NCBI GenBank assembly: GCA_013176395.1
Contig: JABMLP010000016.1
Span: 1,178,001 to 1,242,000 of the forward strand
Source: Venturia oleaginea
Taxonomy: Eukaryota > Ascomycota > Dothideomycetes > Venturiales > Venturiaceae
Length of the DNA: 64,000 bases
Direction of reading: 5' to 3'
In this document: positions 1 through 64,000 of the stretch, piece after piece
Layout: each line of letters starts with the position of its first letter
How positions within the stretch are numbered: position 1 is the first letter of the stretch
Notes under the pieces: generated by a model
What the model saw: the letters and a program-made list of their open reading frames with translations, nothing else
Databases searched by the model: none
What the model was told of the DNA's origin: nothing
Translations under genes and position numbers: made by a program

Positions 1-871
1 GTTGCGAGCCGCCTCGCTGGCGCCACCCTTACGGAAACTGTGACCGGAGAAGTTAGCCGTAGATATCGCGGGGTTCCACTGAAGCATTCGGCGTTTAAGG
101 GCGTCGGTAACCCTTTTTTTTTGGTACAGGCTCCTCGAAATCGGTGTTTCTTAACGGTGTCAGTACCGATGCTGAAGAGAGGAGCATGACCCGGTTGAGG
201 GTCGTATTGGTAGAGGCGGCGGAGAGCTTTGATAGGACAGGCGGTAATTGCTGGGGCGAGGTAGACGGTAACGCCTTCGTGATTGGTTTCGGTCTTCGAG
301 CGCTTGAGGTGGACTGTTGCGTAGGGTCATAGCAGAGTTCGCCAAGCCTGAACATGCCTCCAAAGGCCACCGCGTGAATAGCGGTAATGTTGAGCTCATC
401 TTTGGCCGTAGATGATAAGAACGGGCTCGAGATATCGGTGAGAAGCTGCCGGGTAATGTCGTTGCGAGGGCGCGTTGGGCGATTGAATAACCTCTTAAGG
501 CCCCGAAGGCAGGCCCTAATATATTCACTACCAAAGGCGTTGCTGGGCCAGCCTCTATCGACGTGATGGGCTCGAATAGCGGAGAGATTGCCCTCAATTG
601 TGCCGGGTAACACCTGTCGAATGGAGTCAACTCCAAAACCTCTTCGTTCAACGAACGCCGCAAGGGTCCTTTCGCAAGCTGGCCATGGCTGCTGTCCGTC
701 AAGGATATAAGATTGGGTATAGAGGGTGACGGCGTTCGTGTAGCCTTTGCGAGTATCTTCGGTAAGGCGACCCCAGAGCATTTTGACCCGGTTCTCGGAG
801 AAGGTAGGGCAGTCGGCCCTAAGGGCGTTGATATACGAGGTAGGAGGTTCGAAAGGGAGACATTCTGCCAA
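1..871 (-). pseudogene. tyrosine recombinase of DIRS-like element, frameshifted, C-terminus outside window
   Basis: From 871 the frame carries the core-binding part (TRKGYTNAVTLY, then a helical SAM-like segment) and the first catalytic Arg in AFGGMFRLGEL. Reading then moves to another frame at about 330-125, which has the lysine beta-hairpin region (HLKRSKTETNHEG, CPIKALRRLY). After a run of nine T (plus strand 114-122) it moves to a third frame, where positions 60-1 give SGHSFRKGGASEAARN. That is the H-x-x-R box of tyrosine recombinases. The nucleophilic Tyr would lie beyond the window. Two shifts make this copy non-functional; the one in the homopolymer could also be a sequencing error. 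Confidence 0.8.
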
Positions 872-906
872 TGTGTGAGGTTAGCAATCTTCCGTACGTC
901 AAGCCA

Positions 907-2474
907 TTATAGCGTGTCGGCAAGAGAGTTGTTCCCCGATGAGATCCAGTGAGGCCTAATCGTGTCATCGTTGGCCGCCGATAGTAGAAGCAGTTGACGA
1001 AGTGGGTTCATAGCTTCGCCTCGAACCGATTGATTCTTGAGCACGTAATATGCGGTAACGCTATCGGTGACGACATTGAGCTCCTTGTGAGCCCATTGGC
1101 GGCCCCAAATCGTAAGGGACGTAAGGATGGAATTGACTTCGTGGAAGTTGATATGAAGGTGAAGCTGCGATGGCTGATGAGGTAACGCGAAAGAGTGCTT
1201 TTGAGAGGGCCATCTGCTAGCAATCCTCGCTGATGAAATACGCGCCTGACGCAATAGATGAAGCGTCAGTAAACAAGGTGACTGCAGGGCGGTCGTCATC
1301 AAAGAAGTAGACTCCATTGTAGAGTAACAAGAGGTCTCTCCACCACTCGAGGTCGAGGCGGGCGCTGGGAGAGAGCTGGAGACGTGTAGAATGAGGTTTG
1401 AATGTAGAGGTAAAGTCCCATAACCTCCGAAGGTGAACCCGGCCTAGTCTTACCACTTGAGCGCAGAACGAGAAGAAGCCGGCGGCGGCTTCGATATCAA
1501 GGCGAGTAACCGACTTCGCGTTGAGTAGAGAGGACGCGATTCCGAGGCCTTTTTGAAGCTTCTTTGCCGGTAATCTAGCTTCCATCTTAAGCGTGTCGAT
1601 TTCGAGGCCGAGGGCCGTGACTGTAGTGCCTTGTTCATCCTTCTTAGTATTCTGATGAATGCCCAGTTCATTGGCAATGTAGTTGTAGTCATCTGAGGCT
1701 GCGCGGATGATACGTTGAGAGTTTTTCGAAGGTGCGAAGACGAATACGAAGTCATCTAGGTAGTGGGAGGTAACCCAGCCGAAGCGATGCTGGGTAATCC
1801 AATGAAAACCTTCTGCGAAGAGATTAAACAGGAACGGCGCGGTGCGAAGGCCAAAGGGAAGGCAATTTTCGATATAATGGTGACCCCATTTGAGGCCTAG
1901 AAGCCACCTATCCACTAACTGCCACGGGCACGTTGCGAAAGGCACTTTCGATATCGCGTTTGATGATGATTGCACCGCGGCCGGTGATCCGAATGGTCGT
2001 AAGAATGTCATCGAATTTGACATACGAGATTGCGCCGTAGGCAGCCGGAATGTGATCGTTCACTGAGTATGATGCTGGATATGACAAATGATGTATTAGT
2101 CTCCAGCCTCCGTCACCTTTGGGTACCAAGCCAAGGGGAGAGGAGATAAATGGCGCGTAGCCCGTATGTAATGAGATGCTGCCTCGCGCGAGGTCTTCCG
2201 TAACTTGACGTTCGATAACGTGAGGAGCTAATGAGGCTGACGTGAGATTTTTTGAGAGAATATGCTGAGAAGGTCCCAAGTACCCGATCTTGGCACCGTG
2301 TCTCAAAATACCACCGAGAATGTGAGGCAAAGGTCCTGGGTAGCGTGCCAGACGCGTTTTCCAGGCCGAAGGAATGAAAGGTGAAGGAGAGTTGCGTAGA
2401 GAAGGTGAGCGGTTGTTAAAAACTTCAAAGAGAGGAGTTGTATTAGGACGGGCTGGCGGAAGGCTACTGTTCAA
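907..2474 (-). pseudogene. reverse transcriptase-RNase H of DIRS-like element, frameshifted
   Basis: Frame one (2474-1908) carries the N-terminal pol region and RT motifs: SPLGLVPKGDGGWRLIHHLS and the catalytic Asp in KRDIESAFRNVP. It runs into a stop just after this. Frame two (to 1217) continues with CLPFGLRTAPFLFNLFAEG and the active-site box HYLDDF (Y-L-D-D). It ends in the start of RNase H (LFTDASS). A third frame (to 907) holds the rest of RNase H (VVTDS and NSLADTL). At least two frameshifts, near 1920 and 1220, therefore break one polyprotein. After NSLADTL an in-frame TAA replaces what is normally the Ser-Arg link to the recombinase. Confidence 0.8.
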
Positions 2475-2525
2475 TGTTGAATGAAAAGAGACTGCTTCTG
2501 GCCGAAGATTGACGCGACGAGAGAG

Positions 2526-3521
2526 CTATTTATGGTAAGAAGCTGGATGCTTCTTCCCACAGCCCTGTACCGAGCAGATATGAAGTCTACGACACTCTGG
2601 GTAGTAGCACTTGCCCTCGCTGTAGTTGTTGCAGGTCTCTTTGCTGATAAACTTCGAGGAGCCTCCATTTTCTCCTCCTGCCCTCGCAAAGCCGATTACC
2701 ATTTGTGGTGTGAGCTGGCTGGCAACCCATTCGACTGGGATACTCCAGTTTTCCACCGTAGTGGCTCCCTTTGTGATGGCCTCTATGTGCCAACGAAGTG
2801 CGAGAAGGAGGACTCCGTTTTGCCATATGTAAATGCGACTGAGGGCTATTACTCGTTGGTGAAAAGCCATCATTGCTCCATAGAGTAGAGGGTGAGTCCT
2901 CTGATGAAAGCTGGCCATAACCAGTACCCAATTAATCAAGGTTTCTGACCAGATTTCAGCAGAGTCTCCAAACATGGATATGGGCGCAAGGTTACGCTTC
3001 TGTGACATGCCACCCTGCTCGTTCATTATTAGCGTATTCTCCACCGGGTCTATCATGGCGTAGCTGAGGCGGAGGTATGGGAGGTTCTGCGGATGGAAGG
3101 TCTTCTTCCACATCTGTACGATATATCGTCGAGGTAGATTCGAATAGGCCATGACTGCTGTTTCAATCTCGGGGCAGGTGAAGAACTCACCCAAAGGGAC
3201 ACCATCCTCCTCTTGAACGGTTGTCCCTACAGAACCTACGACAGCCGATGCTGTTGCCGGGGCCGCTGAGGCTACTGGGGCGTCGCGAAGTCGTTCAGCG
3301 CGTTCGCGATTCGCTCGAGCCTCGAGGATGGCTTCCTGCTGGGCCTCAAGCATGGCGTTGAACAAGAGGTCACGCTGCCTTTGTGAAAAGAGATGGGAGC
3401 TATCTGGAAGTGTTATATTCCCGGCCGGAGCCTTGCTCTGCGATTGCGAGCTTTGAGACATCGTAGTGGAGGGTTCGCCGGTGGATGGATTATCGGAGAG
3501 CTCCTTTTCAGTCTCTACCAT
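2526..3521 (-). CDS. gag-like protein of DIRS-like element
   Basis: A 331-residue open frame starts at the ATG at 3521. An in-frame TAG lies about 175 bases further upstream, so a longer N-terminus without an ATG is open. The N-terminal 80 residues are Ser/Gln-rich and probably disordered. The middle is rich in Trp and aromatic residues. The C-terminus (about 293-331) has a Cys/His cluster (C-x7-C-x4-C-x3-H-x-C-x4-C-x3-H) like the zinc-binding tail of gag proteins in fungal DIRS/Ngaro elements. It probably binds element RNA. The frame is intact, unlike the pol part 52 bases downstream. Confidence 0.6.
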   Translation of the reverse strand: MVETEKELSDNPSTGEPSTTMSQSSQSQSKAPAGNITLPDSSHLFSQRQRDLLFNAMLEAQQEAILEARANRERAERLRDAPVASAAPATASAVVGSVGTTVQEEDGVPLGEFFTCPEIETAVMAYSNLPRRYIVQMWKKTFHPQNLPYLRLSYAMIDPVENTLIMNEQGGMSQKRNLAPISMFGDSAEIWSETLINWVLVMASFHQRTHPLLYGAMMAFHQRVIALSRIYIWQNGVLLLALRWHIEAITKGATTVENWSIPVEWVASQLTPQMVIGFARAGGENGGSSKFISKETCNNYSEGKCYYPECRRLHICSVQGCGKKHPASYHK

Positions 3522-3973
3522 TGTAGTTTCGTCGTCAGATTCGTTACTGAATAGTCTGCGACTAGAGGGGTCTTGGGAGGCGCTGCGGAGAGAGGCCCTG
3601 CTGATAGCGGCCTCGAAGTTGACCCTGTTAATGTCGGAGCCTCTATAAGAAGCTTCTGGCGGAATGGTAGCGACGTTGGTAGCCTAGGGGCTACTTGGTG
3701 TTGTAAAGGGGGCGAAATAAGTGGAGTGACCTAGGCCAAATGAGGGCAATTGTAGAGAACAATTGACGGCGATGCACGATTGCAACACCACGACGAAATG
3801 ACGAGAGACGCAAGGACGACGGTACGAACATGATGAAGGAAAGAGAATGTTAGAATAGAGAGAGAAACAGCCTATAAGTAGGATGTTGCGGATACGATGC
3901 AATAAGGACTTCGTCCCGTCGGCGTCGAGTGCGATTCCATTTACGAAAAATCACTCAGCCTCGGAGACTTCCC
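3522..3973. other. junction region between DIRS-like element and homeobox gene
   Basis: I see no convincing gene in these 450 bases. They should contain the terminal repeat of the DIRS-like element and the promoter or 5' part of the homeobox gene. I could not find the element boundary by eye, so it is not excluded that the insertion removed the original 5' end of the gene. Confidence 0.4.
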
Positions 3974-5448
3974 ATGCCCATCTGCGAAACTCCTTGTCCA
4001 GGCCCACAGCCTCCCGCTCCTCGAGACCTTAATGTTGCTGTAATGACAAGATCGGCCGTCGTAAACAAAGAGTTGGAAAATTACATGGACTTGCAAGAAA
4101 AAGTACCAAAGTCCTTGGGGACTAAAATAACGAGAGGGTTGGGACTGATCAAAAAAGAATCTTGGACAACGCGTTTAACAATAATCCATACCCAGAGGAA
4201 GATACACAAGCAAATCTTGCAGCTTCAATTGGCAGGACATTGAAGCAAGTCAAAACTTGGTTCAGCAATGCGAGACATAGAAGACCTTGCCCGTGTAAGT
4301 TTCTACTGGTTCTTATCGAGTTGAATCTATCTAACATCTTCAATAGCCTCTGATAAGTTCAACGGTGCTCAAGAGCAGGGCTTTCTTCCCTCCCAAGACC
4401 AAACTCCATTGCCTCCCTCGGATTACAATTTTACAGATCTGAACAACTGGATACAGGCACAAGGGCCATGGGACCAATTATCCTTCTCCCCTGAAAATGA
4501 TCCCAACCAGTTCGACATCAACAACATTGGGATTGAGACACAAGGGCCATGGGACCAATCACACCTTCCTGCTGGCAACGCAAGCACAACGCAGGGCCTT
4601 CTCCCTTTGACAAGCACCAATTTGGATCAAATATCTCTGAAGTCCAAAAGTTCGAATAGATCCCTTTTATCTCGTTAATTGGAGGCCCTGTGGAGCATGA
4701 GCTGAACGCGGCCCTGGTTGATTCAGCTCCACTTCCTTGGGAATTTTATGACGGCACGATCGATTTCACCATGCCTACGCCCTCGCCTAGCCCGTCTCTC
4801 TTTTCGGCTGGGCTTTCTGCATGTAGTGGAACCAGCTTGCACTCTGTGGGTAGTTATCACTCTGGACTAAGCTATATGTCATCTGCAAGTAGAGGGTCGC
4901 ATCAAGGCCGCAGGAAACATCCATATGTGAATCCGAGGAAGGTGGAGAATACAACCAAATACGCATGCGTTTTCTGCAAAGCGCGTTACAAAACCTTTAA
5001 CGAATGGAGACGGCATGAAGAGAGCGCCCACGTGTCGCCCGTTGAATTTATCTGCGAAGACCTCAAGCCAATGTTTATCGATGGGAAATGCATTTACTGT
5101 GGAGTTGGCGAAAAATCTTGGGACGAATTTACTAAGCACTCACATGCGAATGTGAGCCACAACCGCGTATGCCATCAAAAGCCAGAAGCTGAGAGGACAT
5201 TCAGCCGGAAGGATCACTTGCTGCAGCATGTTCGCAAGGTTCACCAGGCACCAGAATTTTCAATAGACGATAAGAATCGAACACGTGGGCCTGGATTGAG
5301 TAAACACATGCGCCAGATCGATGCCCAGGACCTTGCTCTCTTTGGCGGTTTTTGCGGTCTGCGCTCTATTGATTGGAGGAGCCGCGTCAATCATGTTCGC
5401 ACTCACTTCGAATCTGGACAGGATGTGTCGAAATGGGACTGGCATTGA
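3974..5448 (+). CDS. homeobox + C2H2 zinc finger transcription factor
   Basis: My model joins 3974-4060, 4135-4294, 4347-4649 and 4727-5448 (423 aa). The second intron (4295-4346) has a GTAAGT donor, a CTAAC branch and a TAG acceptor and is secure. The first and third are tentative but restore one frame; the donor of the third (GTTCGA) is weak. The homeodomain lies at about residues 26-86, with Q12, L16, F20, W48, F49, N51 and R53 in homeodomain numbering (TWFSNARHRR). The C-terminal half has a classical C2H2 finger (C-x2-C-x12-H-x4-H in YACVFCKARYKTF...), a finger-like segment ending RKDHLLQHVRKVH, and the tail WRSRVNHVRTHFESGQDVSKW found in fungal homeobox/C2H2 regulators. In the last finger the usual first Cys appears as Gly (GGFC). 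It is presumably a nuclear DNA-binding protein, target unknown. If introns 1 and 3 are not real, this is a frameshifted pseudogene. Confidence 0.6.
4295..4346 (+). other. intron 2 of homeobox gene
   Basis: Fifty-two nt with donor GTAAGT, branch CTAAC at 4331-4335 and acceptor CAATAG. Splicing joins the homeodomain frame to the frame that starts SDKFNGAQEQ. It is the best supported splice in this gene. Confidence 0.85.
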
Positions 5449-6739
5449 AGCAATAGCTTGTTCGCGGCGAAGCAGAAACAGCAGGAACAGCAGTTCATGA
5501 CACCTCTCTTTCCTTAGCCGAATTGCTTTGTATGATGTAAATACGTAGACAGGTAGAAAAGCTTCAGATGACTCCTTTTGACGATAGATAACTTTCGATA
5601 CTTGAGAGTACTCAGAACATGACTAAAGGCAATCGTTGCCCTCTTAAGTTTACCTACTCACGCTGGTTAAAAAACGAAATCTGCCTAGCTATACACGTGA
5701 GATTCATGTGACATCAATATCTTCTAGTCTCTCAGCCCATACATAGTTAAAGGTTCTTGACAAAAAATCGAGATAATTATTATCTAATGCCCACAGCAAG
5801 CCCTACTACTTTGCTTCGTTCACTTTACTTATGTGCTGCATTTTTGCCGTCCTTTTCAAGCCTCTTCACGTTTGTTCCCAAACATCATCAAAGTCCGCCA
5901 TCGGTCTTCAGTTCAGCATCACTTCTACTATTAGCTTACTCCAGCCTTCAGGGCAGTGCTAACGTGCAGCCAGCAACGCTGCCACCCGGGTGACAAATAA
6001 GTATTGCGGGCCATAGAAGTGATTCTGAATTCTCACCCAAAGTTGCAACTTCGAGTTGGTATTCCTCCACGACTATACAGGAATGATTCTAGGAATTACA
6101 AGTAGTATTCCTTAATTAAAACTACGATACCATCTCTTTCGATTTTTAATTTCGACTGTTGGAGAGAAAAGTATTGTTTCGTACTCTGCTTTTTGGTGAG
6201 GAAAACAGCTTGGATAGGCCCGCAATATTTGTCACCCGGGTGGCTGCTCATTGTCCCTAGAGAAATGAGAATGCCTTTTATGAATGAAGGAGAAAGCCTC
6301 ACCAAAAGTAGTCACTAGGAATGCTAACGTGCAACGTAGACGCCAGAAATGAACGAAGTGTTTTACACATTACAGATCGTAATTTCCACATTACAGATCG
6401 TATGGGCATGCTATTATGCAGGTTTCCGCAAGACAGTCGCTCTTCTCGGAATGCGATGGCAGTGTACTTAGTCTGTCTACCCGCTGAGTGAGAGTGTCCT
6501 TCAATTTCGTCTTGTTTGATTTGTTCGATTGGTTCGCTCCTCATAGAGTCTCTTCGCTCTTTTTGCTATCCTTTCTTCTATAGCACGCTGGTCGCGCTTG
6601 TTTATATCGTCTCTCGGACAAGCTACCATACCTTAATTAAAATTCTCTTTACACTCCGATCAGTTATATTACTACTTGCAACTTGGATAAGCACTCTCAC
6701 TTGTCAGTATCCATCACGCAAAAGGACTCAAAGCCTAGG
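5449..6739. other. intergenic region with MITE and short repeats
   Basis: No gene is supported. The region carries the MITE at 5983-6242, a 12-bp direct repeat (TGCTAACGTGCA at 5957-5968 and 6322-6333) that brackets it, and a 16-bp direct repeat CACATTACAGATCGTA at 6366-6381 and 6387-6402 (period 21). The stretch just before 6740 is the presumed leader of the HET gene. Confidence 0.6.
5983..6242. mobile_element. MITE, 260 bp, terminal inverted repeats, 5-bp TSD
   Basis: The ends are inverted repeats of about 28-30 bp starting CACCCGGGTGACAAATA and reaching GCGGGCC (5983-6012 and 6217-6242); the left copy has a 4-base insertion. Direct repeats GCTGC flank it (5978-5982 and 6243-6247) and can be read as the target-site duplication. 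No coding capacity is seen. It is a non-autonomous DNA transposon; the superfamily is not assigned. Confidence 0.65.
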
Positions 6740-8779
6740 ATGTCAAAACACACGAGGGACAGGTCGCTCATATCGAGGGCAGTTCATCGAGTCTTAAAAG
6801 ACAAGCACTACCGCCTCGCTGCGCAAGAACATCCATACGAACCTCTACTCACCCAAGAACATCAATACGAACCACTGCCATGCGGAGAAGAGTATACGAG
6901 GGTGGTCGTTCTTCAGCCGGCCGAAGACTTCGATGACGATTTGGTATGCCAGATCGAAGCGGTGAAATATCAAGAACCGGGGGTCCTTTTCGAAGCAATC
7001 TCCTACGCTCAGGGCCGCAGCACATTTCCGAAAATCCTAAGATGTATAACTGGTTGTTCTCACAGCCATCTCAGTATCACTCCAAACCTCGCGAATGCTC
7101 TCCGATACCTTCGACTCTCAGATGAGACAAGAACCCTGTGGGTTGATGCCGTCTGTGTCAACCAGGAAGATGCTCAAGAGAAGGCTTCCCAGGCAGCTCA
7201 GGTTGGCTGCATTTTTGCTGCGGCGCAAAGAGTGTCGGTATGGCTTGGGTTGCTCGACGAAGAGACTGCCGAAGCCTTCAATTTATGTCATGTTTTGGAA
7301 GACTCGGCGATTTCGTGCGGTCTCAGTAAAGATCATGAACCCAGTGTCACCCACACGGACTGGATCTCACCGGGCCCAAAAAGAGCGAGAAAAAATCTCG
7401 CTTGCGACTCTGTCCGCCAACAGAAAGGACTCGCCTTCAAACGGTTCCTGGAACGCCCGTGGTTCAATCGTCGCTCGCCAAGTCAGGAGACGTTCTTTGG
7501 GCGCGCAGTCCGGGTGCATTGTGGCAGTTCAATGATAGAAGCCGAGATCCTGGGACTGGCCATCGTAACCTCGCACGTTGTCAAGACAACACGAGCCCGC
7601 TCAACAAGAAGCACAAGCAAAGTTTCGTGCGACAACATAAATAAGAATATTCTCGGTCTTGCAGAAAAACTTGTTCGAATGGAGTTGGGAAGCACTTCCA
7701 GTATGCGGTACAAGGGGCAAAGCAAACGAAAGCAGTACCCCATTCTCCACCTACTTTCGAACGACGAGGATACCAATTTGTCTGACTCCAGGGAAGTCAT
7801 AGGTTCACAACTTAGCATTTCAACAATGACAAGTTTTAAAATCGATTACAGTGCCTCCGTGGAAGATACGTACATCGAATTCGCATACCATTGCATACAT
7901 TACCAATATCCACTGCAATCACCTTATGAAGTCATCCACCACGCCGCTCGCTGGAAAGACGTTCGCAGCGTCTCTGATCCACCGGAGCTAATCCTTCCGT
8001 CATGGGTCCCAGATTGGCGCAAGAAAAAGCCTGGATTGCTACTTACTGCTCACCCCAGCGTCTTCCGTTCAGCAACCCACATGCCCGCTCGCTTACTCGT
8101 CTCACCAGACAAACTCTGTCTCACCGCCGGTGGTTTACAAGTAGGCAAGATCAACACACGGAGTTGGCACGCCACTACCTCTCTAGATTCGGTATGGCTA
8201 GGTAATAGATACACCGAGAAACACGCTGAATATCAACTCCTCGGCTGGAAACGCGTTTATGAAAAGATGCTTGTTACGAACGGAGGCGCAATCCTTGCTT
8301 ATACGCTTATTGCTGGTGGAAGACCTGCGGATGTGAGGCAGAGTTTGGATGCGCATCTCGCGTGTACGAGGATGGAAGATATCTTTGATGTTTTGTGTGC
8401 GCATGTTCAACTAGGCGATGCGTTCTCAGATTGGCCAGAGTCGGCACGAGACTATTTTCGTTGTTTTCGCAACGTCATGAAACAACGGACGATATTTATG
8501 GTTGAGAGCAGGGAAAGAACGTATCTCGGTATTGGGCCTGAGTCTCTTCAGGCCGACGATGTTCTTGTTGTTCTGATGGGTGCGGAGACGCCTTTTATAT
8601 TGAGACCGGTTAACTATAGTCCTGGAGTAGCGTATTATCGTCAGTATAGTGGACGAGAAGGGGAGATCTCGCCGGAGGTGGGAAATTATGAGGTTGTTGG
8701 GGAGTGTTATGTTCATGGGTTGATGGAGGGGGAGGTGTGTGATTTGATGTTGGCAGAGGAGAATTTTGTCATTATTTGA
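6740..8779 (+). CDS. HET-domain (heterokaryon incompatibility) protein
   Basis: Single-exon gene of 679 aa from the ATG at 6740; the frame is open 57 bases upstream but has no ATG there. The HET domain spans about residues 77-250: FEAISYAQG, a stretch ending LRYLRLSDETRTLWVDAVCVNQED, then a Q-rich helix and VSVWLGLLDEE, and later RFLERPWFNR. The C-terminus has the tail typical of these proteins (ERTYLGIGPESLQADD, FILRPVN, VVGECYVHGLMEGE). HET proteins trigger cell death after fusion of unlike strains or act as downstream parts of fungal NLR systems; the partner is unknown. Two signature Trp residues are missing: SYxWG reads SYAQG (Gln91), and the R-x-W-x-x-QE box reads RRSPSQE. It may be a diverged or failing family member. 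A second, broken HET domain lies 4 kb downstream. Confidence 0.85.
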   Translation: MSKHTRDRSLISRAVHRVLKDKHYRLAAQEHPYEPLLTQEHQYEPLPCGEEYTRVVVLQPAEDFDDDLVCQIEAVKYQEPGVLFEAISYAQGRSTFPKILRCITGCSHSHLSITPNLANALRYLRLSDETRTLWVDAVCVNQEDAQEKASQAAQVGCIFAAAQRVSVWLGLLDEETAEAFNLCHVLEDSAISCGLSKDHEPSVTHTDWISPGPKRARKNLACDSVRQQKGLAFKRFLERPWFNRRSPSQETFFGRAVRVHCGSSMIEAEILGLAIVTSHVVKTTRARSTRSTSKVSCDNINKNILGLAEKLVRMELGSTSSMRYKGQSKRKQYPILHLLSNDEDTNLSDSREVIGSQLSISTMTSFKIDYSASVEDTYIEFAYHCIHYQYPLQSPYEVIHHAARWKDVRSVSDPPELILPSWVPDWRKKKPGLLLTAHPSVFRSATHMPARLLVSPDKLCLTAGGLQVGKINTRSWHATTSLDSVWLGNRYTEKHAEYQLLGWKRVYEKMLVTNGGAILAYTLIAGGRPADVRQSLDAHLACTRMEDIFDVLCAHVQLGDAFSDWPESARDYFRCFRNVMKQRTIFMVESRERTYLGIGPESLQADDVLVVLMGAETPFILRPVNYSPGVAYYRQYSGREGEISPEVGNYEVVGECYVHGLMEGEVCDLMLAEENFVII

Positions 8780-9079
8780 TTCTGGGAAAGAGCAGAGATA
8801 CCTATTTGTTTGGCAGCAGGACTAGCTAACATATTTATGAAATCATGATTAAGAGTAATGTATATTTTGGAATCAATTCGCGCCGTCTCGATTTCAACAT
8901 TTCGGCAACATGAGAGGATTCAGGAAGAGCAGGGAGTTTCAACAACGGGATCAACTGTATCGGTATTTGTTTCGCTAATTCCCTCCTGGTCTTGAAATGC
9001 GTATTGACAACTGTCTGCATTGGATAATTCTAGGATTAATCATACCAATCCAAGCAAGGCTGATTACTACTCAGCATCT
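8780..9079. other. intergenic, no gene seen
   Basis: Presumed 3' region of the HET gene. It ends at the target site of the Copia-type insertion (CGTCC, 9080-9084). I see nothing else in it. Confidence 0.5.
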
Positions 9080-9084
9080 CGTCC

Positions 9085-9286
9085 TGTTGCAATATGGTGG
9101 TAACACCAACGGTTTCCAAGTCGTTTCAAACCTGTTTGTTCTCACTCTTATTTGCTCGGTATCTCTGCGGTGTCAGAACCTACGTCAGTACACTCTCTTT
9201 GTATAGATAGCCCTCATTTTCCACTCAGTTCGAGGGTTATGCAGTCACTCATTGAATTCATACTTTGTGTTGTTCCACTTCAAACA
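9085..9286 (+). repeat. 5' LTR of Copia-type element
   Basis: It starts TGTTGCAATATGG, ends ACTTCAAACA, and is directly followed by the primer-binding site. A TATA-like TGTATAGATAG lies near 9201 and could be the promoter. Only the last 50 bp are repeated at the 3' end (10792-10841). Confidence 0.8.
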
Positions 9287-9306
9287 GTTATGAGCCCGGC
9301 TATCGC
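9287..9306 (+). promoter_or_regulatory. primer-binding site, half-tRNA-iMet type
   Basis: GTTATGAGCCC (9287-9297) is the reverse complement of GGGCUCAUAAC, the anticodon arm of eukaryotic initiator tRNA. Copia elements are primed by the 5' half of this tRNA cut in the anticodon loop. The site abuts the LTR end, as expected. Confidence 0.7.
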
Positions 9307-9520
9307 TTAAGGGTCTCCATCAGAATACGCTAAACTACTTCGAGCTTACCGCTTTCATTCTATACTCCTCTTCAGGCCTAGAGCTGCTGATTCAGGCACA
9401 ATCTACGCATATCTTTCGTATTTACAGCTATTCTGCCCCGACCCCGACGTCTCCTCCGAGGGAAGTTCCAACAACACATTATCACTTTTCAACCTCCATC
9501 GCTGTACAACGCTCTGCACG

Positions 9521-10624
9521 ATGCCTGCACAATCTACAAGAACCCTAAAGGCCTCAGAAGTCATTCTGGCATCTCTAAAGGACTGGGATGACTGGTTTGC
9601 ACGCCACAAGGCCAACCTCACTCGCGCCGGAATCTGGAAATACGCTAATCCAGCAATTGACGAGCCTACCCTACCTCAAGAGCCTTCACCACCCTCAGCC
9701 TACGAGGCTACAAGCAAGGCCTCAAATGTAGACCGCAATATTACGGTTAATGATCTCTCTACCGAGAACCGCCCGCTATACAAACTTTTACAAGATGACC
9801 ACAGAGAAAAATGGAAGCTATGGTCAAGGGTTGATACTAAACTTGAAGCTTCAATGGTGTCAATTGAGGAATCTATTTCCGCAGAATACGCCAGTCTGCT
9901 AACTGATTCCACTACAGTTTGGCAGATGTTGACGGCCCTCAAGAAGATGATTGCCCCCACCAAAAGAGCTAGGGAATTTGAGGTTTTACGCGACTATCAG
10001 GCGGTATGCAAGGGTCCCAAAGGAAGCTCAATTGAGGCTTGGTTGATGAAGTGGGACAAGGCCTATCGTGACGCCGTAAGGGTGGACTTGCCTGAGGTTA
10101 GTGGAGAGAGACCTTTGTATGCATTCCTTGAAGCTGTACATTCTTATGACAGCTCTTGGGCTTCATCACAACGTCTCTCTATCACCAGGTCAGTGGTAAG
10201 AGGAGAGACAGCGACCTCAATTCAGCAGCTCATCGAAGAATTCAATGCTGAAAGGTCTATCAACTCCCATCGCAAAGGTTTATCACATACATCATTTCAA
10301 ACGGCAACACTCAATGGCCATCAACCATCGTTACCCGGAAGCTCCAATTCCAAAGCTCTTTTGGTGGGGGCAATCATCTTCTTGAGGGCCGTCAACATCT
10401 GCCAAACTGTAGTGGAATCAGTTAGCAGACTGGCGTATTCTGCGGAAATAGATTCCTCAATTGACACCATTGAAGCTTCAAGTTTAGTATCAACCCTTGA
10501 CCATAGCTTCCATTTTTCTCTGTGGTCATCTTGTAAAAGTTTGTATAGCGGGCGGTTCTCGGTAGAGAGATCATTAACCGTAATATTGCGGTCTACATTT
10601 GAGGCCTTGCTTGTAGCCTCGTAG
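9521..10624 (+). CDS. Copia gag fragment fused to antisense-encoded tail
   Basis: A 367-aa frame starts at the ATG at 9521. Residues 1 to about 278 look like a fungal Ty1/copia gag: LKDWDDWFARHKANL, a helical block ending WQMLTALKKMI, and GSSIEAWLMKWDKAY. No CCHC knuckle or protease is reached. From 10354 on, the frame reads the reverse complement of its own 5' region, so the last 90 residues are antisense of gag and have no family meaning. The ORF is best seen as a truncated gag or a capsid-like fragment. Inference: a truncated gag could act in a dominant way on capsid assembly, as known for Ty1 p22, but nothing here proves expression. Confidence 0.6.
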   Translation: MPAQSTRTLKASEVILASLKDWDDWFARHKANLTRAGIWKYANPAIDEPTLPQEPSPPSAYEATSKASNVDRNITVNDLSTENRPLYKLLQDDHREKWKLWSRVDTKLEASMVSIEESISAEYASLLTDSTTVWQMLTALKKMIAPTKRAREFEVLRDYQAVCKGPKGSSIEAWLMKWDKAYRDAVRVDLPEVSGERPLYAFLEAVHSYDSSWASSQRLSITRSVVRGETATSIQQLIEEFNAERSINSHRKGLSHTSFQTATLNGHQPSLPGSSNSKALLVGAIIFLRAVNICQTVVESVSRLAYSAEIDSSIDTIEASSLVSTLDHSFHFSLWSSCKSLYSGRFSVERSLTVILRSTFEALLVAS

Positions 10625-10793
10625 GCTGAGGGTGGTGAAGGCTCTTGAGGTAGGGTAGGCTCGTCAATTGCTGGATTAGCGTATTTCCAGATTCCGGCGC
10701 GAGTGAGGTTGGCCTTGTGGCGTGCAAACCAGTCATCCCAGTCCTTTGGAGATGCCAGAATGACTTCTGAGGCCTTGAGGGTTCTTGTAGATT
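9531..10793. repeat. 440-bp inverted repeat (palindrome) of gag
   Basis: Arms are 9531-9970 and 10354-10793 with a 383-bp spacer. Paired positions add up to 20324 throughout, so there is no indel. I found only two mismatches, at 9547 and 9576. A transcript from the LTR would fold into a hairpin with a stem of about 440 bp. The outer end of the right arm fuses to the LTR inside a short microhomology (CTGCAYAA). Confidence 0.95.
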
Positions 10794-10841
10794 ATGCAGT
10801 CACTCATTGAATTCATACTTTGTGTTGTTCCACTTCAAACA
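10792..10841 (+). repeat. truncated 3' LTR (last 50 bp only)
   Basis: Identical over 50 bases to 9237-9286. The left border is the junction to the inverted gag copy, and the right border is the TSD. So the U3 part and the polypurine tract are missing from this copy. Confidence 0.85.
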
Positions 10842-11046
10842 CGTCCACGCCCAACAATACAATCAGTCATCAACATGCGGCCGAGGAAAAAAACCAAAGC
10901 GACCGCCTCCATTCTCAACCATAGAAAGCCGTATGTTGTAGGTATCAGAAATGATATATACCCGCCTGCTCTCGCTATTCAGCATCCCTAGGAAAACCCA
11001 TACCATTGCCGAAACCACACCAATTTCTACACCCATCCACCCAAAG

Positions 11047-12085
11047 ATGACATACTCCATCCTTCTCCTCGGCGTCACGTGTCTCATCGGTTCTAAGATC
11101 GCTCGAGAGCTCTCACTTTACAAGCTTGATCTGGGACGGATAGCATTCTTGACACCAACGGCAATGGCTGCTTCGGAGGAAAGAGGCAAGGTATGCTCAA
11201 ATGCCACTTGAACGTGTCGCTAGAAGTTTAGAGGATAAAAGGTCTTATGAAGGTGTGTTTGCTATACTTATTCCTATCAAGAGGGGGGTTTGAGGAATGG
11301 CCATGGGGTGAGGTGAAGTGATGAGCAAAATTGACTGTTTAATAGGCTTCGACATTGTAATCTCAGCAGTGGGAGATGCGCTTTGTGCGAAGCAACCGGT
11401 ATATATAGACACCGCCATCGTAGGAGGCGTGAGGCATTTTTATCCTGCTGAATGTAAGTCTGTCTCCCCCTCCCAATCAATAACAATCCCCATTCATCCA
11501 CCCAAAGCACCATCACCTAACTCATGATCTAATTCCATCTACCCAGCAAACTCCTCACCCGTCACCACGTCGAAGAACGAGCCACCGAGAACCCAGATGT
11601 CGGCTACACATTAATCATGACAGGCATTTCCTCCGATTTCTCCATCGAGAAAAACATCTTGGGTCTCTCAGACGGTAAAAGAAGCGCAATATACACCGTT
11701 ACACCACAATGCCTTTCTCAACAACCCACAGTAACGACGTCGCAAAACTTATCGTTACATCGCTCCTCCCTTCTCACCTCAGATCTCCATATGCGAAGAA
11801 AAGAATACAATTTTCGGGGGAGACGTTGGGTCTTTCCGCTGTTTTTGAGACGCCGAGGGGGGGTTTGGGATGGGAAATAGCTGTGAGCTTGATTTCGAAA
11901 GAGGATAATCTGGTACAGAAGAAGGAATATTTGGAGAAAGGGGATTTGTTCATGTACACTTTCTCGAGTGAGGCGAGGAGTATAGGGTTTGGGGGCTGTG
12001 AGTTTGATTATCTTGGAAATGAGGAGTTTCTGGAGATCGAGGCGAGGAGGTGGGAGGATTGTGTTAGGGGTTTGGGTGGGCGATA
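11047..12085 (+). pseudogene. NmrA-like / isoflavone-reductase-like NAD(P)-binding protein, pseudogene
   Basis: The ATG at 11047 opens a Rossmann start (MTYSILLLGVTCLIGSKIAREL). A one-base shift near 11188 is needed to reach RYAQMPLERVARSLEDKRSYEG. An intron (11253-11345, GTGTGT donor) then joins to FDIVISAVGDALCAKQ, typical for this family, and GGVRHFYPAE. After a GTAAGT at 11453 the next coding piece is KLLTRHHVEERATENPDVGYTLIMTG, with the part normally between them missing. Another shift near 11705 is needed for FSTTHSNDVAKLIV, which runs to RRWEDCVRGL. Two or three lesions and a deletion make it a pseudogene. The Copia insertion sits 200 bases upstream. Family members are cytosolic redox-sensing regulators or reductases. 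Confidence 0.75.
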
Positions 12086-12539
12086 GGTTTCGACTTTTGA
12101 TTCCGGGAGGATATGCCGGGCTAGGTGGCTGAAATGATGTCTCTGGAAGACTAGGAGTGGAATGCCAGCTTGCTCGTTTGGGCCCGTTGCTTGGTGGAAT
12201 TCAATACTTTTCGTCAGTATACCCTCATCGGACTCAACTGCCAGCCAATGTTTCTCCGGCACAATAATCGATTCGTTGCGTTGCAACGTGTGGTAGGGAA
12301 AACGAGAAAACAAGTAACGTGAGATCGGCTACTTCAGCTCAAATACTCATTCGTTCGTTCCCAGCTACTGCTTTTCGTCGCAACACGTTCGCTACTGGTT
12401 TGCGCCGCAACATGCTGACCGGGTATAAACGTCTCGACAGCGGACTGAACTTCGAGAGATTCGATAAACGTGGCCAAATTTTCCAATCAACCCAGTTGAA
12501 GACCAGTCGCCGGGCGGGACTTGTAAGGAGAGGATCAAT
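12086..12539. other. intergenic, no gene seen
   Basis: Only short frames are present. The downstream (C-terminal) part of the HET relic may extend into this stretch, but I cannot align it to a known motif. Confidence 0.4.
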
Positions 12540-13000
12540 TGCAGATTTTGAACAGATAGGTCGGTCGGTTTGATAGCAAAGGTCTTGAAGGACCCGAAAC
12601 CATCGCGTGATAGTTTTCAGGGTTAGACGAGTGATAGGCATTGGCGTCATTGGGATCAAAATTCCGCAGGTATTCCAGAGCGTCCTTGATCTCTTGTCCT
12701 TCGGAATCTATTGATGTTCCCAGCCAAATATCATTGTGCCTGGAGGTCGACCTGGTGAGTTCTCTAAGAGGTATCTTCTTGATCGATGCAGATAGCATCC
12801 ACCCAAAAGTAAACCAAGTAAGCATTCCCAAGGCTGGTAATACAAGCCAGTGCATTCCAGAGGATTTGCCGAATAAACATCACCATGCCATCTAAGTGTA
12901 GTGTATCTCAGCCATGGCACATCCCGACCCCCACGCATACAAGAGTGCAACAAAATCAGGACACCCCCCAAATCAAGCACATGAAAACGACAGACCATAG
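12540..13000 (-). pseudogene. HET-domain relic
   Basis: On the minus strand at about 12930-12765 one frame reads DTLHLDGMVMFI, LWNALACITSLGN and then FWVDAICIDQEDTS. The last is the central signature of HET domains (WxDAICIDQxD). It ends at TAG. A second frame, 12855-12600, holds RHNDIWLGTSIDSEGQEIKDALEYLRNF, the following block (VWLG...). So one HET domain is split by a frameshift and a stop. No start codon or full C-terminus is visible. It is not a copy of the intact HET gene at 6740-8779 at the level of these motifs. Confidence 0.65.
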
Positions 13001-14487
13001 ATTTTCGACAACATTTCCGCGGTGCGATTATGATGAGCCCGATTGTTTTCGAATCAGGAACAAGTGCTTGATAGTCTGCCGCCGCCCTCAGATCCCCATT
13101 CTTCGAAAACAAGATCGCCGCGAACAAGCTTCAACCGGAAAGAGCCCTGTGTACACCAGCGTCAGCTTCATCTGAGGGGAACACGATGACGGTGGAGGGT
13201 TTTGGTAGAGATGATTCATAGAAACGAGATACTTGGTCGAAGATAGGGGTAAAGCTAGATAATGCCATATAGAATAATATATTGCTGTAAACCTTGTTTC
13301 ATGCCCCGCTGATGGTCTCGTTCACTATTCGATGGAGAAAACCATGACTGATGGAGAGTGACAGGAAACGACATCGGATTATGAAAAGTTCCCCATGATT
13401 GAACGTCTCTCGTTACCCCTCAGAAAGCTCTGGTGAAGATAAATACCAGGGCGCCCCAGTCTTGCTCCAACGTTTTCGACCGGTATTCTTCATTGGTTGG
13501 TAAGCTGATTGACAGGACCTAATGTCATTGAGTGCTGAGCTAACCCTACTAGAGGTCTGCTGTTTACAAGACTGGGGTACGCTGGTACCAGCACCTTAAA
13601 ATTCGTCGTTGGTAGCGTTTTTAGTCACCCAAAGCGTGGTTGGGTCTGGGAAGTGGCATGACCCGGATGCTTTGATCCGGCCGCGAAAGCTCCAAAAATT
13701 GCTGAAGGCTATACAAGTAATGAGACGTACTGCGTTCAATTAGATCGGTTGATGTTCGGAGAGCGAATAACCTATGCAATTCTACCTCTAACCATTCCAC
13801 CGCCCTTCTCACTAATAAACAAGATTTGTTCCCCGTCCCAGACAAAAACGACATGGAAGAACCCTATCCCCCCTCTGCCATATCTTTTCTATGGATAATC
13901 GAAAAGAGCAATTCGCTCACGCTCACGCACTCGCACTCGTTATTCCCTAGCATCGAATACAGAAAACAATAATGGGAAATATATGGCTATGCCTGACCCG
14001 AACATCAATATAATGAACAATAAGAATTATAACTCGCCTTTTTGCTGGCCTGGCCTGTGCTGTGTGAAGTGAATTGATGGAACAACCTGTTGACACATGC
14101 GCAACTTTGAAAAGCGAACCAGCGCCAGCAAGTCGGGTCTGTGCCAATCGAAAGTGAAAAGAAAAGAAATCAAAGTGTGCGTGCGGTATATGCTGGAAAG
14201 AGCAAGCAAATTGAGGAAGTCAAAAAGAGCATACCCTCCGTGTCAAAAACATCCTCTGGTATGACAGTCGCAGTCCGTACGCCATCACCACATGACAGAG
14301 AAAACGTCCGCGTCCTCTGATCGCGACGAGTGGGTGGTCGTATCGAGAGTTCATCTTCGATCGCTCATCCTTCTAACCTATCAATGCCGTGTTTTCCTCG
14401 TCCTCAATAAATAAAACGGTCCGAATTGAACTCTCCTCTTCCTCATCGTACTGCTGTGTTGTGGATCGCTTTCGTGGTATTGGGCAA
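13001..14487. other. intergenic / 3' region of the G-alpha gene
   Basis: No gene is supported. Several short frames exist, none with recognisable domains. The right part probably holds the 3' UTR of the G-alpha gene. Confidence 0.5.
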
Positions 14488-15724
14488 TTATATCAGACCG
14501 CACATTCTCAAGTTTTCTTGGATGATGATATCTGTTGTGATCATTAGTAAAGAGGTGAGAAAGTTTGAGTCTCGGGCATGACTATACCGTTGACTGCTGC
14601 CATGACGAATCGGATTTGCATGGTGTCCGTGGCACAGGTGAAATGTGTGTAGATTTGCTTAGTCTCATGCTGGTTCAATGACACGAAACGGTTGAGGATG
14701 TAGTCGCAGGCCTGAGCGTAGTCGGAGCCGCCTTCATAGTCTGGGAAGTAATTCTTCATCGGACTGATAGGTAGCTTTTCCTTGAATCGATCGATCTTGT
14801 TGAGGAACAGGATGATGGACGTCTTGACGAACCACCGCGAGTTACAGATGGAATCGAAAAGGGTGAGAGCTTCCTGCATACGGTTCACTGTCTCGTCCTC
14901 AAAGAGCAATTGATCGTATTCCGAGATGGCCACCAAGAACAGGATTGTTGTGACATTCTCGAAGCAATGTATCCACTTCTTTCTCTCGGAACGCTGCCCA
15001 CCAACATCGAACATGCAGTATGTGAGGTCGCCAATGATGAAAGTCGTCTCAGTGATACCGGTGGTTTTGACACGCGAGCGTAGAACATCCTGGTCGTTTG
15101 GAATGTAGTCTGGTGCGGCGATGCGGTCGATCGAATCAAAGTAGCTGGCAAAAGCAAATCAGTATGGTTGACGCTGGAGTAGTTAGTGCGCAATGTGGCT
15201 CATCACTCACTATTTAGCAGAATCATTGAGCTGGTATTCGCGAGACCGTTGGAAGCATTGCTGTACACCAGCATCCTTCCAAAGCACAGAAATGGCGTTT
15301 CCGACCTGTGGGTCCAGCCTGTCTCCTTCGATCTGTGAAGGCTGCATGAAGATGGTCTGGACGTGGTACTCGGCGCGCTGGTCCTCAAGAGGAAGCTCTA
15401 ACGACTCCATGGCCTCGAGAATGACCCGCATGGACTGCACCGTGTTGCTGAAGATGATTTCTTTGAAGGACTCGCGCTCATCTCTGGAATAGCCACCCTC
15501 ATGAATGAGTTTCATCTGCTTGAGAATTGTCGACTTGCCAGATTCACCAGCACCTGTCAAAGTATCAGCTGTGACAGAAGTGACATCGGTTGTCAGTTCC
15601 GTGTACCTAGAAGAAGCATCTTGATCTCATTGCGTTGCATCATACGATCCTTTTTCAGCTGGTTATCAATCTCCTCGTTTCTGGCTCTCCCCTCCTTCTC
15701 TTCTGTGGACATGCCACAACCCAT
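14488..15724 (-). CDS. fadA: heterotrimeric G protein alpha subunit, class I (FadA/CPG-1/MagB type)
   Basis: Exons 15607-15724, 15211-15553, 14588-15144 and 14488-14531 give 353 aa, the usual length. Introns are 53, 66 and 56 nt with GT-AG ends. The start MGCGMSTEEKEG has Gly2 for myristoylation and Cys3 for palmitoylation. The P-loop is GAGESGKS (40-47), switch I RVKTTG has the catalytic Arg, and switch II FDVGGQRSERKKW has Gln204. NKID and CATDT bind guanine. The C-terminus CGLI carries the pertussis-toxin-type Cys. It couples plasma-membrane GPCRs to effectors such as adenylate cyclase, controlling growth, conidiation and secondary metabolism in fungi. Oddity: residue 197, just before switch II, is Cys (LTYCMFDVGG), where the family normally has Arg or Lys. 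Confidence 0.97.
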
Positions 15725-18700
15725 TGTGAATGGCTAACGTGATGTTGAAAGCCGGCTCGGCGGTTGTTTGGATGGCCGTGGCCGCGATGGATGCCGAGAA
15801 ACGAACGCGACGAGGCTGCAGTCGGGCTAAAGCGATGAGGTTAGAATGGATGATGACGACTGGAATGATGAGTGGGGCGAGACGCTGTTCAAATATGTGC
15901 TCTGGTGTTGAAGGATTGCTTGTGAGGTATGGAGGTAATGATGCCGGTGGCTGGCACAGTGTGTGTTTAGACAGCGTGGGTAACTGAGATGGATGGCAGC
16001 GCACTTACCTGGAAGCAATGGACTGGACTTTGGTGGTCTTTGCGCCGATATCAGTTCGAGCAAGGGTGCTTTGGGGATGAGTTGATGGCTAGTGTTGGTG
16101 AATGTTGGTACCTTTGTCCTGGAATGGAGGCTTGGATGTTTAGTGGAGAAGGAGAAAGCAGATGATGCCGGGGCTGGGATAGAATATCGGAATCGGACTA
16201 GCCGGGAGTGAGGAATTCGAGAGGCCGTCGGCAGGGCAATGGATGGCCGCAGAGTCAAACTGGGCCGACTTCGATGTTTGTTGTTTGGAGATGGAGACGG
16301 AGCCGGACGAGGGAGATGGAGATGGATGGCGATTGAGATGGGGTCCGTCTCTGCTTGTGTTCTCCGAACCAAAGGACAAAACCGTCAAAACGACTCCTGA
16401 ATGGGTCTGCACGAACCACCAAAGTATTGAACCAATTACCGACAGACCCAAGCATGTAGAGCTGAATATTACACCAACATGCACCGTTTCATACAGTTGC
16501 TTAGGGACGGGTAAGATGGCATTCCCAGAGAGGCAGCCGGATTACCAATTCTTTCCGAGTATAGTGTATGGTGCGCTGTGTGTGATCGTCCTCAAGGATG
16601 TGTGCATCTATCTGAAACACACGCAGACCACCCTCTATCTCCTAACCTCTGCCCCCCGACTCGTACCTATCGTTTGCAGTATTGTATCCAACGATCGTCT
16701 CTGTGCGCTGCAGAATACTGTATATAGGACAACACATATTCATCTCGGTGTTTCACAGTATAACTCTTGCCGAAGCCAAGCATTCGAGAAGTTCACTAGA
16801 AGCTATAGTCTTCACCAGACATTAGCCGGGCTTCTGTTGCAGCGAAAGGTGATTTCTCACCCATTCACAACTCATGGCTTGGCCGAACTCAGTTCATCGT
16901 CTCGTCCGAATAGCAGTTGCTGCTGTCGTCAGCCGAGTGCCAGAGAAAGCATCGGGCCATACTCAAATCCATGCAGTCAATGCTGTGGTCTTGCAATCTA
17001 ACGTGCTGTGGAGACCCGGAGATGGCGTCTGTAAAGGCCCAATTTGACCGTGGATGGCTGCTTTTTGCACAACTTTTCCGTCAAATCGAGCTGTCGCTTA
17101 CAGGCAGAGCATTCCCGAAAAATTCACAGGCGAGCGGTGCTAGAGAACACTCCGACGCCCTGAGCTTGAAACTCCCGGATGAGAAAGATACATCTGCAAA
17201 TCACAAAGACTCGATGGTGCTGCTCACTACAGTCCATCTTACTAACCATCTTGTTGAAAGGGGACTGAGAATCATGGTCATGGGCTACAGATTATCAACT
17301 CCAGCATCTTCAATCCCGTCGTTATCGCCTATCGCCAAAGTTATCTTCGGGAACGCTAATCGATTACGCTCGGCGAGCTGCAGCTGCAGTGTTAGCCGAA
17401 CGTCGTACGACAGGACAATAACGAGACGCAGGTGAGGTGCAGCGCTGTGCTATCACGAAGCGCAAGGCTGTGGATCGGTGGCAGCTTCAGGATGTCAAAT
17501 TCATAAGGTGCTGCTTGATGTCAGCTCTTTCACTGCGACACGTTGTATCTTGCACTCGCTATTGAATGAACCTCAGATATCGGCACCACACGAATAGGTC
17601 TGGATATCACCGATGTTTCAATTTCATGGTGGAGGCTGATGGTCGTGTCTTCGAATATGAGACGACGCGCTGGCTTATAAGGAGTTTTTATGGATGGGAT
17701 CGAAATAACCTTTCCCAAGATCCCACACTCCAGCTTAGAACCCATCTGTGAGTTCGCGACGAACACCTTGTCCGTGGCAACGGTGCAAAACGCAGGGTGC
17801 TACCTATCAAGCTTCCTTGAACCTCAAGGGTTATCCAGGAGTGCATCGGTCCGTCAAGGCTGAGACGACACGCCAAAAGCAAAGAACAAAACCCAAATCG
17901 TAACCAGTAGGAGTGAATTTCGGGCAAAGCAACTCTCAAGAACAGCAGCTATACTCCGGATCGATTGTGAGACTTGCTCCAGCTACTTAATATCAAGCTA
18001 CTTAAGACGCCAGATTCTGTCTGTGAGTATCTCGCCAACCAACTCGACTACCATGGCGCCGATCAGTTTTGCTACATCACGCTATGCTCCGTCTCCAACC
18101 TCGATAATAGACGATACATCTTGCAAATGTCCAGATCTGAGCCCCTTCCTTTGCATCATGGCTTGTCCCGTCGCACTTTCCATCTAGAGAAATCGCAAAA
18201 TAACGGCGCCATTCTCGCGTTGCTCAGAACGACAGTGTGAAGAGTTACTTGGTACGATCTGTTAACTGTGGTTGGGAAATGATTGAGATGAAGTGGATGG
18301 ACGTGAGAAACATCTTGCATAAGTGATCTGGATATGACATGTTATACCATTTAGATCCACAATAGCGTTAATATTATCAGGCATGGACAGGCCTCAGTTG
18401 TCTCGTTGCCAATACAGCGGATCTCTTACGCCAATCTTGTCGGTTTTGCTCACATCGATCTTCCCACGAAGCTCTGCGCTGTCAATTTACGAAATAAAAC
18501 TCAAAGGCTCGTACGCGCACAGGATCTTCCAGCTCGGTCTCTACTGACCACTCCATTCTCAACCCAATAATTAGAAGTAGCCTGCTATCAATCGAAGTCA
18601 TCCAAAAGGCCTCTGCAGTGATAAGGCCATTGATTCTCGCAGACATTCCATCGCTCAGGACCGGCAGCCTAACGATTGACTATTGATACTACTTCGCGAC

Positions 18701-19307
18701 TGGGTTTCATTGGCCATTTGTTTCAACTTGCGCCAAACGAAGGATATTCTACATCTACGAATCATGTTTCTGGGACAGCAATCTGCTCAAGAAGAGTTTG
18801 ACCTGGTCATCAGTCGTCTCCCACTTCCTTGATATGGGAAAGTAAAACCCATCTCCAATTTCAAATATCCAAATTTTGCGTTGGGAAAACGCATACACTG
18901 CAAGTCTGGAGTTCGATTCACACTATAACTGATATTGTCACCGTCAGCGCCATGTCTCCTCGCGGATCAAGACCACTAGCAATCTTTGCCTCAAACAACC
19001 GTTCATCACTCACTCATGCTCATGTTTGTCACCTACCATAACCACCGACTCTGTTCAATATCAAATCCACCTCTCCATTTATCTACATCCCCTCATCTTC
19101 ACGTTTCACCTCACTTTCATGTATCTCAATCTCTACTAATTACTCAATACTTCCGTACCCACATCTCACCTTTTTTACCCGCACGCCGCTTCCCTGTCAA
19201 GTTCCAAATCCAAAGCACCTTCACGCCGAACGGCATCCCAAAAAATTGAGGCTGTCTCAGAGAGACCTTATCAACAACACTAAAATCCATTCACCACGAT
19301 AACAATC
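15725..19307. other. long region without recognised genes
   Basis: The first about 700 bases are C/T-rich on the minus strand and look like leader and promoter of the G-alpha gene. Frames at 16243-17001 (252 aa) and 16917-17435 (172 aa) on the plus strand are the longest. They show no motif I know, have poor protein-like composition and overlap each other, so I do not call them genes. From 17.5 to 19.3 kb I see nothing. Confidence 0.45.
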
Positions 19308-19484
19308 ATGGCATTGGCACCAACCGAGACATCAAAAAGGTCGCGGGATAAAGGGAAGGTAAATCCCTTCAATAATAAAACATACCCTCATTCCCTGGAA
19401 CATCGAAAAGGAGGGGGCAAGGGAAATTTCCCATCTAGCTCTTGCTTTGAAGTGCAAACCTGGATATTCATTTTCCAGCGAGGT
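19308..19484 (+). CDS. small ORF or first exon of a gene cut by hAT insertion
   Basis: The ATG at 19308 follows a long pyrimidine-rich leader (about 19030-19200) and AACAATC, a good fungal start context. It opens 58 codons starting MALAPTETSKRSRDKGK. After codon 17 comes GTAAATCC, which could be a donor. The hAT element begins 155 bases after the stop. I do not recognise the product. It may be the first exon of a gene whose rest was displaced, or just chance. Confidence 0.25.
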
Positions 19485-19631
19485 TAAATAAATCACAGGT
19501 AACGAAGGAGATACCTCGCCAATTATATTTTGTAAAATGATGATGATATCGATTTGCGTCTAGCGAAGAAGCAGCATCCAGAACCACTTTCCTAGAACCT
19601 CCAAAGCGGAACGGAGGCGTACCAAGCTACA

Positions 19632-19639
19632 TATATATA
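19632..19639. repeat. left TSD of hAT element (TATATATA)
   Basis: Matches 22508-22515 exactly. Low complexity weakens it as evidence alone, but it sits exactly at the TIR ends. Confidence 0.75.
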
Positions 19640-22507
19640 CAGCCCGTTTGATAAGCAAGCAGCTTGAGCAGTTTGGCCGCTTGAACTGACCGATTGAGTG
19701 ATATCTTTACCTGACTTGAATGGTCGCTTGAGTGAGGTCAGGATGGATGGTAAACTGTCAGTTGGTCAGGCGAGATGTATGAATTTTAGGTATGTACATT
19801 AGCAGTAGATTTGACAGTGAATATGCCTCCTTTTCGAAGCCCATGGTATTGTACCTCACAGGCCTCAATAGTGTCATCTTTGAGGCCGCTTCTGGCATCA
19901 GTAACGAGCCTACCGGCGGCGCTGAAGATTCTTTCGACCTCTGCAGACATGCCAGGAATTGACAGTATATCGAAAGCCATACGTGACAAGATAGGAAACT
20001 CAGTAGTACGGTCTCTCCACCATACAATAATGTCCTCAACCTCCTCCCACTCACAGGGATCCCAGTACTTGGTGTAGCGTGTATATTCATCGTCCTCGGT
20101 CGCAATCCTCCGCTTTTTGGCTAGGAACTTGGTGGAGAGTCTGTTGAATTGTTTGTACGTGGTAGTAGGCTTCTGTGCCTCAAGATAGAGGTTTTCAAAT
20201 GACTGTGACGGGGAAGGTGAGGGTGAGGGTGAGGGTAGCGCGAATTTTTCGCTATATTGTGCGAAAATCTCCTTGATGCCGGCTTCAGCACGTTTATACC
20301 ATGCGCGATGGTCATACTGGGCCCATTTATCTTCGAAATAAGAGAGGCGTCAGTTGGGATCGAGAAAGACTGCTGCATAGTAAAGATTGGTAGCTTTAAG
20401 CAGGGATAGATACTTCATTGTCTTTGACCGCGCTTCTGTAATACCAACCTCAAAAGGTTGCGAAAGATCAGGAGCCAATCTGAGGGCTTTGAGCTCTGCC
20501 TCAGTGCGATCAAGTCGCTCGTAGATGAATGTGAGGCCTTTGAGTACACCGGCAATGGTTCCCTGTGAAGTGAGGTCTGCATTCTCTTCCTCTTCGAGAC
20601 AAAGATCCTTAAAGTCCTTAATAATCTGCGCCCAGATCTCCAACATCTCGAAGTCTTCCATTGAAAGGAAGGAAGGTCGTATGTCAACCTGCCCCTTTTG
20701 GTGTACAAATTGGCGCTGCCACTTCAAGATAATGTCGCGGAGAGCAAGGATTCTCTTTATCATCTCGTAGGTAGAATGCCATCGGATACCTCCATCTACA
20801 AGAAGCACAAGAAGCTTCAGTGCAGCCATCTCTTTCTGTAGATTCTCGAACATCTCCCGCCTCTCAGGTGAGCGATTGATAAAGATGCAGATGTTGTGGA
20901 CGCGTCCCATAAGTCCTAGTTTGATCCAGACGTCATAGGCTTCTTCGTAGCCGACGGAGGCAAGGTCCTTTTGAGTGTTTTGACTGCTCGCGGTCACCGT
21001 AGAGAAGATCTTCTACAATGAGGTTGATGATGTGCCCAATACAGCGAATGCGCGCGTGAATTGACCAACCTTCCTTGTCAAACAGGACTTCAAGGCGGTC
21101 ACAGGCAGCGTCATTATCGGTAGCGTTGTCTGCAGTGAAAGCTCCCAATTTTGTTCCATCAATCTTGAATGTGGTAAGGACTTTAGCGATAATCTCTGCT
21201 TCATTCTCGCCAGTTTTGCTGCCCAGTATCCGTGGGAAGCCAAGAAGCATTCTACTTTGCTTGTAATCCTTGTTGATGTAGTGGGAACAGACAGCAAGGT
21301 AGTTCTTCTTATTGTCACCCTTCCAGGCATCGCAAGAGATGTTGATGAGGCTTTTAGCTCCTTCGATTTCTTTAACTATGTCCTTGAGGCGCTCCATGTA
21401 GGAATCCATCACCCATATGGAGAGAGAGGACTTTGCCTTTGGCAGAATAACCTTTAATGTATCGTATGTAGCTGACTTCAGAAGCGCAAGAGTTTCTGGC
21501 GCTGTAGCTGTATGAAAGGCGATATTATGACGAATAACCCAATCTACATATTGCTGTCTGTATGCCTTCCCATTAAATGCAGCGTCTGTACCCTTGCGGT
21601 GGCCATACTCTCCGCAGTGAGTCTCAGAATCCTGATATTGATTGCCTGTATGATTGTGTGTAGAGGGAGGAGGAGGTGGTGGTGGTAGAAGGTCCTTTCT
21701 AGGGTCTGGAATGCCGTGTTTATTGAGTAAATGTGTACCTATTCCACTCGTTGAATCTGCTTTGTAGACACCTCTGTAGTAGTCCTTCTTTTGATGGCAT
21801 AATCCACAGATGTAGATACGTCCAAGGCCTTTGCCGTCAGCCTCAAGTTCAATGCCGTGTTCCCAGATGTGTGAGTTCTGCCGTGTAACTTGCTGCATTG
21901 TAACTGCCCGGATTCGAGGATTGACGAGCTTCTTGTGCTGAAAATACAACTGACTCCAGGCAATTGAGAACTGGGCTCGAATGATACGAGGTTGCGAGGT
22001 AGTTGGAATAATTCTATGGGCTGTAGGAGGTTGTATAGGCTCCTGTATTCGTGGAATCGGCGATTCTAGCAGCGCTTGCGACAGTTCGGACTCGTCAACT
22101 GGAGGGCCAGCTCTTTGAGAATGGCCTTCAGGTCTCCTGACCTTGAAGTGTCTGGTTATTCTATCGGACATAGTGTAGAGAAAACGTGGTGGTTGTAGTA
22201 GTTAAAAGGGTAAGATATAAATATAATTAATCCAATGTTCAAACATGTCCTTAGTGGGGAGAAAAGCCGATTTTCGGCTAATATTTAGTGGGTTGACCGC
22301 CTAAATTCTAGGGCCTACCCCCCTAAAAAGATGTCACGTGAAAGGGGAAACTCAACGCCATCAGCTTGAGTGGATGGTAGGCGACATATACTCAACTGAT
22401 TGCTTGATTGGGTAACTATCTAGGCCTATCCGACCGCCTATATAGGCCGTTTTTGGCTCTGCCTGACGGCGTCGGTTAGTTGGCTTGATTGATTATCAAA
22501 CGCGATG
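19640..22507 (-). mobile_element. hAT transposon, 2868 bp, with TIRs and 8-bp TSD
   Basis: Ends are imperfect 22-bp inverted repeats starting CAGCCCGTTTGATAA (left) and CATCGCGTTTGATAA (right, complement), 18 of 22 identical. The 8-bp duplication TATATATA lies at 19632-19639 and 22508-22515, as expected for hAT elements. CTTGAGTG-type motifs recur near both ends and may be subterminal transposase sites. The element carries one transposase gene on the minus strand. Confidence 0.9.
19786..22171 (-). pseudogene. hAT transposase, nearly intact
   Basis: It starts at the ATG at 22171. Residues about 105-150 form a BED-type zinc finger (YICGLCHQKKDYY ... GIGTHLLNKHGI). The catalytic core follows, with Asp in ISCDAWKG and Asp in GAFTADNATDND, then RCIGHIINLIVEDLL (C-x2-H). 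The C-terminus has the hAT dimerisation block SIPGMSAEVERIFSAAGRLV with the catalytic-type Glu. Only two lesions are seen. One is a frameshift near 20990, between LLYGD and DLASVGYEEAYDVW. The other is a TGA at 20347-20349 in DPN-stop-RLSYFEDKW, which could come from CGA by one C-to-T change. About 770 aa would be encoded without them. The copy is probably immobile but recent. Confidence 0.85.
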
Positions 22508-22515
22508 TATATATA

Positions 22516-24104
22516 ATAAAAAGTATTTCTCTAGAAGCCGCAAATCCCCTACTCTACTTTACATACATAACTTACAGTTAAAGTCTTCGTATTCTATTTC
22601 CTCCTCTTAACAGAAGCGTATCCTAGATCCATGGAACCCTACCTACCTCCCACGAGCTCGAACGAAATCAAAAAGCTCCTAGATAGAAGAAGATAATAGA
22701 TCTAGAATCCTTTCCCTTAAAGAGATACCCCCTTTCTCTTTATACATACGTAGTACTCCGACTGAACGACCGACCATAAGAACGGAACCATCTTCCCTCT
22801 CTTTGCCTTACCCTATTCCCCCGGAAAGAAATTTACCCTCCTAATTCCTACTATCCGTACCCTTCCGTACCTCCACCTAATATCTTTGCCCCTAGTATTT
22901 ATTATAGAGGAGTCCTCGGCGGAGGGGAATCGTAGGTCATAAGGTAATCTGCCCAGAGAGGAATTGGTTTAGTAGGTTGAGGTTGTTATCGAGGGTTTGT
23001 ATCGCTTTGGGTTTAGTCTGCGTAGAGGGAGGTAATGGCTTTTCGGTACGTTTGGGATTTTAGGTCTGAATGAGGTTAAGGCGTCTCAGGCTATATATAT
23101 GTTTTGTAAAAGGAGTTGCGGAAACGGGTTCGAAAGTCATGGAGCAGCAGATACACATTGAGAGGTTTTGAGTACGATCATCATTAGGAGAGTCGTACTG
23201 ACATTAGATTCGAAGACGATTATATACGCTACGATATGTTGTAATGAAGGTGCGAGATGGTGATTCAGAATCCACTTTGATCGATCTGATAAAACGACGT
23301 AGGACATTTTTTGACGAGGAGGGTCACCTCCTTTTAATTCCCTCTACTTTCAACCATGCGAGCGCTAAGTGAGGGATTCACCGATATTACTAGTACGGGC
23401 GGAGTGACCTTTGAGCCATAGGTTGCTACTGGAAGGTCTGCAACAATGGGGAATCATGAGTTTCCATCGGAGGTACGTGAAGTCCGAGAATAGAGAATAG
23501 ATAGCTTGATAAACGAAAGCGGGCATTGGTTTAATCGGGGCTAACATGCATGGTTAAGTTTAGATCAACAAACATACCGCCTTCTTGAAGAGGAGTCCAT
23601 CAAGCGCCTTTATATTTCTGGCTACAGGGTGCGCCGTCGCATCAACAATGAAGGTGTGTCTGTTTACTTAATCTCAACCATGCAACCCAATTCTAATTCT
23701 TGAGGTGCAATGCTAGATGCTGCCATGAATCTCTCAATGCTGATCTCGGTTCGAGGGATCTCAAAGCTAACTATGTTTGCATCTATCGGTGCGTACGAAA
23801 CCAGGCCGATTTATTCGCGCACCTAGCCCGGCAATGAAACTACCTTTCTCGACACCACAACGACTAAGAGAAACTCTAGAACACTGTTAGGCTATCGAGA
23901 TAGCTATTATAATACTGAGAAGAGCCTATGTGAGAAAGCACTTCACTCAAGGACCGATAGAGGAGATTGGTAGTGATGCTTGTACTTTCATACTGCAAAT
24001 CACATCAAAATTAATCATGCCGGCCCCATCCAACGCCTTGCTAATACAAAATGCTGTATCGTGGTCGTGATGTACCAATCCTTCGTTTCGAAATTGCCAA
24101 TTGT
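22516..24104. other. non-coding, partly RIP-like
   Basis: From about 22550 to 23000 TpA is frequent and CpA/TpG scarce by eye, the pattern left by RIP on repeats. The strand also flips from C/T-rich to G-rich at about 22910. No ORF or repeat ends are recognisable. Near 23570-23640 a short frame reads YRLLEEESIKRLYISGYRVRRRINNEG and looks protein-like, but nothing joins it. Confidence 0.45.
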
Positions 24105-24823
24105 TTAACCAAAGACACCGGCTCTTCTCATCACACTTTCAAAGGCGTCGATATCAACGCCACGCTTCCACCCTTCTTTTCCCTCGCCGTTGGCCTCGAC
24201 GAGCATGTCTCTCAGTGTGTCATCACTGATGTCCTCTTTCAGTAGCCTTGCTATTCTTCTTAGGTGTGCTAATGTGATAGGGCCTTCGCGATTATCTGTG
24301 AAAAGATGGTATGCCTCCTGTACTTCTTCGCTCCGATCCTCGTCTTCGTCGTCATCATTGTGGTGAAGATGTATTGCTGCGAGGGAGAGGAAAGGGCCGT
24401 ACGGAACGTATCCGGTTTCTTCTGGATCGAGAGTCTCCAGGACATCGGGGAGATCGGATTTCTTGACGTTCACGCCGATTGCGCTGGATCGTTGCATTAG
24501 CTTCACCGTATCTTCCTTGTCCGCGACATCCCGGGTAGGTTGTGTTGCAACCAACATACATCAAGCACCGCCGCACGTCGTCCGATTTGATGACACCCTC
24601 TTTCTCTTTGGCATACCCACTGATGCCAGTCTCCGCAAAGAGTCCGAAAGCCTCTCTTATTTCTGCTTCTTGGCCATTGGATATGTTATTCTCTTTGGCG
24701 AGCTTCGTCAATCGAGGTTTCGGAGCGGCTGTTGGAGCGGCGGCGCGTCGCTTAGGCGCCTGAGAGAGAGCATTAGTTGCGTACTTGGTGAGGGAACAGA
24801 GGACGTTGGGTCCAACTTGCCAT
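24105..24823 (-). CDS. EF-hand (calmodulin/centrin-like) protein
   Basis: Exon 24560-24759 and exon 24105-24483 are joined by a 76-nt intron with donor GTATGT, branch CTAAT and acceptor CAG, giving RRCLIAIGVNVKK across the splice. The protein starts near APKRRAAAPTAAPKPRLTKLAKENN, then helix EIREAFGLFAE, a degenerate first hand, DPEETGYVPY as a later loop, an acidic run (HNDDDEDEDRSEE), and a C-terminal pair ending VDIDAFESVMRRAGVFG. The layout is four EF-hands with few canonical calcium ligands, so calcium binding is doubtful. The start exon is not settled. An ATG lies at 24821-24823, but linking it to 24759 needs a very short or non-standard intron. It is probably a regulatory EF-hand of the centrin/Cdc31 group; the target is unknown. 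Confidence 0.7.
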
Positions 24824-26811
24824 TGCGCGTCGTTGTCTGTCGAACGATAGTCAAAGCCGGCGCTATGGATCTACAGTGACGGTTGCAGGTGTTTCACTAG
24901 CGCCGGCAGAACGTTTGCAGTTCCGAACGTCTTCAAGAGAAAATTTCGAACTTCCAAGCTTCACATCATCCATTCCCTCAACCACCGTTTTCTTCAACGA
25001 CATCACCCTATCACGCTATCCAAGTCTACCATGGCTTAGGTGGGCTTGTCCGGGTAAGACCTCGGGAGGCAAGATGTTGCTCACCCGGAATGTACCGAGT
25101 AGACGTTCACCCCCATTCAGTCGTGCGTGAAATTTTCAGCTTCTACAATAGCTAGAGCCCGCGATCTTCGTCATCAGGATCAGCGAGTGTGGACAATGAA
25201 GCGAGAACGAAAAGCAGCGTCCGTCTTTTTTGATTGGCGCTCCTCTCCTAATTCCAAGACTCTTATGGGTGGAGGAAAGGGAAGAGGGAACATTATGGAG
25301 ATTCTGCATGTGATCAGCTCTCAGCTATCACCTGACCAATCTATCGATCCTCTTCACGACTCCGAACAAGGCTTTCGGCCCTGAAAATCTCAGCGTTCGG
25401 CCATAGGAACATCCCTGATTTTGGTTCGCGAAGCCCTTTCTCCATAATTATTCAACTTCGCCCCGCGAGTATCCATATAATTGATTTGGTCAACCGTAAA
25501 CATTCCAGAGCCTGAAACAGACGCCGTGGGAGTCTTATGGAGAGAAATGCAGGAAATGGGACATGATCAAGTACAAAGCTGTCGGTTGGAAGTCCTCAAG
25601 ACACCATCGTGAAGCCCATATGCGGTTAGAGTGCCCAGCATACTCATCGGCGAGGTAAAGACGGGAGAGAAAAGTTTCGGGTGTAACATGGACCCAAATA
25701 GAAAATTGGATTGCGATCCGGCATCGCCTTGGCTCCAATTCGCCATCGCCTCGTCTCGTCTCTCTCTTGCGTGTTTATCCGGATCACGGCACTACCGTAT
25801 TGCTGCTATCGTCCACCTCCGTGTTGCTACGACCCCCGTCAGACAATTCGAGCCTTTCCCTCTCACCATCCCAACAAAACATCCCACTTTTCGCAACAGG
25901 CATGCTGCTGCTAAACACGTCGTGCATTGCAAGCAAGGACCGTCTTCTTGCAATTCCCATGCGGCGCAAGCAGTCCCTCCGACGGTCGTGTGGACCCGAT
26001 AATAGTAAGATGGATCCTGCTATAGGTTGCATCACTGTTCCTTACTCCTTCGGCGATAACTCGATATCATACCGCTCAACAATCACAACCGTTGCGGGTA
26101 CTAAGTTCATTATGCCCACTAATTCTCCGCACGTTGTGCTTGCAATGCCTTCGAGGTGGATACTTTCAGGTGTCAATCCAAAAGTCAATGTCCATGATCC
26201 TTTTTTCAGGTATCTTGGATCCTTGGAATGAATGATGAAAAACGGATTCGTGGCTGGCCTTCCCAATTGGCAACTTCATGGAGGCCCAAGTCAGCCTTTC
26301 TCAAATTCGATGGCGTTTTTCTAAGCAACGACAGCGCGGCTCTTGCTATCCATCGCAGAATTGGCATTCTAACATCTCTTGGTGTCTCGAAACGTTCGGT
26401 CCTTCTGCCGCCGTTATTTAGTGCTTGAAAATCCCGGTTCTCTGGTTCCACTGTTGGGATTCGTAAGTATTGCTCACACCTTCCAACCTTATTCATCGTG
26501 CTCTTCTGTGGCGACTCTCGAATTCTTTCACCAATTGCGCCGCTTTATTCTACCTCCCGAACTACATCCTCGGTGCTGATCATTATCTTCTTCTATCAGA
26601 CATTCAGACTGTCCTTACTTCGAATTGACCAACCTGGAACCTGGAATCACCTTCTGGACCCTAGACCTACTTTGTGACATTCTCTCGTTGGCCTCGATTC
26701 ATCCTTCCAAGCTTGTGACAGATAGCGACCATTTGTCTTGGTATCCTACGCCATCAGCCGCGCTTGTATTGAAGCTACTTCGATTGAATAGTCGGCCCTC
26801 CCATAGGGTTC
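24824..26811. other. divergent intergenic region, no gene seen
   Basis: About 2 kb between two divergently transcribed genes. The frames at 25.6-26.5 kb on both strands overlap one another and lack motifs. It should hold both promoters; the 200 bases before 26812 form the leader of the ThrE-like gene. Confidence 0.5.
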
Positions 26812-29640
26812 ATGGATTCAAGTGAGAGTTCAAATACTAGTCCCCATCATGATATATCTCCCCAGACTCCCGCCTTTGAGGCTAGCCCGACCGACCAAAG
26901 GCTGAATTCCCAGATCGATATGGCCACCGGTGACGGCAAGAAGAAAAGAGTGGGATTCTCATCGGACATCACACCGCCGTCTCCAGAAGCATCATCATCG
27001 GGCCCGAAATATACTGCAGAAACCGGATCAAGTTCAGAAGCGGATACACCACCCGCTTTCACTTCGCAGCCTTTACTGTCTATCAATGACGAAGCGCCAC
27101 AACGATTCCAAAGAGAAGATATTGACAATGATTTCGCCAAACAAATTCATATGCTTATGGCCCAGCCATTGCCCCCAAAGCCCAAGCCTGCCATCCGAAA
27201 ACCAACGCAACCATCCGAGATCGAGCTTGGCGAGCTGAATGCTGCCGGTGATTCTAATGGACCCAAGGACATGTCTGGAAAGCAGGCCCACGATCGGGCA
27301 CAAAAGTTGGCTGCCAAGGTTGGCTCCTACAATGCGTCTGCCAATGCGTCCAGGAGAACCTCGCTAGATCTCGAGGAAGACGACCTGCCAGGCCGCCCTC
27401 GACCTGCTGTTGCAAGGCCTGCCATCGTTTCCAGTGCTCCACCTACCGACGATGAACATGATTCTGACGAGGGAGTTCTGTACAAAAAGCGAGCTGAGCC
27501 AGAACGACGAACCTCCACCGCTAGGGCGCATGAAGAAGCTTATCGGCTTGTGAGATCATACACGCATCACCTTCCAACTCACCACGATGTCGATGAACTT
27601 CCCTTGCGATCGGGTCAAGTCACACCAGTCGAGGAGCAAGCCTTCTTTGAAGACTATGTTCCCAAGCCCAAGAAGTACAGAGGTAGTATCCTTGCGTCGC
27701 TACTCAAGTTGCAGAACTCTCATGACCAACATGTTGACTCGATGCCTCCTCTCTTGTCAAGAGGTTGGCAGGGCGGTCACTCCAGGAATGCGAGTGTAGA
27801 AACGGCATCACTCTCAGGAACGACGCCATCCCATACTCCCGGCCATTCACCTACGAGCTCCGGTACCAGTACGCCGAACTCCAAACATGGACTGTTGAGT
27901 CACTGGCCTCGCAAGGCTAGCAACAGGGACTCTCTGATGTCCATCTCAGCACTGGCGGGATCTTCTTCAACCATTGCTCTGCCAACGAAAGAATTCAGCG
28001 ATGAGGTTCTGGAAAAGGCCAAGGCGCACAAGACAGCCCGTCCGGGCATGAGAAAGAGGTCGAGGAGCAGTGAACTCGCTGCTGCTTTCATCAAAAGGAA
28101 GCACAAACCGCGGATGGAAGAGGAGATCAGGATTACTGTTCACATCGCTGAAACGCTTGCACGACAGAAGTACCTCATCAAACTCTGTCGTGCTCTCATG
28201 GAATATGGAGCTCCCACGCATCGTCTCGAAGAATATCTGAAGGCATCTTCTCGTGTGCTGGAGATTTCAGCTCAGTGGCTTTATATTCCTGGATGCATGC
28301 TGATATCCTTTGACGACACGGCGACTCACACTACTGAGGTGAAGCTCGTCCGTGTCAATCAGGGTGTTGATCTGGGAAAGATGCGCGACTGTCATCAAAT
28401 TTACAAAGAAGTTGTTCACGATCAGATTGGCGTGGAAGAAGCAACACAACGACTCGAGGCTGTTGTACATGCCAAGAGAAAATTCAGCACTTGGTTTTTG
28501 GTGTTCATGTACGGAGTGGCAGCAGCCAGTGTGGGACCATTTGCCTTCAAAGCCAGACTCATCGATCTGCCCATTGCTTTTATGCTAGGCGTTCTTGTCG
28601 GCATCCTCCAAATCGTCATATCCCCAAGATCCGATCTATATGCCAACATCTTTGAGGTCAGCGCCGCAGTCATCACTTCCTTCCTTGCCCGCGCATTCGG
28701 CAGCATAAGGGGGCACGACGGAAATCGCATCTTCTGCTTCTCCGCCCTTGCCCAATCTAGTATCGCACTCATCCTGCCCGGCTACACCGTCCTCTGCGCC
28801 AGTCTCGAATTACAGTCTCGCTCCATTGTCGCCGGCTCAGTCCGCATGGTCTACGCAATCATCTACTCCCTCTTCCTCGGCTTCGGCATCACAATCGGCA
28901 CCGTCATCTACGGCGTCATGGACAGAAACGCAACCTCGGCGACAACCTGCAAAGATCCGATGGATGAATACTGGTTCTTCTTCTTCGTCCCACTTTTCAC
29001 CCTCTGCTTAATCATCATCAACCAAGCCAAATGGAAACAAGCACCAGTCATGCTCTTCATATCTTTCACGGGATACCTCGTAAACTACTTCACCTCGCGA
29101 CGCTTCTCGGGTAACCTTCAAGTCCCCCAAGCCCTCGGCGCCCTAACAATCGGTATCGAAGCAAACCTATACGCCCGCATCGGCCGCAGCGTAGACAATT
29201 TCTTCGTAAACATCTGGGACAAACGATTCCGACCTCATCTTTACAACCTACGCACCAGACTCGAATCCTCCCCTTCCAGCGCCCTCCGAAATCTAGGATC
29301 CCTTGAGTCCCTTCCCCTCCCTCTGACACGCCACTCGACTCAAAAACCGAAATTGGGCTATGGTCTCGCCGCAGCAGCGATGTTGCCAGCGATATTTGTA
29401 CAAGTACCGTCCGGTCTTGCCGTGTCGGGCTCGTTACTCAGCGGGTTGACGAGTGCAGATCAGATCATCAGTAATACGACGAGTGCCGCGGGTACGGCGT
29501 CTGATATCTCGAGTGGTTCGGCGTTCAATGTCAGTTATTCCGTTATTGAGGTGGCGATTGGGATTACGGTGGGCTTGTTTTTGAGTGCGCTTATTGTTTA
29601 TCCTTTAGGCAAGAGGAGGAGTGGTCTGTTCAGTTTCTGA
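26812..29640 (+). CDS. ThrE/Prm10-type multi-pass membrane protein (DUF1212)
   Basis: Intronless, 942 aa from the ATG at 26812. The N-terminal 430 residues are Ser/Thr/Pro-rich, charged and probably a disordered cytosolic part. The ThrE-like domain starts near 445 (IRITVHIAETLARQKYLIKLCRALMEYGAPTHRLEEYL) and is followed by about ten hydrophobic segments, from FLVFMYGVAAASVGPFAF to VIEVAIGITVGLFLSALIVY near the C-terminus. The second half (about 690-830) corresponds to the ThrE_2-like part. The bacterial family exports threonine and serine. The yeast relative Prm10 is pheromone-induced and of unknown substrate. The role here is therefore transport across a cell membrane, substrate unproven. 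Confidence 0.85.
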   Translation: MDSSESSNTSPHHDISPQTPAFEASPTDQRLNSQIDMATGDGKKKRVGFSSDITPPSPEASSSGPKYTAETGSSSEADTPPAFTSQPLLSINDEAPQRFQREDIDNDFAKQIHMLMAQPLPPKPKPAIRKPTQPSEIELGELNAAGDSNGPKDMSGKQAHDRAQKLAAKVGSYNASANASRRTSLDLEEDDLPGRPRPAVARPAIVSSAPPTDDEHDSDEGVLYKKRAEPERRTSTARAHEEAYRLVRSYTHHLPTHHDVDELPLRSGQVTPVEEQAFFEDYVPKPKKYRGSILASLLKLQNSHDQHVDSMPPLLSRGWQGGHSRNASVETASLSGTTPSHTPGHSPTSSGTSTPNSKHGLLSHWPRKASNRDSLMSISALAGSSSTIALPTKEFSDEVLEKAKAHKTARPGMRKRSRSSELAAAFIKRKHKPRMEEEIRITVHIAETLARQKYLIKLCRALMEYGAPTHRLEEYLKASSRVLEISAQWLYIPGCMLISFDDTATHTTEVKLVRVNQGVDLGKMRDCHQIYKEVVHDQIGVEEATQRLEAVVHAKRKFSTWFLVFMYGVAAASVGPFAFKARLIDLPIAFMLGVLVGILQIVISPRSDLYANIFEVSAAVITSFLARAFGSIRGHDGNRIFCFSALAQSSIALILPGYTVLCASLELQSRSIVAGSVRMVYAIIYSLFLGFGITIGTVIYGVMDRNATSATTCKDPMDEYWFFFFVPLFTLCLIIINQAKWKQAPVMLFISFTGYLVNYFTSRRFSGNLQVPQALGALTIGIEANLYARIGRSVDNFFVNIWDKRFRPHLYNLRTRLESSPSSALRNLGSLESLPLPLTRHSTQKPKLGYGLAAAAMLPAIFVQVPSGLAVSGSLLSGLTSADQIISNTTSAAGTASDISSGSAFNVSYSVIEVAIGITVGLFLSALIVYPLGKRRSGLFSF

Positions 29641-31690
29641 GCTGGGCGGGTCCGAAGTTTTTTTTTTTCTATTCATAGTTTTGGGTTTTCTTCCTTTCAT
29701 TTTTTGAGGATATAAAAGTTTATAGAGAGGATCTTGGAGGGTTTGTGTATAGGTTTGTGTCATCGTTTGGACATGCATTTAGGAATGAGCATATATGCGA
29801 GGGCGAAAAGAGCAATCTTTGGCGCGAACAAGCAAGCAAGCAATGTGGAGGAATGAGCGTTGTTTTTTCATGTCTTGGGATGAGCCTATTGATGATAAGA
29901 TACCATAGACGACGTACATAAGCAGGTGGGAAAAGGAACAGAAACAGAAACATATACAAGACAGAGATTTCGATCATGAACAGTACGCCAACGAAACTTT
30001 GAACCCATTTCACATTTGCGTATATGTATGTCTTTGACGGATTTCGATAAACACTACACCGTTATCTTTGAATATTATGTCGGAATTGCACGATATCCAA
30101 GATTAGATAATGTTGTGACGATGGACAATAGCGCTCGACCCGTCCTCAAGAACGATCGATAAGAATAACATCCAGATTACGAGATTCACCCATTCTCACC
30201 GAAACTCTTTCACAGGCGGGATATCTACCAGCAATACCAGCCTTCGACCTTTTCCGGCGTTGAAGAATGGGGAAACTCACGCACGGCCTACCTCTGCGCT
30301 TCCAAAGTGAAGGTTTTGCAATGCAGTCTAGGAATGCCATGTCTCTCAAATGGCCACAAAATGGATATGATCGTCGTCCTTGGTACGGTAATCGCTAACA
30401 GGCGTCCGTTTTCATCGGTAAGATACGGTAGGTTTGAAACTACTATACAAGTTATATATATATATATATATATATATTCTCTCGAAAATCGGCATCGCTG
30501 AGCTTTCGTTTTCCATGCTGATATTTCCGGGCGAGAATATATCGTTTCTCGCAAATCTGTGGTGTAAAGTTGAGTACATGTTTCCAACTTTTTATAAACA
30601 TCAATCTCTTCCCACTATTCCCATTAAACTCCATAGAATGACAGTATGAAAAACATGAACGCGAGACCAAATAAACCCCGGCGGACTTCTGTTGCTGCCT
30701 CACTCCCTCCCTCCCATGGATCGCGGAAGTCAGTGTCAGGTAATGGCAATGGGGATAGCGGGTCGTATAGAACCAGCGTTAGGAGATCCCAGATGACAGG
30801 TTATGAAGAGTCTTGCATGGGTGGTCGCAGAAAACTCCGCAGCGGATGGAGTGCTATACCTGATCTCGATTAGCGTTCTAGGATCTCCATTAGATACGAA
30901 TAAAAGGACGGAAAGGAATAGTCGATATTTGGTATCTCCAGTCAATTCATGTGAGAGAGAAAGAAAGAAAAAAAGAGGGCGAGAAAGGAAACATATTTCA
31001 CCAATCCACAAATCCCTTCCAATTCAAATTTCCCTCATTTCATTCAAATACTCATCATTCCATCCAAACTCACCATTTCCATATCCATATCCACATCCAC
31101 ATCCACATCACCCATCACCCATCACCCATTTTCTCGCCCTCGCCGTCCCCACCAGAAAAAATCCCAAACTCCCTCCCCTCACACACCATCCCTAACAAAA
31201 CCTTCCCTCACAAACCTAACCTAACCCCTTGAACAAAGGCTTGGAAAAGGGTGGACTAACCCCCCCTCAGTTCCCTCATCCCAAAACCCCAACTTCCACA
31301 CAATCCAAAATAGTCTAAAAATAACCGTCAATCGTGACTCCCACCCATGATAAAAATAAAGTCTACCCATAGACACTCCCTAACCACGAAGAAGACTCAA
31401 CTGATCATAGACCGAAAGAAACATCGTTGCTTTATCCTTTAAGAAGATGCAAAGGAGTTTAGCCCGACGAATTATCTCAAGTATTATTTCCTAAAGCGAT
31501 GTTGATGTTCCCGTGTTAAGGGTACGACAGGTCGTGTTACCATGGCGGTGTCTCAGTTAGCGAAATGGGGTCAGAAACGATGTATAAGATTTCCTGCTTA
31601 TCTCACAATCAACACCCCATTTTTATCTTGTCACTCCAACGCTCAAACTACCAAGCTCCAATCACCAAAAAATCCGCTCCCGCAACGCTA
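29641..31690. other. intergenic, convergent 3' regions with simple repeats
   Basis: No gene is supported. It holds the 3' regions of the ThrE-like gene and of NUP192. Simple repeats are a (TA)n run at about 30452-30476 and degenerate CCATAT/CCACAT and CACCCAT repeats at about 31075-31130. Confidence 0.55.
30452..30476. repeat. (TA)n microsatellite
   Basis: About 12 TA units in a row. No gene overlaps it; a possible polymorphic marker. Confidence 0.9.
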
Positions 31691-34600
31691 TTAGGAGAAA
31701 ACGCTTACACAAGCCCTCACCTCCCTCAAGTCATTCTCGTACTAAACACAACATTAGTCAAAGACCTTAATACCTAATCTTCCCTCACCACCAACCGAAG
31801 AAATCAAACTTACCTCCAAAAACCCACAAGCACTAATCAAAAGCGTAAAACCCTCAACCAATTCCTCCAAGTCGATGCCCTTCCCCACAACATCTAATCC
31901 CCCAACCCTCCCATGTCTCTTCAAGACACTAACCATACTACCCCTATTCTCGCTCAAAAAGTCCCTCGCCAATTTCACAGTTTGATCATTCTGATGTCCC
32001 TTACTTAAAACAACGGCAATGACAATTCTGAGAATAGCGAGCATGAGATCGAAATAGTTGGAAAGCGCATCTGGATTTTCCATTTCGAGACCGATATCTG
32101 GGTCTGCGGCGAAGATTTGCGAGTCGCGGATGGCGTTGAAGAGGGAGGCGTTTAGGGTGGCTGTGGCGCCGAGGCGCGTTTGGCAGATGCGTAGGAGGAG
32201 GGAGAGTGAGGTTTTGTAGAAGAGGAGGATGGAGGCAATGTCTGTCATTGCGTTAGCATGGGCTTTTGACCAACGGCTCAGGAGGTGGGACAATGTACCT
32301 TCCGAAGGCGCAATCTGCAAGTCAACAGGCATTTGTTTGATACCTTCAACAAGTACACCAACAAAATTGACGCGTGAAAATGTCTCCAGCATAAACTTGG
32401 ATCCTTCTTGGTTCGTGAGTAGCACTAGTGCATCCAAGAGCAGCAGAGCCGAGATTCTGCAGGGGCCTTGTCCAGAGTACGCGTCATCGCAAAGAACATC
32501 CATAAGTCGGTTGCCGGCCAGCTTGATGCTGCGGAGTGTGTGTCTTCTAGGCGGCGAACCCTTTTGAGGTGCTTTTGAGAAGCTTCGCAAGAACTGAAAG
32601 CAAATTTGGTAGCACGATTCGCGAAGCTCAGCGTCAGTATTCGGACTGAAAATGCCGTTCAAGCAGACTCGGAAGACCTGGAAGACTCTGTCATTACCAA
32701 AATCCATGCTTTTAGTCTGCCCTGAAGACTTCTCGAAATTAATGTGTCGCATCAAAGGTTGTAGCAGAGTTAGAAGGGTGCCTGATGTGGCACGCGAGCT
32801 GGTGTCGTCTTCTGCAAATGCGCGTTCAAGCTTTGGTAATATTAGCTGGACAATCTGGAGGACGAAGGACGCCTTTGCAGCAGGGTCGAATTCGAAGCAT
32901 TCGACTACGATTACTGCAAGTTGGACCCAATACCGGAGAGCTTCAGCTCTCGCGCCTTCAAGTTCTTGTTGCTGGTTAATGGCCAACAGAAACATGAAAG
33001 CTGCGTCTGATTCTTCCAGAAACGCTCTATGTGACACGTTACCAGTCAGTCGCTTCTCCTGCACCAACTGAGTCTTCCGCAGCATGATCAATTCTCGAAC
33101 ACTGGCGAGATCGTATGGAGATGAGGAACCAGGTCCTTTCACCTTGCAAATCTCAAAGTCGATGTCTCTAAGTAGATCAAAGTTTGGGAGATCGTTGATA
33201 TTCCTGATGTCCAGTTCCATGAAGTCGAACAGATCGAAAATGGTCAAATTTTGCGTCGCTTGCTCTCCCGGAAATGTCGTCGATCCTAGGAGGGAAGCCT
33301 GAAGTCGGGATCGGAGGCTCGTCATATTCTCCTTGACAGCGATCCTCAACTCGCGGGAGAACAAATCGTAAAAAGCGGTTCTCTGGCGCAGGAAATTCCG
33401 AAGAGCAAGCGCGGAGTCTGCGAAGAGAAACGATGGATCGTTGGTTGTTACACCATCCCATAGAGTGTTTGCATTGACGAGACCTTGTCTGACTGTTTGG
33501 ACGAAGACAAAGTCGTTTAAACGCAACTCAGTCAAGGTCAAGCTACTCGACAGGGGCGACCGCCATAGACTTCGCAGGATCTCAATACAAGCCTCTTTAA
33601 TGTTATTCAGCCATGCAAAGTAAGATTGCTGACCGGCATTCTCATTGATTTGCACAAGCTCGCCGGAGATTTCATCCGCAAGTATAGTAGGGACTGCAGT
33701 GACCTCTGGGTACTCAAGAGCCAGTCGAGCGACGGCATGGAAAAGTGAAGAACCGTTGGCGAAAAGGCTCTCATTCGCTATGTCTAGTTCATTTGCCCCA
33801 CAGACATACCCTAACAGCAAGTGCGCCAGTGTTGGCCGATTTGGCAGGGCAAGCAGGCAATTCTTGAGGAAAGAGAGCAAATTGGTCTTGATCACGTATC
33901 CAGGAGCTTCTTGACGACCTTCTAGTTCTCTCCAATCGAGTTCTAGTTCGGCGATCAAGGATCTTGCGACCCTCTCAGCCTCGTTGTCTCTCTCAAACAC
34001 GCCAATCAACTTGGATCGATCAGAATTTTTCCCAAAGCCTGCAGAAGGGGACACAACGAGCTTGCGAGAGGATGATAACTTTTCGAGAAGAGCCAAAGAG
34101 GCAATGGTGAGTTCTTGATGACCTGTGCCGCAGTACAAGCCAAGGTCAACGATGACTTGCAAGTTGTTCAAAAGGGCATCTTCGAAGGTAGCAATTGCTG
34201 AATGTGGCACTGCTGCACGTCGTGCTGCAGAACTGGTCTTAATAACCGGTCGAACGATCTCGAGATAGGTGGCCTGAAGCTTCATGGTCAGGTTCATGAC
34301 CTCAATGCTTCGTACCACCGATAGAATGAGTGGCGAATCGGGCGACGCTGCATTGACCTCGCTCAAGTCTTGATGGGCGGCGGAAAAAAGAGCATTGAGA
34401 ACATTCTCGTTGAACATCCATTCCATCACGCGGCCGAATGGATGCAGGCGCACGTATTCCTCCAGGGATGTTTTCGAGGAGTCCAGAGGAATTGGAGACA
34501 TATTTGCAACGACCACTAGATTTTCATTGAAGGTTGACAGACATGTTGCAATGAAATCCAACGCGTTCAAGCGAAGAATGCGGAGTTGGACTTGATCTGT

Positions 34601-36922
34601 CAGCAACATAGACCTTTCCCCAAAGACCTTCCCTACAGCGAAATCCACGTATAAGTCAATACCGGGTGGTCGGTAGGTCTTGAGCATCTCGGGGAATGGG
34701 AGCGAATCAGTAAGACTGGCTTCATCGTTGTATGGCGTGATCAGTGAGTTCAATAAACCGATAAAAGCGTTCGACTCTTCGAAGGTCGATGCCAGTGCCT
34801 CGGAAATCATTTGTTCCGACCACGCAGGCGCAGATTGAGAGGAACGAACCAATGGCGAGGATGGGTCAGCCCCGGATATCCAGCTGTCCAAGGCAACCCA
34901 GATCCCGCTCCCGACCTGGCGAGTTTTGCCTGTCAGCAGGGATGAAAGTGTCTTGAATGCACAAGCCCGGAGCCTGCCGTCTATATTACTGGCTGCCAAT
35001 TGGAAAAGTATTTGTTCAAGAGAAAATGTGCCTTTCTTGGTTTCCAGCACCCAGAGACGTGCTTCGTCACTGTATTGGCAAATATGAGTAACCAGACGAA
35101 GATAGCATTCCAACATCATCGCGCTCTCGGGCTCTACTGCTTGTTGAATCAATTGATTGGCTGCATATTCGGAGGATTGCACTGGTGCTGGTCGTTCTTT
35201 GATGCTCGTTGCATAGTACTCGATCTCAGCGTATATTTGAGTCCAGCTCAAAGACCCAGTTCGTCGTAGTTTGCCCCCGACCGGGGTCCCTTCGTCAAGC
35301 AAGAACTTATGAGCAGCAGTGGCGCATGGCTCATTTTCGGAAAGGGACCCAAGCATTTCGCAGAAGGCTGCAACGCGTGGAGTGGTCTGACGCTTCGCAG
35401 CCCATTGAAGAAAGCCATACAGATTGCCCTCCTTATCATCCCAAAAGATCAAAGCTGCTTCAGGACAGTCCTCGTAAGCAAAGGCAAGTAGCACCAGAAA
35501 GCGTTCTAGATGATACTGGTAATCCGTAGTATTTCGGTTGAATCGTGATAGAAGCTCTCGTCTCTGGTTATCTTCTTCAAACTTGAGATTTCGAAGTGTG
35601 TTGGGCATGTTGGTGATGAAAGCATCCACGAAATTTTGAAGTTGATCCATAAGTAGCTGCTGATATTGCTCAGATAGCTTCGGTGACTCGGGAGGTAAAG
35701 TAGGGGCATCCTGCACCAAAAATGATACCAGACCGGCTTTGGCTGGATCATACCAGTCACTTTTGTGCACATCTTGAGCCACAGAAAGCAGGAAATGCAA
35801 TCCACCATCTTGTAAGGCCTTTTGAAAGCGGGGTTTCTCGTCATCTTCCATTTTCTCGGCATCTCTGCTGTCCGCCTTGTATTTTGAGAAGTACTCGGCG
35901 GACCAGCACATGTAGACCGCAGCGTGAAAATTTCTCAGTGTCCATTGCTGATTCTCCGGCTCGGCCAAAATTTTCGTGTTTAGCTCATCTCTTTGCTGGT
36001 CCGTACATACTCCAACATCAGCGTTTCCAAATCGTGCGATGAAGGTCAACAGTATGGGTAGGTAATGCACCATGATTAGATCATGCTTGTCCAGACGCTT
36101 CACCCTGTCCAACAATGCGGAAAAGTCGGTATGATACGTGTAACCGTTATTGTCTTTGACCAAGTAAGAAGTTATTACCGACAAGGATTCGTGTTGTGTG
36201 AGGAGAGATGCAGTCTCAAACTGTAGCAATTCCAATCCCTCTTCCGATATGGATCCCACAATGTTGACCCGCTGAGACCTCTCTGACAGCTTGTGAAGCC
36301 AGATCTCTATATCCGACAGGCCGTTGAAGCACTTTTGCCAGTATTTCGAGCCATTTTCTACGGTCCCGTCGGCGATATTCAGAATGGCGTTTTTGCACTG
36401 TTTGAAAAAGAACGTGTGCTGCACGCTGTCTGTCTCCGAGTCTTCCTGAGATATTTTAATGACCAGCCATAGGCATTCAAGGAGGAACTGGCGTCTCTTG
36501 TGGAAATTTATAATGACGCTGGCGATGGGTGACCGGTCCAAGTCTGGTGCTTGTTCTTGGGCGAGTATCAACAGTCGCGCAGCTTCGACCTCGTCCAAAT
36601 CCAGCTCTTCCGCAATTTCAATGGCTTGTTGTTTGAAGTCATCGTTGATCTCGTAGACATTAGCGTTGCAGGTAAAGGGGCCTAGGAAAGAGTTAGTTTA
36701 GTGGTCGTTTGCCAGTAAGGTCTTGGGCGATGACCTACTTTTTGATATCTCCTGTCTACTCTTGTCGTTTTTGGGCTTCTTGTCCAAAAGTGTTCGAAAC
36801 TCATCTATCCGACCTTCCAGCTCTTCGAACAGGCGATCAATATCTTGTAGTCTGTTCTCGCAATAGGCCAGCAGGTCGCGGTGCAGGCCCTGGAGGGCAT
36901 CGAGAGTGTCTTCTTCGGCCAT
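31691..36922 (-). CDS. NUP192: nucleoporin Nup192 (Nup205 homologue)
   Basis: Exons 36739-36922, 31814-36681 and 31691-31741 encode 1700 aa, close to known fungal Nup192. Intron 1 (36682-36738) has donor GTAGGT, branch CTAAC and acceptor TAG. Intron 2 (31742-31813) has donor GTAAGT, branch CTAAT and acceptor TAG; without it the protein would end in an unrelated tail. The start MAEEDTLDALQGLHRDLLAYC and FLEELD-type helices (ELDLDEVEAARLLILAQ) are characteristic, followed by an all-alpha solenoid to the end, with no motif of an enzyme. Nup192 is a scaffold of the inner ring of the nuclear pore and binds Nic96, Nup53 and Nup145N. The gene is divergent from TEL1 with 308 bp between the start codons. 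Confidence 0.95.
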
Positions 36923-37230
36923 TTTTGGGAGGGGGATGCGCAAAGTGATGGGAGGGTCGAGGGTGTATTTGTATTTAGTCGTGAGTTTCTTTGTCGCGTC
37001 TTCGCGTAGCTGAATAAGTGGAAAGCCAACAAGGGTCCAGGAGCTACAAAACACCATAATTATTTAGTAACATAAACAAATACTTCATGAGAGATGTCTT
37101 TCTGCAATTGCGACTCCAATCAGAACCTCACCCAGAAGAAACACTATGAGAATCACGAGGTGACCCGAATTCACATGGACCTCTGCTCGTCCGGTCAGCA
37201 ATTGCGCGTCCTCTCGTCCCATCTAATACA
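36923..37230. promoter_or_regulatory. shared divergent promoter NUP192 / TEL1
   Basis: Only 308 bp separate the ATG of NUP192 (minus) and that of TEL1 (plus), so both promoters and leaders lie here. I see no clear TATA box. Common regulation is possible but not shown. Confidence 0.6.
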
Positions 37231-40200
37231 ATGAGCGGTCGCGAGCTCAATCTTGAGGCAGCTCTTGGTTTGTTATCTCCCCTCGGATGGTATATCAACT
37301 ATGCAAACATCACTAAGGTCTTCTTCTAGTTCGAATCCAGTCGTCCAACAAGTCAGAGCGCAAAGACGGCCTTGCCGACCTCGAACACCTCTTCAAGCAC
37401 AACAAGAACAGTCCGGCCCTCGAACCCTTGAAGGACAAGACGTGGCATGCCGTTTTCGATGCCTTGTTTGCCTGCGCCACTGCTGAGAGATCGGTATACC
37501 TGAAAACGAATGCCAGTACCGCAAAGGCTACAGCGCTCAAACGCTTGGAGGAGTGCGGAAGAGCGTTGCGGACTGTCGTCACGGCCGGTGTCAGGAAGCT
37601 TCGCGCAAAGACAGTAAGGGCCTTGATACATCATATTATGCAGACCCTCCCGGTTCCTGGCGAGCAGGAATTCTTCGAGGGCCTTAGCCAACCCTATGTC
37701 AAATGTTTGAGCATCGTCTGCGAGTATCAGCCTCACGTCGAGCACTTGAAAACACGCGTCGAAGATTCGGACACAAATGAGGTGCGTCGTCAGCCGTTAA
37801 CCTGGCAAGATGTCGTCGAATTCTGCATCCAAGGTATTGTCATGCTCCAGGACCAAGCAGCGCCAGAACAAAGCCCCTTGCCCAATAGCAATGGTCCTTC
37901 CTTGTTGAGGACGTCTACTCTCTCCATAAGTCGAAGATCGCGAGATGGTACTCCGCAGCCAGCGAGAAGCCAACGTTCATCTGCTGTTAAGCCCGAACTT
38001 GATGATCTGGTTATCTGTCTTCACCATCTGACACGCGCAACAAACGCGCCAGTGCCTGAACTGGCCCAACCAATCTTATCAACGCTGATCCAGTATGTGC
38101 GTGCTTCTGACAAAGGACGCTCATCGCTTCATTTCGCCTTTGCTGCCATCAATTCAGTCCTTTACAAAGTAGGTTCTAGCTCCATCGACGAAACTCAGGC
38201 GGCCATATTAGAGCTTTACCCGATCATCAAAGACTTGTGGCAATCAAGGACACCCAGTCTTAAAGAAGAAATGCTTATCACTCTAATTTTGACCAGAAAC
38301 CACATATCAAGCATTCTTCTTCCGTCAACGCATGCAGGTTTTGCAATAGAGATCGAAAATTTGGTCGAGGCGTTACAAACTGATTACAGTCGACGTCTGG
38401 AAAGAGACCAGCTTCAGTTGAATGATCTTCATTTCAGCTGGGAATCAGCCTCTCCCAAGTCCTCCTTCTTGGTCCTTCCTTCGTTTCGCCTTGGTGGACA
38501 AAGTGCACACTCTGAAAGTCAATGGTCTGTCCTTCACCTCATGGCGTATTATGTGCACTTACTTGATACAAAAAAGAAGAGGACACACGAACAATCAGAT
38601 CGGAATGGACGCGAAGAAGCTAGAAAGAGACGCCGTCCTTCATACATATTGAGTGATATAGTCCGTCAGATCACGACCGGAATCAATTCTTCAAAGATCT
38701 CCGCGCTTCAAACTATTTCATTCTACTCTTCTCTCAGCCACTTGAACCTGAGCGAGATCAAAGAAATACTAGACTCCGTCACCCCAATGCTAGCCGAACA
38801 GCATAGTCCGACCGCCTCTTGGGCAATGGTTGCCATCGCTAGGTAGGAGATACCTGTATTCATTGCTTGTCTTTCTCTAATCTTCTCCCAGCATTGCTTT
38901 CCAGAAAAATGCACGCGACACCGAGCTTTCTCCGGAATGGCTCAACCTTTTCAATCTCGCTTCAAGAAAAGTTGCAACGCCCTCAACCTGTCGCGCGGCC
39001 TCCTTTCTCCTGAGTGCCTTGCTACGGCTTCATGTTCTAAATTATGCTTCGGTTGCTTCTACTGTTGAGACGATGTTGTCATCCGTTGACCTTCAAGGCC
39101 CAGTAACGTTCTGTGATTCGAGCGCTATGCTTTGGATCACATTCATGAAGGCAAAAGCCGCAGAAAATCCCAGTGCTTCTGCCGTTATCTCAGAGCGTAT
39201 CATACGTTGGTTGTTCGGAAGATGGATACCAAGTGAGTACATCCATCTACTTTCTGAAGATACATTAACACTTTTGGTGTAGGCAACTTCGACATCAAAC
39301 GTTACGCGGCGGAAACAGCTGCAAATTGCCGGCCCACCGACATCTTGAGTGTGCTAGATGCATGCAGCGAGAGAGACGCGGCGGCGATATCTCCTCCGCC
39401 TTTTGTCTGCCATGGAAATCTTGGTCAAGCCTGGCAGCGAGTGGCACGCTCAACTTCACTGACCGAGTATATCCTGCTGAGCAAAGAAGATGAAGAATCT
39501 GCGCAGAAAGTCGATAGTGTAGAACGATCACATGATGTCCAAGGCCATCGGGCATTTAACCCTTCCCTGGCCGCCGACATGCAGATCCTCGACTCATGTT
39601 CCTTCGAGACTGAGCGCGTACTTGCTAAATGGTCAGAGTGGACGGAAGAAAGATCTCAAAAATTGCTTCCTGAAATGATGGTCACAGTGGCATCACTATG
39701 CGTCGTGAACGACATCCTGATCTCACGACAATCCGACCGTAACAAGGTTCGCACAGATGCGCTGCGCAAGAACAATGAAATCCTCACCAAAAGCATCACT
39801 GCTTTTTTGGCCCTCCCCGAATGCGACCAGGACAATGTTGATGCTATTCTCGCCTTGATCGCTGGTTATTTGCCCGGAATTCGCTTCCTGCGGTCGACTG
39901 ATGGTTCTCAGGATATTTTGCCATTTGCTTTGCATCTTTCGCGTGCGCTTGACCTTAGAAAAGCTGCCAGAAGGTCTATTGCCAAGATTGACAATGATGA
40001 TCTGATGGATATCGATGATGGGTTTGGCTCTCAGATCAGCGACAATCAAAGCAGCGATACCTATGAGATCGCAGCCAGGGACTCACTCACCGTGGCATCG
40101 GATTTGTTCTCTTTTCGCAGCTGCGTGACTGCGTACGTACAGCTTATGGCTACTGCTTTTCAGTCCAAGTTGGAATCCATGGAAGATAGCCAGAGCACGG

Positions 40201-43200
40201 TGCCATCCGGATTTATCGGTTATCTTACTGCGTTGGCGCCCTCTGAGTTTTGCGCATGTCGCCCAATACTCAAACTACTTTTGTCGAGTCGAACTGCTCT
40301 CCTCATATCAGATGCCGACACACTGTTCGACCATCTCGCAGTCGAATTCCTGGAGGTCTACGATTATGAGCGCCATGAGGTAACACTTTTGATCATATTA
40401 GATCTTCTTCAAGGCTGCGCAGGCCAGTGGACCGATACACAACATGAGACCTTGAGAGAATTGGCTGTCGAAGCCTATACGTGGTTCATAAACGCGGCAT
40501 TGCCGGGCCATATATGTTCCTCAGATGTTCAACTAGATATTTCCGATCTATTCTTCACCTTACTACAGGCCCGGGGTCCAGACTTCAAACCGGATCCGAG
40601 TCTGCCTTCTGTACGAACGGGCCTCTTCAAGCTTCTCGCCACTGCAGATATTTCAATCAAATTTCACATATCTCAGAAAATCGCATTGTTCTTCGGCCAT
40701 TTCACGCTCGGTGAGCATGAGGCAGTATTCACCGACGTACATAACAGTCTCCCGACCGAAGAGAATTGGAAAGAAGGGATGGCGGTGCGCCTATTCGCTT
40801 TGTCTCAACTCGGATCCCAGTGGAGTACTCTTTTACGTCGATGTGTATATCATATCTACGAAACGGCGGGGTTGATTGCAGGTTGTGGTGGTCATGCAAC
40901 TTTCTGCGTGAAAGAAATCACTAAATCGCTCAATCTTTCGAATCCACAGGAACTCTTCAGGTTGTTTTCATCGCAGCTGCTATACACATGGCTCGACCGA
41001 TGCCCGATCAAGGACATCCCCTTCACAATTTTCAACTATTCCTCCCTCGAGAGTCTTCTCGGGGACGTTGAAGACGAGATCTATTCTCAAGTCCTTATGC
41101 GTGGAGATGATGCGGTCCTTGTTACACTCGCCGGCTTGCTCAAGTCCAATAATCAGGATCTCCTCGCAAAGAACTTCGGCAAATCCGCTGGTTATTGCCT
41201 TGCATGGGATACAAATAGGAACAGCCAGGAACAGCATCCCGCCGAGACTAAGCTCCGAGCTATGTTTGATAAGGCCAGCTACACCAGCCTCTGCCGTCAG
41301 CATTTGTCGAGCATCCTCGGAACGTTTATTTACACCATCGATGAGGAGCCTCAGATAATGAAGATCCTGGCCAAGCGAACAACAGCTGCCCAAGAAGTCA
41401 AAGCACTGAAAGCTATGCAAGACTTCAGCTCTTCTAGCCAAACCTTGCCGGCCGACCAGCAACCTCTCTTCAGGTCAAAATTCCTCTTGGACAGGATCGA
41501 TCGCCTGGCTAGGAGAGTGAACATCGATCCCTCGGGGCTCTGGACACCGGCCGTGTACACCTTTGTACTACGTATGCTACTCAGCAAGATTCATCCTGCC
41601 CTGGGCTCTCTACATGCTTGTTCGGTAGTCCGGAAAATCAGAATTCTTGTTGCGCTGAGCGGCGCTGCTGCGTTTTCTGGATACCCTCTAGAAATGACCC
41701 TACATGCACTGCGGCCACTCTTCACAGATAAGCAGTGCGCGGAAGATGCGATTGGTATTGCCCAGTTCCTTTTCAACAATGGAATACCGCACCTCAAATC
41801 TCGCGTCAGTTTTGTTTCTGGCATCCTAGTTTCTACTGTTATATCGCTCCGCAAATTCGTCGGCTCCAGCCAGGAGAGCACCACACAAGAAAGCCAGCAT
41901 CGAGCGACCATGGGCAAAGCTCAAAACTTTCGCACATGGCTTATCAATAGCTGGATGCCAGAATATGCCAATAAATTTGGAAAGAATGATAGCAGGCTAC
42001 ACTCTTGCACTGTACTCATCGCGGCTACGGCAAAGGCCAACGCGACCGCGACTTCGATGAAGCAGTGTGACGAAAGCAACGCTGTACTACGACTATTGAA
42101 AGATCGCCGAGTCGGATTCCGTTTGCTACAGAAGCCTGCTTGGGATCTCGCTTTCAACCTCTTGTGCTCGGAATTCGTTCCCTCTGTTTCGTATCGCAAT
42201 GATATTCTTGGAGCTGAATCCGACGCAATTTCCCTTGCCAACGAGATTTGGGAGTCGTGCAAACAACCCAACATCAGCAAAGGATATTTGCTGTGGGCGG
42301 CGAGAGTATTGGGACGTGCTCACCTTGCTGCGGGCTTGAATTCGACCATTGTTGGTGGCAGCCACATGGCGACGCGCCTGGGGCCAAGACAAGGGTCATC
42401 CAAAGGCTCAATCCTACAAGCACTTTCCGACTCGTTGCTCTCAAGCAGTAGTAGTGATGTAGGCCTGGCTGAGGAGACAATTCGAGCCGTCCTACTGCGA
42501 ACAATATCGCGGGAAGAGATGGCTGAAAATTCGGAATATCTTGCAGCATCCATTGTCGAGGCATTGACACTTGACACGACCGAAATTGCTGTGGCTTTAA
42601 AGTTTCCCAAGTACGCCGCTCTTGATTCTTGCATTACCGACATAACCAAACCTGTAGAGCAATGGCTACAGAATCTCACGATATCACTGGCTTACACTGC
42701 TGGCAACGATTCTCTAGTGGGCGCACTTCCGCGAGCTCTCGCTGGTGTCACATGTCTATCAGAGCTTCTGTTTGCCCCCGTCTTGCATTTGGAGCTGGAA
42801 AGGGACTATAACGGAAAGCAAGAAACACGAAAGATACTCTCTGGAGGGTTTCGTCAACTATTCCGGGACGCCGACGAAGAGACTCTTCCTCATGTGAAGA
42901 CACTTCTCACCGCTTTACTATATCTCCACAAGCAACCAATTCCACAAGAAACCACGAGCAATGACCGTCTCAGGTGGCTAGACATCGATTATGCTGTCGC
43001 TGCTCAAGCTGCTGAAAAGTGTTCGATGCATCTCACCGCACTTCGTTTCGCTGAACAGGCATATCCTCCAGCTGATAGCGTGACGGTCTCGCGATGGTCT
43101 TCTGTCTCCATTCCCGCCCCAATTTCTGACTCGCTACTACTCTCGATCTACAAGAACATCGATGAGCCCGATTCGTTTTATGGTGTTCAACAAACACCAG

Positions 43201-46200
43201 ATCTCTCCTCAGTGCTGGATCGGCTTGAATATGAAGCAGATGGTTTCAAAGGTCTGATATTCCGCGGGGCACGACTTGACAGCCAGATGCGGCGCCACGA
43301 TAATCCAACATCTACCGACACTGGTGGTCTCATACGATCGCTAATCAACCTGAACTTGAACGCTCTACCTCACAGTCTACTTTCCAGCCAACAAGCATTC
43401 GCAGGTGGTCTCAACATGGCAGACTCCGTTCTCTACACCGCGAGGAAACTCGAACAATGGGACATTAGAGCTCCAGAAACCTCACAAACAGAGGCTGGCA
43501 CCTTGTTTAATGTGTTTTCAGGCATCAGCAATTCTAGAGACATAGGCACAATAAAACTCCGGCTCGACAGTGGTTTTCTTGGGACGATGAAGACGTTGCT
43601 GTCGCCGACTCATTCAGGTCAGTCTGTAAAATCGTGCCTCCGAACCCTGGGAGTTCTCGTTGAAGCCGACGACGTAATGAGCGCAACAAGTATCACTTTT
43701 TTCCGTGGTGCTTGGGAAAACATGCAAGCTCGTTTACAAAAGATGCTTAGTTCGAAGTAGGTCAATTTCATCCAGTGCTGTTCAGCTCTAACAATTTCAC
43801 AGGCGCGAGGATGTCCAGACAATTTTGTCCTCAAGAGAAACTCTTTTCAGTACCATATGCAACAACACCCCACTACAAGAGGCAATGAGGTTGAGCCTCA
43901 AAGATGCACGCAGTATTGAAGTCGAAGCTCTTCTTTCTTCTTGCCAAATATCGAGAAAACACAACTCTTTACAGGGTTCTCTTGCCACTGCCACCTATCT
44001 CTCAGACCTTTCTGAATTGTGCTCTCGAGTAGGCTTGGACATCCAGGCGGCTGCAAAAAACGAGGTTGCAGATGCTTTATGGGATCAAGGTGAATATTCA
44101 ACGTCAATCAGAATGTTACGACGCCTGGCGGATATACCTGCAGCCCAGCTTGAGAATGCAACTGGATCCGCCCATCGAGCAACACTGTTGGCAAAGCTGG
44201 TAAGTCATACGTTTCTATGGTATCTCACTCTATGACTTAACTGAGGCAGGGACATCACGTTGGCGAAGCACGCCTGGAGCAGCCGGACCAGATCATGACG
44301 GAGTATCTTGCTCCCGCAATCGCAGAACTTGGAAACGTTTCTCAGGGAGATGTTGCTGGCCAAGTGTTTCACCAATATGCATCATTTTGTGATGCCCAGC
44401 TTCACGATCCAGACCTGAACGCCGAGTTTGATCGCATCCACAAAATGCGCGAAACGAGATCAAAAGAGCTCGAGCACTGGAGAGGGCTCTCAAAATCTAC
44501 CAGGGACCGGACGGTGCGAGATAAAGTGCAGAAAGATCTCAAAAAGACATCAAGGTGGCTTCAATTGGACCACAAGGAGTACGTGCGCCTAAGAGATGCT
44601 CGTGAATCGTTCATGATGCAGAGTCTTGAAAACTATATTCTCGCGCTTATAGCATCCGACTCTCACGATAATGATGTCCTGCGTCTGTTCGCGCTCTGGC
44701 TCGAGTTTGCAGATTCAGAGTTGGCTAATACTTCTGTTAAGAAAAACTTTTGTAAAGTTCCCACTAGGAAATTTGTGCGACTGATGAATCAGCTATCATC
44801 ACGTCTACAAGATGAGAAAAATTCCTTCCAGGACCTTCTGAGAGACTTGGTACACAAGATTGCCGTTGATCACCCCTATCATGCAATGCATCATATCTCA
44901 GCTGGTAGCAGCGCTGTTGATGGCAAAGCCAGCGACTCGGCCAAGTCTAGAATGAAGGCCACGTCGATCATTGCGAGCAGGCTCCAATGTGGTGGCGAAA
45001 ATACGCCCACGAGCAAAACGTGGCAAAGAATATTCCTGACGGACAGAATGTACCACGACCTCGCCGTATTGCATGACGGGAAAGACCGTGACACGATCTT
45101 CCGAGCTGGGGCAGACCTGGCACTCAACGACTTCCGGGAAGGCAAGAATTTGACGACCAAGGTTCCGAGTTACAAACTACCACCTCCGACCATGGACATC
45201 CCCGTACGTTCTGACAAGGACTATTCGAAAGTTCCTATAGTGACTGGTTTTCAACCGAAAATGAAGATTGCCAATGGTTTGAGCGCCCCCAAGATCGTGG
45301 TCGCTCAGTGCTCTGATGGACACCGTTTCAAGCAATTGGTGAGAGTCAACTTCGCCTCCTGTTCCATTCTCATTACTCTGCTAACCTCTGATATAGTTCA
45401 AAAAAGCCGATGATCTCCGTCAGGACGCCATAATGGAACAAGTCTTTGAAGAAGTCAGCCGCCTCCTGTCCAATCACACCGCAACCCGTCAACGTAACCT
45501 CCGCATCCGTACTTACAAGGTCCTCCCTCTGACCGCAGGCTCGGGGATCATGGAATTTGTGCAGAACACTAAAGCCTTTCATGACGTTCTATTGCCACTT
45601 CATGCCACGTATTTCCCCAAGGATTTGAAGACCTCGATCATAAGATCCAGAGTCGATAAAATTGCCTCAAAGAGCGTCGAAGAAAGGGTAAAAGTGTTCA
45701 GAGACGCGACGGATCGTTTCAACCCGGCCATGCGCTTCTTTTTCCTGGAACAATATCTTGATCCTGAAGTGTGGTTTGAGAAACGAATCGCGTATACGCG
45801 CAGTACCGCAGCTATTAGTATTCTCGGCCACGTCGTCGGTCTAGGCGACCGACATCTCCACAATATCCTTCTCGACGAACAGAGTGGCGAGGTTGTTCAT
45901 ATTGATCTTGGTGTTGCGTTTGAAGCTGGACGTGTCCTACCTATCCCTGAGGTTGTGCCGTTCCGTCTTTCGCGCGATATTGTGGATGGGATGGGGTATA
46001 CAAAGACTGAAGGTGTGTTCCGTCGTTGCTGCGAGTTTACGCTTGATGCTCTTCGCGAAGAGAGAGAAGCCATCATGACGTTGCTCAATGTGCTTCGTTA
46101 CGATCCTCTTTACACTTGGAGCGTGTCGCCCCTGAAAGCAAAGAAATTGCAGGAAGAGGAGGGGGATGAGGGTGGGGATGCGGGAGATGGTGGGAGGGCT

Positions 46201-46404
46201 GCTGCGGGTGAGGGGGTGGAGTTGCATAATAGTAGTCGGAAGGGAGATGATGATGCTGGGGAGGCGGGACGAGCGCTGACGATTGTGGAGAAGAAGTTGA
46301 GTAAGACGTTGAGTGCGGCTGCTACTGTTAGTGAACTCATTTCTCAAGCGACGGATGAGAGGAATTTGGCTGTTCTGTTTGCGGGTTGGAGTGCGTGGGT
46401 TTAG
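37231..46404 (+). CDS. TEL1: Tel1 (ATM) phosphatidylinositol-3-kinase-like protein kinase
   Basis: Seven exons: 37231-37267, 37330-38842, 38892-39232, 39283-43756, 43803-44199, 44250-45338 and 45397-46404. They sum to 8859 nt, or 2952 aa, in one phase; introns are 46-62 nt. The first exon has 37 nt. The N-terminus has a TAN-like motif ([16 protein letters not shown]), needed in Tel1 for telomere and damage function. A HEAT solenoid follows, then FAT. The kinase domain is in the last two exons: [12 protein letters not shown], catalytic loop [12 protein letters not shown], activation loop start [11 protein letters not shown]. The FATC end is [20 protein letters not shown]. It senses double-strand breaks through MRN (Mre11-Rad50-Nbs1) and maintains telomeres in the nucleus. 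Oddity: a Gly/Glu/Asp-rich stretch of about 45 residues lies between kinase and FATC (46150-46270). Confidence 0.95.
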
Positions 46405-46929
46405 TGAGTGGACTGCTTGTTGTTATGCTTTCGTGGGGCCAGGAGAAAGGGATTATGTTGTGCTGATTTCTTTCGTACTTTACGTATTTTTCGCTAGCCG
46501 ACATGTACTGTTAGGGAGTTACTGGAATTCTGACGATTGCAACCGAGCGGACGCTATCAATCTAATTTGCTATATGCTAAATTTGAACCTCGACGAAAGT
46601 CCATTCAGTTCTGTTTGGGAAGCTGTGGAGTTCGGCTACATCCTTGCCGGTTCTGTTTATCGGAAAGCCGGGTTACTCTATACTGGCTAAAACGGGCTTA
46701 AGCACCCACCACTGGGAGCTCAAAGCTTCGAATTCTCAAACGATGCGCGAAAGGATTATTGCTAGGCGAACCTCGGAGGGACGACAGGGATTGACATGAA
46801 CGTGAAAGCCAGAATCGTGGTTTAAGAGACGTGGTGGATCCTTCCTCTCGTGTGTCGCGTGGTACCTGCAGCATCGCGTTTTTAGAGACTAAAGCGCCCA
46901 ATAGATCAGGGAAACAAAATAACGCGAAG
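46405..46929. other. intergenic, no gene seen
   Basis: Holds the 3' end of TEL1 and the promoter of the hydrolase gene. No coding signal is visible beyond a shadow frame. Confidence 0.55.
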
Positions 46930-48406
46930 ATGGATGAGAACGAGAAAACTTCGAGCGCGTCTGCGACGACGACTGAGAAACCGAAGATCAATAAGTTGGG
47001 GCTCGTTCCTGTTTTTATGAATATCGGTAAGTTCCTTTTGCGGCGGGAGCGAAGTTTTTGCTGATGTTTTGGTTGCACAGGCGCTGCAGCAGTACAGAGA
47101 AGCATCACCTCTCCATTCGCCAAAGTCAAAGCAAGAACGTACCGTCGCGATGTGCTTTTTGCTGCGATGCGAGAGATTCTCAGCGGCTTCTCCTGCGAGG
47201 AAGGACAATATTTAAGCGCGCCGACAGACAAAGTCTATCAAAGTGTTTCGAAGTCGAAGAAGTGGAAGGAGAACAGTATCGATCTGGAGTACGGTGCAAA
47301 AGGTCATTGGCTTGGACACCACGATGCGAAATACGTGATGATCTATTGCCATGGTATGCAGAAGCGGAATCATGACCGAATTGATCGAAAGGATGCTAAC
47401 AGATCTTTCAGGAGGAGGTTATATCGCACCTGCCACTCCAGGGCATATGAAGTACCAATTCGCTCTTCAAAAGTACCTTCGCGACCAAGGCATAGATATT
47501 TCGATCTTCTCGCTAAGCTATCACCTCGCACCCCAAGGCGTCTATCCTGCACAGATCAAACAAGCCCTGGCAGCTTTGCAGCATGTTATCGAAAAAGATG
47601 GCAGAGATCCTGGCACGATCCTGATCGGAGGCGACAGTGCTGGTGGCAATTTGTGTTCTGCATTGTTGCTCCATCTTGGAAAGCCTCATCCTGATGTGTC
47701 GTCCAAAGAAGGTGGTGTCGCTTCTCCGTTTCGATTAAAGGCGCTGTTGAAAGCGGCTTTACTCATCTCACCCTGGATCTCGTTCGAAACACAATCACCT
47801 TCGTTTCAGCAGAACCAAACTTCAGATTATATGACCATCGAGGCATTGAATAGAGCAAGCAACGCTTATATTGGGCCTGGTAAACAGCATGATGAATATT
47901 CCGAACCCATCAAGGCATCTATCGAGCATTGGGCAGATGTGGCCAACCATGCTGTCGAGAAGATCATGATCTGGGGAGGCGGTGGAGAGGTCTTGATCGA
48001 TGGAATCAAGGGTTTTGGAGAGCGCATAATTGAGGGCTTTAGCAAGGCAGAAGATTTTGCCTCAGGCCCCATTCCAGCAGGGTCAGAGAGGGCAGAAAGA
48101 CCCGAGTCAACAGATGTCTTTCACGACGCCCGAGGCTCAGTGTTGATTGAGCCTCCTGAGAGAGCGGAGCCCGAAGCCACGACCGAGACTCTGATCGAGG
48201 CACCCGTTTCAACGGAAAAGCCTGCGATGCCTGTGGCTACCAAGGAAACGAGAACGACAGCTGTTGGGAAGGATAGAGTAAAGATGGTGGTTACCCCTTG
48301 TGAAGCACACGAAGAGATGATCATCGATTATGTCTTAATGATCAGGGACAAAGGTGAAGGGGCAAGAGAGATTGAGAATTGGCTGACAGTCGTGCTAAAA
48401 GAATGA
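46930..48406 (+). CDS. alpha/beta-hydrolase (hormone-sensitive lipase / steryl acetyl hydrolase type)
   Basis: Exons 46930-47026, 47081-47353 and 47412-48406 give 454 aa; introns are 54 and 58 nt with GTAAGT and GTATGC donors. The oxyanion-hole motif HGGGY spans intron 2 (about residue 123). The nucleophile elbow is GDSAGGN (Ser about 198). The acid is likely Asp in GGGGEVLIDGIKGF, and the His lies in CEAHEEMIIDYV (about 422). This is the alpha/beta-hydrolase-3 fold, esterases acting on short acyl esters or sterol acetates. Unusual is a low-complexity insert of roughly 100 residues rich in Glu, Ala, Thr and Pro between the acid and the His. No signal peptide is evident, so it is probably cytosolic or membrane-attached. 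Confidence 0.85.
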
Positions 48407-48839
48407 TGGCGCATAGATACCCGGATATGGAGCTGTATGGTTGTTGGTTGAATATTGATCGGGTGAGCAATCTTGAGATGGCAAGGTTTCAAATTTGGTC
48501 CCATTTCCACGTGATGGCCAAGATATCTTGACTTCGACGAAATGGCAATTTCCAGAGAGAAATCCATGTTCAAAATGGGAACTTAAGGCATCGGAAGTAC
48601 AAAAGTTCAGGAGTTGTTGGTCATTATCAATCGGACGAACATCGCTCCGAGAAAGACGCTTCATGAACTTTTGCTCCCCTCCTCTCAGCCGCTTCTGCAC
48701 GAACATACATTTACCACAGTAATCGACCATCATGCTTTAGCGATATACTAGAGCTCTCTGAATCACAGAGAAACGACACAGCGGAGTCGGGATATTGGTA
48801 TGCATCTCTTCTCTTGAATTTCCCTCCCTGGCATCAATC
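48407..48839. other. intergenic, no gene seen
   Basis: Only short frames. It is the 3' region of the hydrolase gene and the leader of the STAND-type relic. Confidence 0.5.
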
Positions 48840-51180
48840 ATGGACCCTTTGTCCGTTGTCGCAGGCTCACTTGGAGCGGCTCTATCTTGTGCTCAGGTTT
48901 GCTACTAGTGCTTCTAGTCCTTGGTCAATCTATCAGCTAACCAAATCATCCTTGCAGATTATCACTGTGTTATACACGTTCCAGTCTGACAGTCACTTGG
49001 TGGACGAGAGCTTAAAGACACTCCTTCAGGAAGTTGAAGGTTTACATCAAGTGCTGGAAACGGTGTCAAAGAGCCTGAACCATGAGACTGTAATCTGCCT
49101 TCGCCTTTCGGGCCAATCAAATTGATGGAAAAGGATCGAAGTCACGACAGACCAGTGTCAAGGCACCCTTGATGAAGTGATATCAGTCCTCGAAGGTATT
49201 CAACAAACAGGCGTTAGCATGCCAAGGTTCATCAGACTTGGACGCCAGCAACTCAAGCTGAACATGAAAACAAAAGAGATTGAAACTTATCGACATCAGA
49301 TTCAGACGTATTGCACGGGGATGCAAATCATTCTTGGCAGTATAAATCTGTGAGATTTCTCCTACCCATGCTGTGTGTTTGGGAAGGATGGATTTACTAA
49401 CACATCGTTAGCCCAGTGAGGTTGCCTTACATAGCAACAGCTCACAGCGAAACATAGCCCTCCAACTCACAAATCTGACGAACACATTACAAGCAGCCCA
49501 GCAACAACCAGCGACGCCTTCTCGTCTAGCTAATTCTCACGACTCTTACCGTGTCTACCAAAATCTTCGAGATCAAGCGCGTGAGGCCCATACTCTACAA
49601 TCCAGTGTAAGCACGTCATTGGGAGCTCTTCGACTGTTTGGGAGGGTAGTGTTTTAGGCGACCCACTATCAGAGGAAAGATATCGGAATATCAGCGACTG
49701 GATTCCAGAGGAACCAGAAGGCATGTCTTGTCATGATCTGCTGGTGCTCAATATCTACTGCGCGTAACAGAACAAACCCATGCTAGCTGGACGGGCAACG
49801 ATGGTACCACACTTCATGAAGATGATTATCATTCCGAATTCGACCCGAAAACTGAACTTGTTTCTCTCCTAGAGACGAAAGGATTCTCTGCCCTGACTGC
49901 TAAGAAGCCTGACGAAGCTGAGAAGTGCTTAAAGCTCTAGAACTCACCCAAACAAAGTCCAAGATTGCTAGTGAGCATATAAAAGCCGGTCTTGCTGCGG
50001 CGTACTGCTTTCCAATGAAGTGGGATGCTGCCGATGCTCTGCTCTCATTCATGTCAGATTCGCGTTCCAACATCGATATTCTTGCACTGGAATGCTTGCA
50101 TGCGACTGCGGGGGCCATGAAACGAAGGCAAAAACCCGGGAGCCTTGAAGCCGCAATGCGACTGTGTAAGAAGGCAATGATTGGAAAGAAAAAGGCGCTT
50201 GGCAAATCTCATCAGTCATACTACCTTAATGTTGATCTGATGGCCAGCCTCTGCCTCACAAATGGACAACATACCGAAGGTTTAATATGGCGCGAATTGC
50301 TGCCCGCAAACTGGCACGAGATACCCAAGCAAGCCCCGCTTAAGTAACTGTCGCAATATGTTTGCGGAACTCAGGTTGCTCCCACAAAATCCACTGCGCC
50401 CATATCCGTCCCAAAGAAGAGGAGAGGACTAAAGATGTACAACCGAATTCGGCTTCTAGAAAGAAAAACACTACAACCAGTGGAAAAGAACACCAAGAAA
50501 AAGTAGAGCTTCTCAAAACCTCCGCATGGATCTAAGTTAACATTGCACAGGGCTCGATTACCCCGAAAGACAATAAGTTTTGCGGCAAGTGTTCTGAACT
50601 CATTGGCCGAAAATACGAGTAAATGAATGGAGAGTTCTACCATACAAGTTGCTATGCTTCCCTCCATGCTGAACCTGACAAGGAAAAGGTAGAGCTTTTC
50701 AACATCTCCGTACTGATCTCTATTAACAGCGTACAGAATTTCATTACACTAAAAGACAAAACTTTCTGCGGCAAGTGTTATCACCTCATTGGTCGACAGT
50801 ACAAGTCGATAAATGGAGAATTTCACCATATAAGTTGCCATGCTTCCGCTTTGGATCAGCTCGGACAAGAAATTTTCAGTCAAAGAACACGGTATGATAT
50901 ATCTACCATCAAGGCGGTTTTAGTCATTAATTGTTAAGAGGACATCCGAGTTACTTCTCCGTCAACACTCCCTAGTAACCAACCAGGCATGATTTCTTAC
51001 TTGAGCAGTTGGATATTCCCAGCAACGCAAAGTGCAGCTGAGTCTGTCTCCGTGGAGCAATCTAGATTGTCTTCAGATCCACCACGTCAATATTGTAACG
51101 AGTGCCACCAAGGAATCAGTTCGGGCGCTGAACGCAGGATGGGGACGGCGAGCCCTCCCATCCTAGTTGCTACGTCAAGT
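48840..51180 (+). pseudogene. STAND-type N-terminus + helical repeats + tandem half-LIM modules, decaying
   Basis: The ATG at 48840 starts MDPLSVVAGSLGAAL, as in the fungal STAND N-terminal domain (PF17111 type). Introns 48897-48957, 49090-49155 and 49350-49416 keep the frame through YTFQSDSHLVDESLKTLL and INLEVALHSNSSQRNIALQL. Further exons give SEERYRNISDWIPEEPEG and a helical block (IKAGLAAAYCFPMKWDAADALLSF). The end holds C-x2-C-x16-H-x2-C modules at 50581-50652, 50767-50838 and, frameshifted, about 51094-51170. Lesions are a lost base near 49922, a TAA at 50620-50622 inside module one, and the shift in module three. NACHT, NB-ARC and WD parts are absent. Related proteins belong to fungal NLR-like self/non-self systems. 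The gene is probably dead, but recently so. Confidence 0.6.
50503..50838 (+). repeat. tandem duplication of intron + half-LIM exon, period 186 bp
   Basis: Two units are seen: intron 50503-50550 with module 50581-50652, and intron 50689-50736 with module 50767-50838. Both introns are 48 nt and start GTAGAGCTT; both modules read FCGKC...LIGR.Y...NGEF.H.SC. So exon and intron were copied together. Confidence 0.75.
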
Positions 51181-51770
51181 CGATGGCTTGGTATATGAAT
51201 AGTCGCTGCTGATCTTGGCGACGAAGCGGTGGACTCGACTGATTCTTCCTTCAAGTGGATCAGAGGCAGAGGATCAGCCGTCTCGACTTACTTGCCTTAC
51301 TCGTCTGACAATACCTGTCCGTTTCATGTAGTACATGCCCATTTCACACTATGTTGAATAGGTAGACTTAATCAATACCTCCACATTCTTCAAATCTCCC
51401 GTGTAGAACAGACACCTTTACAGCCCTGTTGCTCCGCAAAGTCACGCCTGATAATCCTGTTGTTTTCGCGTGGTTTACGTGGCTAATCCGCATTGCTAAT
51501 TGGCTAGATTTTAATAGCCGCGCAGAGTCCAACCATTTCAACCAAGGTTGGGTTTTAAGTATCTTCTCTTTATGAAACAAACTAAGTCGTACACTTAGCC
51601 TCATCTTGGATGGATTAGATGAAAATAGAAATTCAGTCATTGCGTCTGAGTCCTCGTGCACGCCCTTAGAGCGGGATAATCTCGCTTTTGATTTAGGTTC
51701 TGCAAAAATCCCGCCGAACATGGTCGGACTTTCGGTAGGAGCGAAAAGGGGCCGGATTTACGAAGTATAC
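51181..51770. other. no gene seen
   Basis: AT-rich 590 bases between the STAND relic and the first MITE. The short frame 51606-51827 runs into the MITE and is not considered a gene. Confidence 0.45.
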
Positions 51771-51776
51771 GCGTAT

Positions 51777-52119
51777 GGGAATCGTCTGAAAGCCGCAGAG
51801 ACCCACCGCCGTATTCAACGTATCTAACACAGCGGACCAACCATCCCCATCTTAACGCGCACCAGCCACCTCGCCGAAATAATTTCCCAGCTTTTGAAGT
51901 CCTAGGAATTCAAGAGGCATGCTTTTTAAAAAAGAGGCTCTATACCAAAAGAGAGGAACAGAATATATGTCTTGTCTTTCGGAATAGACCTCAATATCAA
52001 TACGTAGGTAAAAGCCTAGGACTTGAAGGCAGAGAAATTATTTCGGTGAGGTGGTCGGTGCTGCGGCTGACTGATGTGTATTGCGTACCGTGGGTCTCTT
52101 CGGCTTTCAGACGATTCCC
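51777..52119. mobile_element. MITE, 343 bp, long imperfect TIRs, TSD GCGTAT
   Basis: The outer 29 bp (51777-51805 and 52091-52119, starting GGGAATCGTCTGAAAGCC) pair with one mismatch. Further in, 51858-51906 pairs with 52015-52062 (CCGAAATAATTTC, AAGTCCTAGG). The whole is a stem of about 130 bp with small indels and a loop of about 108 bases. GCGTAT stands on both sides (51771-51776 and 52120-52125). No coding capacity. A non-autonomous DNA element; superfamily unclear. Confidence 0.75.
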
Positions 52120-52216
52120 GCGTATGCCATATAAAAAAGCGGACTGTTTTCTTTCACTCCCGCTGATAGGTCGGAATATCCTGGAGCAGAAAAGGCTGCC
52201 ATACGAGCGTTACATA

Positions 52217-52371
52217 CCGTAGATTTGTTCAAAGTCGCCCCGGTTGCGGGATCAAAGTGACCCGGCACAGACGCTTTTTGTATGGACGGAAACGATCTTC
52301 TAAGGATCTCCTATGCAAATTTCGTCCATGCACATCCCTACCACCGGTGCGACTTTGGGCGAAATCTACGG
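52217..52371. mobile_element. small Tc1/mariner-type MITE with TA target site
   Basis: The ends CCGTAGATTT...AAAGTCGC and their complement (about 52217-52251 and 52337-52371) form imperfect 35-bp inverted repeats. TA stands on both sides, as for Tc1/mariner insertions. The internal bases also pair in part (ATGGACG-AAA), so the 155-bp element can fold almost fully. It lies 124 bp before the start codon of the secreted peptide gene. Confidence 0.65.
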
Positions 52372-52495
52372 TAGTATACAGCCATGGCTCCATAAACACG
52401 AAATCACATTCCGTTTAACGTTTCCTCAGCAAAAGACTCACGACTTAGGTCTCAACCTTCTCTCAATCAAGTACCTCACGTTAAGAACCTCGAAT

Positions 52496-52794
52496 ATGCA
52501 TCTCACTATCCCTATTCTTGTTACAATAACGAGTTTCCTTGTTACGAGTACCAGTGGCCTCACTCTCTGTAGAGATCCTCCGACAGGCTGTGCTTATCAT
52601 CAACCCCTCTGGACAGCTGTAAGTACCACGTCTTCCCCTATACAGAAGTTATACACTGCTAAGAATCCTACCTGTAGTGTCCGGAGAATCTGTGCGGCTC
52701 GGGTACAGCGTGTCCCAACAGCGGGAGGAAGAGAAATCAATGCTGCGCGATCAAACCGGGTTACGCATCTTTCAATACTTATTGTATCAAATGA
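52496..52794 (+). CDS. small secreted cysteine-rich protein, effector candidate
   Basis: Exons 52496-52618 and 52678-52794 are joined by a 59-nt intron (donor GTAAGT, branch-like CTAAG, acceptor TGTAG). They encode 79 aa. Residues 1-21 form a signal peptide (MHLTIPILVTITSFLVTSTS). The mature part of about 58 residues has eight Cys: positions 25, 32, 42, 47, 53, 63, 64 and 77, with a CC pair, enough for four disulfides. I chose this ATG because upstream in-frame codons lie in the adjacent MITE. Without splicing the frame would run on for 211 aa with no sense. I know no family for it. Size, signal and Cys content fit secreted effectors or antimicrobial peptides. Function is unknown; secretion is inferred. 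Confidence 0.7.
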
Positions 52795-54120
52795 GATGGA
52801 GGGAAACGATCGTGTGTGCGTATGTGCACTTGAAGGGGATACATGGATGATAGAACAACCAAAAGGCATTTCAGCACCCAGAACGCAATGGTATCAATTC
52901 TTTTCTCCATCTCGGATGAATATCACTCCGAGCGGACTAGAATTTTGATCTAATGAGACTCTCTGAATTCTTTCAAGCGCGACCCTGACCTCATCAGCCC
53001 GGATTCATCGCATCGAAACTTGTCATTGTGCATCCCTCATCACAAAGCGGTGAGCAGCTGCATCTCACGAACCGAGATTCCACCGCAGACGTACCAATTG
53101 ATCGACATTTAATCGAAGGCGACCGTTGGAACTTGACCAACCATGGTGCCGGGGACAAACTCTGATCAGCAACTTTCTTCCAACCTCACCTCTTCATCTC
53201 TCACTGTTACAAGGATAATCACAAATTCCTAATCAGCCTGGAATCGATATTCTTCCCGTCATCATAGTTATCGCGAATAAGGGCTCCAATCTCGTCTCGG
53301 CAAACTGTGCCACCGGGCTACGATATAACTCCCGCTTCGGTACCATGGAGAAGGCGCGTATGCAGGTCGCCTCGAGCATGCAACCCACTACCCCAGCCCC
53401 AGCATCGAGGAATTGCATGCTATCGTGGACCAGCACCGCGTCCAGCACCGCGTCCAAAAGATGACCCGCTGCGTCTTTATGATGTAGCTGTATCATGAAT
53501 AACATCTCCTTGCTTGGAGCAACTGTTTGGAGACGCTTACTAGTAGATCTTGGGAGGCGATTTCGCATTGTCTCTTTGTCCTTTTCCAAACGCTCTCTGA
53601 CTGACGACTCTGTCTATCGTTTGCCTTCCATTCCCAACCATTATTTTGGCTGGATGGTGGTCTTCCCGTGCTATCATAGCGCTCGCACCAAACTTTAAAA
53701 TCAGCAACATAAAATGCACATGTTAAACCGTTCAAGTCATGAACCCTAGCGCCACCTTCGCCGATCCGCCTCTCCAAGATTTCGCGCTCATGCAACCAGA
53801 AAGAGAATTCACGGCCCGGAAAGCCTCAGCTTGCGGCTATATTTCTCTGCTCAGCCTGTCATGAAGCCTGTAGACTACCTCATGATGCGTGTTGAATCAT
53901 TACACCACAGACGGGCTACTGATTAGCCTATTTGGGAAGACACGATAGCTTTGTTCATGTTACTTGGTGTTGCACCGATGTCGTCGTCACTTCACGTCCT
54001 TTCAATATAAGATGAGAGGACCGTCTCATCGAGTCCACCTCAATTATCACAGCCTCTGCTTCAGAACTCACACTTCAAAGCCTACCACGATTCAAACAGC
54101 CTCTCATCTCCTCGTTAATC
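52795..54120. other. intergenic, no gene seen
   Basis: About 1.3 kb with only overlapping shadow frames. The last 200 bases are the leader of the HAD gene. Confidence 0.5.
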
Positions 54121-55175
54121 ATGACACCATCAGCTATCACCCCTTCCGCGGTCGAGGTAAATAAGCCTTTGAGGGTCCCACGACCATCAATGCCAAGAGC
54201 GGACACATCCTTCATGGGCACCAAGAGAAAGATTATGTGCTTCTCTGACTTCGATGGCACAATATTTATGCAAGAGTAGGCAATGCCTGTTGCTGTACCT
54301 GGGCAAAACTTGCTGACCGCATTAGCACTGGACACATTCTCTTCAACAACCACGGGTGCGGCTCAGATCGCCGAGAGGAACTAGACGGCCAAATTCACAG
54401 CGGCGAACGATCATTCCGCGAAGTTTCTGAGGAAATGTGGGGCTCACTCAACGTGCCCTTCTCGGATGCATTTGAAGTAATGAAGCAAGAGCTTGAAATC
54501 GACCAAGACTTCCAGACTTTCCACGAATTCTGCAGAAACAATGATATCCCGTTCAACGTCATCAGCGCTGGTCTCAAGCCAGTACTACGCAAGGTACTCG
54601 ACCATTTTCTCGGTGAGGAAGCCTCTAAAGAAATCGATATCGTCGCCAACGATGCCATTATTCCCGAAGACGGCAAAGAGTGGAAGCCAGTATGGATTCA
54701 CGACACCGAACTCGGTCACGATAAGGCTATTTCCATGACCAAAGCTCGCGCAGATGCGGAGTTGGCCTGCGAAAATGGCACTATCCCTCTCATCGTCTTC
54801 ATTGGTGATGGTGTTTCAGATCTCCCTGCCGCACGAGAAGCCGATGTTCTCTTCGCCCGTCGTGGCCTTAGACTCGAGGAGTATTGCATCGAGCACAAGA
54901 TTGCGTACCTCCCATACGACACATTCGCCGACATTCAAAAGGAACTCATTGCTATTGCCAAGGCTGACCAGGAGAAGACCAAGGGCAAAGGCTTGCCAGC
55001 TCAATTCAATCCACGTGCCAATATGTGGAGAAGGGCGAGCAGCAAGACTTCTATGCCGATTTATAAGGCTCTTACGCCTCGCGACGAGCGTATGATGGTT
55101 TGGCCAGAAATCGGATCCTCGATTGGCGATAACAAGGCTGCACAAAGCACTGTGATTGCTGTACCTGTCGCATAA
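54121..55175 (+). CDS. HAD-superfamily phosphatase (phosphoserine-phosphatase-like)
   Basis: Exons 54121-54275 and 54326-55175 with a 50-nt intron give 334 aa. HAD motif I is FSDFDGTIF (nucleophile Asp43, acid Asp45), split from the rest by the intron. Motif II lies in PFNVISAGLKPVL. Lys in the region HDKAISM may serve motif III, and motif IV is VFIGDGVSDLPAA. It resembles the yeast YNL010W group of cytosolic HAD phosphatases whose substrate is not settled. Normal length, and all motifs are present. The C-terminal 50 residues after QFNPRANMWRR are less typical. Confidence 0.85.
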
Positions 55176-56234
55176 ACGTTCCTTTCCATGGCATTTTTCT
55201 TTCGAGTATTCAACAGGGTCTTTGGGATGGCGTCATGGGCAAAGCGATGATGTTTACTAGAATGGAATGGTATATACTTTGTATTATATCCGAGTCGCGC
55301 TGTCACAGCTGCTCATAGAGAAGATTTTTATATGCCAACCAGAGATACATGTTCTGAACATCTGTTCTTCTCAGCTTGCTTCAGAGGGAAGCCACAAAAA
55401 TCAAACTGGTGAAAGGTCGTTAAGCCGAATCTTTATGCAGGCTCGGATAAGGCTTCCCGCCGTGATCTACGCCACCTGTCGCACGAGCGAAGATGGCTGG
55501 CTACACGGTACACTTCATCTTCACTTTCAGGTTTGATACAATAGCTTCGCGGGTTCAATGAACATAGCACTTGGATCAGAGACTCAACATTGACATCGAT
55601 GATTGTTATTTATTGGAAAACCAATCAAGGATTTACTGCATTCTCTGTAGACCAGAGCATGGTAAGTATTTATGATCAAGTTCAATCGAAAGCTTACACG
55701 TGATCAGTACCTTGTACGAAATCCTGGTCCTTCAGCTCGGCCGAAACCAATCTCTTACACGTTAACCAAAACATGTTAACCCGCTTTCCAACTGCCAACC
55801 TGTCAAAACAATCGATCCAATGGACGAACTTGACTGCGTACGAGTCCTCCTAGTTTGGCCGACATCGTCGTGCCAAAGAACCAGTAACATCTTCGCATCG
55901 CCCAAACAGACAGTTTCACGTCCGGAATAGCGACCAAACGCTCGTCTATTCGCTATTCGACCAGCCAAGGCCATAAACAGAGGAGCTGCAGGAGTGGTGG
56001 TCTTCCTCGATTCCCCTAGCTCGGCTAAGCATCAGCTATAATACTCCAATAGTAAGAGCCATGTTTGGACACAGGATGGTCCAGCATGGAGACCGTGAAC
56101 GTGATAGGTTCATATCACCCTCCTCATTATAGGTCGAATCGTTGGTGCTTTAGCTTTCATCCTTTCATCAACTCTTAATATCACAATCTGCTATAGTAGT
56201 ACTGATTAATTATCGAGCTGTTCTGCAAGTCGCG
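55176..56234. other. intergenic, no gene seen
   Basis: About 1 kb between two plus-strand genes, with short frames only. Confidence 0.5.
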
Positions 56235-57573
56235 ATGCCGGGCGGATTGCACGCTCCGATCAGCGTGTTGCTGACTTGGAGACCGAATTATGTCAACCCG
56301 GAGATGAGGGATATGGCTTTTTTGTGCTTTGTCGCGTCACTGCTTTCGTTCACGTATTTTGTGGTGCTGTTGAGGCTTTGGGCACGGTTTAAGTTGGCGA
56401 ATAATGCTGGTTTGGATGATCTGTTGATTCTGTTCAATTTGGTAGGTTTGACAGGATTGCAGCAATGATCGTGATGCTAACGGCATGTAGCTTCCATTGA
56501 CTGGAATGTCACTGGCACTGTACCTTGGTAAGTCCCGTTGCGCGCTCTTTGAAAGATGGCTGAGACTGATTTACAACAGCATACACCAAATTTGGCTTCG
56601 ACAAACACGTATGGGACTCAATGCCAGATACACTGGTGGGGGCAAGAAAGGTACGGGAGCCTGCAATCACTTCATTACGAGCACGACTAACATTCAACCA
56701 CAGATCGTGATGATCACAGAAGTCTTCTATATGTGGTCAACCTGTATGACCAAAATCTCCGTCCTCCTCTTTTATCGCCGCCTCGCTATAGGCACAATCT
56801 CCAGTCGCTTCCTCTATACCATCTACGCCGCCATCGCCTTCGTAATCGCCTACTTCATCACTTTTCACCTTACCCTCTTCTTGCACTGCCGACCCTTTCA
56901 CTCATACTGGAAACAAGCCGATATAGGATGGTATTTCAAACACAAGGGCTCAACGACAAAGAAGGCAGATTTTGTGTGCACGAGTGAAAGCGCGGATTTG
57001 ATTGCCAGTGGCGTTATTAGCATCTTGCAAGACTTCATTGCAGTGGGAATTCCTATGGTTCTCTTCTGGAAACTTCGTGTCTCGTGGAAGCAAAGGATAG
57101 CGCTTGGCCTTGTCTTCGGAGTCGGCATCTTGTAAGTCCTCGCGGTCTTCATATTGGTTTGTGTACTGATATTGAATAGTGTCGGCATCTGCGGTATCCT
57201 CCGTCAAATTTACGTGATCAAAATATACTACCGAACCTACGATATGACATGGGAAAGCTACTGGGCTTGGGTCTGGCTGGTTGCGGAAGCCAATTTTGCA
57301 GTCATCTGCGCATCAGCACCTGCGTTGAAGACGTTCTTCAAACACACCTTCGAAGGAATGGCACTACCTCCCTCGGGCCACAAAAGGAGCTACTCGGATA
57401 TTGAAGGCAGTGGACCTTGGTTGGAGAAGAGCCTTCCATATCCGAATCCGAGTTATGCCAAATTTCCAAGCTTCAGCTTCACTAGTGTTGAGGTGGTGGA
57501 ACAGAATGCGGTAAAGAAGGGGAAGAGATTGCATAAGAAGAGTTGGGAGCCGCAGGAGAGTATGTTCTTTTAA
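56235..57573 (+). CDS. SAT4/rhodopsin-like seven-TM integral membrane protein
   Basis: Five exons: 56235-56441, 56491-56527, 56580-56650, 56704-57131 and 57180-57573, together 378 aa in one phase; introns are 48-53 nt. Exon 2 has only 37 nt. The protein begins with a short outside part and TM1 (MAFLCFVASLLSFTYFVVLL), then LDDLLILF as TM2 start. It continues with VWDSMPDTL and later TM segments (FLYTIYAAIAFVIAYFITF, WVWLVAEANFAVICAS) and a polar C-terminal tail of about 80 residues. This is the fungal rhodopsin-domain (SAT4, PTH11-related) family without a CFEM domain. Members sit in the plasma membrane; most have unknown ligands. Confidence 0.85.
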
Positions 57574-57871
57574 TGGTGGCAGGTCTGGGTGGTGGCGACT
57601 TGACGGTCCGGTTAATGGCTGTCACGTCCTTAATGCGTTTTCCTTTTGTCTTTGTCTTTGCTACTGCATTATATCCCGGCTTGGACGACACTTAGACTTG
57701 TGTGTATTGAGTATGAGAGTATGTATTGAGATGACGTTGAGATGTATTTGAGTCACTGACGACCTTCCTTGAACACTCTCAAGACTAGTTTATAATCAAT
57801 GTAGTACGCATATTTCTCATCTTCGTAAAATTCTTCATCCACCATAGTCCATAGGGAATGAATCAAATCCG

Positions 57872-58058
57872 TCCTTTCCTTCCCCACGCATCACCACAAT
57901 CCATCTCCATCTCATCGGAAATCCCCCTTTTTTTTTATTGAGGGTATCACCTTAAAATAGCCCACCATTTGTCTTCCTTCCATCCTTTCCTTCCCCTCGC
58001 ATCACCACAATCCATCTCCATGTCATCAAAAATCTTCTTTCTTTATTGAGGGTATCAC
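57872..58058. repeat. local direct duplication, about 76 bp, period 111
   Basis: Both copies begin TCCTTTCCTTCCCC and end TTATTGAGGGTATCAC, with most bases between them identical. They lie 3' of the SAT4-type gene. Confidence 0.85.
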
Positions 58059-58878
58059 ACATATCGTACGATCAGCACATTGTCAGCGCAATCTGACCTA
58101 ATATTCCCATCTGGCTTGAGGTGTGAACTTGGGATGGTAGCAGTACAAGCGGTCTGAAGAGCTCGTGTACAACGATTGGGTGTGACAGCAAGCTACTTTT
58201 GGCATATGAGAGAGCCTGGTGTGCGTGAGCTTGAGCGCTTTCGTTTGGCATTTGCCGATGTTTGAACGGATGTAGACTGCTTCATTGGCGGAGTTGCTGT
58301 GGACACAAGGCATGGTTGCGACAGTGCCGTAGTATGATTTCAATGAGAGAAACACCTTTAGTGCCAGGGTACAGGCAAGTACTCGGGTATATATCAAGCA
58401 AGGTACGTCGATGGTGAATATCTAGATGATCAAGACTGCAAGTCCAAACCTCAATGCCAGCATCCATCTTTTTCTTAATCCCTCCTCACGATCACCGCGT
58501 CGGTCAATGGTGTTGATATGCACTGTTACAATAAGAGTATCCGACTAGCGAGCCCGGCTTCTGGAAATTGGACGTGTGAATCGCAGTTCAGCTGAACAAG
58601 TTCTAATTGATGGTTTCGATCTGCTAGACTTAAGATGTTCAAGTAAACGAGTACAGTCGGTGCTAGCAAGTGGTGTAGATTATTATGTTCAGCCTAGAAT
58701 TCATCGAAAGAGGCTGCCATCTGTCTTGAATCCCCATAGGATGTAATTTTCCTTGGTGGAATTTTGACTAATTAATGCCCGTTGGTGGGTTCATGTACGG
58801 TGTGTGCGATGAAATGAAGTTACGCTGTGAACAGGTGCGGATCTGTGTGATTCTCGGTGAGGAGATATTTGATTTTGA

Positions 58879-58924
58879 TCACCAACGAAGAACTTCGATA
58901 TGGGGGACGATTCTTCGTTGGTGA
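58879..58924. repeat. perfect 14-bp inverted repeat, 18-nt loop
   Basis: TCACCAACGAAGAA (58879-58892) pairs with TTCTTCGTTGGTGA (58911-58924). No gene is nearby. It may be a binding site for a dimeric factor, a small folded element or chance. Confidence 0.8.
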
Positions 58925-59982
58925 GGAGACGGATAGGGACGGTGTGAATCGGGAAACCCGTTGCTGAGGTGATTTATCGTTTGGACCACATTTATTGAAA
59001 TTTGTCTATTAGTGTTCAAGCAAACATACAAAGAGGAAGTCCTTAGAAAGGAGAAAGACTGCTAAGTCTATTGTAGCATCTTCCTGGAAAGATGATGCTG
59101 AAGATGTGCCTCCAGAACTTGCCGCGTTTCCGTTTTCGGCGATGGCGCGTGTGGAATCCATTATTTTCGGTCCTTTTTCTTTTCTCCCATCAACGACATC
59201 AGTTTATCTGGTCGTTCGTCTGGAGTTTTCACCTGTGATTGCCTGCTTCCATGATGGTCGCCTCTTCTCCAAAGCGCGCCATGATAATTCGTAAATCCTG
59301 CGCACAAGATAGCTTCCCCCGTTCTAATCCGTCTTCAGAATGAGTCGGACGTGCTTTGTTCGTATCCGGAGACACATCAATGGTCTTGTGGGATCTCAAA
59401 GATAAGCTAGTCCACTCCGTGATGGGAAGAAGGCCTACAAGCTTGCTTTACGATGTATGGTGGTGCGATGTTGCTCGTTTATTTGAGGAGGTGGGAGAAA
59501 GCACTATGTGAGAACTCAAACGCGGGCGGTTAAGAGAGGAAAAAGGTCATGATCCTGACCATCAATACGAGGTGCAGAGAATCGATTGCAAGGCCGAAAC
59601 AAACATAACCCTAGAATACCGGGATCTTTGATAGGCTTGAGATTGCAGGGGATACAGCTGTCAAACTGCCAAACTGGAGACACCTCAAACATAGCACCGA
59701 GCATCATTCGAGCCTGACAACAACGACGACAATTGAGAGTTGAAAGAAGGCGCTCAGCACTTGCCATCACAAGAACACCACCACGCTCTCGCACTTGACA
59801 ACAGGACGATTCCCGTACTCTGTGACAGTCCAAGACTTGAACCCGGTATTGCAAGATTGGATCGCTACCTGGCTCCGCTCAAGGGTGGACAAACACAACA
59901 TTCAACGTCCTTCACCCCCCGCCTCTCTATTCTATCTTGACTGCAACTTCCACTCACAAACTTGCACGTCAATATCTACCAC

Positions 59983-60010
59983 GACTGGGCGACTGGGCGA
60001 CTGGGCGACT
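59983..60010 (+). repeat. 8-bp tandem repeat GACTGGGC, 3.5 copies
   Basis: It lies 55 bases upstream of the start codon of the Flc-like gene, so in its leader or promoter. Confidence 0.85.
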
Positions 60011-60064
60011 GCACCAAATTGATGGTGGCCTAAGCCGGCCTCGGTCTTCATTCCCTCCCGACCA

Positions 60065-62395
60065 ATGAACAGACTTCTCTCTCGCCGCATCTCTACAATG
60101 CTTTCGCCATGGCGCCTGGTCCTATTGACAACCGCATGCTTAAACTTCTCTGCCGTCATCGGGACGCGGTTGTTTGAAAGCAATTCCCTGAACAGCTGCA
60201 TGCAGAATTCGAGTTTCACGACAAGTCTGTTTCGCGTCACCTTCACTCCGGATAATTCGTCCCTTTCCTTTGACATCAATGGATACTCGTTGCAGTCTGC
60301 GAAGGTCATCATCGGCTTCACGGTTTACGGCTATGGCTACAAAGTCGTGGACCAGAAACGCATTGACCCCTGTAGTGGTGATAGCAAAGACTTGAAAGGC
60401 CTTTGTCCGATGCCAGCTGCGCCGATACAGATTCTCGGAAATGCGCCCATTACTTCGGATGAGTTGAAGAAGATCCCTGGTATGCACGTTTTGATATCTC
60501 TAAGGAAACAAGTACTGAAAGCTCTAGACGCGATATACTATATACCCGACTTGGATGGCAAAGTCATTGTCTGGATCAATTCCACAGAGACCGGCCAGCC
60601 GTTGGCTTGCGTTACGGCTGAACTTGCGAACGGTAAGACGGTACATCAGAAAGGTGTAGCATGGGGCATTGCAATTGTTGTTCTGCTTGGCTTGATTCTT
60701 TCTGCCATCGTTTCTGGTGGTGGCCATTCAACCACGGCTGCACATCTCTCAGCTAATGCTCTTGCTCTGTTTGGATATTTCCAGGCCCAGGTAAGCTTAC
60801 GATAACGGCCATTTCTTCATAACATCCCCTACTAATTATCGAACCACTCAGGCGTTGATCGGGATGACGTCTGTCACAATGCCGCCAATTGTTCGTTCCT
60901 GGACCCAGAACTTCCAATGGAGTATGGGAATCATTCGGGTAGACTTCTTGCAAAAGATGGCAACATGGTACCTTCGATCAACCGGCGGCAAAGAATCGAC
61001 CTATCTATCGGGTCTCTCGACGACATCAGTCCAAGTTCAGAAGCGCTCGCTATATCGACGAACTAATTCTCAAATGGCGATTGCAGAAAGCCTCAAGCAT
61101 CTCACTGTGAGAGGCATCGAGCGAGTCGGTTTCGTCAGCAAGATCGAAATCACGAACATTTTTTTCACTAGTTACCTGTTCTTCTGCATTTTCATTATTT
61201 TCACGATCACAGCAGTTGTGCTCTTCAAGGTTATACTTGAGCTGCTTCATAAAGCAAAGTCGATCAAGCCCGAACGGTTCCAGGACTTCAGAGCTGGTTG
61301 GAGGGTTATGCTCAAAGGCATCCTCTTCCGCATTGTAGGTTCTCCCGGCACACAAAGAAGTCTTGACAGAACTGACTGCAACCAGGTAATCATTACTTTC
61401 CCACAAATCATCGTCCTCGGTTTCTGGGAACTGACAAGGCGCGACTCTCCAGCAGAGACTGCATTGGCAGTCTGCACAATCATCACGGTTCTTGCACTCT
61501 TATCATGGGGCGCTTATAACGTGTGGCACCGGGCTCGTCGTTCCATCGCCATTCACCACAACCCTGCCTTCATCTTGTTCTCCGATACTGCCATCCTCAA
61601 CAAATGGGGCTTCTTGTACGTACAGTTCAAGGCTACGATGTACTTCTTCATCATCGTACTCTTGCTGCATACCCTTGCGAAAGCCCTGTTCATTGCGTTT
61701 GGGCAGAAACGTGGGACGGTACAGGCTGTGGGGTTGCTAGTTCTAGAGTTGATGATGTTGATTGCTATTTGCACCATGAGGCCCTTCATGGATAAGAAGA
61801 CGAACGGCGTCAACATCTCCATTGCGGTGGTCAACTTTATCAACGTTGTCCTGTTACTCTTCTTCTCGAATATCTTCGGAGTGCCGGTAAGTCAATTTTC
61901 TTCTCAATCGAGGCCCTTCTGCCCATGTTTCAAAGGACTGACACGTTATAGCCCCTAGCAATTGGAATCATGGGCGTCCTATTCTTCGTCCTCAACGCTG
62001 TCTTCGCACTCATCCTCCTCATAATGGTCCTGTGGGCTTCCATCTCCGCAATCCTCTCCAAGAACCCCGATATCCGCTATCAACCCATGCGCGACGATCG
62101 CGGCTCCTTCATAAAATCCAACTCGCAGAATAATCTCAATGACGAGCTCGATGCGCTCGGAGTAGCGGCAAGAGGTGACGGAGCACGCAGTCAAATGAGC
62201 ATGGTGAGAAGAGGGGAGGGAAAGCTGCACAAGCCTATGATACTTGATGATGAGTCAGGTGGAAGTGGCAGGACATTAGTCGGTGATGGTAATGGACATG
62301 TACAGGGAGGCGCCGCACATCCGTTGATGGCAGAAAGGACCGAGAGTCCGGCACGGCATAATGATGGACCGTGGAAGAGAGGAGTTGGGTATTGA
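60065..62395 (+). CDS. TRP/Flc-like integral membrane protein (ML-like + TRP domain)
   Basis: Exons 60065-60479, 60528-60790, 60852-61886 and 61952-62395 give 718 aa. A signal peptide is likely after the second Met (MLSPWRLVLLTTACLNFSAV). The luminal ML-like domain follows (about 30-200, several Cys pairs, ending IPDLDGKVIVWI). Then come eight or nine TM segments of the TRP domain (GVAWGIAIVVLLGLILSAIV to LFFVLNAVFALILLIMVL). The C-terminal tail of about 110 residues is polar. Yeast Flc1-3 and S. pombe Pkd2 are relatives; they act at the plasma membrane, Golgi or ER in calcium homeostasis and wall synthesis. The first intron (48 nt) has no stop and keeps the frame, so an unspliced form would add 16 residues; the spliced junction fits the family better. 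Confidence 0.88.
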
Positions 62396-62916
62396 TTGGC
62401 ATTGTGAGTACTTGGGAAGAAGGGGTATTCTTGGGGTGAGACGGCTCTTTCCATTATTAACGATACCTAAGGCTGGCATCTTTGACACGATTAATGAATG
62501 TAGATATGGAGTTTGGACAAGTACGAGGTATCTCCTCGCGGGGTTGAATTCGAAAGGGTTGTGGTTATGCATGCGTGTTGTCACAGTCTCATCTGTTGCG
62601 CCTCACTTGGTGTTTTTTTGGCGACAGCAATGGAACTTCAGCTGTCGTCCACGAAGAAGGGGCAGCTGAGACTCATTGGAACTCCGTAATGAGGAAAGAG
62701 AAGGCACTAAAGTCAAATTCGCGAACGCTAATATGTATGGCGGAGCCGCATTTGACCACCTATCCCAACCCCGAGCATCTCAAGGACTTAGGCTCCAAGG
62801 GTGTGGCGTGGACCACCAATCTGGCTTGCCAAGGTCTCACCGCTGTCTTTGTATGCGGAAAAGTACAGCAACCTATCGCACGATTCCGTGGCCCCATCAC
62901 TAATCTCGTCTTCCGC
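62396..62916. other. intergenic, no gene seen
   Basis: 3' regions of the convergent Flc-like gene and the minus-strand gene at the right edge. Confidence 0.45.
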
Positions 62917-63153
62917 TCACTTCCTAGAATATAGTTCCCCTCGCGCTTCATGGTACGTCTTTCGCTCTTCTTCTGCACTGCTAACCTGAAGACGCCTCGA
63001 TCTCTTGATCTCAGTATATCCCTGAACAAGCATTGCTGTAAACTCTTCGACAGGAAATTGATCATCATATTCCAAGCGAAGGATCCGTTTTGACTTCTTT
63101 CCGGCTTCGAGAACGAATTTATAACGGAGGAGCGCATGGATGGGTGGAATAGG
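62917..63153 (-). CDS. terminal exon(s) of an unknown protein
   Basis: The minus-strand frame is open from the TAG at 63154-63156 to the TGA at 62917-62919. It reads protein-like: ALLRYKFVLEAGKKSKRILR, LEYDDQFPVEEFTAMLVQGY, TEIKRSRRLQ, then a charged end. CAG/GTTAGC after RRLQ could be a donor. No family recognised. It may be the last exon of the gene that enters from the right edge. Confidence 0.4.
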   Translation of the reverse strand, partial: PIPPIHALLRYKFVLEAGKKSKRILRLEYDDQFPVEEFTAMLVQGYTEIKRSRRLQVSSAEEERKTYHEARGELYSRK

Positions 63154-63399
63154 CTACCAGTATCTACCCTCTGAGGCGATTTCGACTCCTTTTGCACGCT
63201 GGGGCGAAGCTTCTGTAGTGATGGTGTTAGTGGTACGAATGAGTGAGGAGGTACTTACCCAAACTGCATATTCTTAAGTTGGTTACTCACTTTCTGGTTG
63301 ACGAAGATAGCGCGCTGAATGGATAGACGATGATTCCACAATCGATATAGAAACCGATTCGGAAGATGTCCATCGGTAAATGTATGTAATCCTCCTCTG

Positions 63400-64000
63400 G
63401 CTCAATCAAACAAACAACAAACAACCAACGCATCCACCTCGGATCCAAATCTAAACTCGGACTTATCGTCCAGCGGGGCCTTGAAAAATTCCAATTTCCT
63501 TTCCGCAGGTTAGGCAGGCCTTTAGCTCGATCCCGCCTTGGAAAGTCTGCCATTACATCGACCGGCATGTTGGAATATGTGATACCGGATAGAGATACAA
63601 CCCTCGCCACTGTAGTCTCGAATCAAATTCCTCAAGTGACGGGTATTGATTGGTAAGCCAGAGCGTATTCGCACCATACAATACCGATCGATACACCCTC
63701 TCGATAAACCAACTGGGAGCATTGCAAAAACTGTGATGTCGTAAGACAAGGGAGGGAGGGATGTTATTGAATTCCCGACTCTGATGTCGTTCTGTATTCA
63801 ACGCCTGGCTGGGAATCTGGGGGTCGTTGTTATGCGTGGGGCAGACATTGTATTTGCGGGTGTTGTCGTGTAGTGTCTGTTCCATGGGCAATCGGAGTTA
63901 TCGTGGTTGTCGTGTTTGTCGGGTAAGTCGGTGATACCGATGATGTGGAGATTGCGGTAGATTTTTAGCTGAAGCTCGGCTGGGAGGTTGAGGAAGTTTG
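63400..64000 (-). pseudogene. 2EXR/F-box-like protein, 5' part outside window, frameshifted
   Basis: At the edge the minus strand reads FLNLPAELQLKIYRNLH, the opening motif of 2EXR/DUF7730 or F-box-like fungal proteins. Lower down one frame gives SQFLQCSQLVYREGV and, one base later in another frame, VLYGANTLWLTNQY, together the usual CRQIYxEaxxxLYGxNT motif. The shift lies near 63680. The rest is unclear. It is either a pseudogene or a gene with a local sequencing error; members of this family are abundant, fast-evolving fungal genes of unknown role. Confidence 0.4.

What the first reader, a model, noticed from the sequence alone, without database searches (positions are those of the whole stretch)
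9085..10841. Copia-type element carrying a 440-bp near-perfect gag palindrome: natural hairpin-RNA locus
Arms 9531-9970 and 10354-10793 differ at only two sites I could find. The element keeps a full 5' LTR with a TATA-like site, a primer-binding site and a 5-bp TSD. LTR transcription would give a long double-stranded RNA matching Copia gag, a ready source of siRNAs against the parent family, comparable in principle to maize Mu killer. I know of no described fungal case of this design.
Basis: partly seen in the sequence, partly recalled or inferred. Interest (0 to 1): 0.88.

Follow-up and report, generated by a model that had tools for sequence, protein, structure and literature searches.

The report
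Self-folded Copia retrotransposon inserted in fungus
A jumping gene in a fungus appears to have folded back on itself while being copied into DNA and was then inserted as a long inverted repeat; the same genome holds several more such insertions, so faulty copying may build loci that could make double-stranded RNA against the jumping gene itself.

Summary
Window 9085-10841 is one Copia insertion flanked by CGTCC duplications. It has a complete 202-bp 5' LTR, a 14-nt primer-binding site exactly complementary to a tRNA-Met of this genome, gag arms 9531-9970 and 10354-10793 that differ at two of 440 sites, and only the last 50 bp of the 3' LTR.
New finding: it is not alone. Of 18 gag-bearing loci of this family found in the 46-Mb genome, four are inverted pairs. 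Including this one, three have perfect 5-bp duplications, and two of those end in U3 on both sides. The fourth (C61) has no perfect duplication.
Best explanation: the plus strand folded back during reverse transcription and copied itself. Minus strong-stop DNA (the 50-bp R-U5 piece) then primed the second strand, and integrase inserted the product. Both junctions show partial homology in just the direction this model needs (windows chosen afterwards).
Hairpin RNA is possible: the predicted fold pairs the arms in register, and Argonaute, Dicer and RdRP domains are present. Transcription and siRNAs are untested. Of the copies fetched, only C22 shares most 21-mers with the arms.
A new variant of a known kind; the recurrence is the interesting part.

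The parts
9080..9084 (.). left target-site duplication CGTCC
9085..9286 (+). complete 5' LTR, 202 bp, TG...CA; 40 scored matches in the genome at 96-100% identity (itself included)
9202..9209 (+). TATA-like box TATAGATA, 35 bp upstream of the point where the 3' LTR remnant begins in LTR register
   Evidence: promoter function inferred
9237..9286 (+). putative R-U5 (minus strong-stop region); the part repeated at the 3' end
   Evidence: R boundary inferred from TATA distance
9287..9300 (+). primer-binding site GTTATGAGCCCGGC, exact complement of an internal part of tRNA-Met (CAU)
9301..9520 (+). leader; 9287-9520 is 97-98% identical to the C22, C1:517k and C18:58k copies
9521..9970 (+). left arm: start of gag, open frame running on through the loop (ORF 9521-10624)
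9971..10353 (+). loop: single-copy continuation of gag (repeat finder counts 353 nt, as its arms extend further)
10353..10354 (.). junction J1: sense gag switches to inverted gag; 1 shared A, 9 of 13 preceding bases match in the fold-back direction
10354..10793 (-). right arm: inverted copy of gag 9531-9970, two mismatches
10791..10793 (.). junction J2: inverted gag switches to LTR; shared TT and homeology TGACTGCATAA / TGCCTGCACAA (9 of 11)
10792..10841 (+). 3' LTR remnant: exactly the last 50 bp of the LTR
10842..10846 (.). right target-site duplication CGTCC

Best explanation
The element is an integrated fold-back cDNA of a Copia retrotransposon. Inferred steps: (1) during plus-strand synthesis the growing strand, extended through LTR, leader and the first ~830 nt of gag, folded back at a short imperfect inverted homology and copied itself, giving inverted gag; (2) a minus strong-stop DNA (50-nt R-U5 copy) annealed by its 3' end to the inverted gag near the gag start and primed the second strand, opening the hairpin into a linear duplex with a normal U3 end on the left and a U5 end on the right; (3) integrase inserted it, leaving the CGTCC duplication. 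Shown here: the anatomy, the TSD, the two junctions, and three further inverted-pair loci of the same family with different fold points. If transcribed from the intact 5' LTR, the RNA would form a ~440-bp hairpin that the host's RNAi proteins could cut; that step is possible but untested, and silencing would be a by-product rather than a selected design.
For: Precise TG/CA ends with 5-bp TSD. The C1 inverted pair (1692 bp, arms identical over 792 of 792 bp) ends in U3 on both sides with TSD GATGG; its fold has an 8-nt overlap (random-pair frequency 1.75e-5). The C5 inverted pair ends in U3 on both sides with TSD GTTTC. Repair of an ordinary insertion could not readily place a second, inverted U3 exactly at the original TSD (inference). 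In our element both junctions show homology in the direction the model needs (J1 fold-back 9/13, random-pair frequency 0.0011; J2 strong-stop priming 9/11, 0.0002) and not in the opposite one (4/13, 0.41; 5/11, 0.11) (which corrects the strand choice of the random pairs). The 3' remnant starts 35 bp after the TATA-like box, where an RNA start, and so the strong-stop end, would be expected. The family is a patchwork (leader 97%, gag arm 74%, spacer 92% against the C18:58k copy), as expected from frequent template switching. Gypsy gag control: of 74 matches none forms an equal-score opposite-strand pair within 10 kb.
Against: J1 has two mismatches just before the last shared base, a poor primer end. 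The R boundary rests on a TATA distance only. C61 (arms 3183 bp, no substitutions) lacks a perfect 5-bp TSD. Homology windows were chosen after seeing the junctions. The true parent copy is not known; C22 gag is 98% identical. The assembly also holds at least one much larger inverted duplication that is not a single Copia copy: on C13 two Gypsy gag matches and two RVT_2 matches of equal score lie in exact mirror positions around 119.65 kb, so arms reach at least about 17 kb, and C37 repeats the spacing of two pairs of C13 matches; inverted duplications in this assembly thus have more than one source, real or artefactual. No reads, RNA or small-RNA data.
Confidence: 0.68

Rival explanations
1. 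Post-insertion rearrangement: a full-length Copia inserted, later suffered a double-strand break, and repair copied 440 bp of gag in inverted orientation while deleting pol and most of the 3' LTR.
For: Would keep the TSD and the LTR end; it needs homology at only one junction, and 1-2 shared bases at the other is typical of templated repair.
Against: Does not explain the C1 and C5 loci, where an inverted U3 end sits exactly at the TSD; both junctions here have directional homology; the breakpoint falls at the expected strong-stop end.
Confidence: 0.17
2. Assembly or sequencing artefact (fold-back reads, collapsed inverted copies).
For: No reads could be examined; C61 arms have no substitution in 3183 bp and no perfect TSD; a large mirror-symmetric duplication on C13 shows that this assembly holds other inverted duplications.
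Against: Repeat edges coincide with element ends flanked by perfect TSDs at three loci; arms here differ at two sites; the C5 inverted pair carries an LTR-element insertion in one arm; Gypsy gag matches show no equal-score opposite-strand pair within 10 kb.
Confidence: 0.08
3. A kept, Mu killer-like silencing locus: the hairpin is transcribed and its siRNAs hold the family down, and this is why it persists. (Not exclusive of the best explanation, which concerns origin.)
For: Intact 5' LTR with TATA-like box; predicted transcript has 455 arm-arm base pairs and MFE -1106.5 kcal/mol; Piwi, Dicer-dimer and RdRP domains present; copies with long open frames over gag exist.
Against: No RNA evidence; of the copies fetched only C22 shares most arm 21-mers; no AATAAA/ATTAAA signal in the element.
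Confidence: 0.25

Closest known systems
Ty1/Copia LTR retrotransposons with half-tRNA-iMet primer (as Drosophila copia and yeast Ty5, recalled)
   Same: TG...CA LTRs, 5-bp TSD, PBS next to the LTR complementary to an internal part of tRNA-Met, RVT_2 in the C18:58k relative
   Different: This copy has no pol and carries an inverted gag copy plus a 50-bp 3' LTR remnant
Mu killer of maize (Slotkin, Freeling and Lisch 2003 and 2005, seen only as cited in passages of PMC11624286)
   Same: Natural inverted duplication of a transposon whose transcript could form a long hairpin
   Different: Mu killer is a DNA-transposon inverted duplication with shown silencing; here a retrotransposon cDNA product with TSD and no RNA data
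Antisense nested EVD insertion in an Arabidopsis rdr6 line (PMC11624286, passages and outline seen)
   Same: LTR retrotransposon (Copia type, recalled), potential LTR hairpin proposed as silencing trigger
   Different: That arose by one EVD inserting into another; here one insertion with a single outer TSD carries the inverted repeat
Fungal Copia clades FunCo1 and GalEa (PMC5445492, passages seen)
   Same: Copia elements of filamentous ascomycetes
   Different: FunCo1 PBS is tRNA-Lys type and fungal GalEa lacks a PBS; this family has a tRNA-Met PBS
Self-primed fold-back products of reverse transcriptase and retroviral strong-stop DNA (recalled)
   Same: Inverted duplication by copying one's own strand from a short inverted homology
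   Different: Here the products are found integrated, three of them with perfect TSDs, at several loci in one genome

Membership tests
Ty1/Copia LTR retrotransposon (non-autonomous copy) | LTRs with TG...CA ends and 5-bp TSD | tested here: met
   3' LTR is only the last 50 bp
Ty1/Copia LTR retrotransposon (non-autonomous copy) | PBS complementary to host tRNA directly after the 5' LTR | tested here: met
   14 of 14 nt, tRNA-Met
Ty1/Copia LTR retrotransposon (non-autonomous copy) | Copia-type reverse transcriptase RVT_2 in the family | tested here: met
   in the C18:58k relative, E 1e-38; absent from the window element itself; the two gag proteins given to Pfam hit no family
FunCo1 / GalEa Copia clades | clade-typical PBS (tRNA-Lys) or lack of PBS | tested here: not met
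   PBS is tRNA-Met against the description in PMC5445492; no RT tree was built
Mu killer-type hairpin silencing locus | long inverted repeat of a transposon | tested here: met
Mu killer-type hairpin silencing locus | transcribed across both arms | not testable with these tools
   no RNA data; intact 5' LTR only
Mu killer-type hairpin silencing locus | siRNAs that silence homologous active copies | not testable with these tools
   RNAi domains present, targets counted in fetched copies
Integrated fold-back cDNA (proposed) | inverted copy inside one TSD-flanked insertion, junction homology in the copying direction | tested here: met
   C1 and C5 have TSDs too; C61 has none that is perfect
Integrated fold-back cDNA (proposed) | extrachromosomal fold-back cDNA in particles | not testable with these tools
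   needs cDNA sequencing

The most novel reading that the evidence does not exclude
This Copia lineage makes integration-competent fold-back cDNA at high frequency, integrase accepts two U3 ends, and the resulting hairpin loci give the host an automatic, self-generated RNAi trigger against each new subfamily: an error-driven counterpart of Mu killer, in fungi.
Probability: 0.2. Interest if true: 0.85.

Novelty: new variant of a known kind. Interest (0 to 1): 0.6.

Why it matters
How a genome first recognises a new retrotransposon is an open question. If reverse transcription itself regularly produces and inserts hairpin copies, silencing triggers arise without any nested insertion or chromosomal rearrangement. 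Several separate loci in one genome, with readable junctions, make this directly testable by small-RNA sequencing and by long-read sequencing of cDNA. Two insertions with U3 at both ends also bear on which DNA ends Copia integrase accepts.

Tried and rejected
Chance: rejected (440-nt arms with two mismatches; only pair of its size listed in 64 kb). Nested or adjacent insertion of two elements: rejected for C8, C1 and C5, since one TSD pair encloses the whole and the fold is not at an LTR end. Autointegration: considered, rejected because neither junction here is an LTR terminus. A pattern search for the initiator tRNA with an unsuitable T-loop motif found nothing tRNA-like; a second pattern gave four places with one sequence, one of which was fetched and confirmed. 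The promoter scan is for bacterial sites and says nothing here. The species was not settled: a window gene is 83% and 82% identical to the best named hits, Venturia nashicola and V. inaequalis, so a Venturiaceae relative; paper searches on V. oleaginea and on Venturia with retrotransposons and RNAi settled nothing (listings only). The junction statistics failed at first for J1-bottom and J2 (wrong offsets), were redone with a partly wrong strand choice for the random pairs, and are given. The C13 mirror duplication, found on rechecking, made me lower the main confidence from 0.70 to 0.68 and raise the artefact rival from 0.06 to 0.08. Searches of held papers for palindromic or fold-back integrated LTR-retrotransposon copies, or fungal retrotransposon hairpin loci, gave no such case in the listings or passages seen; listings were capped and subscription papers are not held.

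Full report
WHAT IS THERE. Window 9085-10841 is one insertion. CGTCC stands on both sides (9080-9084, 10842-10846); the left end is a complete 202-bp LTR and the right end is exactly the last 50 bp of it. Directly after the LTR, 9287-9300 is an exact 14-nt complement of an internal stretch of a tRNA-Met gene of this genome, running through the anticodon. The gag frame opens at 9521. Arms 9531-9970 and 10354-10793 differ at 9547 and 9576 only, and at both sites the right arm agrees with the closest relative while the left arm does not. It is the only inverted pair of 40 nt or more within 8 kb that the repeat finder lists in the window.

RELATIVES. The genome (G000, 46.08 Mb, 61 contigs) holds one close relative with an LTR at both ends at C22 (gag 98%; a ~235-bp insert in gag; its 3' LTR matches over positions 1-172 only) and subfamilies at about 79, 74 and 69% over the gag arm. 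A protein search gave 28 matches; 22 of them, at 68% identity or more, lie in 18 loci, and six are more distant, 37% or less. LTR search: 40 of 95 candidates scored. Of the 20 regions fetched, 18 match only the LTR among my four 5' queries, one (C13) has two LTRs and gag, and one (C7) is a fragment without LTR; at least two of the 18 also hold a Copia RT match (C60:1083k, C6:581k), so not all are solo LTRs. Copies with long open frames across gag exist. LTR and leader are 97-98% alike between copies whose gag arm is only 74% alike, and in the C18:58k copy the spacer is 92% alike again: the family has been shuffled, as template switching between co-packaged RNAs would do.

MORE INVERTED PAIRS. 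Four of the 18 loci are inverted pairs: C8 (this one), C1:517k, C5:59-68k and C61:908-914k. C1 is 1692 bp, LTR-leader-gag followed by the same inverted; arms are identical over 792 of 792 bp, both ends are U3, TSD GATGG, and the fold has an 8-nt overlap. C5 has U3 at both ends and TSD GTTTC; comparing its two ends inwards, one difference is seen in the first 1471 positions; another LTR element sits in one arm, and the fold lies at an imperfect inverted homology. C61 has arms of 3183 bp with two gap positions and no substitution, a loop of about 490 nt and a 4-nt overlap at the fold, but no perfect 5-bp TSD. A fifth place, C7:899k, is a fragment folded with the opposite polarity, 5-nt overlap, no LTR. 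The fold points differ and the copies belong to different subfamilies, so I take them as separate events.

CONTROL AND A RESULT AGAINST. The Gypsy gag family PF03732 gave 74 matches (150 of 247 candidates scored), with no equal-score opposite-strand pair within 10 kb; two close opposite-strand pairs with unequal scores (C48, C25) could not be read. Four of 18 loci against 0 of 74 matches gives Fisher p 0.001; if both unread pairs counted, p 0.014. Loci and matches are not the same unit, counts are lower bounds and folds outside gag would be missed, so this is a guide only. RVT_2, with 150 matches (150 of 205 candidates scored), also shows no equal-score opposite-strand pair within 10 kb by my reading of the list. 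But equal-score Gypsy gag matches on C13 (107.9 kb +, 131.1 kb -) and equal-score RVT_2 matches (102.2 kb -, 136.9 kb +) are exact mirror images about 119.65 kb, and C37 repeats the spacing of two pairs of C13 matches. So the assembly contains a much larger inverted duplication of another kind; I could not read it.

JUNCTIONS. J1 (10353/10354): the sense strand ends in CCAATTCCAA and the site it would have folded onto reads CAAATTCCCT; 9 of 13 match in the fold-back direction (random-pair frequency 0.0011), 4 of 13 in the other (0.41). J2 (10791-10793): the 3' end of a minus strong-stop DNA would read TGACTGCATAA and the gag site TGCCTGCACAA; 9 of 11 match in the strong-stop direction (0.0002), 5 of 11 in the other (0.11). 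Windows were chosen after seeing the sequence, and J1 has two mismatches next to its last shared base. The 50-bp remnant begins 35 bp after TATAGATA, where an RNA start would plausibly lie.

MECHANISM. The simplest account is fold-back of the plus strand in the particle, then second-strand priming by strong-stop DNA: minus strong-stop here, giving a U5 end; plus strong-stop or an equivalent in C1 and C5, giving two U3 ends. Integrase then inserts the duplex. Shown: anatomy, TSDs, junctions, recurrence. Inferred: order of steps, strand identities, the R boundary. Break repair after insertion could produce C8 alone but hardly the U3/U3 loci.

HAIRPIN RNA. A transcript from 9237 to 10841 (1605 nt) is predicted to fold with 455 arm-arm pairs, MFE -1106.5 kcal/mol (no shuffled control was run). 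Piwi (12 matches, 11 over cut-off), Dicer-dimer (3) and RdRP (4) domain matches are present. Exact 21-mers of the arms occur in C22 (296 of 420), in six other fetched gag copies (26, 27, 31, 35, 53 and 53 of 420) and in the C1 inverted pair (106, two arms); none in the fetched C5 and C61 loci. The C1 arms, which include LTR and leader, share 142-751 of 772 21-mers with eight other family loci tested, and none with the 701-base piece at the left end of C5, so C1 is the broader candidate trigger. Nothing here shows transcription or silencing.

KNOWN CASES. Mu killer and an antisense nested EVD insertion in Arabidopsis are the nearest described ideas (passages of PMC11624286). Fungal Copia clades FunCo1 and GalEa differ in their primer site (passages of PMC5445492). 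A re-analysis of fungal hairpin small RNAs (PMC9757828, passages) says that exploration is needed to tell whether long hairpin RNAs induce RNAi naturally in organisms. The searches listed in Tried and rejected found no described integrated fold-back LTR-retrotransposon copies in fungi; the library is partial.

Noticed in passing
L010 3996-5687 (G000:C1:517k): Complete Copia inverted pair with U3 at both ends, TSD GATGG, 792-bp identical arms.
   Followed up: yes
L037/L014 (G000:C5:58829-68445): Copia inverted pair with U3 at both ends, TSD GTTTC, interrupted by an LTR element with 204-bp repeats; a Gypsy gag match lies inside that insert.
   Followed up: partly
L015 1443-8287 (G000:C61): Copia inverted pair with 3183-bp arms, no substitutions, no perfect 5-bp TSD.
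   Followed up: partly
L034 3060-4729 (G000:C7:899k): Copia fragment folded with the opposite polarity (minus-sense pol-gag followed by sense gag), 5-nt overlap, no LTR.
   Followed up: partly
G000:C13:102194-137105 and G000:C37: Gypsy gag and RVT_2 matches of equal score in exact mirror positions about 119.65 kb: an inverted duplication with arms of at least about 17 kb, real or an assembly product; C37 repeats the spacing of two pairs of C13 matches.
   Followed up: no
L009 4300-4540 and L011 525-770: Inserts of about 235-245 bp in gag and in a 5' LTR, 86% alike over 150 bp; look like a small non-autonomous element.
   Followed up: no
L025 642-1160 and 3705-4223: 519-bp inverted repeat, 99.4% identical, in a region that also holds one LTR of this family; possibly a DNA transposon.
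   Followed up: no
window 6683-8779: HET-domain (heterokaryon incompatibility) open frame directly upstream of the insertion.
   Followed up: no
G000:C3:1821k and C61:930k: Two Piwi-domain loci with stops in their second segment, possible Argonaute pseudogenes or introns.
   Followed up: no
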